DNA from: Bryum argenteum
Lineage: Eukaryota > Streptophyta > Bryopsida > Bryales > Bryaceae
Reading direction: 5' to 3'
Assembly: GCA_037043015.1 (NCBI GenBank)
Contig: CM073323.1
Span: 14,897,258 to 14,961,257, forward strand
DNA: 64,000 bases
A program made the translations under genes and the position numbers. Of the stretch, positions 1 through 64,000 are shown piece by piece. Under the pieces are notes generated by a model that worked only from the letters and a program-made list of their open reading frames with translations, was not told where the DNA came from and made no database searches. How positions within the stretch are numbered: the stretch's first letter is position 1; each line of letters opens with the position of its first letter.

Positions 1-707
1 AAGTGCAACTTCAAAATTTCATAACAATTACTATGACCGAGGGTTCACAAATAATGATTTTATCAACTCCAACCTTCAATATACTTCATCCCTGCGCACA
101 AATTGCCGACATGGCTAACTTTGTCAAACATCAACCATGACTTGAATGAATCTCCTTCTCATCATTGCAAGTGGATTTTAATGTGCTATATGACACACCT
201 CACATCTACACGCCCTTTGCACCCCGAAGCAATTTGAAAACAACAAAAAACAAATTTTAAAAAAATAATAAAAATCAAACATGTTGAATTATAACTTTAT
301 AAGTTCCCTGACAAGGCAGGATGGGATCATGGGAGTGCCTGTGGGGAGTTAATGGGCCGTAACAACACATGCGGCCTCCTCTACTCACCTCCAACACTAA
401 AAGCTCCCCTGGTACAAGTTTTTTTAGAAACTTTGTGTACAATTTATGCATCAGTAACTAATGAAAACCATCAAACTTCAATATGACTCCAATTCATCAG
501 ACTTCTGGTGGAGAAGAAGGAAGATTTGGAGGTGCTGAGGTGGGAGTGGATAAGCCGCTGCAGCATGCATTCCAAATTCACGCCTTGCGTTAGCAAGGTT
601 TACTTCAGGCATGGCATAAGCTCTCGAGATAATGCATTGACATATGTCTTTTTCAACAAGATATTGCTATCACGTATGTAAGATTGGATGCCATGGTGAA
701 GCATTAC
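1..707. other. Intergenic, nothing recognised
   Basis: AT-rich sequence without a convincing reading frame, RNA gene or repeat end. The last three bases (TAC, 705-707) are the target duplication of the MITE that follows. Confidence 0.5.
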
Positions 708-1006
708 CACTACTAGAAAAGAGGGGGGTTTGCAATGTTTCAAACATTGCTTTTTGTGCAAACATTGCTTACTTGGGCAATGTCTTGGGGCATGCTTTAG
801 CACCATCCTTAAGAAAATAAGCAATGTTTCAACCTCAAATCTATTGAATTGTAGATTTTAAGTTGAAGACATATCTTATTTTCTTGAAAATGGTGCTAAA
901 GCATGCCCCAAAACATTGCCCAAGTAAGCAATGTTTGCACAAAAAGCAATGTTTGCACAAAAAGCAATGTTTGAAACATTGCAAACCCCCCTCTTTTCTA
1001 GTAGTG
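708..1006. mobile_element. CACTA-type foldback MITE
   Basis: The element begins CACTACTAGAAAAGAGGGGG and ends with its reverse complement. It is flanked on both sides by TAC (705-707 and 1007-1009), the 3-bp duplication expected of CACTA (En/Spm) transposons. Almost the whole 299 bp is one inverted repeat: the arms, about 130 and 150 bp, meet near 845-860. The right arm has one extra 19-bp copy of a motif containing AAGCAATGTTTGCAC. It has no coding capacity; short reading frames on both strands are products of the hairpin. A transcript would fold into a long near-perfect stem and could feed small RNA production (inference). Confidence 0.88.
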
Positions 1007-1266
1007 TACAGTCATGATAAAGCATTAAAACGCACAAATTGTTTTACATTAGCCGCATGAGTACTTTATTTACCAATGTACCACCCACGTAGGGTTTGTA
1101 TTTGTTACATGTACCGGACTTCATACTCTGGCCTCTACCAGATTCGATATCCAAACCGACTACAAAATTGACATCCTCGACCACCTGCAGATTGTTGAAC
1201 CTAAATACATACAAATGCAATACAAAGTCACCTCTTCACCTGCAATTTGAGTCACATCTAATTCTT

Positions 1267-1974
1267 TCAAGGCGGAACAACTACTTCTTGTTTCCTCCCT
1301 TTCTCGCCTGTAATGATCCCAGTGTCTTCTTCGAGTTGCTTGAGGACATTCTCGGCATAGAAATCGCATTCAGCATACCCATGCTTGTCCAGTTCTCCAC
1401 CAAATTGTGCCACCCACGCAGGAGCAAGGTGTATCGGTGATGAAGCAAGGTGCACATCCTTACACCGCCTGCATCGATAATTCTTGGCAACAACTAATTC
1501 ACCAACACAAGCGCAATGAACAAAACAGCCACAGCTACAGAGGACAGCAGCTTTCGCCACAAATCCTAAGTTACAATAAGGACAGATTTCGAGAGTCGGG
1601 ACACCTAATGGGGGAAGAGATTGTGACAAAGGATAACTGAAGACATGCTTCGGCTTCAGTGTCAATTCGACCACATTCGCTGTAGCAGCAACTTCCACCA
1701 TTTCTGCAGCATCAACATCGACATCCGCAAGAAGTAGAACGTCCACATCTGCAGAATGAACAACATCCTCGTCCGCTATTGCAACAACGTCGACTTCTCG
1801 TGTAGCAGCAGCAACAACTTCCACATCCGCTGTAGTAGCAACATCTACTTCCCGTGATTGAGCAATGTCTACTTCCGCAAACCGTAACTTCTTTGAGGAT
1901 TCCGCGGTGTCAAACTTGCTGTTGACTATAGTAGCAGACGTCACGGCGAGGACGCGAGGTGCTTGATGATGCTG
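1267..1974 (-). pseudogene. Cys/His-rich putative zinc-binding ORF, no proper start
   Basis: This minus-strand frame stays open for about 235 codons but its first possible start is GTG, so it is probably a downstream part of something longer. It overlaps the end of the 1941-2648 frame by about 35 nt in a different frame. Residues 36-105 are a low-complexity acidic run of Val-Asp/Glu-Val and Ala-Thr repeats. Residues 132-172 hold a compact metal-binding pattern: C132-x2-C135, C147-x-C149-x-C151, H154-C155-x-C157, C169-x2-C172, similar in spacing to RING or PHD fingers. The C-terminus is charged. I do not recognise the family. It may be joined to the upstream frame by a frameshift, or be a decayed second cistron. 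Confidence 0.4.
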
Positions 1975-2648
1975 CACAAACCCACCACTTGGGCACGCGT
2001 CGCAATGGGCCCAAGTTTCTGAGGGTTTAATTGCCTTTGATGTGTCCGTCTATTCAGCCGCGATATTCCTTCCGCCACCCAATTAACTGGTTGCTTGTGC
2101 ACAATGTGAGCATAACAGGCTTTAAGAAACCGCACAGAGAAATACACATCATCTGGCGAGTTGCCATAAACCTTGTAGTATTGCATAGCAAAATCATGGG
2201 CTTGATCAGGAGACGTACAGTTTGCAATTTCGTAGCGGTTCGGCTGAGCGCCCACCTTCCATACCTCCATCACAACGTCCTGAGTAACGTCTGGATAATG
2301 CTTGGAGACATTGTCCACGAGAGGACCCTCGTCACAAAGTCCGACATGCAACTTGAAGAATTCAGTCCCGTACTTAGCAGTGCGATCCAACAACATTGGC
2401 GCTGCTGCAACCATACGCACTTGAACATCATCCGGGATATCACTTAGGTCCACGGCTTCTTTAAACTCCGCAATCCACTTGGTTGCTGCTTGATCTACTC
2501 CTTTGCGCTCTGGTGATTGAAGCAAAGTAGCCGTCGGTAGACTTTCAGGCTCAACGTGGCTGGGGCACAGGTCGTCATTGGAGCTGGACGCCACGCGTTT
2601 GCTCCTCGAAGCTGATGTCGTGCCTCTTGTAGCCGATCCTGCTCTCAT
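1941..2648 (-). CDS. Hypothetical 235-residue protein, basic N-terminus
   Basis: The frame opens at ATG 2648-2646 and runs to a stop at 1941. The first 25 residues are rich in Arg, Ser and Thr. The rest looks like a globular, mostly helical domain with aromatic-rich stretches such as EFFKLHVGL and YYKVYGNSPDDVYFSVRFL, and the C-terminal part has NWVAEGISRLNRR. Composition and length argue that it was once coding. It does not match a plant housekeeping family that I know. A Cys-rich frame overlaps its 3' end, and a four-copy minisatellite lies directly upstream of its start. Residence among transposon debris suggests a mobile-element or viral-remnant origin (inference). Expression is doubtful. 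Confidence 0.4.
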   Translation of the reverse strand: MRAGSATRGTTSASRSKRVASSSNDDLCPSHVEPESLPTATLLQSPERKGVDQAATKWIAEFKEAVDLSDIPDDVQVRMVAAAPMLLDRTAKYGTEFFKLHVGLCDEGPLVDNVSKHYPDVTQDVVMEVWKVGAQPNRYEIANCTSPDQAHDFAMQYYKVYGNSPDDVYFSVRFLKACYAHIVHKQPVNWVAEGISRLNRRTHQRQLNPQKLGPIATRAQVVGLCSIIKHLASSP

Positions 2649-2654
2649 CGTGGC

Positions 2655-2880
2655 CAACAATAGAGGTGTCTAGAAGTGTGCTGAAGTCTAAAACAAAACA
2701 GAGGCTGGAACAACAGCACACGCGGCTGGAAGTGTGCTGCAGCTTGAAACAATACGGAGGCTGGATTAACGGTAGAGGCGGCTCGAACTGTGCTGAAGCC
2801 TGAAACAATACGGGGACTTCAGAAGAACAATAGAGGCGGCCGGAAGTGTGCTGAAGATTGACACAATACGGAAGCTCTAA
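2655..2880. repeat. Minisatellite, about 56 bp x 4
   Basis: Four diverged direct copies of a unit containing GAAGTGTGCTGAAG and AACAATACGG, beginning just upstream (on the minus strand) of the 1941-2648 start codon. Reading frames over this stretch only reflect the repeat. Confidence 0.75.
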
Positions 2881-3411
2881 CATGTAATTTGCATATATTT
2901 GCAAGAACGTCATGCACATACTAAATTTATAAGTGTGCCATTGATGTACTAATCATTTAAGTGTTTCAATGGTTGTTGAATGGTTGAATGGATGTAATCA
3001 TTAACCATGTGTTGTATGTCATGTCACTTTTAAATTGAAAGTGAAATACAATACTTCCTTCCTCATTGTTTGATATAATGTTACAAGCGGCTCATTAATG
3101 GATGAATGATGAAACTCATCTACTTATGGTAGAAAATCATTGAACCTAAAGTAGTTAGTAAGACTACCATTAGTTTCTCAAAATATCAAGTTTTTTAACA
3201 CTAAGACAACCTTAGATTCCTTGATTGTGTTTGAAGATCTGTTATGAACAATCCGTGAATCCAACTACTATGTGTACTTCATCGTCACTTTTATACACCA
3301 AGACAGCTGAAAATTGTTTATGAACGTTGGTTTTAAAAAGGGTGTCATTCGTAGTACTTTTAAGTACATGGAAAAAAAAAAGCTTCTTAAATAGTATGAG
3401 AAAATTAAAGA
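2881..3411. other. Intergenic, nothing recognised
   Basis: AT-rich sequence. No credible frame, RNA gene or transposon end was seen. Confidence 0.4.
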
Positions 3412-3560
3412 TATACTTCTTACTCAATAATCTTACTTCTTACTTCTTACCCAACCTATCTTACTTCTTACCTAATGATCTTACTTCTTACCCAACCTAT
3501 CTTACTTCTTACCCAATGATATTACTTCTTACCCAATAATCTTACTTCTTACCCAACCTT
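3412..3560. repeat. Minisatellite CTTACTTCTTACCCAAYSWT
   Basis: About six to seven tandem copies of a 20-21 bp pyrimidine-rich unit, alternating between forms ending CCAACCTAT and CCAATGAT. Confidence 0.85.
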
Positions 3561-4134
3561 TCTCTTTACAGTAATATACTCAATGACTATATTTGGAATG
3601 TGTTGAGTTATTGTAGATACTGGGTGGTAAGTGTCTAATATTATATGATATGTTATTCTTGCATTGGCTGGGGCACTGGTGTCTATATTTAAATATGTTT
3701 TGTTTTTTATGGTATCAGGCATTTAGGCATTCAGGCAAACACATAAAGTTACTTTCTTACAGTTCTAAGAAACTTTGTGCCTAAGCAACTAGAAGAAACT
3801 TTTCAAGTGTTTTCAAGCATTTGTGCAATATTGTACATATGGAAGGCTTTTCTAATGGAGAAGCAACAATAGGCAACACACCATTTCCAAGTTGTGCAGT
3901 AACAAGGAACTACTTGCTCTCAATAACATGAGGGTAATTAGGATTTGGGATATAACTTTTGGTTACATGAAGGTATGTTATTTGGCCTTGAAAATTTAAT
4001 GCGAGTCAAATTGTTGCAATCAATTATATTATTTTTCTTACTAATTCAGTTATTAATGTTTGAAAGTTTCAGATAACTAATACAGAACCGTGACCGGATA
4101 TCGATATTCTCTTTTCATAAATGAAGTGTGAGTT
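3561..4134. other. Intergenic, nothing recognised
   Basis: AT-rich, with no supported gene or repeat. Confidence 0.4.
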
Positions 4135-4218
4135 TTGCTCGAAGGCATGGGGATGAAGTCTGTTTCCAGCCTAACAACTTATTACATAAATAAATTTCTA
4201 TCAGCAAAATCACTTGAA

Positions 4219-4350
4219 GAAGTGGCGGCAACAACACTTGCATGCTCTTCGGAAGTGGCGGCAACAACAGATGCAGGGTCTATGGAAGTGACAGCAACAA
4301 CAAATGCAGGTTGTGTCGATATGGCGGCACCAATAGATCCAGCTAGGGAA
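4219..4350 (+). repeat. 33-bp coding-style repeat (11-residue units)
   Basis: Nearly four copies of a 33-bp unit that begins GAAGTGGCGGCAACAACA. Read on the plus strand they give 11-residue units starting EVAATT, EVAATT, EVTATT and DMAAPI within a short open frame (4135-4374). The theme resembles the Val/Ala/Thr repeats in the 1267-1974 frame, so the two stretches may be related fragments. Confidence 0.6.
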
Positions 4351-4374
4351 GACATGAGCGATTTGGCAAAATAG

Positions 4375-5453
4375 CTACTTACAACATCATAGCATACACT
4401 GTAGGACTTTCTCATGTTGACTATTACGAGCACCTTGTGGAATTCAACGTAGTGCTGGAAACACTATGCACCATTTCAGGAGAGTGTGCTTCTTATATTG
4501 AGACACAAGGAGTACTTATAGTTGTTGCATTCATGTGCATTGCACATGCTAGTAAAGCATATTATTTGTGGAATTCATGTGTATGCCAGAATGTCATCCT
4601 CTCTTTCAACATGTGCTTGTTGACACATTCAAGTGCTGACGCACATATATGATTGGTTGAAAACCATTGTATGTCAAAATGACATTCAGACTTCTCCTTC
4701 TCTGTTTCTTTCATTGAATACTGCTAAAGCACTCAATTGCTGATGCACAACATCGTGTTTGTTTGTATTCAACTATATGACAAAATGTCATCATCTCCTC
4801 CTTTTCTGCTAATGTGTGATGCTGAAGCACTCACCTCCTATCGCACAACTTGAATTTCTTAGAAGTTCCTTTGATACCCCTATGACTAATACGATCCAAG
4901 GCTACATGCTTTTGATACTTATGCTCCTCTCTATATTTCACTTACAACTTCAACACTTGCCAATGACTTACTTAAAGGGTTAAGCTAGGATATCCGTTGT
5001 TGTCCACATCCCATGGCTGAAGCAAGATAAGCTTCAGAAGAACGAGCTAACTAAAGTTTTATCATATAGTTGCAAAACAACCAAAGGATCTTGATATTTT
5101 AAGATAGACCACCAGACTCACTTAAATATCCAAAACAACCAAAGGAGTCTGATATCCACGTGCTTGGACAGCTCGAATCTTAGTGCACCGTTCCAGCCAA
5201 TTATTTTTCTGTACGACAACACCAATTCACAAATTCATGTACGTATAGTGCATAACAAAGCCAACGTCCACAGGTCACACTTAATTTTAGTGTGTGAAAA
5301 AAGACTACCTTGCTCTCAGGTCAACCGGGACGCTCGATCACCAGGTCGTAATAGTCAGGGATGACATCTCGCAGCAGCAAAATCGCAATCTCATCCCAAA
5401 TTTGAGACACAGGCTAGGGCTTGCCCACCTCAAACGCAAACAACACTTCGCCA
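4375..5453. other. Intergenic, nothing recognised
   Basis: AT-rich sequence with small spurious frames only. One degenerate local repeat is visible (ccaaaacaaccaaaggatc-like, about 5075-5150). Confidence 0.4.
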
Positions 5454-6496
5454 TTAAAACACAACCTCTGCTTTGACCATGTTTGGGATCACAATATGAT
5501 CCATTGCTACCCACTGCTGCCCTTCACGCCTATACCTCACATAACTAAAATTCATATACAACACCTGCCGTGCTATATGGTAGCGAAACGGCACATTGCC
5601 TTGGCTCACTACGCATTTGATGATGTTTTGTCCACTCTGCCACTTCTCATTCCACCCAGTGTCCATTAAGCTTGCCAGAAGTAAGGCATAGGGAGATCAA
5701 AAGACATACATTGTAGGAGTGCGCCGAATATCATCTGCCACCGCAAACAAATCAGCCATTATCTGCACTGGTAGGAACCACTGCACATGTGCCATCTTGC
5801 TGCCCATGCCCCCCTTCATTGCGGAGGCAACGTCATGGGCCATCTTCAAACAAAAGGCCTCAGACGTGTGCATGTCAGGAATTGACCAGAATATATCACT
5901 CAGTTTTAGAAGCGGCAGCGCCTCCAAACTTCCATACAAGTTGGAGCCAAAGTAAAGGACGTACATTGCTTGCAGAAAGAAAGTGTCATTCTCTAGGAAC
6001 TGTCTATGGCTCCTCCCATTGCGACCGGCTTCGCCAATTTCATGGTGTAGCACCAATATGACATCCAAGACAGATGACGGCGGTACCAAGTCATTTAGTA
6101 TGAGGAATACAAATAGTTGCATGCGCGGGGCTCGTTGGCTGACGAAACCGGATCAAGTTCTAATTGTCGACGTTGATAAGCATAACGCACCCTGATTGCT
6201 ACCAGCTTCTGCACATCCCTACCTCGAACAGTGCTAGCATGAAACTGGAACCTGAGAATCTGTGCCTTCCATGCGCCCGCAAAGGATTCTTCACCGTGGA
6301 CACGAGCATCCTTCGCCCAAGGACCCCTTGCTGCAGCTTTTAAGGTAACCCATGAGCCAACCTCAATCCGCAACGGAATCCACCTTCCTGCAACGTCTTT
6401 GTCGTTGTAAATCACAACGGACTGCACCTCAGCTGCTCGATTACTCCACCAACCATGATTGTGTGCTTCTACTGTAAACCTTGCTACAATCAACAA
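5454..6496 (-). pseudogene. Broken protein-coding remnant (frameshift plus stop)
   Basis: Three minus-strand segments appear to belong to one former protein of about 340 residues. Segment 6496-6095 has no ATG start; it includes GWWSNRAAEVQSVVIYNDKD and a Trp/Lys/Arg-rich region. Segment 6122-5697 continues in another frame, overlaps by 28 nt, and ends at a TGA at 5699-5697. The same frame then stays open to 5454. Trp and aromatic content, and even base composition, suggest former coding sequence. I do not recognise the family. It has the same orientation as the remnants at 1267-2648 and may be part of the same inserted segment. Confidence 0.4.
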
Positions 6497-6984
6497 AGCT
6501 AATGCGGTAGCGTTACTGTCTTCTTTGCTATGAAATTAACGGCAAATGCTGATGTGCATGTGCATACATGACCCTTGGACCATGTGGAGCGGAGTCAGCA
6601 ATTTTCCCGTGTAGACGGGTCCTCTTCAGTGCAGCCAGTAGACTATTGATCAAATATAATATAGCAGTTGTGGAATTTTGAACTAATTATCTGATGGGGA
6701 AGCGTACAAGGATCTCGAGTGTTAGGCCATTGTCAACTCCAAAGATGTTAATAAACAATATTTTTTCATTTGCAAGGACCAAGCCCAATCTCTGACAGAC
6801 ATTGTACGCATTCCACCTTGGTTGAAGCTAGCTCCCACCTCATTGGCCGCACTCACGCAAATTCCTACGTCATTGGCAGCATGGCACTATTGATAACACC
6901 TACCAGAGCTCAGTTTAATCGTCCTTCACTTCCCGATCGGCTGCCCTGCAAGGGCCTACGAGAGACCCCAAATGGTTTCTAATG
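6497..6984. other. Intergenic, nothing recognised
   Basis: No supported gene. A short Pro/His-rich frame near 6770-6982 has no recognisable content. Confidence 0.4.
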
Positions 6985-7970
6985 AAACGTCCCTACGGTT
7001 GTTTTGATACATTTTTAATGAAGGGCATAAACTTTGAAGAGCTATAATTTCTTCATTTAGAGTGTGTTTAAAAAAAATCTATTGTGTAGGGTTTTAAATT
7101 AAGTCTAGTTTGTGTGATAAAAATTTCAGACTCATAGAATAAAGTATGAATCAATGTCATGCATGTTAGTGATAGTAGATATTGGTGGTAAGATTTCAAA
7201 CATTCGGCATGTTTTACCATTGAAAGCCAATTATGAGAAATCAAAAAAAGTTTTTCATGAATTTTTCTCACATAAGTATTATCTTAAGATGGTTCTCAAC
7301 AACTTTCTAGTTGGAAGCTTTTTCATCCAATTAAGTTAGGTATTAAATTTTCCATGAGGTCTCTTCAATGTAAAAAGTGAAAAATTGGATGAAGTTTGAG
7401 AACCTGTATCTCCTTCCTTCACTATTAGATTTCAACTTTATTTTTTGGGATGTATTCCAATTAAATTCTAGTTTTAGTGGTAAAAATCCTGACCAAATTA
7501 AAGATGTTTACGTAGATAAGATGTCGATTTGAGTGCAAGAGGTATAAATTTGGATTACTTTTCCTATCAAATTGTTTTCGCATTTTTCACCATTGCAAGG
7601 CTACCACAGTAGCCAATGAATTTTCTTGATGAATTTTCTTGATGAATTTTTTTGGTACAAGTGTGTTAATTAGATGAAGGCGAATAACTTTCTAGTTGGT
7701 GAGTTTTATTGCAATTTTTTGGTTAGTAGAATTCATTGTTTTTCTATAGTGAAAATGATGAAATTTCACTGTTTTTCTTCAGTACTAATACATTACGATC
7801 TTTCAATCTATAAGGGTCCATGACTTAAAATTTGGTCCACATGATTTACAATAAGTCTACTATTAGTTTGTACGGTTAAGATCTAAATACATTATCTTCA
7901 TTTTCACCTACGACATTTTTTAAAAATTTGTTACTTTGGCTAAAAATAGGCAAGGATGTTTAGGAGTTAA
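6985..7970. mobile_element. TTAA-family element, right arm clear
   Basis: The right end (about 7780-7970) carries the family's long terminal arm, reading toward TTTAGGAGTTAA at 7959-7970. Internal sequence near 7040-7260 matches the interior of the copies at 8640-8960 (inverted) and 63348-64000 (direct). The left end is decayed near 6985. No coding capacity. Confidence 0.55.
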
Positions 7971-7973
7971 CCC

Positions 7974-9508
7974 TTAACTACCCAAGGGAGGTCTAAAGCC
8001 TAAAAACACCATATTTTGCAAAGTATCATAGATGAAAATGACGGCAAGCTAGGTAGATCTCAATCGTACAATCTTGTCATATACTTGTTGAATCAAATTT
8101 GGAGTCATGAAGCCTCATAGATTGCAAGATCTTAGCATATTGGTACTAAAAAAAAATCACAAACTGTTTCAACATTTTCAATTTGAAGCGAATATCCTAT
8201 CAACAATCATGTTGCAATAAAAAAAACCTGACAACAAAGTTGTCCAACCTCATCTCAACAACTCTCTTGTACAAAAAATATCTAACGAATAAATTTCTTG
8301 GCTCAAATAATAGCCTTGGAAGGGTGAAAATTGCCAAAATATTCACAAAGGGAAAGGGTCCAAATCCACACCCCTTGGACTCAAATTCCTCCCTTATCTT
8401 CAAAATACATTCGATTGGGTCAAGGTTTTTACCACTTAAACTAGACTCTATTTGGAAAATATTCCAATAGACAAAGTTGAAATCCAATGGTGGATGAAGG
8501 AGATAGAGCTCCTCAAAAATTATTCATTTTTCACTTTTTTCATTGTAAAGACATCATTGAAAATCTAATATCAAAAGTATTTTTGTTAAAAATCATTCAA
8601 CTAAAAAGTTTTTAGATTTTCATCTTAAGTTTATGGTTGTATAGAAAAGATTCATGAAAAACTAATGTTGGTTTTGTATGATATGCTTGCAATGGTAAAA
8701 CATCCCTTATGTTTGAAAACCCAAAAATAAGAGCTGCATTCACTAAAATGCATGCCATTGTTTCATACTTTGTTGATTTTAGTACACAATATAGATTTCA
8801 TTGGGGACCCAACCCTAGTGATTTCGTCCAAAACAGAGTCTAGATGAAGAAGTAATGGCTCTTCAAAGTTTTTGCCTTTCATCCAAAATGTTGTTTCTCG
8901 ATATCTTGGGCGTGTGAGGGTTACATTTACAAATAAAAAAGGGTCCAAAATGGTCTAGAATGCATGTCATGTATTCCTCGCATCTTGGATAGAATTTAAG
9001 TTTGTATTACATAAACTAGATCCAAACTAATAACTAATCCATTGGATGAAATTTGAGTTTGTGTCACATAAACTAGATCCAAACTAATATCCAATCCAAC
9101 CAATAAAGTTGAAATCCAACCGTGGATAAATGACAAACAACTCCTCAAAAATCATGTACTTTTCAAATGGAAACAACATTGCAAATCTAGAAGCTAGAAG
9201 TATAAAAATGAAACAACTTCTAACTAAAAAGTTGTTGGATTTCATCTTAAGATTATGATTGTAGAAAGGAAAGTCACAAATATCTAGATTGGATTTCACA
9301 TAATCGGCTTGCAATGAAGATTGTACATAATATATTAGAATCTTGTAATCTATGAGGTCTCATGAGTCAAGTTTTGGTCCACATGAATTACAAGAAGTCT
9401 ATTACAAGTCTTGACGCTTAAGATCTAAAATGATTCCTTTCTTTTTCATGTATATAAATTTTCTGAGAATGTGTTTATGGCTAAAATCACTCCAAGAACG
9501 TACAGGGC
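7974..9508. mobile_element. TTAA-family element with two diverged terminal arms
   Basis: The left end is TTAACTACCCAAGG at 7974; the right end is ACGTACAGGGCTAA ending near 9508. The outer 230-250 bp of each side are diverged inverted copies: both carry the order GATCTYAA-CGTAC/CGTCA-CTTGTMATA-GACTT/TACTT-GTCATGA. The interior also contains inverted family segments. The right TTAA has become CTAA. Non-coding. Confidence 0.65.
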
Positions 9509-11588
9509 TAACCCTTAGGATATTACCAAGTGACTAGCTAAAGGGACAAGACTACTACATTTAGCGAGGCGAAGGTTACTTTCTTTTCCTAATGGACTAG
9601 TTATACTACCTGCCACCTTCGGCCCGCCAAAAAACGCTCCAGACCTCTCAAAGGTAGCGACCCCCCACAACCCTCGCTACTCATCCAACTCCCACTCAAA
9701 TGAGTAATTTGCTTTAAGTTAACTTGAATTCTGGGAGATTTTATGCCGCCTATTGAAATACCTCAAAACTTTTGGACTTTTGGACTTCAAGTACTTTTAA
9801 GTTTTTGTCAAATTGTAATAAAAGGTGGAATGTAGGTTGGTTGTTTAGGTTAGTCAATCTGCCGAAAACTACCAACATGTGATGTTAGGTGAAAGTCTTC
9901 ACAGTTTGACATATGTTTAGGTATGTAACCATAGGATCCAGTACCTAACTTGTATGTGTGTGTGGATCAAATCCCACATTCAAATTCCTTACCAATTGTA
10001 AGATCATAATGTTCAAAGTTAGCAAAAAAAAAAAAAAATTCCCTTGTTGTAGAAAAGATAATTAGTTTTTTGAGGGCCAAAGAAAACATTTTTGATAGTT
10101 TTTTTGAAATAAGGTGCTTAAAATTCTTGTTCCTAGATGAGTTAGGGACATACCTATACAAATTTTACCCTCATGCGGCAAATAGATGCTTACTCATTCA
10201 CATGGAGGCATGCTAAGATTCAACTACAAAAGCTCATCTTTGACAATAAAAATGACATGTGAGTAATTATTGGGAGAAAATCCCAACGGTAAGATCATGC
10301 CTTAAAACCTCACTTATGTGTAAAAATTTTAAAAAATAAAGAAATAAAAAATAAAAATCTCAAATTTTGGTGAATTTTTGAAGGTTCTGCAATTAAATTG
10401 ATTTTGTCCAGATTTTGAGAATAAATGAGCATATACTACAATTTGGGTAGTCTTGGGCCGTTTTCCAATAGTTTTCAAACTTTGACCTTGAATATCTCCT
10501 AAAGTATGGGGAATTTGGAGACACAAAAGGACTATTTGGAAAGCTACGGAAAAGCTCTATATCTTGCAAAAGGTCTCAACTTTGTACGAGCTAAATTTGA
10601 AGAGTTAGAGGGTGATCAAAACCCTAATCGACCAAAATATGGCCTTAGTCGACTTTAGGGGTTATTTTACTCACACGTGATAATTAAACTTTCGATTCTT
10701 TTCATTTGTAGGATCATGATGGTCAAATTTGCCAAATTCTTTTCTTTCAGGAACCCCAAAAAGTCATATTTCTTTCTTAGATTTTAGAATTAAAGTTAAG
10801 GTTATTAAGATTATCATATTGTAAAACATTAGAGTTTAGTCTCTTTTGACTTTAAGGGTTAACTACAAAGCGCAGAGAATGGGAATGATCTCGAAATGGG
10901 ATGACTTACACATACTAGAATGTCCGTGATCTTCGTATCCTAATTTTCATTCATCAATACATTTCTTGATTCTTGTGCCTTTTAAACAATACTTCACATG
11001 TAAAGTTGAGATTCTAAGCAAAGTGTTATACACTTTATGCAAATTGAAATTCAAAAGCACATGAAATATGCTTATAAGTAAAACATGCTATACATAGGTT
11101 GTAACTTCATCTTGTACCTCATCAACAACATTTGCTCACACTCCAAAATTGCTCCAAATTCCCCATGCTAAATTCTTTGCCATCACTAAAAGTTCTACCT
11201 AGATTGAAACTTCATCTTGTACAACAAGCCTTACATGTTCTATTATAATTACTCTTTGACAAATAATGACAATAAGGATCTCAGATCCGAAAACCGTTGT
11301 TATAAATTTTATCATAAGATTATAAAGTTACAATAGGATGTATAGTACTTTTGTAGAATATCAAAAGTTTTTATCTAGACTTTCTTCTTAGATATCAATG
11401 ATAGTAATGACCAACCTAGAACCTCAAACATGTGATTCAAGATTCAAAACCTATAACATTTTCTTAACACCATTTATTTGATACATGATTTATATATACT
11501 TAAAAAAAAACCAAACAATGTAATAAATACCTTAAGAGTAGAACAAACACTAGGGAAAATTCTTACCTAGTCAGAATTATGTTCCATC
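9509..11588. mobile_element. Mosaic of decayed TTAA-family elements
   Basis: Candidate ends are TTTAGGGGTTA near 10652-10662 and TTAAGGGTTAA at 10852-10862. The core phrase TTTGTAGGATCATGATGG near 10707 recurs in other copies (54.4 kb, 26.7 kb). Sequence around 10500-10660 matches 57290-57437. No reading frame of note. An A-run lies at 10023-10037. Confidence 0.45.
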
Positions 11589-11932
11589 TTTACCCCTTAT
11601 ACGCCCATGGGGTCTGAAATTGTCAACCCAAAATTGGATCACTCCATCTTTTGGACTTGGGCATCATGAATGAACCAATCGATGATGAGCTTGCAACCTC
11701 CTACAAGGTTGGGTACAACCTCAATTTACCAACCACAACTCTTTCAAAGCACAAATCACTCATACAAATTGTGATTTGAATTGTAAAATTTCACTTTTTG
11801 AATGCATCGAAAGAAGAAGGTGACAAGTTTGACATCAAAATATAAATGAAAAGTTGAGTGTAGTGAGAGCTACGGAGCAAATTCTGTTGGAAAAAAAGGC
11901 CCCTCGGGCCTGCTTGGTCGTTTAAGGGTTAA
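11589..11932. mobile_element. TTAA-family MITE, 344 bp
   Basis: The left end TTTACCCCTTATACGCCCA and the right end, whose reverse complement is TTAACCCTTAAACGACCA, form a short inverted repeat. The right half is closely repeated at about 14820-15043, ending TTTAAGGGTTAACGG in both. Confidence 0.65.
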
Positions 11933-12654
11933 CGGATCTCAGATCATGCTGTAAATAGCAAGTCTTATGTTAAAAAGCCCGAAAAGAGGAACGTGACAAA
12001 CCAAATCGAAGACGAAGCGTGTGACCTTCGATGAATGATTCATGACAGAATGAATCGAGAGATGTTTTCTAAGATTTTTCAGAGCAAGAGTTTGGTCATG
12101 CACTCACTGTACAGAAGCAGCCACGAGTCTGGCCTTCTTCCAAGCCAAATGGCAACCGCTACACTTGTCGTAACCACAAACTCTTCACGTGTCTGGTTGG
12201 CGATCGAACTATGGAGCCGTGCTCATGCAGTTCCATGGCGACATATGAATGCTCACCATCCCACCATCGATTGTGTAACAAATTCATTTCCACTCTCACT
12301 TCTTGCTGCTTGCATTCGATTGATCGACCACACGCTTCGCTATTGGATCGTTATCTTCGCATTCCAGAATCAACTTAGCTCTCGAGGTACGGGCATTGCA
12401 TTGTCTTGTTGTGGTCACTGCAGTTCTAATGATTCGCAAGCTAAGATTTGAATAGTTTCTTTCTTTTCCTCGTCGTTGAAGCGTCAGCCTGACATGCATG
12501 GAAGTCGGATTGTGACTTTCTCTTACTGTTGTTATTGAAGCTATGGCGCCTATACCTTTCTCGGTTCTCGTAACTTGTAGAGAATCTAATACTGCTCACA
12601 TTCTCTGATCATTCACAGTAAGCCGCTGTTGTGTCGAATCGCAGTAAATTCAAC
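11933..12654 (+). promoter_or_regulatory. Upstream region of the aldo-keto reductase gene
   Basis: Non-repetitive sequence of higher GC between the TTAA element and the AKR start codon. A G-box core CACGTG sits at 12186-12191, about 465 bp upstream of the ATG. The transcription start cannot be placed; ATTCACAG at 12611-12618 could be the acceptor of a 5'UTR intron. Long plus-strand frames here have no recognisable protein content. Confidence 0.35.
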
Positions 12655-14269
12655 ATGGGGAAGGAAGCAATGGACGTGCCGAGGATGAAGCTGAACAATG
12701 GTACGGCGATTCCTGCGGTTGGACTCGGAACCTGGCAGTCGGAGCCTGGCCTCGTCAAACAGGCCGTCAAGGAAGCCGTCAAGGTTTGTATCACCTTGAT
12801 CACTTTCTCAATACTTTCTTGCTACAGAGTGACTGGCATACTCACTATCAGTATTGCTGACACTGCAGGTTGGATATCGCCACATTGATGGCGCGAAGGC
12901 ATACGGAAATGAGAAAGAGGTGAGTACCGTTTCTTTCGATCTTCATTTTAGCATGTCAATGGCGATCTTGCTCTAAACCCTAAACCCTTTTCTTGGTGTG
13001 TTTAGGTCGGTGAAGCGCTGCAAGAGCTTTACAAGGAGGGCGTCGTCAAGCGTGAAGACTTGTGGATCACATCCAAACTCTGGTAAGGCAGTATCCTATC
13101 ATGTTCGTTCATGAGACTGAGGGCTATTACATCATTCTGATTGCTACCTCGAATTATTTTTCTTCTTCCAGGTGCACTGATCACCATGATGTGGAAGGGG
13201 GTTTCCAAGGAACATTGGACAACCTGAATTGCGACTACCTTGACCTCTACCTGGTATCGTTACTATCACTTTCGTAACGTGTTCTGTTGTAATTCTTTTC
13301 TCTTTTTGTTTCTTATACGAGACAAATTAAGGGTTTTCTATTCTGTTTAAAGCCTTCTTTAAGGATGCTGAAACATTGTTATTGTCTGTGATTAGATGCA
13401 CTGGCCAGTGGCATTGAAGAAAGATTCAGAGGGGACGGCGCCAGAGGATTTCGCTCCCTTGGACATCAAGAAGACATGGACAGGCATGGAGAAACTGTAC
13501 AAGGACGGAAAAGTGAAGGCAATCGGAATCAGCAACTTCACCGTGGAGAAGACCAAAGAGTTGTTGTCGTACTGCGAAGTGAGACCGGCTGTGAATCAAG
13601 TGGAGTGTCATTGTCTGTGGCAGCAGAAGAAGTTGTGGCCTTACTTGAAGGCGGAAGGCATCCACTTGACGGTAACTACACAATCTTTCGTACTCTCGAG
13701 AAGCTTGTTTTGATGATTATACTGGTTCTAAAGGTTCATAAGGTTGTATGTTAATGGTTCTGATTGAATGGTATCATGCAGGCTTACTCTCCCATCGGTT
13801 CTTCGAACAGTCCATTTGCAACCATTAACGTCCTGGAGCTGCCAACGATCACAAAGCTTGCCGAGAAGTACAAGAGGTCGCCCGCACAAATTGCTCTTCG
13901 TTGGAACGTGCAGCAGGGCCATAGCGTATTGCCCAAGAGCACCCATGCTGAGAGGCTTGCGGAGAACATTAAGATCTTCGACTTTGAGATCTCGAAGGAA
14001 GATCTTGACGAATTCGACAAGATTGAGCAGGTATGTTACACACTCCTCTCTAATTTCTTTGCTTCTCTATGTCATAAACGGCTACTCCTCGAATGTTACT
14101 ATGAATGGTTTTACTTGTATCTTTCGATCATTGTTTTTGTAGTGAATCTGATAATGTTTTCTTTTCTTTATCTGTACAGCACCGTCTGCTACGAGGAGAT
14201 GAAATGTGGGTGAATGATACCACCAGTCCATACGAGACTGTTGAGGAGCTTTGGGATGGTGACATCTAG
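12655..14269 (+). CDS. Aldo-keto reductase (AKR4-like), NADPH-dependent, 7 coding exons
   Basis: Coding exons are 12655-12783, 12869-12919, 13006-13082, 13172-13253, 13396-13671, 13782-14030 and 14180-14269. All introns are GT-AG, and the joined product is 317 residues, usual for the family. The catalytic tetrad is complete: Asp50 and Tyr55 (HIDGAKAYGNE), Lys84 (ITSKLW) and His115 (MHWP). The N-terminal LNNGTAIPAVGLGTW starts the TIM barrel. GISNF, the LPKSTHAERLAENIKIF cofactor-binding stretch and the C-terminal PYETVEELWDGD are typical of plant AKR4-type enzymes. These reduce aldehydes and ketones such as reactive carbonyls in the cytosol with NADPH. There is no targeting peptide. The ATG at 12655 is chosen because it begins the conserved N-terminus. 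The exact substrate cannot be read from sequence; some relatives act in secondary metabolism. Confidence 0.95.
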
Positions 14270-14386
14270 AGTTGTAACAAACAACTTCTTACAGTGATAG
14301 ATGCATTGTAATGTATATGCGAGTGTAAAGCTTGTGCAGGCCTGCTACATGGGGCAATGGTGTATTACATCAATGGCCAACATTTC

Positions 14387-14392
14387 AATAAA
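14387..14392 (+). terminator. Poly(A) signal AATAAA of the AKR gene
   Basis: AATAAA lies 118 nt after the AKR stop codon, inside a TG- and T-rich stretch typical of a plant 3' end. It is the best candidate for the transcript end. Confidence 0.6.
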
Positions 14393-14635
14393 ATGACATT
14401 GTATACATAATTTACAATTTGTCTTGTCACAGTTATTATTATTATTTTATTTGGGTGGTGTATACCTGTTCGATGAATAATCCTGAGCTTGAATTGAAAC
14501 AAACCAGGGAGAATGATTCAATTGGCCATGGCTATCATAGAATATCGCTTGCTTGTCTATTTCGGTGTGAAACATGAGTTTTTACTTTGATCTCACTCTC
14601 CAATGAAAATTGCATGCAAGGGCATTAATTCATTA

Positions 14636-14819
14636 GAGGCCTGGGATCCTGGGGAGTTCTAGGGGGACAAGAGGCCGTCACGGCTTGGAGGGATTTATCC
14701 CATACTCTTTGGAGCCGCTTCCTCTCCCTAAAAAGTATAAGAGGGTTGGGGGTAGGGTCAGACGGGATGTGGGATAAATCCCTCCAAGGTGCTCCAAAGA
14801 GTATGGGATAAATCCACAA
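14636..14819. repeat. Compound hairpin, MITE-like
   Basis: Two overlapping inverted repeats share a left side. CTTGGAGGGATTTATCCC (14684-14701) pairs with 14771-14788; the stretch 14693-14715 (ATTTATCCCATACTCTTTGG and three more bases) pairs with 14791-14813. One arm can therefore form either of two alternative stems. No coding sequence. Confidence 0.6.
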
Positions 14820-15043
14820 GGTTATGTACAACCCCAACCTACCTACCACAATCCTTTCAAACCATAAAATCATACATACAAATTGTGGTTTGAATTGTGA
14901 AATTTCACTTTTTGAATGCATCAGAAGGAGGTGACCAGTTTGACATCAAAATATAAGTGAAAAGTTGATTACAGTGAGAGCTACAGAGCAGATTCTGTTG
15001 GAATCATGCCCCTCGGGCTGGCTTGGGCGTTTAAGGGTTAACG
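14820..15043. mobile_element. TTAA-family MITE, right part
   Basis: Closely similar to 11700-11932, ending GGGCGTTTAAGGGTTAA. The left end is missing, apparently replaced by the hairpin sequence at 14636-14819. Confidence 0.6.
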
Positions 15044-15716
15044 GTATGTCATGGAAACTTTTTTTTACCCCAAATTGCACACAATTGCAAGTCTAGTTGT
15101 GGTAAAATTTTAAATTTTCAATGCTACAAAGTATGAATTAATGGCATTCATTTTAGTGAAGACAATTCATCTATTTAGATTATGAAAAGTGGAAGTCAAT
15201 TATGTGAAATTCGATTAAATTTTCTATAAATTTTATTTACATAGTTATGATCTTAAGATGAAATTCAATAACTTTGTAGTAGAAGAATTTTTCATTTGAA
15301 GTTTGGTCTCACATTTCATGGCATCTAGTTTGATGTGAAGGGTTTAGTTTTGGACTCTTTGTCTTTTGTATATTTTGGGGGTAGTTTCACCATTGCAAGG
15401 CTATTATCTGAGCAAAGAAAGAATTTTGATGAATCTTTTTGGATAAAGTTGTTAATGAGATAAATTTGAATAGCTTTCTAGTTGGTGATTTATTTGTAGT
15501 GATAGACCTATGGGCAGCTTTCTCACTTCAAAGTGAAAATGATAAAAATGGTAATATTTTTGGAACTAATATAGTACGATTTTGCAATCTAGGGGGCCTC
15601 ATGTAACCTGCAATAAGTGTACTACAAGATTGTGCATATGAGATCTCAATAACTTATTTTCAGTTTTTGAGAATGTGAGTTTTCGCTAAGAGTAGGCTGG
15701 GTAGTTAAAGGGTTAA
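15044..15716. mobile_element. TTAA-family element, long-arm type
   Basis: The right arm (about 15580-15716) matches the arms at 7780-7970 and 57070-57220, and ends GTAGTTAAAGGGTTAA. The interior carries the family phrase TTTCACCATTGCAAGGCTA near 15380-15400. It abuts the previous element. Confidence 0.6.
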
Positions 15717-15937
15717 ACCTCAAGTAAAGCTTGATAGTCCTTGTTTGCATGTGACTTGTAGCCACTTGCAAGTAAAACATGTCTTTTTTGAGTGAAAGCA
15801 CATGAGACTTGTGTAGTTTGGAGGTCACAACCAAAAATTCTTGGAGGTCTCAACTTTGTACTTTAACTCCAAAGCGCCCAATCGACCATACTCAAGTTGA
15901 TGCCGAGTTTTGAGGAGCGCTAGTCACTAAAAAGAAA

Positions 15938-16250
15938 TAAATTTTTGAATATCTTTAAAGTTTTGGTGTGGATTTTTTGCCTAATGGCCCTCCAGATTTT
16001 AGTTAGGCACACCTCATTGAGGTAGGTCTAACAACACTTGTAGTGGGCAGTCAAGAGAAGCAAATTTTGTGCCAACAAGGCAAAAATTATATTTTTGAAT
16101 TCATTTTAAGTTTTGAAGGTTTTAAATGATTGGGTGTGGTTTTTTGCCCAATGACCTTCCGAATTTTTAGTTAGGCACACCTCATTGAGGTTGGCCTAAC
16201 TACAATTCCAGGGGGACGTCAAGAACAACAAGGCAAAAAGTGCTTGCCAT
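15938..16250. repeat. Diverged tandem duplication, about 155 bp x 2
   Basis: The two copies share TTAGTTAGGCACACCTCATT, followed by GAGGTNGGYCTAAC, and a closing AACAAGGCAAAAA. Non-coding. Confidence 0.75.
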
Positions 16251-16522
16251 GTTATTTTGGCTCCCTTTTTTCCTTTAACTAAGATCTGCTTGCGTAAAGC
16301 CTCTCTTGAGTGGCTTCTCAATCCCTAGGCCTCCTATTGGTTAAAATCCTTCTCCACTTTGCTTCTCAACTCTATTGTAAAGAGTTATGCTATTTTTGGA
16401 ATGACTGCTATAATCCATAGACCACATTTGAAAACCTGGGGTTCAAAATGAACAAGTCCATGAGTAGTATCTACGTTATCAAGACTATGTAGGATTAGAG
16501 CAGAATGATGCTACAGCATATA

Positions 16523-16748
16523 AGGTAGGAGTGGCTAAAACCGTTCAGCCCCAAAAACCTTCCGAATTTCAGCTTTGCATACTTGGAATAGTGGTGTAAA
16601 ATATTTATTATTTTTCGATAGTATGCAAAGCTAGTGCAAATCCATCCCCAAAAAAAAGACATTTTTTGAGTAATCCTATAATTTCCTATGAATATTTGAA
16701 CCCTGCTGTGCAGTTTTTGGGGCTGGACGGTTTTAGCCACTCCTACCT
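16523..16748. mobile_element. MITE with TA target, 226 bp
   Basis: The ends AGGTAGGAGTGGCTAAAACC and its near-perfect reverse complement form a terminal repeat of about 36 bp (one mismatch, CCGTTCAG against CCGTCCAG). TA lies on each side (16521-16522 and 16749-16750), pointing to a Tc1/mariner-type target. Non-coding interior. Confidence 0.75.
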
Positions 16749-16750
16749 TA

Positions 16751-17298
16751 ACCAAGAACCTAATCAAGCAACACCTGCCGTCTCAAGCAACAGGGGGAGT
16801 CTGCCATCATTTTCAAAAAGCCCCACGGCGACTTTTCAAAAAGGACGGAACTTTGCACACAGTTTCCGACCCCTTTAGTACTTTTCACCTTCTGCAAGCA
16901 TCTCCCGCTCTATCCATCGTCAAAGTGCGACCACGGAGGCCAGCAACACTTAGTTTCTACTCCATGTTGGATTCCAGTCAAAAAACCCCTTTGAAAACAA
17001 CACACATTCACCGTGAAAACTGGATTCTTTGTGAATCTGGCTCGACATGTAGTTGCTTGGACCACATCAAGGGCTGAAATCGAACTTAATGTCAACTTAA
17101 GCTCGTTGTCATGCTTCATTGTGCAATGATTAGCCTTGCCGGTGGATCACGTGATCTCGAGAAAAAATATGTTTTAGAGGGAGTGCATATATCCCCTAGC
17201 TGCAAAGTTTGTGTTTACAGCAAGCAATCACATGGTTCGATCGGAGAGGCAGTCCATCTTCTGAGTAGATGACTGACTAGTAGATCAGGTTGATCGAT
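16751..17298. other. Upstream of the 17.3 kb gene; nothing else recognised
   Basis: Mixed-composition sequence. No TATA box or upstream exon could be fixed. Confidence 0.3.
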
Positions 17299-17676
17299 AT
17301 GGGACAGCAGCAGTTGAAGAAACGGCCGATTCTGGCACCAGTGCTAGAAGACTATGCAATCGCCCTTGATATCCAACCCAGTGTGAGACACAAGCCGCAC
17401 AAGTATGGGTCGGCGCCGAAACTGGAGTCCCAGTGCACATGCTTGAGCCGCTTCAGTTTCTTCGGCAGGTTGCGAGACCGCTACATCAAGGCCATGAACG
17501 AGATGGCGATGGGCGGAGACTTCACTGCTGTCACGGGCTACCATGGCTGGGGCCTTGAGCACGGCTACAACCTCCAGCGTTGCAACATTGCGAACGACCG
17601 CCAAATGAACGCATTGCAGGAACAGTCGGGCACAGCTCTCACAAAATCCAGCAGCCAACGGCAACCGCAGCTCTGA
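17299..17676 (+). CDS. Hypothetical small plant protein, 125 residues, single exon
   Basis: The ATG at 17299 is preceded in frame only by non-ATG codons. Base composition is clearly richer in G and C than the surroundings and third positions look coding. Residues 1-40 are basic and proline-containing. Residues 52-85 form the most protein-like part: an aromatic-basic stretch FSFFGRLRDRYIKAMNEMA followed by GGDFTAVTGYHGWGLEHGY. The tail from 103 is Gln/Ser-rich and low in complexity. No signal peptide or membrane segment. I do not recognise a named family. The FFGRLRDxY-type motif resembles short plant proteins of unknown function, but this is recall without a search. It could also be one exon of a longer gene. 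Confidence 0.5.
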   Translation: MGQQQLKKRPILAPVLEDYAIALDIQPSVRHKPHKYGSAPKLESQCTCLSRFSFFGRLRDRYIKAMNEMAMGGDFTAVTGYHGWGLEHGYNLQRCNIANDRQMNALQEQSGTALTKSSSQRQPQL

Positions 17677-20478
17677 TAAATGACTGGCAGAGTGTTAATT
17701 TTGATTCAGTTTTTGCCAAGTTCTGTATTTTTGATGTACATTCTCTCGAGACGACTGGCTGGACCAAATTTGTAACATATTACTCTCTATTTACCGGAAG
17801 TGAAGAGTCTGCATTGCTGCATTGCTGCATTGCCAGGTGATGTCCAGAACACATTTCGGGATGAGTAGGGAGATTTAAAATTTTCATCGCATTTCTTGTC
17901 TGTTTCAACTTCACTCCACTTCTTCCGGCTATGGACTTTCCGATGCTTGGACCGAGCTTTACTGGACATGATGCTATGTTTTTCAAACTCATGGGAAGAT
18001 CATCTGTTAGTGGAGTGGCTTGATTTACCCAAATGAGACGATAGTGTTGTCAGTTTATCAACACAATTTTTAAACTTTTGCAATCAAACTGAGGTGCCTT
18101 AATCGAAATTAAGCAATTCTGAGTCGTTCTAAACAAAGTTCGGGTCATCGTGGGCCAGTGCGGAGAAATCAGGAATTGAGCCCTAAATTCGGTCATGATA
18201 AACGCAGTGTTGTAACTCAAAATGAAGATGGCAAGTGATTCCAGATCACTGCCCCCTTGGCTTTATTACATGTGCTGATTAGCCTATTGACATCTGCACT
18301 CTCTACCTTGTGAACAGACTCCACCGGTCGTGTCTTCGGAATGTTCAACATTTTCTTGTGTTTTTGTTTCATTAGATACGACTGGTTTGATGGTGATGTT
18401 ACAAAGCTTCAAGTTGCCGCCTTACAGAGAAACATCAATTTGAAACTCAAGCGGTCGAGGCTCTCAAGAGTTGTATGACTGGCATTAAATGAGAATCTCG
18501 GGCTTGGACAGGCGCCTGCTCAAGTGTCAACACCCGCTTAGGTGCGAAAGATGAAACTTTGAGGAGCCCTATCCTTCGTCTGATGTTAATTTGTGTTCAA
18601 TTAACTTCGTATGGTTGATTCCTGATTCAATTTGTTTTTGGTTGATTCCAAATTCAAGAACGTGGATCGGTAGACTGGCTCGAAATATTGGTAGAAAGCA
18701 CTAAGCAGTGCTTTTTTCAATATCAAAATTTGGCATACTTGAAAGTTGGTGCATACATTTATTCGTGGCCGCCTCCAGGTCGGCAGGTTGTGATAGCTGA
18801 ATGAGTTTCTGAAACCAAGAGAAACTCGCAACTTGGACATTCACTAAAAAGCACTCTCAGAGTAATTTTGAACGGTCTTGTAGAATTTGCGTTATAGAAT
18901 CACAAATTTCATAAGCACCTACTGTGAAACATGTCACCGCAAACGATCTCATCCTAGTTTGATTTGATCACTCTGCGAAGACGAAAACACGAAAACAGCG
19001 AAAACAGTGGTTCGTGCTCAGCTGCATTCTTTAGTTACGAGCCTCACAACTGCTCTGACCCTCGACACCATTCTGTCAATTTCATGAGTTTCTATTGTTC
19101 ACGTGAAAAATTATGGTTGTGTTTTTCTTTACTGACTTGCTCCTCCTCATAGTCATCGTCGCTTTCATCAGGATCTTAAGAGTTTCTAGTGCACGAATGA
19201 GCCGAACTTAAAATTGAATACAGAATTGGAATGAGTGGAAGAGAGCAGCAGCTTCTGCAGTTTTGTGCACCCATTCAGCATTGATAGTTTTACAGTGTCC
19301 ATAACACTACTATTATGACGTTGGAGATGCCATTTTGGTAGCATAACCAAATATGTCACTGAAGGATACTTAATGATAAAATGACACTTTTGGTATATCA
19401 AACTGGCAGACAGCCCATCTATCTTGAAGTAACCTCAAACCAGACCTAAGTAGAAGCGGTGAATCTTTCCTATCTCATGGCAACTTGGATGTAGAAAGCA
19501 AACGAGACTTCAATGACATGTATTATTTTGAAAGCACGTACCTGCTTCCAGTCATGACTTACAGCGGCCAGAATCTGAAACGAGAAGAGGCCGCCGCACA
19601 TAAATAAGCTGAAGGAATCACATCCCAACTCTCAGTTCTATGTTACCATGGAAATAACAGTATAATTAGAACTATCAATCCTTAAGTTCCCTTTGTGGAC
19701 ACCATCATAATCTGCACTGTCGGCCAACTTCTCTCCAAAGTAACGAATGATATGAGTTCTCTGCTTCTACAACAAAACAGTATCGCTTGCATATCAATGA
19801 CGATTGGCTACCAACGAATGTGTATAACCTACAAACAGAAAGGGTTAGAAAACGATTGCCATCGATTTCTCCTCTTGGAAAACGCCGACCAGTTGGATTT
19901 GCAAGTTGATGTTTTCTACTCACAGAGTCTATTCAAACAATTATTATTTCTCTGCAGTTAGTATCCCCTCCTCTGAACAATTATCTTTCAATCTTCTCTT
20001 TCAGTTCTGTAAGTAGTTATTAATCTTCGATGGTTCAATGCAACTCACATGCAATAATTTTGTTGTCGAAGACTGTCTTGAATAATGTCCAAAGAGTATT
20101 CACCTGTGATCTCCAGGAAGTAAGTCAAGCATTTCCACCCACATTCGACTTTTGTCTTGAAAATATGCAGGAAGTGTCACTAAAACATCCCTTGATGCTT
20201 TCTTAGTGAACCTAGTTCAGAAAATTGGATCGATGGGGATATAAGAGTATCTTTGGTTGTAAAATATTAAAAAATCCACACTCCAAAACGCCCAGTGTCA
20301 CTCCTCATTGTTCAAAGCCATATGCATCTCTCTACCACGACTTGACGCTCATGAGTAAAATAGTCTAGGAAGCCCTCAGAATCAAGATTCTCAAAGTTAA
20401 GATTATTGTTCTCATATGATACCTTCTACATTCTTGAGCTATTGCATTGCAGTGGTTGACTTAAATGCTTCTGAGGTT
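17677..20478. other. Gene-free stretch, low-repeat
   Basis: About 2.8 kb of moderate GC. No reading frame with recognisable content and no clear transposon ends. Sequence after 17676 may include the 3'UTR of the preceding gene. Confidence 0.4.
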
Positions 20479-22219
20479 AACCTCAATTCCCTTAAACTGG
20501 TGTTAATTTGGTAAAACGGGGCATTTTGGGATGGTTAAAGAAGAAAAAAAAAACAAAAAAAAAAAAAAAAAAAAAAAAAAACAAAACATTGATTTTTGAC
20601 GACTTGATGCGTTCAGCAGTTCTTCTATACCAACTTATTGTAGACCGTTTTATTTTTCTAGTTTTATTCAAATTGGTTTTTGTTAATATAAAATCCGTAG
20701 TTAGCCAATTGGATTAGTATATGTGCAGGTAGTGATTCTGATTTACTAATTGGTATCAATTGGGGATATTGAAAGCTTTCATCAATCGGACTTTGTAACT
20801 ACCCCTGAGAAACAGAGTACAATAGAGAGAATTTCTATCAGGATAATTAGTTAGCCTGAGTGTAGGAACTCCTTCCAATTGCTAGAAGTAAAACAATTGT
20901 GCTTTTGTGTTTATGATTTTCGGATTTATAGAATCAAAGTGTTTGCAATTTGTGTGTGCCTCTGCGAATTATTGTGTTACAATTGGTGTGAGATTTGAGT
21001 GTGTATGTGTGAGTGGGAATGATCAATTTTGTTTGATGTTGATTGAGTGGCAGTAAAAGAACCGTTAGGCAAATTAAAACTGTAAAGTAAAGAAATGACA
21101 AAAGCTATGGGAAGTGAACCAATTGAGAGGATAAGGGTGTGATTTTACCGAATGAGGATTAAGAGTACGCATATAGCAGTAAGGAACGGATAATCCCAAC
21201 AGGAGAGGGAGCGACTAAGGAACGGATAATCCCAATAGGAGAGGGAGCGAATGTGAGATAACCGAATCGGAAATTCAGAACGTACCAATTGGGATTCTCT
21301 GTGAATAATTGGGAGACTGGAGTTAGTCGTGGAATAATTGAATTGGCTGGCCTGAGGAATAAAGGCAACATGAGTACATGATTGGAGAAGTAGAAGTGAA
21401 GCAATTAAAAAGGAAGCCAATGGAGAAATCATCTGAGCCAAAGACTTGGAGTAAAAATAAATATCAATTGAGGAAGATGTGCAGATTTTGTAAGCCAACC
21501 AATCGAGAATATCCAATCCGTGCTAATAAAGTGGTGGTGCACATGTCAAGATCAAAGCCAATTAGAGAATATGAAGGTGACGTTGGAAGCGTGACAGATG
21601 AAGGAAAGCCAATTGGGGATTAAACTAAGCACCTTAACGAAAAGCTTAAAGACTCCAGCAAAGCAATTTTGATAAGTGGTCCTAGTGCCTTTACCTATTG
21701 ATATGAGTATTCAAATAATTTATAGTTTAAACTATTGCAATTGGGCTCCTTTGGAATTCAAATTACTTCTGATTGAATTTAATCAACCTCATAGTGTCCA
21801 AACCCTATTATAGGTTATAGAATCCAAAAATCGACTAGAACTTTTGACATCGACGCGCAATATTTCTCAACTTTCAGAACGCCCAAACTATTTGCATTTT
21901 AACGAAATATTTCCAAACGGCCGTTCACAACCAAGAAGATTTTTAGAATTATTGCCCTTTGACTACGTTGAAAGGTCAAAATGCATCCAAAATGTTATAT
22001 TAAGGGATTATTGGTGATATTGTAGAAATAAATTAATATTACGGAGACATGTGTGATATCAAAAAACGCACCATGTTGCAGGCATAAATATATTATTGAA
22101 CTTGATTTAAAATACATGCATGTAAAATGGCACGTTTTAAAAGGTGGTCAAACCGGCACATTAGGGCTTTGGCAAAATGGCACAAAGAAAACTGTTCATT
22201 TTAAGAGAAAATTGAGGTT
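20479..22219. mobile_element. AACCTCAATT-ended element, long form (1.74 kb)
   Basis: The left end AACCTCAATTCCC and right end GAAAATTGAGGTT match the ends of the 382-bp element at 30137-30518. Similarity also covers the subterminal parts: AATGGCACGTTT and GGCATAAATA on the right, GGTGTTAATTT/GGCGTTATTT on the left. The extra middle contains an A-rich tract (20528-20583) and a 36-bp tandem duplication (21180-21251). No transposase frame. Target duplication unclear. Confidence 0.6.
21180..21251. repeat. 36-bp tandem duplication
   Basis: Two copies of a unit starting TAAGGAACGGATAATCCCAA, differing at one or two bases. Confidence 0.9.
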
Positions 22220-23355
22220 TGTTGCTTCTCTTTGTAGGATTTTAATATGGATCCCTAGATTTTTGTTAAGAAAGATTATTCTTTACAAATTATCCATAAT
22301 TAGTCGTTAGGAGCACAATTAAACAAGCACTCTGCGTCATTAGGAAGAAGTCATTACACATGTCACTTTTGATGCCATTTTCCAATAGTCATTGCTTGGT
22401 CTGTAGCGATTAGGATGGTTCAAACCTTCAAAGCCCAAATTCAATTTAAAAGCACTGTGGGGTTTAAGGTAAATTATAGACTATAAGCAATGCATTGCCA
22501 TCACATTGTTTCGCATGGTATCGATTATGGGCTCAAATGACGTTGGTTCAATGACCTCTGCAAGACATAAGGTAGGACCACCCATACATGGGCACCACCC
22601 CAAATCTCTGAATATTGTACACTTTTTGTGGCAAGTCAAACTAAGGTCTTGTTTGGACGGAAGAAGGCCATAAGTGTACAAATTTCAAAATGCTGGTTTG
22701 GACTCCATACAAAATAGCAACTATCATAGCAAGCTGATTTTGTGAACCAGTGAGCCTTGGAATAAATCCACACATGAAACATACATTTCAAATACCTAGT
22801 TACTATATCGCCCACTTTTATGCTTTTTGCTCATTGGCATGTGTTTCATAATATTGGGTTTCTTGAATATGAAAGTAAATAATTGAGCATCTGCTCTGAA
22901 AGAGAGGTACTCTATGCACATAGGAAGCTAGAGGACTTCTCTTGACAATTGATAAACAATAATTTTGATTTTGCTTCAGAAATAAGAAGTTTTTCCAGAT
23001 AGATAGATAGATAGAAACTCTGGTCTCTTTCTAAGGAGCCGGCGTGAATGAAGTGTCCGTTTGTAATGCTAATATCCCGATGGCCACCGGACAAGGGGAA
23101 ATTAGAACAATACTACTTCCCCCTCTCGAGGGTGGACACTATAACTACGCTAGTTTTTAGCCCTAAAGATACTTGACATAGTATCCCCCAAAGGGCAGAA
23201 GTTTTTCCACTAGTATATCCTACTACTAGTCAAGTTTGATATAAATCTCAACTCTTGCACCTCATTGCAACAAGGATAATTCTCATAAATGTGAAATAAT
23301 AGGTGTTTCTTCCTTAATCTTAACCTATAGAGATAATACCTTACCAGTGTCTATT
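22220..23355. other. Intergenic; (GATA)n at about 23000
   Basis: No gene seen. A short GATA microsatellite lies at 22999-23015. Confidence 0.4.
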
Positions 23356-24294
23356 TTAACCCCTAAAAATCCAGGAAAGCCGATTCGATTTTCTGAGATT
23401 TCGGGCAGCTCATTTTAAGCAATTAAATTGATATTATTGCCTAAGATTTTTATTGAATGCTCCCCATACTGTAATGTGTATGTGGTAAAATTTGTAAAGC
23501 CAAATTTTAATATTATAACCTTCATCTAGAAAGTTTAGGTTTCAAGTTTAAAACGGGCAGTTTAAAATAGTTTTGTTTAATTATTATTTTTTTTAGAAAT
23601 ATGTTCATTACCAAATTACTATTCAAATTCCAAAGTATCCGAAGTCAAAAAGTTTACCAATTTTACAAGGGCAGCCTCCAAAACTTTCAAAAACAATCTT
23701 CACAATTTCTAGTAATTTTACAATTTTTTCTTTCAAAAATTGCCAAAATTCAAGATTTTGGATTTTTTCCAAGATTTTTTTTTTTTTTGAAATTCACATT
23801 ATCATAAATGCACCTTCTCACCGTCCAGATTTTTCTCAAACTAAATATATCATACGTGGTGCTTGTTTTACTATATGGTTGTTTTTAGACCTTCTTTCAT
23901 AAAATATTTTACATTAAGGTCAAAAAGTGGAATTGGTCTCTAAAATTTTGCATGAGCATACCCAACTTGATTACCTACTTGAAAAAAAATGAGGGAAAAA
24001 TATTTGGAGTAACAATCATCAAGTTGCCCTTGGCACCATTTAGACAATGCCTCTCACGCAGCACCAAAAAAAAGTGTTGGACAAACTTCGATTGTTATGA
24101 TCTCACAAATGACAAACAACCAACGGTTGAAATTTTGACCAGTCTTTTGTATACAAGTTAGGTACAACATCTTACAGTTCAAAGTCTAAAACTGGAAAAA
24201 AAAAGTTTATCCATTTCCCTATTTCCCAACGAAGGTGAAAAATGGCAGTTTTTGGTTCTGGAGGTCGAGGAAACGCCTGGATTTAAGGGGTTAA
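23356..24294. mobile_element. TTAA-flanked element, 939 bp
   Basis: Left end TTAACCCCTAAAAATCCAGG; the right end's reverse complement is TTAACCCCTTAAATCCAGGC. TTAA lies at both boundaries, with no longer direct repeat outside it. The interior shares the family core (bottom strand: TTTGTGAGATCATAACA and TTTCAACCGTTGG near 24090-24140). Non-coding. Confidence 0.8.
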
Positions 24295-24655
24295 ATAGCA
24301 TTGTATTTTTTTTTAAAGTTTTTTTAAAGACAATCATGTCTTAATTGGATACAATTATGAAGCAATTATGAACCGAAGTGGCGAGCTCCTCAACAAAAAG
24401 CTCTTGTGATTTAGAAAATGAACCTCACTACAACTTGACTCTAGGTTACATGTTGATATATACCTTCCTTACAAGGGAGACTTTAGCGTCCCTCCTTGTT
24501 TGGCTAAGTCTTGGTAGTTAGCCTCTCTTTGATTTCTTGTAAGTTAGGTCACCTTCCACACAACGTAGCAGTTGTCGGCTCACCCCAGCGGCCCAGCCCA
24601 GTACTACGCCCTCTTGCACCAGTCCACCTCCTAGCCTCATACGATGGCCACACTA

Positions 24656-24871
24656 CACTAAATTTGATAATTAGTGTTAGATTATTATAAGATTTGAAAA
24701 TGCTATAAGTTATTACTTTTGTTTTAAAAAATTTACCAAGAGCATTGATTCTGATACTATATAAGGACCCCATCTTGGCGAATATAATGGGTAAAACTAT
24801 CGAACAACAATAAAAACTTATAACATGTTTATGTAAATTAGTGTATCTAACACTAATTATCAAATTTAGTG
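24656..24871. mobile_element. CACTA-ended MITE, 216 bp
   Basis: The ends CACTAAATTTGATAATTAGT and its exact reverse complement form a perfect terminal repeat of about 27 bp. TA flanks both ends, and a 3-bp duplication is not clear. The inner TAATTAGTGTTA recurs in the 27553-27854 family, so the two may be related. Confidence 0.75.
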
Positions 24872-26542
24872 TACTTCTTGTACTAACATTTGAACTCGCA
24901 GTTGGAGAGAATCACGTTCAGTGATACTCAATTTAGCCTTTGCAATTGCAGTTTCGAACCGGTGGTTTCGATCCCCCTTGAAACTCTAGTCAGTTTTGAA
25001 TGGTGCTTTACAATGTTTATTATTTTCAAATAATGAAGTAAATGAGTCAATCGAATTGCGGATTATTTAGTTTCTTAATGTTCTAAAATGAATAATTGAT
25101 CCACATTGTTAAGTGCCAGAGAATTATAATCCTTCTATGTATGATTTGTTTCAATTGTTTATGCTAACTTGGTCAATTGCATGTGCATTTTTAGATAAAG
25201 AATACATGAGATGTTAGACCATTGTTGAAAGTTTGATTTTTTGATGTGGCCCGGCATTTGCAAATTGCAATATCAAGTGGTCTTCCACAGGTTGCAACGG
25301 AGGCTAGGCCAGAAGAAATGACCGGTGTGGCCTTGGCATGACACGCTCTTGCGCCTGCCAATGTTGCACCTTCCAACACACTCCCCCTGACACCAATAGA
25401 AAATTACACAAAAAGTGACGTTTGTAATGTCTTGTCTCTAGTGATGCAAAAGAGCTTGTTTAATTCTGCTTCTACAAACATCAAAATGAATTATTATACT
25501 TTTCACCTCTCTTTGGATTTTTTTGGTGTAAAAAGTTATACTATAGCCTACTAGATTAGCAAGATTTAAGAAAAAATGACAAATATAACAATTTTGATGT
25601 TGTTAAAAGCACAATTTGAACAAGCATTGTTTTGTCACTAGGGAGTAGAGACAAGTCATTATGGACGTGACTTTTCTGCCAGCCTTGAATCACATAAACC
25701 CACCCCCACCCTCTCACACCAAAAAAAAAAAAAAAAAAAAAAAAAAACTAAGGGGACGACCCCCCTTTCTAGATGATGTTCATGCCCACTCTTTCACCAC
25801 TACTGAGTTCAAACCCTAAACATCGTCAAGGTCTTGTGTTGAAGGTGAGCATTCACAAGGTCAATAGTTCTTACCCATCCAACCTTGATGACTTCAATCA
25901 AAGCCTTCTAAATTTTGAGATTCCGTGTTTGGAAGGACAATTCTTCATCGGATAAACATCAATCCAAATTAACTAAAGAACAATACCTCTCAGAGTAGCC
26001 CAAAGGGGATAGCCTATTCACCTTGTATGTTGCGCACCTCCATGATGGTGTATACGATGGTTTGAGCAAACATTCACGCTTGGTTAGCATTGTATTAGTT
26101 TCCTCAAAACATTCCTCCCAAATAAAAAGCTTAGTACAGGGTACAGTCCTGTCTGTGGTGTTTATGGAAAGCTTGCTTGCAGTAAAGCAAAGCAGCATTC
26201 AACAATGTGATCTGGCCCAAAGAAAGATTCCATCACAAGTTGTGACTGGGAATCATTGATGATGGTCAATCCACTTGAGTGAACACCAGTCCAAGACCGT
26301 TGCAGGCTTTCTACAAGCAACCAAGCAAGCAAGCATCACCACATCATTGCTCAACAGCCTACCGAGCACCCTTTACAGGTTTCTCAACAAACCCAGTTTT
26401 GTAACTCTCTCTGTATTTCTGGACTAAATATTCAAATATTTTAATTGTTAAAGGATTAGATTCACCGGATTTCAAGAGAGGTACAGTGGTAAAAAAATCC
26501 ATGTAGAATGGGGACATGACATTGTATTGTACATGACACAAG
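24872..26542. other. Intergenic with an A26 tract
   Basis: Nothing coding is recognised. A pure A tract near 25721-25747 follows CTCTCACACC and could be a retroposed tail or a simple repeat. Confidence 0.35.
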
Positions 26543-26810
26543 TTAACCCCTAAAGATCCACGATGTTTTGGGAGCTTGAAATCCCAACACTGACCACTAT
26601 GTACTGATGGGGGTACGTCCAATATTTTTGAATTTTTTTAATAATTTCAACCGTAGGATCTTGAAGTAGACTACCATCGGTAGTAGTGTGAAAATTTTCA
26701 ACCGTTGGATCGTCACTAGATGTGAGATCATAACATTTGAAGTTGACAGTACATTGTTTTTGCCTTGACGGTAAAAGCCGAATCGGTAGCCGTGGTCGTT
26801 TAGGGGTTAA
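26543..26810. mobile_element. TTAA-flanked MITE, 268 bp
   Basis: Left end TTAACCCCTAAAGATCCACG; the right end's reverse complement is TTAACCCCTAAACGACCACG (18 of 20 match). The interior contains TTCAACCGTAGGATC, TTCAACCGTTGGATC and TGTGAGATCATAACATTTGA, the family core. Confidence 0.85.
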
Positions 26811-27552
26811 CGAAGTGTTTTGTATTCTTTTGCTCCATTCACCATATGTGTCGTGTGAACGTTGTATGATAAACCGTGACAATGTTGATGAATTTTTACA
26901 ATTAGGTGGACACTATTTGGAGCACTGAACCATATAAACTCAGGAATTTAGCTTGTGCTATCCTTTGAGTCATAAAATGTTCATGGACCAAATTGTTTGA
27001 TTTACACAATTTTCGTATGAGTTTTTCAAAAATTATGAAAATGTTTTAGAGATTACCATTGCATTGATACATGGTGCATGGTAAAAGAGACTGAGCATAC
27101 TAAGATGAAGGGAAGGAAGGGAATGAGGATGAACGTGTGTGTTCCCTTTACTTTCCATTTGCATGGAGGAAGGTACACTAGCGGCCAGACAATAAAACAT
27201 AGTTACGGGAATGCTTCCTATTTCAAGGCAGCTCTGGCAGGGAGCCAAATTGTTCCTGTTTGTTGTTCCTGTTGTTGCTTCTTCATTATATAATTAGCCC
27301 GGGATTTTATTCCCCCGCATCACCGCATCGAATTCCCCCATTTCCGCTGCACCCCTGCCTTGCATTTAGCCATATCCATAGCTGGCACTCCTTCCATTCC
27401 TCATTCCCTATTTCCCATCCCCATCACCGACGTGGTAAATGTCAAGTCATTTCTTTTTCTTTCTAGACATGAGTGAAGGGATTTCTTTTTCTATTTGAAA
27501 GAATCGCCACCGGTTCACTCAAATGCAATTTTTGCATGCACAGGTACCCAAA
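26811..27552. other. Intergenic, nothing recognised
   Basis: No supported gene. A purine-rich then pyrimidine-rich stretch (27100-27480) yields spurious frames. Confidence 0.4.
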
Positions 27553-27854
27553 CACTTACAAGAGTTGTTAATTGGTGTTACAGATGTTAATTGACACTAA
27601 ATTAGTGTCACAGGTCACCATTCTAATCGTCAAATCATAACACTAAATGTGAGAGCCTGCAAACTTTCTTGCAAGTGGAAGAATCTATTGGATGTGGTGC
27701 AATTTGTGGTTTGAGAAAAGACAAAGGACATTGATTGCAATGGCGGCCCAAAGTCAACACTAGTCTCAACAGAGTTGAGAAATAGTGTTACTAACCATAA
27801 GTTACCCGTTACACTAATCTTCCCGTAATACTAATTAATAACTCATGTGTAGTG
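27553..27854. mobile_element. CACTA-like MITE, TTAATTAGTGTTAC family
   Basis: Begins CACTTACAAGAGTTGTTAAT and ends as the inverse of CACTACACATGAGTTATTAA. This is the uninterrupted copy of the family; compare 29395-30611 (interrupted) and 62154-62473. It contains repeated short GTGTTAC/GTAACAC motifs in both orientations. Non-coding. Confidence 0.75.
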
Positions 27855-29022
27855 CATAGTGTGGTGTGGATAAAGGTAACGAGTGAAGTTGAAGTGGCAC
27901 AAAGGACCCAAGCTTGGGTCCTTTGTGCTACTTGATGTCTAATCGTTCCCTTTACTCAAACCACATATGCACTAGTAAAAGGGAGGGCCATTGGTGTTGT
28001 TCGCGACATAGAAGTTGTATTGCATATGTTCAAGAAAACCTCTCCAGCAATCTTGGCATGTCCATACAATCTCTCCAAAATTTCACAAGCTTTGATTTGT
28101 TGCGGGAGTGTTAGGAGACAGTTGATTAATTTCACATTGTGATAAAGAATGACAAACTCTACTCTAGGTAAAAGAAGCAATGGGCTTTGTCATGGGCTAT
28201 CTAGGTCACCTCCTAAGACTTTCCAATGATTGCAACGAAAAAATTGTTTAAGCAAAAATCCATGTGGATGAGCTTTCACTTACATAGTGTTTGTGACCGG
28301 AGAAAGACCACAGTCCATGATATTTTCCCGGATGATATTTTCCTAATCTCTTGTTACGAGGGGAAAACCCGCATAACAAGAGATCATGCCTCACAAAATA
28401 AGAAATTTCTCCACAAGGCTTTACGACGAAGGATTTACGATGCAAGTCGACATTAGGTGGCGACGCTCAACCAAACCCCTCTTCTCATGATTTTGTATCA
28501 ATTTATTCCACGCAAATGAAAGTGAAAATCATTGCACAGGTTTCGATACACTCCCTCATCGGAAATTCTAGAGGCAACGACTTCTGAAAGAAGCTACCTA
28601 TTCTTATAAATTGCACTGGCAGGGGACCACAGATAAGAATCAATTTGCCGAGCCATGTAAGAACATGCCATTGGGAGTCGAGGCTGTGAAAAGTTCATGC
28701 CGTGTAAACCAAACTTGCAGCCAGGCCCATACAAACTGATCACAGATTGGAGCGGCCAGGTCCATTGCAATTCTGCTACAGTTCTAGACTCTTTATCAGA
28801 CTATTTCCATTTTAGTAATCGAATGTAAATCCCAACTGGCACTTGGGACCACTATAGTTCTCATGTACTCATTTACTTTGATTCTTAACAGCTCATAATA
28901 CCTGCTCATCAGTTTTACCTCTTGTTTTCATCTAGTACTTAGTGTATATCAAGAAGAACCACTCGAGATTAGAAGATTTACGAGCCCACGCCAGATTTTG
29001 GATCAACAATTAGTACATTAAT
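27855..29022. other. Intergenic, nothing recognised
   Basis: Small frames without recognisable content. A short palindrome GGACCCAAGCTTGGGTCC lies at 27904-27921. Confidence 0.4.
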
Positions 29023-29229
29023 ACTTTATACTTGGGGCCGGAGTAAGGGCCGGCCCGAATTCTTCAAGTTTCAACCAATAGGAAGGCATTGTTTTGGCGC
29101 CAAAACGTTCGGGCCTTAGTGATGCAATTGGAACAAGGTTTATTCCGGCCCGAACTCCCCAACTTGGGCCCGAGCTCTAGCCGTTGAATCCGGCCTGCTC
29201 TCCGGCCGGCCCCAACATGTGTATAAAGT
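29023..29229. mobile_element. GC-rich MITE, 207 bp
   Basis: Ends ACTTTATACTTGGGGCCGG and, inverted, ACTTTATACACATGTTGGGG followed by CCGG. The interior is rich in GGCCCGA motifs. Target duplication not resolved. Confidence 0.6.
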
Positions 29230-29452
29230 GGGCCTTACAACTTACAAGGTCACCCTCTCGCTTTCGCGAGCATAGTTAAGATAGTCCTCCCACCGAGCTC
29301 TACTTGCTCCAACAAAGTAATTCTATGAATTACTGAGCTACATCTTGTATTGGTTAATTGTTCTCTCAATATCCTCGGAAAAGGGGATTATTAGAACTAC
29401 ACAAGAGTTGTTAATTAGTGTTACAGATGTTAATTGCGAAACGTAACACTAA

Positions 29453-29955
29453 GGGCCGCTTTACACGAGGGGCGAAGCCATTGATGGGGTCCATTCATGG
29501 TCAAATCCTCTCTTGTGATTGGTTCAATTCTTGAAATTGACCCGAAGCGCTTTATATGGGGGGTCAAGGCCAATTTTTTGAAATTATATTATAATGGGTG
29601 GGGGAGAAGTTATGACACGGCCCACACTCCAAAAGTTGGGAGGTACAAGAATAAAAGGCCAATTCATGGCCTAGAGGCCGTCTCTTGATTTCAACTAAAA
29701 AATATTATCTCACTAGAATACTTTAAGGTGAACAAATCGAAAGCATGGAATGTAGCTAATAATACGAATTGGCCCCATGGCCTTGTCTTTCCTTTTAGAA
29801 ATCGGCCCCAAGGGCTTTACACATGGGGGAATTGGCCCCCACTTTATTAATTGTTTAATGTGTTCTTCAAGTGGCCCATGGAGCCAATTGGGCTCATAAT
29901 GTGAGTGAATTGGCTTGGAGATTAGTTGGCCTTGACTCCCCATGTAAAGCGTCCC
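29453..29955. mobile_element. Nested PIF/Harbinger-type (Tourist-like) MITE, 503 bp
   Basis: Begins GGGCCGCTTTACACG and ends as the inverse of GGGACGCTTTACATGG. TAA lies on both sides (29450-29452 and 29956-29958). The empty site is seen in other copies of the host element as ACACTAAATGTCAC. The 3-bp TAA target and GGG-start fit PIF/Harbinger. Two short internal frames have no transposase content. Confidence 0.85.
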
Positions 29956-30136
29956 TAAATGTCACACCTCTATATATTGTTACAAGACTAATCGTCAAAC
30001 CATAACAGTGTATGTGAGTCCATGCAAACTTTCTTTCATGTGGAAGAATCTAGTAGAAGTGGTGAAACTAGTGGCTTGAAGAAAAGACAAGGGACATTGA
30101 TTGCAATAGTTGCCCAAAGTGAATAGTTATTTCAAG

Positions 30137-30518
30137 AACCTCAATTCCGTTAAAATGGCGTTATTTCGCTAAAATGGCGCTTTTTGGGGTGCTTAAAATG
30201 AAAAAAATGATGCTGGTTTTGGTCAAGTTTTTGTCGAGTTTTGACATGATAGGGTAAATATTTTTGAACGGCCATTCAAAAATATTGCCCTACTGTGTCC
30301 AAAGGTCAAAAACCATAAAAAATGTGTGATCTTACAGAAATTTTGGTGATATTACGGAGTGCATGTGTGAGATTAATAAACATGCCATTTTGTAGGCATA
30401 AATACTTCTAAACTTCACTTCAAAAATATGCTTGTAAAATGGCACGTTTGCACAATATGGCACTTTAGCTCCGCTAAAATGGCACATGATATAGTGCCAT
30501 TCTAACGGAATTGAGGTT
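30137..30518. mobile_element. Nested AACCTCAATT-ended MITE, 382 bp
   Basis: Perfect 16-bp terminal inverted repeat AACCTCAATTCCGTTA. CAAG at 30133-30136 and 30519-30522 is a probable 4-bp target duplication. It is a short relative of the 1.74-kb element at 20479-22219. Superfamily not assigned. Confidence 0.8.
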
Positions 30519-30611
30519 CAAGAGAGTTGAGAGATAGTGTGTTTTTTACCAAAAGTTATCCGTTACACTAATTTTGACGTAACACTAATTCACAACTCTT
30601 GTGTACTAGTG

Positions 30612-31208
30612 TGTTTGTTCCTTAGAGTTGACCTTTATATATAGTGACCGCAAGATCCGGTACCTAGCTTGTATGTGTACATGTACACCAAATCTGAATA
30701 TCTAATTCTTCACCATTTGTGAGATCATTATATTCGAAGTTTTAAAGTGGGATTAAAGTGTTACGTGAGCCAAAACAACACTTTCAAAAATAAATTTGAC
30801 ATGAGGCTCTTCAAATTCTTGTTCTTAGGTGAGTTAGGTTCTTGTATACATAATTTTTACCCTTACAAGACCTTCAAAGTCTATAAAAAACCTTGATTTT
30901 TCACATGGAGGTATGCTAAATTTCAAATACAAAGGCTCATCGTTGATAATAAAAAAGATCCGTGGAGACACCCCTACGTTGAAATCATAGTGAAACTAAC
31001 GAATGTTTGTAGTTCGGTTTGAGGAACAATAAGTTAAGATCTTGCAATCCAAAAAACTTCATGACTTAAATTTTGGTCCACATGACCTACAATAAGTCAA
31101 TTACAAATTTGTACGCTTAAGATCCAAATAAGTTATTTCTCTTTTAACATATAAACTTTCAAGAAAAATAAGTTTTTCAGCTAACAATACCCCTGAGGCA
31201 TTTAGGGG
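30612..31208. mobile_element. TTAA-family element, decayed
   Basis: The right arm (about 31020-31208) carries the long-arm phrases (CTTAAATTTTGGTCCACATG, CAATAAGTC) and ends GGCATTTAGGGG followed by ACAA instead of TTAA. The interior near 30650-30760 resembles 9930-10020. Left end not defined. Confidence 0.5.
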
Positions 31209-34200
31209 ACAATTATAATTATCAACTTTGTAGTAACAATCAAATACCACCCACCAAAACTCCTCAAATGCAACTTTTCAAAACACACCATTGTCGGTGA
31301 AAAGATATAGAAGATAACAATCTAAAAAAATTCTATCATTTGTGTTCTACATCTCTTCACAAACCTCCCAACTACATGTTATTTTCCTAAATGTTTGGTT
31401 ATAGGCCTTACCTTCCTCGTTCTAAGTGACAGTTTTACATGCGAACTAACAATTGGATTTGAGTTTCCAAAAACCCTTGAGTTTGTGGTAGCTCAAGCAC
31501 CATATGGTATGTGTAGTAGGAATACCATAAGACATGTGTCGTCGTGGTATAAAACGTAAATTGGAAGGTGAAGGAAATACACTTAAGGAAACAATAAACT
31601 CATTATTTCTTTCTATAGGTGGGTGGCAAGTTACTGTAACATTATAATATATTATTATTTTCACACAATTCCAACATTTGCAGCAAGTTGATTGAGCGGT
31701 GAGTGATAATGAAATCACCAACGGAAGAGGACAGGGCTCCAAATCATTGCCAGTCTGGGAGGAAGCAAGAGGCTTCTATTGAGGGAAACCGAGACGACCC
31801 GCAGCATGTGCGCTCAAGAATCTAGGAACGGCAGCTATTGACTATCCCTTGCCCCATGAGAGGCAGGCCAGGGCTGACCCATTCCCCCAGGCAGATATTT
31901 TGGCTTGCTGCCTTTCAAATTAGCTGAACTTGGCCCCCAAAAACAAACACAACACAAAAACATTACATTACAAATATGTTTTTTAATATTAGATTCCTTC
32001 CTTACTCCATTTGCAAGTGGGTCACATGGGTTGCAGAATGTGCTCTTTTTGCCTCAATCTGTTTTCTCTCGCTCATGTGGCCTCTCTTCAATCCTTGGGC
32101 CCAGAAGTCAGGCCACCAAACAAATCGGGTGGGAAAGGCGAGACATTCATAGCTCAAGTACATGTTTCATTCAAAAGAATATGGTAGGAGGTTTAACCTC
32201 AAAGGGAGAAGCTCATCTCATCAGTGACCTCCAGACGGTTGTGTCTGAAATTCCTGAATAAAGTTTCTTGGAATTTGATTTTGGAAAATCCAATTGTAGA
32301 ATCTTGTGCATAATTGTTTGATGAATCTAACTATCAATTTGTATGGAATTCCACTATACGGATCTTGAGTTATATTGAGTCGAAGTTTTAGTTCATAATC
32401 AACAACTCTTGTATAGTGTATAGAGAGGAAAATAGTGAAAGGCGAACCACACACTGCCACCTCACGTTAGAGACTCACCACAAATTGGTTCGCAATGGAC
32501 GCATGAGTGTGTTTCTTCTCTCGGCAAGTGAGGAAGCTCTACAAGGCTCTTTGCATTAGCAGTGCACACATAGTGGAAATAATAAGGGATGCCATAACAC
32601 TAATCAACAACTCTTGTGGAGTGTATAAATATAAACAAAAAATCAAAGAGACATTCTATTTGAGTGCGCTAGCCCTCCAAACAAGCATGGAGCTGATTGA
32701 TTTTCTATCCATAATCTTCGTGGATGAAAAGCTAATGATGAGTTCTCTACTATTTCAACGTAGGTGGGTACTTAATGCCGTAGTTAGCGTAAGAAGTAGG
32801 ATTAAGTGAGGTGATTGATATTCGATTAGGACACAGCGGTCATGATCGGACTGCGGAATGATCCGGATCCGGCTTCAGGCAAACGCAGGCACGCAAGCGG
32901 AAGAAGTAGGAGGTGAAGTTGTTTGACCAGCATGGGGGCCAGCCATAGCCGCATGCAATTGCGGCCCAAACCCTGGTGGGTCGGATAGATAGCATGATTG
33001 TGCATCCTCGATCACACTGTTTGTGGCTGGATCGAGACTCGCAGTACATAATCCGCCATACCAGCAGCGAACTCATGCCAGGCCCAGCATCTAAGTATAT
33101 GTGGTACTATTCTCTTCGAAGCGTTTGCCCATATTCTGCAAAAGCCAATCCGGAATCTAGGAGCCTCTCACCCACCAGTTGGATCCACCACAGCCCTCCC
33201 CAGGCACAGGAATAGATGTCGATTCACCTGATTTGCTCGACTACTCACTAGCCTCTTCGCACGCAATGGCTTCAGGACATTCACTTCTCGTTCTCCGGTT
33301 TTACGTTCCATTACACAGAATTCCGGGGTTGTAATACTCTATCATTACTGCTTCTAGCGAATCTGGAAACGGGAATGAAGGACTGTACGTGTGGTGCAGG
33401 CGTGCAGCTCTAGTCTACATACCTTACTTACATACACTTCCCTTTTTAAAATTTATCGCTGACATTATTAATCATATGTAACAGTTTTACGCATGCTAAA
33501 GCTAAAGCAAGCGTACATGATCTTCTTGCAATAATTTGCGAATAACTTACCGCCCTCGTTTTTACGTATACTGAAAGGCCATTCGTATATATATGCTTTA
33601 GCGTTACACTCACAGGTACGGTTGATTGCTTTTTTGTAACTGATGATAGTGAACTAACATAGGTACTTGCAGATGAGGATTGTCGTTAGCAAGGTTTGGT
33701 TATTGTCGTTTCCCAGCTCTTGAGTTTCTAGGCAAAGTACCTACTAAATTGCTAGACAGTCCTGTATGTATGTACAAGATCCAATCGTTCCTCGTCACAA
33801 AACCTGAGTCTCGTGTCAGCGTCAGAGACTGTGAGCTTGTAAGAAAATCTTTGTCTTGACTTTTAACATATATATTATATATTATATCATGGCAGGGAGC
33901 TCTGAACCTTACATGCTCCAGTGAATATAGCCACGCGTATGAGTGAACTTAATGGCCTCACAAACTCCGTGTCAGAAAAGATCCCATACATAGTCTGAAT
34001 CACAGCATGCTGAATCAGCCAGCCATTTTAATTTAAGCTGGAACAGTCAGCAAGTACTTGCCTTGAGAGATGTATATCTGGTGCATCCACAGGTGGGGAC
34101 GACATCTGACAGTTTTTCAGAAATGTGTAACTGAAGGCAACCCGGCCTTTTCTGTTCAGACTTGCAAGTACATGAACAAAGTTATCGATACGTAAGTAGT

Positions 34201-35428
34201 GACAATCATATTATCCCTGACTCGATCTGCCATGACTTAACTTACTGAGAGTACACGTTGAATCTGCTCAGGCTTAACTGCGAAAAGGTTGACCAGCAAA
34301 TTCTGTAGATTGCACGCACGATTTTGAGTAAAACAGACAAGCTTTCCAGGCACATCGCGTTACAGTGATTATATCTGGTTAATCATTCTCGATTTCTCGT
34401 GCGTGATCATTAAACTGTGTAGTTACGGATTGGATGTCAAGACTGTACAAAAGGCAGTTGGTATGTGGCAAACAGTAAATCGTCTGGCAATGCTGTTAAG
34501 ACTGAAGAGTCTCAGATGCTTTTAACAACAATGATGCAGTCGATTTATCATAATACGACAGAGAAGTCTACCTCTCATGTAACTTTATGACTCTGTAACT
34601 GTACTCTTACACATGCCTTGCAGCCTGGAACTAACCAGATTGATGATTCAGTGATGGTCTGAGGCATAACAAAGATTGATCACCTCCAGAGTATCAACCA
34701 CATTATCTACATATGCGCAACATTATGATCCTTGCAGACTCTGATCGCAAGCAAGCAAGTCCAGGGGACGACTTTGGGAATGTACAGTACATTAAGTAGC
34801 TACAGGTGCACCTTTCGTCAATCGGCTAATTCTTCTGAACATAATGAAATCTTCTAACGGCGACAACCTAGTTCATTCTCTATCAACGTCGTTTAGTTCC
34901 TGTTACAGAGAACAGCTTCTGTAACGGCGCACCGCATTTGATTCTCGTTCATCTTGCTCACCTGCGCTCACTGGTTGACTTCATCTCAACTCTATCTCAC
35001 TGCATCGAATTCCCTGCAATCGATCGATTGTAATCTTCGGTAGCTAGCTTACTACCGAAGCGTAAGGAAAAAAGTCTGAAGGTAACCAATTAGCTCATGT
35101 TCTTGAAACGTCGAAGATTACCAGAATTGGATCGAGCTTTCTAAATCGAGCTTCATGCAAGTGGTAGACAACTTGCGGAACAGTAAGCAATGAACACTGT
35201 GAATCAATGCCAGGATCGATCAAATTGAAACTGTTGTTATGTACACCAACTCACGGGCAGTACGGCACAGTCTAATCCAAGATTAGTAAATAGGTGTCTG
35301 TCATGATTAAGCAAGTTTACACCGACCACGGGTACTAACTTGCAGACACAACGCATTCAGTAGAGAAGCACACCCTGCAGTTTCTCATTGTGTACAATAC
35401 TAGCAATTTTCAAAAGTAAAAGCTCGCT
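31209..35428. other. Gene-free stretch
   Basis: About 4.2 kb. 32390-32625 contains two loose copies of the CACTA-like end CAACTCTTGT-AGTGTATA. 32800-35400 has the mixed composition of low-copy DNA but no frame with recognisable content; a non-coding transcript cannot be excluded. Confidence 0.35.
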
Positions 35429-36097
35429 TTTATTGCTTAAATAAACTCAGAGACAGGGCCGTTACAATTTGGTTCAAGCCCATTGACTTCATCCTTCATC
35501 TCTCTATCTGGGATTATTGTTAACCTTGATCCCATAGTGCAGTGAAAATCAAGGTTTCTATCTCTCCGTCTCTTTGTCACAGTTTCCGATCTCAAGTTCC
35601 ATGAGGTGCTATCAGCATCCAATGTACAAGGGAGGTGTATTTTTACAAGAGTGTTCTTTCCAAGCCTGAAGAAAACGTTGCCGGTGATCGATCGGCAACC
35701 AAGTTCGCTAGATCTAGTTATGTACGTGGACTGTAGATTGAAGAACACAATGCTCTAAAAGTAAATGGAAGTATGCATACACTGCAAAAAGGAGTCGCCT
35801 CGTAGCTGAAGCGTCGCAAAAAAGTAATCAAAAAAGCCTGCCTGGGGTTGGTTGGTTGAAATCATCCAGTTCAAATTCTTGCCGATAGAAAACTTGATTT
35901 AGCAAGTCTCCAGCGAAATCCGCTGCAAAAGATCGATGCTCCGAGGTTTCTAGTCACTCGAACCTCTGCCCGATCCGTTGCTTCCTCGGCTCCCGAACGA
36001 TCGAGCAAATAATCGCCTGAACTCTTCCATGAGCGAAGAGAGTCAATTCTCCTGTACAGAAAATAAGGGAGCGAACTCATTTTGCTCGCTTGCTCGC
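35429..36097 (-). terminator. Probable MYB 3'UTR with AATAAA
   Basis: Downstream of the MYB stop on the minus strand, AATAAA occurs at 35434-35429. It is the first clear signal I see, giving a 3'UTR of about 660 nt if unspliced. The frame at 35437-35748 within it is not protein-like. Confidence 0.35.
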
Positions 36098-38675
36098 TTA
36101 CGCCGCTCCCACACCAAGAAAATCAATGAAATGAAGTGGTGCGGTGGACCCTGACTGAGGTGGTGGCACTTCTGAGATACGAATCTCGTATTTGTCACTA
36201 GAGGCACTGCTGTCTTTGCAGAGCCTATCATGGCTGGATGTCAAAGGCACAGGAGCCCAGGTGCCGACCTGATTCGATGTATGAAAAGCTGGGGCACCTC
36301 GAGTGCTGCCAATTTGTTGCTGAAATCTGTAGTTATGGTCGCCGGTAGAAGGGCTAATGAAAGGGTTGGGGAGGGAAGGGGTCCAGTGAGAGGCAGTGCC
36401 GGCGTAGCTCAAGCTTCCTCGAAGTGTTGTCTTCAGCCCAACGAAGGAAGCTGCACTAGTGCTGTCTGGTGCAGGAGGGAGTGGCAACGTCGCGCCCTTC
36501 TCCGCACACGCCTCGGCGGCCCTCGTGAGTAGCCCTGCTGTGATCTCGCTGTCTAGATGCGCGTAGAGCAGCTGCTGCTTCTCGACATTTGAAGTTGAAC
36601 TTGGCAAGTACACGGGCCTCCTGCCACCTGCACAATACATCAGATACCAATTAGTTCTCTATAGAAACACAACTGTTGAAGGCTTTGAAAGCTCTGAACA
36701 CGTCTGATCGGGATAAAAAAGAACAACAATTACTCAGAATGCCAGGTCCGTTTGAGCAGTAACGAAGCTGCAGTAACGAAGCTGCAATCTGGAACTGTGC
36801 AGAGCTTTACTAAAGAATCAGTTCTAATCGAGCATTGACTATGATATATATCGCTGACAGGTTCGGAAAAAACAATGCCAACAAGTCTAAGTTACGCCAG
36901 GTCCTTGTTGGTCATTATGTGGTAGCTCAGATCAGGTACTTGAAACAGTGAAGAAACTTATAAGAAAGAAACCTGACAGTTGTAGAAACTAGTGCAACAA
37001 GGATCAGTAATCTCAACGGATCTGTGATCTGCATCGAAGGTGCAGAACATTATTGAGGGCTTGAACAATGAAAGTTAGAGAAGGGGCTAGTACCTGCAAT
37101 GACAGCCCCGAAGGACGGTGAAGGTATTGGAGTGGTGATCGAAGCGGCCCCAAAGTTGGCAAGGTTCACCGAATCGCTCCGCGGCGACAAGCTGGACACA
37201 TCGCTGATCGAGCTGGTATGCTTGCCCTGTGCTGCAAGGGGCGGCGACTCCGCTAGATCGTCGGAGTGTTTCGCCGTGGGCGACGAATCTCCTGAGTGAT
37301 GGTTTAGTCCGGCGATACTGTTACTTCTGTTGTGTCTAGCCTTGATGCCGCGGCGATTGTTCGCCTGGGTCGTTGCTTTGCTGCGACGGTTGTTGGCTCG
37401 CGACCGCTCCCGCAGCTTCCTCGCCATGACTACATGCCAGTGATTCTTCACTGCGTTGTCTGTGCGCCCCGGAAACAGACGCGCGATCATGGCCCACTTG
37501 TTGCCGTGGAAGCGGTGCGCGGCTAGTAGCCGCTCCTCTTCTTCCTCCGTGAATGGACGCCGGTTGATCCGAGGGTCCAGCTGATTGAACCACCGTAGCC
37601 TGCAGCTTTTCCCTGTACAGTCCACACCGATCATCGTGCACTGCGTCAGTACAATCTGCAAATGTACGTCACAACTTGCCCATCACTGCACTAGTACTAG
37701 GAAATAAACAACTTTCGAAAAACTCTTCATTTAAGACGCTCCTCAACTACAATCCGTATGGTTCTGCGGACGGTTTCAGTTTTCGGATGTCCCCTCGAAG
37801 TAAGTACCCTGTGTTCCACCTTCCATCCGCCCGCCGGCCCTGAAGATTTTACTAGTTTTCAATATCTAGTTTTCAGCTCCAGCTTTAGATCCGATATTAG
37901 ATAATGGTTCGAGCTGTATCGGATGGGCGCCCATGCACTGATACCCCGGCAAGTTGTAGAACTCGTGGCGACGGTGCATTACCTTGACTACTTTGTGACT
38001 TGGAGACTGTAACTAGACAAAATGTTATCGGAATACGTGATGCTGTCAGTCTGTTTTGGAACGGGAAGGTAAGCACACAACCCAGATACGGTGAAGAAGT
38101 GCAGTACCTGATCGACCCTGAAGTTTCTCCGCAATCAGGTTCCAGTTCTGGGGACCGTACTGCGATACAAGCTCCCGGAGCTTATCGTCTTCCGCGGGGC
38201 GCCAGTGACCCCGGGGACACAGCTTGGACTGCACACTCTCGCCATCTCGACCTAGAAAAGTGACCATCTCCATGTCCTCGTGGGAGTCTTTCCTGTCGTC
38301 ATCCAAGCTAATACCGTTTTCCATGTCGTCGTCATCGCCGTTGCAACTCTCTACGGACAACATCCGCCACGCGCGCTCGTCGGCCGACATATCGACGAGC
38401 GCGTGGAAAGGGATCCTCCCGGAGTCGCCTGCCGCTGGGGTGCCTGTGTCGGACCCAGAGTTCGAGGTTCTCTCGCCGTCGGTCACCGACGAGAACCCCG
38501 GCTTCGTCTGAAACAGCGAATTTGTGGTCTTTACGATGAAGCCGTTTTCCACAATTTGGCCTTTCTGAAACAATCGCATCCTTTCAGCTTCCTCGGCGAA
38601 GCTGTGAAGCTGGCCCAGGATCGACTTGTTGGCGCCGCTGCTGGACCAGTTACCCCTCTCTTCCATTACCATCAT
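36098..38675 (-). CDS. R2R3-MYB transcription factor, subgroup 21 (MYB52/54/56/105/117 type)
   Basis: Coding exons on the minus strand are 38675-38108, 37612-37094 and 36627-36098. Both introns (495 and 466 bp) are GT-AG and phase 1, and the product is 538 residues. R2 begins at [14 protein letters not shown] (Trp158, Trp178, Trp197); R3 has Phe210, Trp229 and Trp248 with [14 protein letters not shown] and [34 protein letters not shown] marks subgroup 21, as does the C-terminal [10 protein letters not shown]. The first intron splits the Gly190 codon before KSCRLRW, a standard MYB position; the usual second intron inside R3 is absent. Residues 1-154 are a long N-terminal region with an acidic patch (DDDD at 114-117). 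The family are nuclear DNA-binding regulators of organ boundaries, cell walls and growth. The ATG at 38675 is supported by an in-frame TAA at about 38713. A miR156-type site and an upstream ORF precede it. Confidence 0.93.
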
Positions 38676-38700
38676 GTTCCCGATGTAGTCGTTGTCCGTG

Positions 38701-38748
38701 CTACACTTGGGTTAACCTTGCAGCCAACTGACAGAAGAGAGAGAGCAT
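38701..38748 (-). promoter_or_regulatory. Upstream ORF (15 codons) in the MYB leader
   Basis: ATG at 38748-38746 opens a 15-codon frame (MLSLFCQLAARLTQV) that ends at TAG 38703-38701, 25 nt before the MYB start codon. If the leader reaches this far, scanning ribosomes meet this ATG first and MYB translation would need leaky scanning or reinitiation. The ATG is part of the miR156-type site. Confidence 0.45.
38729..38748 (-). promoter_or_regulatory. Candidate miR156/miR529 target site in the MYB 5' leader
   Basis: The mRNA strand reads ATGCTCTCTCTCTTCTGTCA. It pairs with miR156 (TGACAGAAGAGAGTGAGCAC as DNA) at all but two positions, miRNA nucleotides 14 and 20; a mismatch at 14 is the normal state of SPL target sites. 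Pairing is perfect across the cleavage position (10-11). The preceding bases CGGGC partly extend toward an miR529-type pairing. No matching star arm lies within several hundred bases on either side, so this is a possible target and not a MIR locus. Confidence 0.55.
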
Positions 38749-40296
38749 GCCCGATGTGGAGAGCACAATAAGTTTTTCTGGGTGAAGGAAGCTACACTCG
38801 TCGACGGCCGGCCTTCCGGCACATTTCCTAGTTTCACTCGCCAGAATCGTCGTGATGCAATGTGCCCAACGAGCAGGAATTTGACTTACTAGTGCGCAAA
38901 ATCACAAAAATTGGTCATGAGCATACTGTCAAAACCACTCTAGCTTCGATTTCAATTGATGCCTCTACGCAACACTCCGGCGTCCGTTGATCTTCCCTAG
39001 CGACCCTAACGAGCTTGTTGTTCGGAATCCCGTCTCGCCCGGACCAATGTAATGTTCGTCATGAGAGCTTCTAATGGCTATTGGCTCCGCCTCCGAAACC
39101 ACCCATTGGAACTCAACGATCACACGAATCTAAACGAAACCATCCGCACCTGAGAAGCTAGTACAGTACATTTGTCAGCAAGGAGAGGATTCGGGAAAAC
39201 TCCGGGGACTAAAGTTGTTCATGTCTATCACATTCTTGGCCAGTACATTGCAAGTTTCCAAAGATCCTTCCGCCGGCGTCGCCTGCTCAGAGCCCCGTAC
39301 TATATTTCAAGCACAAGCGTGCAGTTGCTGGCGAGCTGCTGCTGCGCTTTGCTTTCCATGTACATTCACGAGCTGCTAGCCACGTTGCGGGATGCGAGTG
39401 GTACTTAGCATATCTCGCGATGAGGCAGTGTTGCAGTGGAAGAGCCCGGGGGGCTATGTAGGCTTCTGTGATGAAGACGCAAGGAGCGTGGATAGGACAA
39501 GGGCAAGAAATGGAGCAGAAGACGAGGAAGAAAAGAACGACGGAGGGCAACAGCAACAGCGGCAGCAACAGCGGCAGCAACAGCAGCAAACATGCACACA
39601 AGTGGGGCCACAGAAAGAGTACTACACTACGCAGAGTGATGCACGGCTTTGCCCGCCGGCTCCTTCACCGAAGGTGCCCGAACGCTTGCAGCACAACCCA
39701 AACTGGAGAACGACGACGTTCGACGACAACAAAAGTGCTCTCAATGAATAGAAAAGGCAGCCTGACAACAAGGGTAGATATAATGCTAATAAGAGCATGT
39801 AAGTTTCGGCCCCCGGAACATTGAAATGTTTGGAAGCATAGTAAAGTAAACAGCTAAAGTAAGGACGAGGACGAAGAAGAAGTAGAAGTAGAAGACTGCC
39901 CTCGGACAGAACTACACCAACAGAAAATAAAGGGAATGACTGACCCCATGCATCCAACGGTGGAGGTGAAGGATGATCCAAGCTTGGTGCTACCCCAACG
40001 TGCAACGGCTGATTCTTATGCTTTTGTTGTTGCAGGAATTGGAGGGGAGGACAAAGTTTTTGCCCTTCCATGCACTGGCTGCTTGTTCATTCCTCTCACC
40101 AAGATTTTACATCAAATAGTACGAACTTATCGCACGACTCAAAATCTCGGGCACAATATCTCTTAGCATACAGAAACTGGTTGGAGGAAAAAAAATTAAA
40201 AAAATCAAACACTTTGCAAATTTATGAGAAAGGAACTTGTGGACTCTTTCTTGCTTTCATGGCACGGAATATTTTGTTTTACTGGTGAAATCTGCT
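38749..40296 (-). promoter_or_regulatory. MYB promoter/leader region
   Basis: Relatively GC-rich, low-copy DNA upstream of MYB. It contains a CAG/CGG-type trinucleotide stretch (about 39548-39590, CAACAGCGGCAG units) and GAAGAAGTAGAAGTAGAAG at about 39876-39895. Long frames on both strands here are products of these repeats and of low complexity. The transcription start could not be fixed. Confidence 0.3.
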
Positions 40297-40686
40297 TTAT
40301 AAGAGCTCGTTCTGATCTTCGAAGCAAGCATAATCAATAGCTTCTATCTTCTCGATTGCAAAGTGTGAGCAGACACAGTAGTCATTTGAATTCCAGGTGA
40401 TCTTTAGGGATGTTTTTCTCGCTCCCGCCTGAAGTGGAGCTATATCATTGCAATCTTTGTTTATTATTTGATTTTGTGTAGGTTGGACTGAGTACTTCCA
40501 AGAAATAGTGTTTGCAACGTGGTCCAACACAATCTTGCATTTTTGCGTGATAGCCATGTTGTAGCCCAACATTTGAATTTCTTGCTTTTTGTGTCTGCGT
40601 TGCGTGCTCAAATGGTCAAGAACCGCTAAGGGTTCAACTCCTACATTCTCGGTCCCCGAACACTTTGTAGCCATTTGCCATTCCAT
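40297..40686 (-). other. Open frame, 129 codons, unrecognised
   Basis: The minus frame opens with ATG at 40686 and has reasonably protein-like composition: a region QEIQMLGYNMAITQKCK, then a Trp/Ser-containing tail. It ends without a recognisable domain. It could be a decayed exon; coding status is uncertain. Confidence 0.2.
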
Positions 40687-43600
40687 ACAAGTGATTTATG
40701 GAAGAATGTGTGTGATTATGAAGCTGTGCTCGCTTGGAATTGATGTAGACTAATGTGACGATCCAACAAATATCCAATAAAGACATACACAACCAATATA
40801 CTAGTCTCATTCCGTAATAATTTTTGAACCGTTCACCAAAGAGGGGTTTTACAATACAACTCGACCAAATGCTTTGACAAGACTACAAGGCAACCTTGAA
40901 TTTTGAGATTTGAGCCCTTACAAGATTCTTGTTCAAAAGAATCTTCCATGCCCTTTACAGGACAATCTACTTTTTAATTTCCACTCTCATCCAATATGAC
41001 ATTCACATAGGGATTTCAAAAAAGCTTCATAGTGATTGTATAATATGAACATGGTGTTTGCTATACATATGAGATATGCGGTTGTCCATATTGCCTTATA
41101 GTGTAGTAATAAAGTTTTGTATATAGGATGAGCTAAAATCACCAACACAACTAGTTTAAAATGAATATGTGATACACATCTATCTATATCTTAAATAGCT
41201 ACATTTTTACTATGTAAATAATATACAAAACTAGAATTGATGTGTGCATAAAACAAGCTCATTTCACAAAGATATAAGTGAGATCACCTCATTGGACTAT
41301 GTGGATGATGTGAGCTTCATTCTCTTGGCTAAATATGTGTTGCGCTCCACCAATCCATATATAATTCATTGCGGGCACAATTCAATTATATACATAGAAT
41401 CTTGTATAAGAACTTGTATAAGAACTTGTATAGGAACACCCATGGCATGAACCTTAGGCCTTGAATACTAAAAATCAATGGTGCTATTAAACAATTTATC
41501 ATTTGGAAAAATTTAACATTACCAAGCCTAAGAGCTCTAAGCATGACCGCTCATTCTAGCAACCAATCATTGGCCATCTTCAATAAATCCGTCACCATAG
41601 GCTCAAGTAGACAAGCTAAAAACAAACTAACTATCAAAAAAGAGTTAGCAAGCCAAGCCAAGCCAAGATTCTCGACAACATTAAATTTATATTGGGCTCA
41701 GAGAAAAGAATGCATTCTAGGAGCAAGCGGTGGTCCTACTTTTTTGGGGTTCGAGCATTGATACCCATCAATTGAACCTATCATCATGAAGCCTCCGTTA
41801 TCTATTTCCCTCTCGAAGTTTGTGGCTTAATGTCGACCCATCTCAACTTGTAATGAATAACATCAATGAGATGTCAAAGTTGATGACAAAAACAACCTAA
41901 AACAAGCATATCAAGGTAGAAGCATAGGTACCCAATGGTCGGAATAGTTCCAAAACACGAAGAATTTTGAACGGGTGGAAAAGGGATTTAGCATTTCGGG
42001 GGTGAACAGTGGACCTTAGTTGCTAGGGCACATGGGTGGTGGTGCTTGGTAAAAGTTCTCCAACTGTGGAAGTTTTCAAACGTAAAAGTCCATGGATTTG
42101 AGGATCCTACGACATGGTTTGGTTTTGCGTTCCACAACAGTCGCATCAAGCCCAAGGCGCTACTGTACGATAAAACCATACGAACCTACAGTGGATAGGC
42201 AGTAGGCATGGTACAGTGCGTGAACGAGGCTACTGTAGAGTGGATGAAGAGTGATTAGTAGAGTAGGAACAAAAGGTAATGATTATGGGGAGGACCGAAC
42301 GACCGTGCCAAAGAGAGTAGTAGTGATGTCCTAAAACCAAACCAGTGGGGGCAATGCGATGGCCGGTGTCAGAAGCAGGCAGGCAGGACGCACTGACGCA
42401 GCAGCGCAGGGGGGAGCGGCACCACCGCAGCAGTAGGCTAGGGACTACTGTAGCTAAGGAGCGAGGGAATCCATAAAGACCCATCACTCGATAGCTAGCT
42501 AGCTAGACCTTCGCTTCCCTCCTCCACTGCCATGATCCGATCGGTCCAAACTCCAGAGGAAACTCTAGGAACAAGGAAGGCAGGGCAGGACAGGGCAGGC
42601 CACACATCAATAAACTAGTCGTAATCCAAGTGGGAGCTGCTCAGCGCCTTATTATAGCCCTCCTCCGGAGATTCCCTGTCTCCGGGCGGGGCATGGTGGC
42701 TGCTGATGCACAGCTGATGAATGTTCTAACTTTGCGTGATGCATCGCATCTCATCGCATCGCAAGGTGATAGTGGGCAGCACTTGCATATGATATATTCA
42801 CTTCACTGCCGCATCATCAAACTCGTGCCCTGCGCCTGCGAGCGAATCGTCCGATCGAATCAATTAGTCCTACTTATCGTCCGTGTCGCTTGCCCCTGTT
42901 CAATCATTTACGATGCGCCTCGCCATCTGCCCACTCACAAGTCACAACCACCGCTCAACGTTCTCCATCGGCATTTGCAAATTTTCAGCGGAATGCTTCA
43001 ATCTCGAGTTTGCTACACCACCGTACGTACCAGTGTCACTGTACCGGTTGTTGTTGCAAGACGACACTTGTTTCTCACAACAGTAGTATTATTCCTTCTC
43101 ACCTGTTTCTGAAGAAATCAAATAGCCCACTTCAGGACAAAGAACTCCAAGCCCTCTATCTGAGATTGGCTTGAATAAAGTGCATATCAACAAGCCTCCA
43201 TGATTGGCTTTGAACTTCTTTTTACGTTATACTTCTTTTTGTTCTAATGATCTTTTTTGAAACCATCTCGAATTAAAATCCTCGAGAATATTTGTGAACA
43301 ACACTGTGGCAATTATTTTTTATCACCACTATAGGGTCACCAAGGGTTATGGAGATAATCAAACTCAAGTATCCCTTATCGAGAGATGTTTAAGTGCATC
43401 TTATCTTGGACTCTTGGCAGCCACCTGAATATCATAATATGTCACCTAAAATCGAGATATTTGCAAAGTCACAATATTCACGAGTGACTACCGGTTTGAC
43501 AACTTGTCGTCGTCATGATAATGAAGATCATGATATTCCCAAGGTCATAATATCACATAAAAAGTGAAAATGAAGGTTTGGACCTCAATATCTCATCCCT

Positions 43601-46600
43601 CACTTGACCTTTCTTTCTCCACCTTCACCAATCCTCATCGCTTGCTAAAGACCCCTTCATATTTGTTTAGTTGTCAAACAACCCTTCATATTCTCATTAT
43701 CATGATATGTACAAATCATAAATTTCACAATAACTATGTAACTATCACAACATTTTATTATTGGCTTGTCAAACAACTCTTCGTATTCTCATTATCATGA
43801 TATGTGAAAATCAAAATAACGAGTGAAATCAAAGGTCCTCTACTTATCACATCATTTTATTATTGGATTGCCAAATGGAGCATTAGATATGTTATAAAAT
43901 GTATGTTCACTAACTCAACCCTTGCTCAATAAACAATAAAAAGACCTCAATGCACTAACCATAATAATATGGTAAAATTTCTCTAGATAGTCACTATTTA
44001 TTATGTAATGAATCACCCCCTAAGTTCTGCGAAATTCAAATCTATATCTGACTTGGAAAATTTACTCAAACCACTAAAAATAGTCAAAGATTTCGAGCTT
44101 TATCTTAGAGGTTGTAGAATAGAGGGAAAATGTTGTAGTAAAGAGTTTAGGGCCACATGCCCACATCACTTATGCTTAAATAAATTCCAAAGTCTCTTAG
44201 TTTTGGTACACATCTTAAACACTTTGGGCAAAGAATGAGGTTTTATATTAGAAGCTCCTTGACCAAGAAGGCAATAGGGGGTTGCGGAAGGAACCTCGAT
44301 TGGGGTGTTGAGTTACATTGCTCCCAACACGGACATTTCATTATAAATACATGGATATTTGGGGAGAAAAAGCGAGACGAAACATACAACTAAAAAACTC
44401 ATGGGAATATGAACATGTTTATTAGCGGGACCTGCGTTCTCACACTAGTATTATTTCTTCGTAAATGCCACCTCTTAATCTCTATTTGAAGAATATTGGG
44501 AAAGAAAAAAAAAAAAAAAAAAAAAAAAAATGCGATCCAAAATCGCTTGTTGAAATGTATTCAAAAACATAGTTATTTTTGTGTGCTCAATACCAGGTGT
44601 TTTTGAGCAGTGAAGCTTATACCTATTTACATTAAGTTCATCCGAAGTCCTTGAACCTTTTGCATTAATTTAGAAAAAGTCGTCTTCCTATTAAGGTTGA
44701 AGAGTCAACTAAGCATCTCAGCATCTTGATCTAAAACCCGAATTTAATCATGAGTTTGTTCCCACATGGCGTGAGCTTAAACATAAGATGGTCACGCATA
44801 AGATGTCGGGTCGCTTTCCATAGAGTTCATGAAGAGGTTCAATATAATTTTGAAGTTGCTATTGGAAGTCTTTTGAACCGAGGAGTCCCCGGCAATTGTT
44901 TCATATGTCAAAATTTGGATCTTGAAAATGATCATTTCCCGTGATTCGACCTTCACAAACCTAGTGTTCTACCGTAGTATGCATCCACCCTCTAATCACT
45001 AATTGAAAATTGATATGATTGGCCAAAATTACATATTATATGATAATGTAGAGAAAGGCCAGTGATAACCTAAGAGGAACATCATCAACTTTCAAAATAG
45101 CAAGTTTTTGAACACTAAGAAACCTTGCCATGTATGTGATTAAACTTTAAAGGCTGATTGTGAACAATTTATGAATCTAAAAGTGGTCATGAAAACTGGA
45201 CGTGGTTCCCAACTCACCAACCTTGTGCAAAAACCATAATTTATTTATTTATTTATTTATTTTTAAATTTTTGTTCGCACGACATCCTATTGGTTAAGCA
45301 TATCATACACTTAACATAAGAATTACAAATATCAATATACTTCACAAAAATTTCATTTTCTCCACCTACCAAATTTTATTATTCTCTTTCTCAAATCTCC
45401 CATATTCACATGCTAAAATTCTTAGACCCCACTTAAAGGTGCCACTCCCTTATTTTGGAAGAAACAAATAAAATAGTGAAGAATAAGAATTGAAGCTTCT
45501 AACTTAACAGCAACCCTCACATTCAGGTGCTTGTTTCAAAGCAAGGTGACTTCCAAATATATAATTACAACCTATAATTATAAGGAACCAAAACAATTCC
45601 AAATGGGGAATGGGGCCAAAGTACAACAACAATAATAAAAGATAATAATAATTATTATGGCATAACTGTCTCTTGGGATCTGTTAGTAGAATTTTAATCA
45701 TCCATTTTGCCTCCCTCCTAAACTTGATTAATTTATTTAAAAAAGAAATTTTCCACAAATAGCAATTTAAATTGTCTTGAGATCTGTGCCGGCTTGGCCT
45801 ATTTTTGCCAAAGAGCCAACCAACAATCTTATCAAGACAATCAATGGAATTTATTAAAGGTTATTTGGAAAAAGCCTGGCTTATTAAATAACCCATGTCT
45901 TTTTTCAAAAAATAGAGCACCATATGATTGTCTAATATAGCCTGTTCTTTGGTCTGGATAATTAATTTACTCCCAGTTGTTTGATAATATTTAAACTTGA
46001 GATGTCAGGTTTGTTTGTCTTGTCCAAATTTGATTTATTAATAAACAAACAAGTTGGTGGGTGATGTCATTTGTGACAAGTGTAAATATTCCCTTTGGGT
46101 GAAAAGTCTGCAATAAATGTACTTTCGTTTGGTTCAAATTTTTATATTATTTTTTCCTTTTTTAAATGGAATGAAAACCACTTGCATAAATTGGCCGTTT
46201 GAGGGGACACTTTTTATTCTTTTGAGGTGATCAATATTTTTGGATGTTTGGAGTTTTCAAACACATTCGGTCGTTTAGTTTCCCAAGAACAACAAACTTT
46301 GGTCCTTTTGCAGGTGAAATATCTGGCGTGGATCCCTAAAGCATTTTCCTTTCCCCAGTTGCAAAAGTACACAATATTTTTACTAAATGTTGCAAGTATA
46401 GTCCTTAAATTAAAAGATAGGTTGAAATATAGTCATGTAGGATGAAAAGTAGCATTTAGCTTAGGTAGAGGGTAACTGGGTCTAATGTTGAATATTGCAC
46501 AAGGAAATGTGTGCAATTTTCGGAAGGAATTTTGTAACTTGTGTTTCATGATTGGTGATATTTCTTCAGAAATTTCAAGATTTAGGGTTGGTTTACACTA

Positions 46601-46974
46601 TGGTGGAGAAGTTCACCGAGCAAGAAATCAATCCCTAGATGTTTCCCGAAGGGTGGGGTACTTTTTTTAATTTTCCCCCCAAACAGTGTGCGGCATAATG
46701 TACGGAGGTATTAAATCATGGTGTCTAAAAACTATAATTAACTTTACGATAATATAGGGTGTAAAATTTATTTGACACTCAATTATAAGTAGGATACATT
46801 GTCAAGTAATGTGTCATATTTATTTTATTTGATTTTTATTTTATAAAAAACAAATAAACTCTAAGATACCCCCAAACGTAAGAATGTAACCGCTAAATAT
46901 TATTAGGGTCAATTATTGCACTCTTGACATGCTTGGATGGATGAAAAATTGCATGCATCGGTCAACTCTTGTGT
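40687..46974. other. Gene-free stretch with simple repeats
   Basis: Mostly AT-rich. Visible items: triplicated AACTTGTATAAG (about 41400-41432); a short frame with YVDD at 41244-41450; GC-richer low-copy DNA at 42180-43110 with TAGC repeats at 42491-42507; A24 tract near 44505-44530; (TTTA)n at 45240-45262. The segment 43420-43860 is repeated at 62095-62750. No gene supported. Confidence 0.35.
43420..43860. repeat. Dispersed repeat, copy 1 (ATCATGATAT-rich)
   Basis: Shares AAATCGAGATA, CACAATATTCAC, GTGAAAATGAAGGT, GTTGTCAAACAACC and TATCATGATATGTACA in order with 62095-62750. The second copy is interrupted by a CACTA-like element. Confidence 0.65.
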
Positions 46975-47175
46975 GAGTACCTCATACTCGTTTGGGAGGA
47001 TACGATGACGGGCATTATATAGACACTAGCGACTAATTAGGAATTAGCATACTCTTCATTCTGAGAACGGTTAGTAGTCCCATCGTTGGTAATGAATGAC
47101 CTACAAGCATACATCTAAGGATAGATCAAACATACAGTCTATTCACGTCGACCTTTGAAGAATTTGATGAGGTTG
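46975..47175. repeat. Partial SINE copy (3' part)
   Basis: Matches the tail of the SINE at 47240-47600 (GGTTAGTAGTCCCATCGTTG, CATACATCTAAGGATAG) without the tRNA-like head. Confidence 0.6.
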
Positions 47176-47239
47176 CTTTGTCGGTTAGCATTCCAAATGA
47201 ACACAAGGTAGCATGAGAGCAAAGTCTCGGTGTTTAGAA

Positions 47240-47600
47240 CAAAGCCATGGCTTGGTGGTTAGGACTCTGGCCCCCAATGAGGAGGTCTTGGGTTCTACCC
47301 TCCATGCCACCACAATGCTCACCACTTAGTCCACCCAACTATGGTGGGGGATTCTTGAACCTTGTTGTATGGGTACCTCAAAGCCCTATGGAGGAATACC
47401 ATGTTTGGTATCTCTAAGGCACTAGTAGCTAGCTAGGAACGAGCACAGTGTTCACCCCAAATGGGTTAGTAGTCACACCATTGGTGAAATGACCTCTAGG
47501 CATACATTTAAGGATAGGTGGAACACACATCCGAAGAAGAAGAAGGACATCAAACCCCTATGGATTGGCGTGAATATAGTGTCTGTTCGACCTACCCTTG
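47240..47600 (+). mobile_element. tRNA-derived SINE
   Basis: The head carries RNA polymerase III promoter boxes in tRNA spacing: A box TGGCTTGGTGGTTAGG at 47248-47263 and B box GGGTTCTACCC at 47290-47300. The body continues to the CATACATTTAAGGATAGG tail found alone at 46975-47175 and 54920-55045. The 3' boundary is approximate. Confidence 0.7.
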
Positions 47601-48798
47601 ATGACATGCCCAAGGGTCATAATAACAATGGTATAGGACTACTCGCCCCTCTCTGAGTGGACACTGTAGAACAAAAATCGAGATCCAATAAATTGTAAAG
47701 TGGTTGTTTGGAGTGTAATCAGTTGTATAAAAGTAGGAGGATGGTTTTGTTGGTCGTCACATTGTTGACATATATATTCAGGCCGACCTCTAAATAGGAT
47801 GAGAGCATGCTTGCATAGGGTGGTGGTGAATGAATGAAAGGGGAATGTTGGTGTTGGTGGGATCAAGCAAGGAAGGAAGGACTTTTGTGGGATCTTGTGC
47901 AAAAGGACAAAAGATTGTTCACATGGGATGAGATGATGGAACCCATCACCGTCCTTTGCCCCTCCTCCCTTTCCTTTCCTTTTACACTTTTTCATGAAAC
48001 CATGCTAAGTTATCATCACACCATCCTTCACGAGCAGTGCAGTGCCTCAGTCCTTTTTATGTTGTTTCCTACTTTGGCATGTACTGCACTACTTACTGCT
48101 TTGCTTCCTTCCTTCCTCCCTGCACAGCACAATTATTATTATTAATAGCTCTGTATACTCATATCAATGGCTGCAGTCTCAACATTCTCCTACTGTCTGT
48201 CTTGTGATAAGTATAATAATATGGCTTTAATTCAATTCTTGAATAAACAAACGCATGAGAAACTCAAGGAAGAATCATCCACCATTCCACTTTTTATGAC
48301 TCACATTGTTGTCTTCGGTTTCAGCTAGATTTTGTGGAATATTTTGTTATGAGGCTCGTTCACACCCCCTCCTGGTGAGCTTAGGCCCAGCCCAATCGGG
48401 TCGATTGCTGTCTGGGCAGGTCACAGATTCTTCATTTTAAATTGTACAGGGTTGGATGTGATTGCAGGCTGGGGAGTTTTCTCGTCACTTTTTGGCAATT
48501 TACTTTTTGCAATCTAATTCTTTGCATTGTAGGTTTTATGCACAGTGAGGTTCATCATTGACTGTTGGGCAGTGTATAGGCCAATGACAACACTGATACA
48601 AAAGTGCTCTGTATGAGGGGCTTAGTGCTCAAATTGCAGGTGGGCAGAGAAGAAATGGGTGTGGAGTGGGTTCAGCAATAGTGTCGCAGCTTATAAGAGC
48701 ATCGGCACCGGATGGCCTGGCACGCATTGCAAATGAGCTTTGAGGCCACTGTAGCCCCAAACAATCCCCACCAACGAGCTCATTAAGGGGAATGTACT
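47601..48798. other. Intergenic, nothing recognised
   Basis: Contains purine- and pyrimidine-rich runs with spurious frames. No gene supported. Confidence 0.35.
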
Positions 48799-48913
48799 AG
48801 AGAGCGGGCTGTAATGGCAGATTCCGCCATTAGCGCGAGGGCACATGCGAGCCCGGAGGGCGAGCTTGGGGCCAAGCGGTTATGGCGGAATCTGCCATTA
48901 CAGCCCGCTCTCT
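48799..48913. repeat. Perfect 32-bp inverted repeat, GC-rich
   Basis: Arms 48799-48830 and 48882-48913 are exact reverse complements (outer end AGAGAGCGGGCTGTAATGGC) around a 51-bp GC-rich loop. Probably a small MITE. Confidence 0.85.
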
Positions 48914-48917
48914 GGCG

Positions 48918-49064
48918 TTAAGGGCAGGGGCAGGGGTAGGCTCATTAGGCACAATCGGCAAAAAGAGAAGATTCCACTAGCAAAATCGGCAGTTGCCTCG
49001 TAAGGCTGATTCTACCAACAGATCGTGCCAAAATTTGGCAGAATACCCCTGCCCCTGACCTTAA
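48918..49064. mobile_element. TTAA-flanked MITE with GGGCAGGGG ends
   Basis: TTAA at 48918-48921 and 49061-49064 bound a 139-bp element beginning GGGCAGGGGCAGGGGTA and ending TACCCCTGCCCCTGACC. It lies 5 bp from the preceding hairpin. Confidence 0.7.
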
Positions 49065-49192
49065 CGGCCTTGAGAGCATGCCCAACCCAATCTGAAGCTT
49101 AAAGCCCGGTTTGAAGTGTGAGGAGCCCCACCTCACGCAATATCCCTGTAACCCTGCCAAGAGGGTTGAGGTCTCCTTGGTTCCAGCACACC

Positions 49193-49425
49193 ATAACCCT
49201 TAAAGGTCCCTTGGGGATAGTATGTACGGTGGCGTATAATTGAGATTTGCTACCAACAAGAAACTCTATATTGAGATCTTAAAAGCTTAGTAGAACCGCA
49301 TGGATTTATATGTCAACTTGTTCTTTGAACTCAAATCTATTAAAGGTGTGCACTCATTCCAATACAAACAAAATACGCTGTATTCTAGCAACCAAAATAT
49401 GGTTGTTCAGACCTTGAAGGGTTAA
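49193..49425. mobile_element. TTAA-family MITE, 233 bp
   Basis: Left end ATAACCCTTAAAGGTC; the right end's reverse complement is TTAACCCTTCAAGGTC. The left TTAA has changed to ATAA. Non-coding. Confidence 0.65.
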
Positions 49426-52400
49426 TTCCAAGTTATTCTATGCCTTCACTCAAAGTTTAGCGTTCCCTTCAACCAATGGAGAAAAGTCATCCGAAATTAA
49501 TTTCATTGACACAAAATGGTTTCTATCACAACCCGCATGTCGGGAATGTGATTGGTTCATTGCCTTTGGCTCGTTTTTCTTTCAATCTAGGATGGAATTT
49601 TTGACCCAAGTCCTTTGTGCCACTTTAGGTCTACTTGTTCCCTTTACTCAAACTACATATGCACTAATGAAGATTCTTCACTTGAAGTTGATTTTTGATA
49701 AGCATTGTTGAAGTGGATCTCTTGACAAGTTTTGGTTGTGTGGTAAAAATTGCACATTTATCTAATGTGATATGAATTTATAGCATGCATTTTTGTGTTA
49801 GGAATTTTAAAATTGGGGGTTTGTTTTACCCTTGCAAGCTAATTATGCGAATCAGCAAAGTTCTTTGTGAAGTCTTTTACAAGCATACCGGTAACCTTAA
49901 AAAATGGAACCCACGAAGTATTTAAATAGAAGATTTTTGATCAGAATAACATTGGTATTGTATGAGCAACAATTCATAGTTGGAAAACCAAATTAATACA
50001 TGGTTATTGAAAAGCTATATCTTCTTCATTTACCATTGAATTTCAATCTTATTTGTTGAGTCAAAGTATTTGCATTCAACAACAGATGATTCATCACCTA
50101 ATATTTCATGTGACTGAAGTAAAGTTGTAATCACATTAATTGTTCGCAAAATTTATTTCGTGCGATTCCATATCTCATGAAGTAATGGTATTCAGAAACT
50201 CCTACAAAATAAGAATAAGAAAAGACTCTATTGATTATTAAACAATTTATAATAGCAATTCTATCCATTGAATTGAAACTATATTTAGTTTTTTTTATTC
50301 ATTTTAGAATAAAACATAAAAAAAAAAACCACTAATCATTTATATATATTCGATTGAAGATCTTTAATTGATATTTAATAATGTCAAATGTGAGAAGATT
50401 GACTACTGAAAATTTCTATTTTCAACATTATTAACGTTTACATGGTTTCAATTTAAATATTAGAACTAAGATTTGTATATACCGGTGAAAGTTGTAAATA
50501 TTTTGGTTTGTATTTACAATGTAAAAGCCTCAAAGGTCCAAAATTATTGTTTGAAATGAAAATTTAAAAACAACAAAAAGTAAACCAAGCAATTAACATC
50601 CCCTTTATATACTATCAAATATTTGAGCTCAAAAATTTGATTTGAGAAGTTCATTTTTCCATACTCCTCTCATACTCTTGTCCCTAGGTAGTCTCATATT
50701 TAGATTGAAACCTTGTAAAGCAAAAGGTGTTCAAGATGTGAAACTTTTTATGAGGCTCTTGTGAAAGGAATGTAATTTTTGAAAACCTACATTACAAAAG
50801 TACATGTTACAAAATTTTAACCACAATAAGTTAATTCGTCAAAGCGCAGGGGGCTCAAATAACGCCCTTCTTGATCGCACTTAAAGCGCTTGATCAAACC
50901 TCATATACTCGGCATGCACATAGTGGATCCTTTACATTTTTGGGTCATAACTATACACTAGTTGGGATCTATGATCAATAGTGAAGTTGTTAAGAAGTGT
51001 TTACTCTATGAGTTATTGCACATTTAGTGAACAAAGGTACATAAACAAACCTTTCAGGTACGGGATAAATGAAAAGTTTAATTACGTCAACAATTGTTCC
51101 TCTTACATTTTTCTCAACAAGTAAAGTATATGATAAAAATAAATAAAAAAATTGTTTAAAGTAATAAATATCTCACATCAAATAAAAATTTATATTGTTG
51201 TCGTTTAGATAAGCTCTTGGCATTAAAACTCTGAAAAACAATTTTTGTGATCTTGGGTTTTGTTAGTTTGATTCTTTGCCTAATGGAATGCAAACTCTGA
51301 AGTTTAAGGTGAAGAAGGTTCTATCATTGCCTTATGTTCTACCAAATTTAAATTGTTTGGATTATTCCGAGTTGGAAAATAAGATTTTCCATATAAAAAA
51401 GACATGTGCATTTTCTTATTTAATTCTTCTTGAACAAATAAATCAACTAAAGCTCTATTTGAAATCACTTATGTGCTTCAACCTCAAAGTACCCTTCAAC
51501 TCTTGATTTTTTGTGCTCATTTGAGAAGTGCTCCTCTCCTTTTTCTACTTCTTTGACTCTTTCTTTTGAAGGAACCAATTTTGACTGCATGTGCAAAATG
51601 TGGTTCTAGATATGGTGCTACAAAATAGTTGTTGATTAGTGCTACAAACGTTAATTGCGAACCGTAACACTAAATGTCACAAATGACCATAGTAACTCAT
51701 ATATTCTCAAAATCCTGCTCTAAAGCAATTAAATTATAGGTAGCTTCAATGATCCACTCAAAATTGAGATTTTACTTTTACTTTTTATTTTTTTATTGTT
51801 TTAAATGTTCAAAAAAATTTCAAAGCATGTTATCACCATTGGATTTAATATATGAAATTTCTTGACATGCCTTTTCATTCGTCAAAAATAGGCCTTTGTA
51901 TTTGAATTTTGGCATACCCTTATGTAAAAATTCATGTTTTTTAATGGATTTCACATATTGTATGAGGACCAAAGTTAGATGAACTTGTACTTAGTTGCCA
52001 ACGGACAAGAATTTAAAGAACCTCACATGAAATCTACCTTTAAAAGGGCTCTTTTGCGCTTTAAAGTAGTGATTGCCCTCCTCTCAATAGGGCAAGAAAA
52101 CAATTTTTGCAACTTTGAACACTACGATCTTACAAATGGTGAGGAATTTTAGTATGGGATTTGGTGTAAATAATCATGTACAAGTTAGGTTCTTAATCTT
52201 AGGGGTACAATCTTCAAGTCACATTTCAAAATAAAAAATCTTGGCTTGCATTGAATGAGGCCAATTTTGACGCAGTGTTGAAATGAGGCTTGTAACTTTA
52301 GATGTTAATCTCTTATGTTGAATGAGCCCAAATTGAGACGTTTTGAGTTTGGTCACTGTCACTTTTACTATAGTTAGATAGTTTGAGGTTGAAACCTTTT

Positions 52401-53165
52401 GCAACTTAGAGATCACCACCCTCTTATTGTATATCCTTCTAATAAAATCCATAGTTGAAGTGTGAAAAAAAAGAAGTACACATCGATCTACGTATATGTA
52501 TATATGGGTTGGTTTACACTACGGTGTCCGAGTAGTTCATCAGTCAAGAAATTAAGGAAATTTTTTGGAATGTGATTGGTTGAAATTGAGGCTCTTGAAT
52601 ATGATTGGTTGAAAATGAAATTCTTGACGGACCGGTGGCCTTCTCCACCGCCCATATAATTTGGAGCATGATAGCTTGGAAATCTACAGATCCGTAACAG
52701 TCCTTGTTTGTACAAACTTACATTGATTCTTCTATAATTGGATGGTCGATGCATGTACAAATGGAAGGGTGATAATTTAGAACGTCCTTACCATGAGCGA
52801 GTTGAAGGTAAAATCGCACCAACTCGTCAACTTCGGAGAGCCACAGCAAATCTAAGTCATTTATACCATCCATCCTTTCATTCCCTCATGTAAGTAAGCT
52901 ATAAAATTTAACCACTAGAAATTGTACCTATCAATTTTATCATTCCTACCAAGAATCTCATAAATTGCAAGGGCCTCCTAAATTCTAGGCCTAGATCTCT
53001 ACTACTGCATTGAAGTCGAATAATAATTGGTTAGGTCAAGGATTTCAATTTTTCAAGATAATCTAGGTCCCTCTTCTACATAAGTACTCCACCCCAACTC
53101 TTTTGATGTGGAGGATAATTAAATCAAAACACCTTTGTCTATTTACTTCAAGCAAATGTAGGAAT

Positions 53166-53206
<41 letters not shown>

Positions 53207-53326
53207 CTTTTTCTTTTCTTTTCTTTTCTTTTCTTGCGAAGGACTATTTTTGATTCCATATATTAATGGTAATTATATGAAAACCCAAATAGAGAAGTTG
53301 CATTCATTGAAATGCATGGTAGTAAT
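49426..53326. other. Gene-free, very AT-rich
   Basis: Contains decayed TTAA-family interior (49730-49900), a fragment of the CACTA-like family at 51620-51680 (GTTGTTGATTAGTGCTAC, CCGTAACACTAAATGTCAC), and sequence at 52070-52200 matching 9930-10160 in inverted orientation. A T40 tract followed by CTTTT repeats lies at 53167-53235. No gene supported. Confidence 0.4.
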
Positions 53327-53549
53327 GGCAAGGGCATGATATGGGTACCACTAAGACGCATCTCATTATGTGTGAATTATGTGTAATTCATTATATATGT
53401 GCGAGAATTTCCTTTTCCAATCCTATGTATACAACTATAAACCGCCATGTCACTTGTAATACCACCTGGTTAAAATAATCTTTAAATAAAAAAAAATTAT
53501 AAAAAAAAACCACGCTATTTTTGGAGGGGTACCATATCATGCCCTTACC
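53327..53549. mobile_element. MITE, GGYAAGGGCATGATATGG ends, copy 1
   Basis: Ends GGCAAGGGCATGATATGGGT and, inverted, GGTAAGGGCATGATATGGTA. Interior AT-rich. A second copy in the opposite orientation lies at 56025-56235. Confidence 0.75.
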
Positions 53550-54299
53550 ATAATTTGAATGAGTCCGCAAACTTTACTACACAAAGTAGACCTAATTTGG
53601 GATTCAACCCCAACAAATGGGTGTTTTAAGTTTCAACGAACCCTTCATCCAAAATGGTGGTTTTCAACATCAAGGACGTCTTTTATCCCTAAGGGGTTAT
53701 GCAAGCATTTCATGATCGTTGCACATTGTTTTCTAGAATCATTTGCTCACTTGAAATTGGGATGATATTTTATCACTATCTACTTTTATTTTTTGCAGGA
53801 TAGGTTGTAACAGGTAATTTGAATACGGAATCATTCATTGGAAAAATCTGGCAAAGTCAGAAAATAGTGCCTGATGTTTTAAAACGGTATGTAAGTTGGA
53901 TACATGGGGAAAAAGTGGGAAGTTTTGGTTTTGTCCGTAATGGCTGGATGGGTGTGCTTGTTTGGATGGCAATGGAATGTAATGTGAAAGGGAATGATGA
54001 TGGTGAAAATTCAAGGCACAACAAACTCTAGACTAGCTGCTGTAGACTCTGACCCCTACAACTAACTTGGTTATAAGTTTGTCATAAGTGAATAATATTT
54101 GTCCCTTATTAAAAAAAAAAGAAAAAAGAAAAAAAGAATTCTCCCATGTCATAAAATGATATTTTACAAAGATGCTTCTTACAGAAATAGATCCTGAAAT
54201 TTGTGCATTTATTTACTCTACTTGTAACTAGAATATCTTTTCCTTATCCTCAAATTTCCAAGCATTTAGAATCATTGCAATAGAAAGTGTAATTCACAA
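53550..54299. other. Intergenic, nothing recognised
   Basis: Small frames only. Purine-rich tract near 54110-54135. Confidence 0.4.
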
Positions 54300-54567
54300 T
54301 TAACCCCTAACTCTCCTTGTTGCAAAATGGTCTAAGTCACAAAATTTGACCTTCCTCTAGATTCAGCTCAAAAAATATCAATCTAAGCATTATTTGAAAG
54401 ATTCAACCGTAAGATCTCAAAGTTCACTTGACATTCATCTCACATGCCAAATTTGAACCGTTCATTCTTCCTCATTTGTGAGATTATAATGGTCAAAGTT
54501 GGCTGAGTTTTTCTCCTGCGGGAACCTCCGAAACCCGTTTCGGGTTTTAAGGAGAGTTAGGGGTTAA
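54300..54567. mobile_element. TTAA-flanked MITE, 268 bp
   Basis: Left end TTAACCCCTAACTCTCCTT is matched exactly over 19 bases by the inverted right end. The interior holds TTCAACCGTAAGATCTCAAA and TTTGTGAGATTATAATGG, the family core. It has the same length as the copy at 26543-26810. Confidence 0.88.
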
Positions 54568-54919
54568 GCTGTGATTACCAGGTTGTCTCGATGCATCATT
54601 TAATAGTCGGCTAGAGTACAATTATAAAGACGCATTGTGGACAGTCCTCATATACATTTAGCGAACTTTGTTGAGACCATCCTTTTAGTATGCCATATTC
54701 AACTAAATCTGGACTCATTCATAAATTTGCACTAGAATGAATGAGTTTTGGATTTCTCTGTTTTGTGAGATGGTGACCATGTGGATTGAAAACTAAAAAT
54801 CAAGAATTTGAGTATTTGTACATTCTTATGAAATCCCTCGATGGTTTTCGCAATTTACTTCATATCATGTCCACAAAGTCATTGGGAAGCCCCCCTATGT
54901 TACTTCTGGACTACTCACA

Positions 54920-55045
54920 GTTTAATAGTAGGTTAGTGTGATAGTGTTCACTCCGAGAGGGGTTAGTAGTCCCGCCATTGGTGTAATTACTTTCGAGCAT
55001 ACATCCAAGGATAGGTCGATTGAACACTCTGTTCACACCGGCCTC
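54920..55045. repeat. Partial SINE copy (3' part)
   Basis: Matches the SINE tail: GGGGTTAGTAGTCCCGCCAT and CATACATCCAAGGATAGG. No tRNA-like head. Confidence 0.6.
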
Positions 55046-56024
55046 GAAATAGGTTGGAGTTTCTCCTCTTCTTAGTTTCGTGTTGGATCATTGTATCATG
55101 CCTGTCATATGCTTTTAGGTTAATCCATCTCATCAATTCAAAATGTACAATGGGTGAAATAGGACTTAACCCACTATTATTATTTTATTTATTTCATACA
55201 ACATCAACAAGTCTACCAAGAAAATCAATTTTTTGTAAGGGCACTTTTGTCAAAAGGGAATGCCACTCTAGTAAGGCACATATTATGAAGTAGTACTCCC
55301 TTTGAGTAGAGTGGTCTAAAATGGAGTAGGTCCCATAATGGAACCTTTAGTAATCTTTATTCAAAAGGTACATAATAGCTTCCCCATGTACTCACTGCGA
55401 ACACTATAGGGTGTCATTTCAGAGCACGAGTTTAGAAACACCTATACATCCAACTTCAAAAATTCATAACTCAATGTAGAAGAGTCCAAAATTGATGATT
55501 CCACTTGCTCTAAGTTTCTACTAATTTTAACCATGCACAAAAATTACTTTTTCTACTAATTTTCAGCATGCACAAAAATTACTTGCACTAGTAACATCCC
55601 TAGTATAGATTCGCCATTATTGAGTGTAGCTCAAGGGGGCCAAACCATTGGTTACCAAATGAAGTGCAAGGCCATATTAATGTGTGATTGTGAAAGAGGG
55701 GTATAAAGTTTGCAAGAGGACAACATGAATGTGACAACAAAAGGTTGAGCCACCGCTTGCCTAGGAAACAAACCAAAGCAATATTTGTACAATAGGAGGT
55801 TGCCCCACAAGGCCACAAGGACTGTCCCAATAAATTAAATGAATGGGTTTGTTAAAACTTAGCCAAAATCCATTCAATTTGCTTGTCTGCTGTTTGTACA
55901 CTTTTTGTTTGTACAATTTACTGTACTGGCCCATGAGTGTATTTGTACATCCTGAAAATTCCCATTTCAAAAGCTGTATCAAATTATTCTTATTTCTCAA
56001 TAATTCTTCAAAATTATGGTGGAA
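55046..56024. other. Intergenic, nothing recognised
   Basis: A local repeat ACTTTTTCTACTAATTTT-GCATGCACAAAAATTACTT occurs twice around 55520-55585. No gene supported. Confidence 0.4.
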
Positions 56025-56235
56025 GGTAAGGGCATGATATGAGTACCCCTTCCAAAAATAGTGTGATTTTTTTATTGATGATAAAAAAATATCAAAAAAT
56101 GATTCTTACTCGATGGTATTATAAGTGACATGGCTACAGTTGTATAGATGGGGGTTGAAAAAGGAATTTTTGGCATATATAATGAATTACACATAATGAG
56201 ACACGTCTTAGTGGTATCCATATCATGCCCTTGCC
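56025..56235. mobile_element. MITE, GGYAAGGGCATGATATGG ends, copy 2 (inverted)
   Basis: Reverse-orientation copy of 53327-53549: begins GGTAAGGGCATGATATGAGT and ends ATATCATGCCCTTGCC. Confidence 0.75.
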
Positions 56236-56284
56236 CTAGAAGTATTCACCTATCCTTCTTTTCTTAATTTTTAAATGATATAAG

Positions 56285-57437
56285 TTAACCTCGGTGTCCC
56301 TGCGTGTTTTTAGCCTAGAATCACAATTTTTAGAGAAGTGTCATGGATGAAAATGAAGGCGAGCTCTAAAGAGTCTTGTAATAAACTTGTTGCAGGTCAT
56401 GTGTGTAAGATTTTTTGACACATAAAGCCTTGTAAATTACGAGATCATAACATATTAGTACTCTAAAAGGAGATAAGAGGATTCCATTTTTAATACTCTA
56501 GAGTGGAATTAACTTATTGTCCTTCATGAATCTCAAACTAGAAAGTCATTAACCTTTATTTAGAAATCACTCTTGAAAGCTATGGCATTCATAAATACAC
56601 AAGTAACCCAACCCAACAAATAAAAAGTTGAAATTCAATAATGCATGAAGAAGGAAAAATTTGGCAAGAACTATGTAATTTATTAGTTTTTCGAGTCACT
56701 ACAAATCCATTATGTGAACAAAAATAATTCCAACTAGAGACTTCTTGCTTTTCATCTTGAGATCATACTTATGATTGTGTTTTGAAAAACATGAATTTCT
56801 AAGTTCAACTTAGATGGTTCGCAATGTTGAAACATGCCTTATGTTTGAAAACCCAAAACAAAAGTGGACTTCACTAATATGCATGCCATAAATTCATACA
56901 ATCTTGGATGGATATGCAATTTTCACAACACAAACTAGACACGATTTGTACCTCAACCCAAAAAATGTTGTTAAATGTAAAACATCAAATGAAGAAATTA
57001 TGGCTCATCAAAGTCTTAGTTTGTTACCCTCAATGTCAAAATTCACAACAACAAGGACATTCAGAGGTAAATAAAACGATGTAGTATGTATCGATTTTGC
57101 AATCTGTAAGATCTCATGACTCGAAATTTGATTCACATGACTTACAATGAGTTCATCACAAGATCGTACGGTTAAGATTTAGGTAATGTGCCGTCTTTTT
57201 GAGAAACTTGTGTATTTAGATTATAAGTAGCTTGTAATGTATTAGGGTCAATAAGAGAACAAATGGTATCAACATTTGTCTCTTGATATCGGATTCCCTT
57301 CCCTCAATTCATGAAATGGCTCTTTGGAAAGGTATGGAAGAACTCTACAATTGCAAAATGTTTTGAATTCGTACAACCTATACTTGGTTAACTGCCTAAC
57401 CACAGTCAAAACAACCACATTATGGCCCTTGGGGTTA
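56285..57437. mobile_element. TTAA-family elements, long-arm type
   Basis: The left arm starts TTAACCTCGGTGTCC at 56285. The inverted arm lies at about 57064-57222 (matching phrases GTCATGAGATCTTAC and CGTACGATCTTGTGATGA when reversed). Then 57225-57437, ending CCCTTGGGGTTAAC, matches 10500-10665. At least two elements joined or nested. Non-coding. Confidence 0.55.
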
Positions 57438-57639
57438 ACAAGACAATTGGAAGGCTAAGAATTTTGTTTCAGATCTCTATGTTCAAGAAAATTGAATGAA
57501 AATTGCTCATAGGACTTGACAATTGTGGTTAATAAAGTCGTGCATCACATGATTGCATAGATACCATTGCCATGAACTTAAAACTCATAACACAAATGTG
57601 CAATCTTGTGCCTCAAAAGTGAAACACTACAAGGAAAGT

Positions 57640-57757
57640 CTAAAACCATGCATCTCTTGTCACATACACAGATACACAATCCTTGATCACATAACCAGAT
57701 ATACACATTGACCATCTAAAACCATGCATCTCTTATCACATACACAATCCTCAAGAG
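57640..57757. repeat. Short tandem duplication
   Basis: TAAAACCATGCATCTCTTRT followed by CACATACACA occurs twice, about 73 bp apart. Confidence 0.75.
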
Positions 57758-58081
57758 TTGAAATGCACGTGATAAAACACCCTTGTAGGATATCATGTAA
57801 ACACGAGATAGCTATGAATTATCAAGCCCGCCTGTTACTGGTGATTGCAAAATATGAACATGCCGATCGATACATATTGAGAACCAAATCACAATAGTTT
57901 GACGAACGCCTTTAATTCCAAAAAAAGCTCCATGCAACGATAAAAAGAGGCGTGATGAACCTCCAAAAGTATGATTATCGAAAGTCACATTAACCCGTTC
58001 CTCTTCATCTCACGAAAGAATTTCACGAACCACAACATGCGGGAGCAGAGCAGCCAGAATCTTACATTCTCACTAGTTCCT

Positions 58082-59256
58082 TCAATACCTATGGTGGAGC
58101 TTCTCCTTTTCTCTGTAATTTTCAGCATACCTGCAAGCAATCATCATACTAAGTGAGACAAATAAAACACATGAACCATCACTGAGACAACATACTATCC
58201 TGTTCGAGCAACAAAGATTAGCGAAACTTTGTAACCCAGATTTTAATGACAGCCTGTTATTCAGATTGAGCACCGAAAATTCACTCTTAGACCTTTTTTC
58301 TCAGGTGGCAGAATTGGGCTGCACTTTCAGCAAACAAGAAAGGAACTTCCGTCTATCATGATCCACGAACAGACTTTGATAAGTGAGCCTTACACCGAGC
58401 TCATGATTTTTCATTATGATGGAAGGACAGGCATCGGATCAGACTACCTCACCATAAATAGCGATCATGACCTAATCAGCTATGGAGTATATGCAACATT
58501 GGAACCTTGTCGTTCTTCGAGTCCTCGCACACTCACTAAACTTCAAACAAGGATCACCCGAATCTGTTGAAGATTGATATAATAAGGTAACTGTGCCGAA
58601 AATTATCAAGCACCGAGCACCAAGAACCGTCCAAAGGGTGATTACTAAAGAGGGAGATTCGAGCTTCCAATCCTAGCTGCAATCTAGATTTTGGACTGGA
58701 TGATGGTTTAAGAATCACAATACTACTTTCTCTTCAAGAAGTGAAAACCTAGTTCAAGAAAATTCCAAAAAATGAATAAATGATTCCACCGTCATGATTC
58801 ACGTCTCCCACAAGCTTTGCGCATTCCCCTAGATGTAAAACCTCCATCTCTCCACGTCTAAAATTTCTAATATGAAATTTGCTCAGTTGTTGAGCATGTT
58901 ATCTTAAGAGTACATTTAGCATATGATCGAAGACTCACTATACAAGGTCTTGAATTAGCTCTTCGAAGCAGAAGCTTTAATATGGTCACATTCTGGTTTT
59001 CTAGCTACAAACAGTTCGTTCCTGACAAAACCCCGTCGCCACTGATCGACCCTAATTGACAAGGAACAAGAGAAAGGATGACTCACATGTAGGTAGCAAC
59101 GATGGGAGTGACGAGAGTGAAGGCCGACACCCAATTCTCGTGAAACTTCTTGCTCAGTTTGTAAGGAATGTCCTTCCACAGGCCCGCCATCACATGCTGG
59201 TGGTACGGCGACAGTGTGTACGCCACCTCTCGCAGCCGCACTGGCATCTTCCCCAT
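58082..59256 (-). CDS. QCR8: Cytochrome bc1 complex subunit 8 (QCR8 / UQCRQ), plant form
   Basis: Two coding exons on the minus strand, 59256-59087 and 58130-58082, are joined across a 956-bp GT-AG intron (donor GTGAGT, acceptor TTGCTTGCAG) that splits Met57. The product is 72 residues, exactly the usual plant length. MGKMPVRLREVAYTLSP at the N-terminus, the GLWKDIPYK stretch, a single hydrophobic segment at about 42-58 (NWVSAFTLVTPIVATYM) and the C-terminal YREKEKLHHRY are hallmarks of plant QCR8. It is a small inner-membrane subunit of mitochondrial complex III, next to cytochrome b, needed for assembly of the complex; targeting needs no cleaved presequence. The ATG is fixed by the conserved MGK start. 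The second exon is only 49 nt and easily missed. Confidence 0.95.
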
Positions 59257-59266
59257 CTTGGCGCCT

Positions 59267-59548
59267 CTGCAAAATCACACAATACTCTGAGATCAGACCA
59301 AACCCTAATCCGTAATTGAGGCTCTAAATTCGCGCATACGGCAAGTCGCTCATGCACTAGGCTAGATTCGGCACACATTACTCTGGGATACAAGGCTCCG
59401 AGCACAATCGAGGCCTAGAAGTGATAAATTGCTGCCACTGAGGGTCTGATTCGTTCTTTCTAGTTCGGACCTGATTCCTGCCCTATCTAATGACCTTTCG
59501 TTTGTAATAAGAATATGAACTACTGTGGCGATAGGATGAGCGACATAC
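59267..59548 (-). other. Probable 5'UTR intron of QCR8
   Basis: Donor AG|GTATGT at 59549/59548 and acceptor TTTTGCAG ending at 59267, 10 nt before the start codon, are well-formed plant splice sites. The leader exon would begin near 59600-59700. Introns in this position are common in plant nuclear genes for mitochondrial proteins and often raise expression (known generally, inferred here). Confidence 0.5.
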
Positions 59549-59749
59549 CTTCAGATTCTAGTCGATCGGGGTCCGGTATCGAGGCGAGATTGATTGACGA
59601 GCAGCTTGCTGGGAGTGATTGACGAGGGAACACCTTGAGGCTGTCGATGAGTTTTCAGGTCCGCTACTTAGGTCCTGAATTCCGCCCCTCGATCAGGATG
59701 TGGTATCTACAACTTCAAGAGTACTTCAAGTCTTCTTTCGTTGGTCAAG

Positions 59750-60119
59750 TTAACCTCTTATAGCGCCTGGCTATTTTTAGTTAAAAAAACTCAATTTTTT
59801 AAAGTGTCGTAGGTGAAAATGAAGATAAGGTATTTAGATCTTAACTCTACAAACTTTTAGTAGATTTATTTTAGGTTGTGTCGACCAAAATTTGAGTCAG
59901 AAAACCTTGTAGATTGTCAGATCGTATCGTATTAGTCCTCAAACCAGACTAAAAAATTTCATCATTTTCACTTTGAAGTGAAAATGCTACCAAGAGACTC
60001 TTTGCAATCTAAACCTTACCAGTTAGAAAGTTATTCACCTTTACCTTTAACCCATGACAATACAAAGAATCCGATTCGGGTTTCTAAGGTTTGGGTGAGG
60101 CAACTTAAAGGTGTTAAAA
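59750..60119. mobile_element. TTAA-family element just upstream of QCR8
   Basis: Left arm TTAACCTCTTATAGCGCCTG followed by GCTATTTTTAG matches the long arms elsewhere (GATCTTAACTCTACAA near 59837; TTTGAGTCAGAAAACC near 59890). The right end is uncertain: CTTAAAGGTGTTAA near 60119 is one candidate. It lies within roughly 200 bp of the presumed QCR8 promoter. Confidence 0.5.
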
Positions 60120-62153
60120 TTGATATTTTTGCTCAAGTTTTTAGAGTGAGTGCATAATCCTATTATTTAGATGTGGTAAAGCATTTGAGGTTAAGTTCAT
60201 ATTTTTCCACCTTTTACAGCTTTTTCAATTTTATTATGCCCAAAAGGGCAGTTTGGGCATGCCTCTACACCAATGAGAGCTAAGCTAAAATTTGGGGCAG
60301 AGGTTCCAACAAGTGAGGATAGTTGGTTAGGGTCAGTGGGTTGAGAGTCGGGTTTTGGATAACCCATGATCATAGAAGAAGAGAAGGACCACACTCCTCA
60401 CTAAATGCATTATGACAATACAAATTTCAAGACTAACCTCCAAACTACCATGAGCATGAAATTGTTGCAAGCATTTGAATTTAAACTTCATCCATTGAGA
60501 CTTGTTCTACTTCATCAACAATATGGAATTCACCAATTTCTCAACAATAGTTGATTCCAACCTTTGTGCAAATTCTTCACACAATCAACATTCTCTAACA
60601 TCCTTACAATTTTACAAGCATTTAATCATTTAACATTTTGTAGGCTCCAGGTTTTTGACACTTTAGAAACAATATAGTCATTTCCTAGAGACAAGCTTTC
60701 AATTGTTTAACATTTTGTAGGCATTTAGATTTGTAAGATTATATAGGCATTGATGGATTTTTCCAATGAATGTGGTCATACTTGTAATTTCTTGGCAATA
60801 CGTCGCGGTTTGGTGCAAGTTGTGGTACAATTCAACAATATAGGTTTTTTTGGTTTTTTATTTTACTTTTAATCTAACTCGGGAACAATGCTCGTTGGCG
60901 CTCCACAACCTGGGCAGGCCTAATTCGAAGAGGCCAGCGGGGAGGGGTTTAGTAGCGGATCGGATGTGGTAGCGGACCAAATGTGGCAAGGTCGGTCGCG
61001 CGGGCTATACGGTGCAGGCAGCCTGCTAAACGACCAAGCTCGTAGGCGGAGGGGTTTTTAGCGGAGGACAAATGTTGAAGCAACGCGAGAACGTATGGAA
61101 ACGCATTGCCTTCGTTAGTAGACAACTTGTTTGCACAATTAGCCTAACACCAACGACACTCATAGGCTCGACCCATTTATTGGCAAATTCTCTCTTCGCA
61201 TTTTTAGCAAGGGCATTTAATGTATTCCTTCCCACCACTCACTAAATACGAGTTGTAGTTATTACTAGGGTCATGCCAATTCATAATTGTTGCAATGGAC
61301 CCGAGCCAAAAAAATTGAGCTCAAGTATACCATGGCTGTCATTTCAAAATTTAGCCATTTCTTTCCACTAACCCTTCGGTAATTCCTTAAAAATTGATAT
61401 TTTTGAATTTTTGAAAAATATTTGTAACAAAAATTCTTCCACTCACAAGGGCACAATCTCACGTGCTATTTTTGAATTTTCAAAGATCTCAATACACTTT
61501 GTAAACTTGGCCCTTTGAACAAACACAATGCCAATTTTGACCTATGCATAAAATACAATTTAGATGGAGGTTCAAAACCTTGAATGAACATCTAAAATTT
61601 TGCATGCTTATGCGCAACTTGATTAACTACATGGAAAAAAATATGAGCAAAATATTCGGAGTAATAATCATCAGCTTGCCCTTAAGGTCATGTAGACTAT
61701 GCATCCGAGGCAAGCGCAAAATAATTGATTTTTTGATTTGTCATAATTGCATTACAATGGTCAAACATGCCACATGTTTGAAAACCTAGAAACAAGAGCT
61801 CCCTTCACTAAAATGCATGCCATTTATTCAAACTTCATTATATGGGTCTTGAATTTTTGCCATACAAACTAGAGTTTATTGGGAACACATTCCAAGTAAT
61901 TTTATCAAAAACAGACTCTAGATAAAGAAGTTGTAGCTCTTCAAAGCTTTGTTCTTCATTCAAAATATCATTTTTGACAATCTGCGCGTTTAAGGGCTAA
62001 AGTGATTATCCGGTTTCTTCTATACTTGAGAATTCAAAATTACTAATTATAACGCTAACATGAAGTCGTGGTAACCTCTAAGGGTGCGTTTGCAGCCACT
62101 TGACCAACATGATATTTCACCAGAAATCGAGATAATTCCGAAATCACAATATT
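60120..62153. other. Gene-free; TTAA-family interior at 61740-62006
   Basis: 60120-61550 shows nothing coding. 61740-62006 repeats the inverted family interior seen at 8690-8930 (CAATGGTCAAACATGCC, AACAAGAGCTCCCTTCACTA) and ends GCGTTTAAGGGCTAA. 62095-62153 begins the dispersed repeat also found at 43.4 kb. Confidence 0.45.
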
Positions 62154-62473
62154 CACTACTCAAGAGTTGTTAATTAGTGTTGCGTGGAGATTGGTGTAAC
62201 AGGTAACTTTTGGTACATAACACTATTCCTTAACTATCCCAAGATTAGTGTTCACTTTGGGTTGTCATTGCAATCAATGTCCCTTCTCTTTTCTTCAAGC
62301 CACCAATCGCACCACTTCCGATAAATTCTTACACTTGCCAAAAAGTTTGAATGCTCTCACATTTAGTGTTATGGTGTGATGATTAATGTTGTAAAACTAT
62401 TGTAACGTGTGACATTTAGTGTTACGGCTTGCAATTAACGTCTGTGACACTAATTATCAACTCTGGTGTAGTA
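62154..62473. mobile_element. CACTA-like MITE, TTAATTAGTGTTAC family
   Basis: Begins CACTACTCAAGAGTTGTTAA and ends CTCTGGTGTAGTA. It interrupts a repeat whose uninterrupted form lies at 43420-43860 (CACAATATTCACGAGTGACT), which confirms it as an insertion. Flanks ATT and ACT are an imperfect 3-bp duplication. Confidence 0.8.
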
Positions 62474-62750
62474 ACTTCCCGTTTGGCATCCCATACTATC
62501 ACGATAATCAAAATCATGATATTACATAGGAATTGAAAATGAAGGTCTTAACCTCAATATATCAACCCCAACCTCTTATTGTTAACCCTTCCTTGCCTTC
62601 TGCTAAATTGCTCTTAATATTCATTTGGTTGTCAAACAACCTTTCTTACTCTCACTATCATGATGTGTACACATCACTATAACAAGTGAAAATGGAGGTC
62701 CCTAATTATATTGATATTCTATTATTCGATTGCTACATGGAGCCTAAATG
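62474..62750. repeat. Dispersed repeat, copy 2, right part
   Basis: Continues the match to 43500-43860 after the CACTA-like insertion (CAAAATCATGATATTACATA, GTTGTCAAACAACC). Confidence 0.6.
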
Positions 62751-63347
62751 TTGCTGCATATTGAAGGTCAGATTTGTTGGGTGACATGCTAAGTTAAATT
62801 CCAGTTTTTGAATTTCTGACGCAAATCTTGTGGAGAGCATTAGGTAGGTAGAAAAAACTTTCTAATTTTAGATCTTTAAAAGTAATTTCATCATTATTAT
62901 TGTCTTGTTTTATTATGTAGCATTTTCATAAAAAAAATTCCTACTCAAGTTTCTAAAGTGACCTAAGCAAAAATCTTGACCAATTTCACAAGGGCAACCA
63001 TCAAATTCGTAAGAGCTAGCTCCAACATTACTAAGTCAACTTCTTAACCCTCAAACGCATTGAATGTTGTGAAATGACATTTTGGATGACAAGTTGAAAC
63101 TTTAAAGAGCCATGCTTTTTCATTTGAACTTCGTTGTAGATAAAATTACTCGGATTGGGTCCCAAATCAAGCCTAAAGAGTGTAATAAAAATTGTAGATC
63201 CATCCAAGAAAGTATGAATTTATGGCATCCATTTTAACAAAAGTAGTTATTTCTGTGGATTTTTCAAACATTGAGCATGTTTTACCATTGCAAGCTAATT
63301 GTGCGTAATCCTAATTACCTTTTCATGTTCTTTGCATAAGTATGATG
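62751..63347. other. Decayed TTAA-family interior
   Basis: Phrases such as GAGCATGTTTTACCATTGCA (63270-63290) recur in other copies. No gene. Confidence 0.4.
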
Positions 63348-64000
63348 TTAACCCCTAAATGGGCCAAATGTAGAAAAACAACACTTTGCATGGCAAGCAA
63401 CAACTTTGAAAGAGCCATAACTTCTTCATTGGTAGTCTATCTTGAGTGAAATCACTTGATTGGGTTCTAAATAAGATCTGTTTTGTGTGATAAAAACTCC
63501 ATAATTATACGATAAAGTTGGATCAATGGCATACATCTTAGTAAAAGAAGCTCTTGTTTTGGACTTTCAAACATGGGGCATGTTTTACCATTGCAAGCCA
63601 TTTAAGTGAAATTCAATTTAGATTTTCATTGATGTTTTAAAAAATATTCATAATTTAAGATGAAACATAACAACTTCGCAATTGGAAGATTTTTGATGTG
63701 TAGAGGTTTGGTGTTGGATTTGCATTAATGTTTCTATAATCAAAAACTAAAAGAATATATGGTTTTTGAGGAGCTCTTTTTCTTTCATTGACCATTCGAT
63801 CTCAACTTTGCTTATTGAGTTGGATTCCAATTTGAATCTTGTTTATGTGGTAAATACCTTAATTCTATCCAAGATGTGAGGAATACATGACATGCAATTT
63901 AGTGCAAGGTGTCTACTTTTCCACTCTTTTACCTTTGTAAATTTTTAAGCAATTTTTCCATTGTAACGCCATTATTTACACCAAAAAAAAGAAGAAATAA
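63348..64000. mobile_element. TTAA-family element, left part, runs off the window
   Basis: Left end TTAACCCCTAAATGGGCC. The interior matches 7030-7260 (AACTTTGAAAGAGCCATAACTT, then TTTTACCATTGCAAGCC). The right end lies beyond the window. Confidence 0.65.

Follow-up and report, generated by a model that had tools for sequence, protein, structure and literature searches.

A candidate miR156 target site that opens a short upstream reading frame in the leader of an R2R3-MYB gene of the moss Bryum argenteum

Does the leader of a moss MYB gene contain a miR156 target site of the kind found in SPL genes, or has this sequence arisen by chance or been kept for another reason? The question is raised by a 20-mer, ATGCTCTCTCTCTTCTGTCA, in the leader of a three-exon R2R3-MYB gene which lies in a stretch of 64,000 nucleotides (C3:14897258-14961257 of a 258.8-Mb genome in 25 contigs), called here the window. 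A sequence-only reading of the window had taken the 20-mer for an SPL-type miR156 site. The coordinates of the main features are collected in Table 1.

Table 1. Positions of the site, of the MYB gene and of the exact genomic matches (window numbering unless a contig is named)
Feature	Position	Strand	Basis
miR156-type target site ATGCTCTCTCTCTTCTGTCA	38729..38748	-	sequence match and pairing
Predicted miR156 slicing	between 38739 and 38738, leaving a 3' fragment from 38738 on	-	derived from pairing (miRNA nt 10/11)
Predicted miR529 slicing	3' fragment would start at 38742	-	derived from pairing
Island, 26 nt, identical in the paralogous C4 MYB leader	38723..38748	-	sequence comparison
uORF, 15 codons and stop, MLSLFCQLAARLTQV	38701..38748	-	site bases 1-3 serve as its start codon
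Coding part of MYB exon 1: N-terminus plus most of the R2 repeat; start codon 38675	38108..38675	-	
Coding part of MYB exon 2: remainder of R2, the R3 repeat and what follows	37094..37612	-	splice sites by eye, preserving frame and MYB domain
Coding part of MYB exon 3, down to the stop codon	36098..36627	-	exon joins inferred from sequence
Places of the 19-mer	window MYB leader; C4 MYB leader 13736985-13737003; SPL C4 26675245; SPL C7 10926677		exact genome search

The gene carries two adjacent Myb repeats (PF00249, 2 stretches, E 9.8e-36, in the 269-aa part scanned with Pfam) and is thus an R2R3-MYB. Pfam shows Myb families alone in this part, and the gene is absent from the 19 SBP exon matches of the genome: it is without an SBP domain, hence not an SPL gene by the domain criterion. 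The splice sites were read by eye, those of exons 1 and 2 being backed by the continuous MYB domain; the coding sequence joined from the exons inferred in this way would be 1617 nt long, with 538 codons before the stop. From the resemblance of 42 protein letters, we take the gene to be akin to subgroup 21 (LOF1/MYB52/54/105/117). This group of MYB genes is linked in Arabidopsis to organ boundaries. We noticed, about 1.5 kb downstream of the window MYB (counted from its stop codon) and on the corresponding side of its paralogue on C4 (locus L044), a 24-nt stretch, TCTGTAACTGTA.TCTTACACATG (34592-34615; L044:3621-3644), which is identical at 23 of 24 positions between the two loci and is a possible 3' UTR or downstream element.

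The site is separated by 53 nt from the MYB start codon at 38675. Its position had been given correctly before, but the distance of 54 nt then quoted is a coordinate difference and not the gap. An in-frame stop is found 39 nt upstream of the main ATG, between the site and the main ORF, and in-frame stops occur between the site and the main ATG in the C4 paralogue too. Because this stop intervenes, the site belongs to the leader and not to the main coding frame if the ATG at 38675 is used. The window holds no second match to the 20-mer at up to 3 mismatches, and 100 shuffles gave 0. No inverted 20-mer within 400 nt comes closer to the site than 8 mismatches, which rules out a MIR gene or an inverted repeat at the site, in agreement with the earlier statement that no hairpin partner is near.

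We then asked how often the sequence is met in the whole genome. The 19-mer TGCTCTCTCTCTTCTGTCA has exactly four matches in 258.8 Mb (Table 1) while the reversed pattern has 0, and Markov models of order 1 to 3 trained on the window predict 0.002-0.003 occurrences; since these models take no account of how pyrimidine tracts cluster, we give more weight to the reversed pattern as a control. This occurrence is far beyond chance. At 2 mismatches the SPL-form pattern is found at 24 places, against 17 for its reversed control: these matches are near background and carry no information. The complement of miR156 (19-mer) matches 16 places when 2 mismatches are allowed (reversed control, 3) and 8 places when 1 is allowed, namely two MIR156 hairpins, two SPL genes, two MYB genes, one TAS6/TAS3-like locus and one place behind a COI1-like ORF. 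A miRNA isoform matching the site perfectly was rejected: the sequence that it would have, TGACAGAAGAGAGAGAGCA, is present in the assembly solely as the opposite strand of the four sites.

The genome contains 11 SBP loci (obtained by grouping the 19 exon matches manually), only two of which have the exact site. In both of them (on C4 and C7) the site lies in an open frame reading SGRALSLLSSQ, whereas the reading frame opened by the MYB site starts with MLSLFCQ. The flanks and the reading frame thus differ, and this rules out that the MYB site is a copied SPL exon. Two further observations concern the SPL family. Firstly, SPL genes on C7 (L046:2761-2780) and C5 (L050; C5:3808594-3808612, minus strand) share the motif GTGTTCTCTCTCC[C/T]CTGTCA, 1.1-1.6 kb before the SBP exon; it is a weak miR156-like site with scores of 4.5 and 3.0 (scores are explained below), perhaps located in the leaders. 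Secondly, the SPL locus L045 (C7:10908000-10917999), 13 kb from the site-bearing SPL gene of C7 (L047), repeats part of it at 98-99% identity, over about 4.8 kb. The stretch common to both stops about 640 bases short of the miR156 site of L047, and in L045 itself no site is present (best match in its 10 kb, 7 mismatches); on this comparison L045 looks like a recent tandem copy without the site.

The best miR156 site among those scored is neither in an SPL nor in a MYB gene: GTGTTCACTCTCTTCTGTCA (L023:1500-1519; C10:14217354-14217372, plus strand) has a single G:U pair at nt 17, a score of 0.5, and lies 213 nt past the stop codon of an ORF (L023:192-1286) which we take to resemble the COI1 receptor. 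Pfam gave no match for this ORF. It has four paralogues, at 53-65% identity, near which the genome searches found no site within 2 mismatches. At locus L008, a miR156 site has two miR390-like sites behind it, spaced by 212 nt and differing from the query form at 3 and 7 positions, and only weak miR529-like sites before it; the locus may correspond to the moss TAS6/TAS3 loci described in PMC5907777. A pattern for other TAS3 loci had one match, on C8. Two places come close to the sequence of moss miR534, at 1 and 2 mismatches; its reversed control gave none. The SBP loci, miR156, the two miR529 isoforms, L008 and these miR534 matches together fit a moss, and a grass origin is disfavoured by the number of SBP loci, 11, and of exact sites among them, two.

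Which miRNA would be the guide? Pairing was scored with a scheme modelled on psRNATarget. With miR156, both MYB sites have mismatches at nt 14 and 20 only and score 2.0, and in the window MYB the complementarity covers nt 2-13 and the slicing position, as it does in miR156 targets. The two SPL sites score 1.0 and share the mismatch at nt 14, so that the usual mismatch of SPL sites, which the sequence-only reading had pointed out, is indeed there, together with the one at nt 20 which it had not mentioned. The latter is due to an A at the 5' end of the MYB site, where both SPL sites carry G. This A costs one pair with miR156 and creates the start of the uORF, and it is kept in both MYB genes. 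Two MIR156 hairpins were found (L005 and L006, on C2 and C3), the 150-nt stretches of which fold at -70.4 and -58.9 kcal/mol. They were judged by folding because Rfam, run at gathering thresholds on ten loci, gave no match even though two of the ten hold these hairpins.

The overlapping miR529 had also been proposed to act on the site. MIR529 hairpins for two isoforms (AGAAGAGAGAGAGTACAGCCC and CGAAGAGAGAGAGCACAGCCC), 193 nt apart, are present on C8 (L057 and L058, C8:2131425-2131635), and pattern matches indicate a similar pair 13 kb away on the other strand and a third group at C10:960313-960549. The two isoforms score 2.5 and 3.0 on the C4 MYB and 1.5-3.0 on the two SPL genes, and PMC8541648 calls MYB genes targets of miR529 in Marchantia. 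On the window MYB, however, they score 4.5 and 5.0, with mismatches at nt 16-18, against 2.0 for miR156. Moreover, the bases opposite the whole of miR156 are all kept between the two MYB genes while some of those opposite the 3' half of miR529 differ, and miR156 is favoured for this reason. Pairing and conservation taken together point to miR156 as the guide; that miR529 is the main guide in its place is unlikely, and its share in the control is less well supported than had been supposed. The likelihoods of the two readings overlap, since both miRNAs could act.

The conservation itself was evaluated with the C4 gene, a paralogue whose N-terminus reads MVVMEERGN (MMVMEERGN in the window) and whose MYB domain hardly differs. 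An alignment of 255 codons, from exon 1 and from 80 codons of exon 2, gives an amino-acid identity of 0.73; fourfold sites are identical in 38 cases out of 86 (44%) and the NG86 dS is 1.50. Judging from this divergence, the two genes are old duplicates. Their leaders are nearly unalignable except at the site, where 26 nt out of 26 are identical. In 1000 pairs of dinucleotide-shuffled leaders the longest common run was 15 (mean 9.2). When the C4 locus (10 kb) is compared with the window by blastn, the island is recovered at 100% identity (E 1.4e-7), above the 84% and 87% of the two MYB-domain exons, all three being among the best 40 matches listed. These best 40 further include repeat-like matches at 11.6-15.0 kb and three matches at 53-54 kb, and the remaining upstream ones among them span 14 nt (E 2.0) and 15 nt (E 0.5). 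Such a retention of 26 nt out of 26 at a dS of 1.5, for two paralogues of one genome, is what selection on the island would leave.

Downstream of the island, the two leaders lose their resemblance within about 20 nt: by eye, one can follow (TGC)AAGGTYAACSCAA with a 3-nt gap keeping the frame of the uORF. The conservation also extends 6 nt (GTTGGC) past the miR156 footprint. As miR156 does not explain these 6 nt, they count against the miR156 reading. The MYB paralogues of C2 and C5 are without the site (best match of 7 mismatches in the 2.5 and 2.6 kb examined, and none within 2 mismatches in the genome-wide search), which would mean either that the site was gained before the split of the window and C4 genes or that it was lost in the C2/C5 pair. 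That two of the four close paralogues have no such sequence is another point against the miR156 reading.

Other common sequences were noticed in these neighborhoods. A 14-nt run, GTTTAGATTCGTGT (39122-39135; L044:7239-7252), lies upstream of both site-bearing MYB genes, 387 nt (window) and 247 nt (C4) above the site; it is the sole other common run of at least 11 nt in the 600 nt above the sites and may be due to chance or be a second upstream element. The leaders of the site-less paralogues on C2 and C5 (L053 and L054) have TTGTTGACTTGCCTGCAA and CTGGTCAACTCGT in common amid divergent sequence, as seen by eye. Finally, sequence within 11594-15041 recurs at 87-92% identity in L044:377-742, next to the C4 paralogue: it is probably a repeat or transposon present in both neighborhoods, on two chromosomes.

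The main mechanical rival of the miR156 reading is a 3' splice site. The island would then be the end of a 5'-UTR intron, that is a polypyrimidine tract followed by the cut between CTCTCTCTCTTCTGTCAG and TTGGC, and its likeness to a miR156 site would be a by-product. It does read as a plant 3' splice site (TCTCTCTCTTCTGTCAG before TT), and donor-like sequences lie further upstream, GTAAGT at 142 nt in the window gene and GTGAGG at 125 nt in C4. If splicing took place at the CAG of the island, the site would be lost from the mRNA, and it could be that some transcripts lose it in this way. Pyrimidine tracts, however, can swap C and T freely: in these two genes the final 26 nt of intron 1 agree at 7 positions only, against 26 for the island, and the 3' ends of intron 1 agree at 7-15 positions out of 26 in all six pairs of the four MYB paralogues. 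Neither the identity to two SPL sites nor the absence of other exact copies is explained by splicing. Splicing alone would thus not account for the conservation of the island, and we consider this origin quite improbable.

A further rival is an element acting at the level of DNA or of RNA structure: either a pyrimidine patch of the promoter or a stem between the site and the coding start which hides the start codon. In both genes the predicted fold does bring the site into a duplex with the purine-rich beginning of the MYB coding sequence. This duplex is not clearly stronger than those formed by shuffled sequences, since a fraction of 0.15 and 0.20 of 500 mononucleotide shuffles of the start regions reach its strength, and we dropped the idea of a conserved structure between the site and the start codon. 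A promoter patch, for its part, has no need of the exact SPL sequence. Little credence can be given to this explanation, the one we find hardest to believe. The predicted folding nevertheless has a bearing on the miR156 reading: the site is largely paired, with a mean unpaired probability of 0.16 (window gene) and 0.26 (C4) against 0.40 and 0.37 for the folded region, and such a low predicted accessibility would weigh somewhat against an open target site.

There remains the uORF. The claim that the ATG of the site opens a reading frame of 15 codons ending 25 nt upstream of the main ATG proved right, and the start and the frame are also kept in the C4 paralogue, where the uORF reads MLSLFCQLARSTQINT before its stop. 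The main ATG follows after 73 nt in the window gene and after 82 nt in C4, each distance being 1 modulo 3. The first residues, MLSLFCQL, are identical in both uORFs, at the nucleotide level too, and the part downstream is partly conserved. The overlap of the uORF with the miR156-type site is real; from it we infer that cleavage and uORF translation could jointly control the leader.

One may suppose that the island was kept for the uORF peptide (MLSLFCQLA.R.TQ) and that the miR156 match is secondary or coincidental. A constraint on the peptide could explain why the conservation runs past the site into GTTGGC and why the frame is preserved through the 3-nt gap, and it would fit with the same start and the same relation to the main ATG in both genes. 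It would nevertheless let third positions drift, as they have done in the coding region (44% fourfold identity), whereas there are zero synonymous differences in 26 nt. It does not predict the sequence of an SPL site either, and the C-terminal parts of the uORFs differ (AARLTQV and ARSTQINT). We therefore hold this origin of the conservation to be very unlikely. It resembles the conserved-peptide uORFs of plants in being short and in keeping its start and frame, here in two paralogues; the present one has its start codon inside a miRNA site and is known from two sequences only.

We conclude that the 5' leader of the window MYB probably holds a functional and selectively kept miR156 target site, its function being a prediction. 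The proposal of an SPL-type miR156 site in this leader is upheld: the site matches exactly two SPL sites of the same genome, MIR156 genes are present, and 26 nt out of 26 are kept in an ancient paralogue. The site, its conservation in two paralogues and the presence of MIR156 and SPL partners in the same genome are established by the sequence; that the leader is transcribed and unspliced, that slicing occurs there and that the uORF has any effect is what we infer. miR156 produced from at least two MIR156 hairpins would pair with the MYB leader much as it does with SPL mRNAs, and slicing about 60 nt before the MYB start codon would remove the cap and silence the MYB wherever miR156 is abundant. 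The AUG of the site would open a short uORF, probably lowering the translation of transcripts which escape slicing, and miR529 may also take part in the control. The site would date back to the gene from which the window MYB and its C4 paralogue descend and have been kept in both after the ancient duplication, and miR156 probably controls both genes. A broader reading, which we advance tentatively and to which we give less than even weight, is that in mosses miR156 has since ancient times acted on a second kind of transcription factor, a MYB clade parallel to SPL and TAS6, and that the site is the start of a conserved uORF, initiation and slicing competing on one 20-nt element.

Compared with the miR156/miR529-SPL module of land plants, the miRNA is the same, 19 nt out of 19 are common with two SPL genes of this genome and the usual mismatch at nt 14 is found. 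The target, however, is an R2R3-MYB, the site is in the 5' leader rather than in the coding region, an A in place of G at its 5' end makes a start codon, and the pairing with miR529 is weaker in the window gene. Moss TAS6, described in PMC3565333 as a sliced miR156/miR529 target and in PMC5907777 as part of TAS6/TAS3 loci across mosses, is likewise a miR156 target other than SPL, with L008 as the candidate locus here; it is non-coding and makes ta-siRNAs, whereas here we deal with the mRNA of a transcription factor.

The known link of miRNAs with MYB genes in bryophytes through miR319 is alike in that a miRNA controls a MYB, and differs in the miRNA. The MYB genes targeted by miR319 are of a different, GAMYB-like group. 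Control of a MYB by miR319 is described for Physcomitrium and Marchantia in PMC4957126 and PMC10721683. Another related case, matched by description only, is that of miR529 and MYB in Marchantia polymorpha, which also joins the miR156/529 family to MYB targets in a bryophyte: section 2.6 of PMC8541648 (Xie et al. 2021) counts many MYB genes of Marchantia among the targets of miR529, with reference to Lin et al. 2016, and says that Marchantia has no miR156. PMC10841014 and PMC10721683 tie the Marchantia MYB21 to miR319 and miR529c to SPL2. The miR529-MYB statement, itself unconfirmed, lowers the novelty of a link between miR156 and MYB. In the open-licence PMC literature, a limited set of which partial texts were available, we found no report of miR156 control of a subgroup 21 MYB, which fits the earlier assertion that no such control is established, the Marchantia report on miR529 apart.

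miR156 and miR529 are described as regulators of SPL genes which time developmental phases, the exception in moss being the non-coding TAS6 (PMC3565333). According to PMC9516144 and PMC10721683, miR156 of Physcomitrium promotes the transition from filament to leafy shoot, a direction opposite to that in flowering plants and in Marchantia. If the reading proposed here is true, a second client of miR156 kept by selection, a MYB, would offer a testable reason for the differing response of mosses, and a start codon placed within a miRNA site would be a natural system for asking if scanning ribosomes and slicing interfere.
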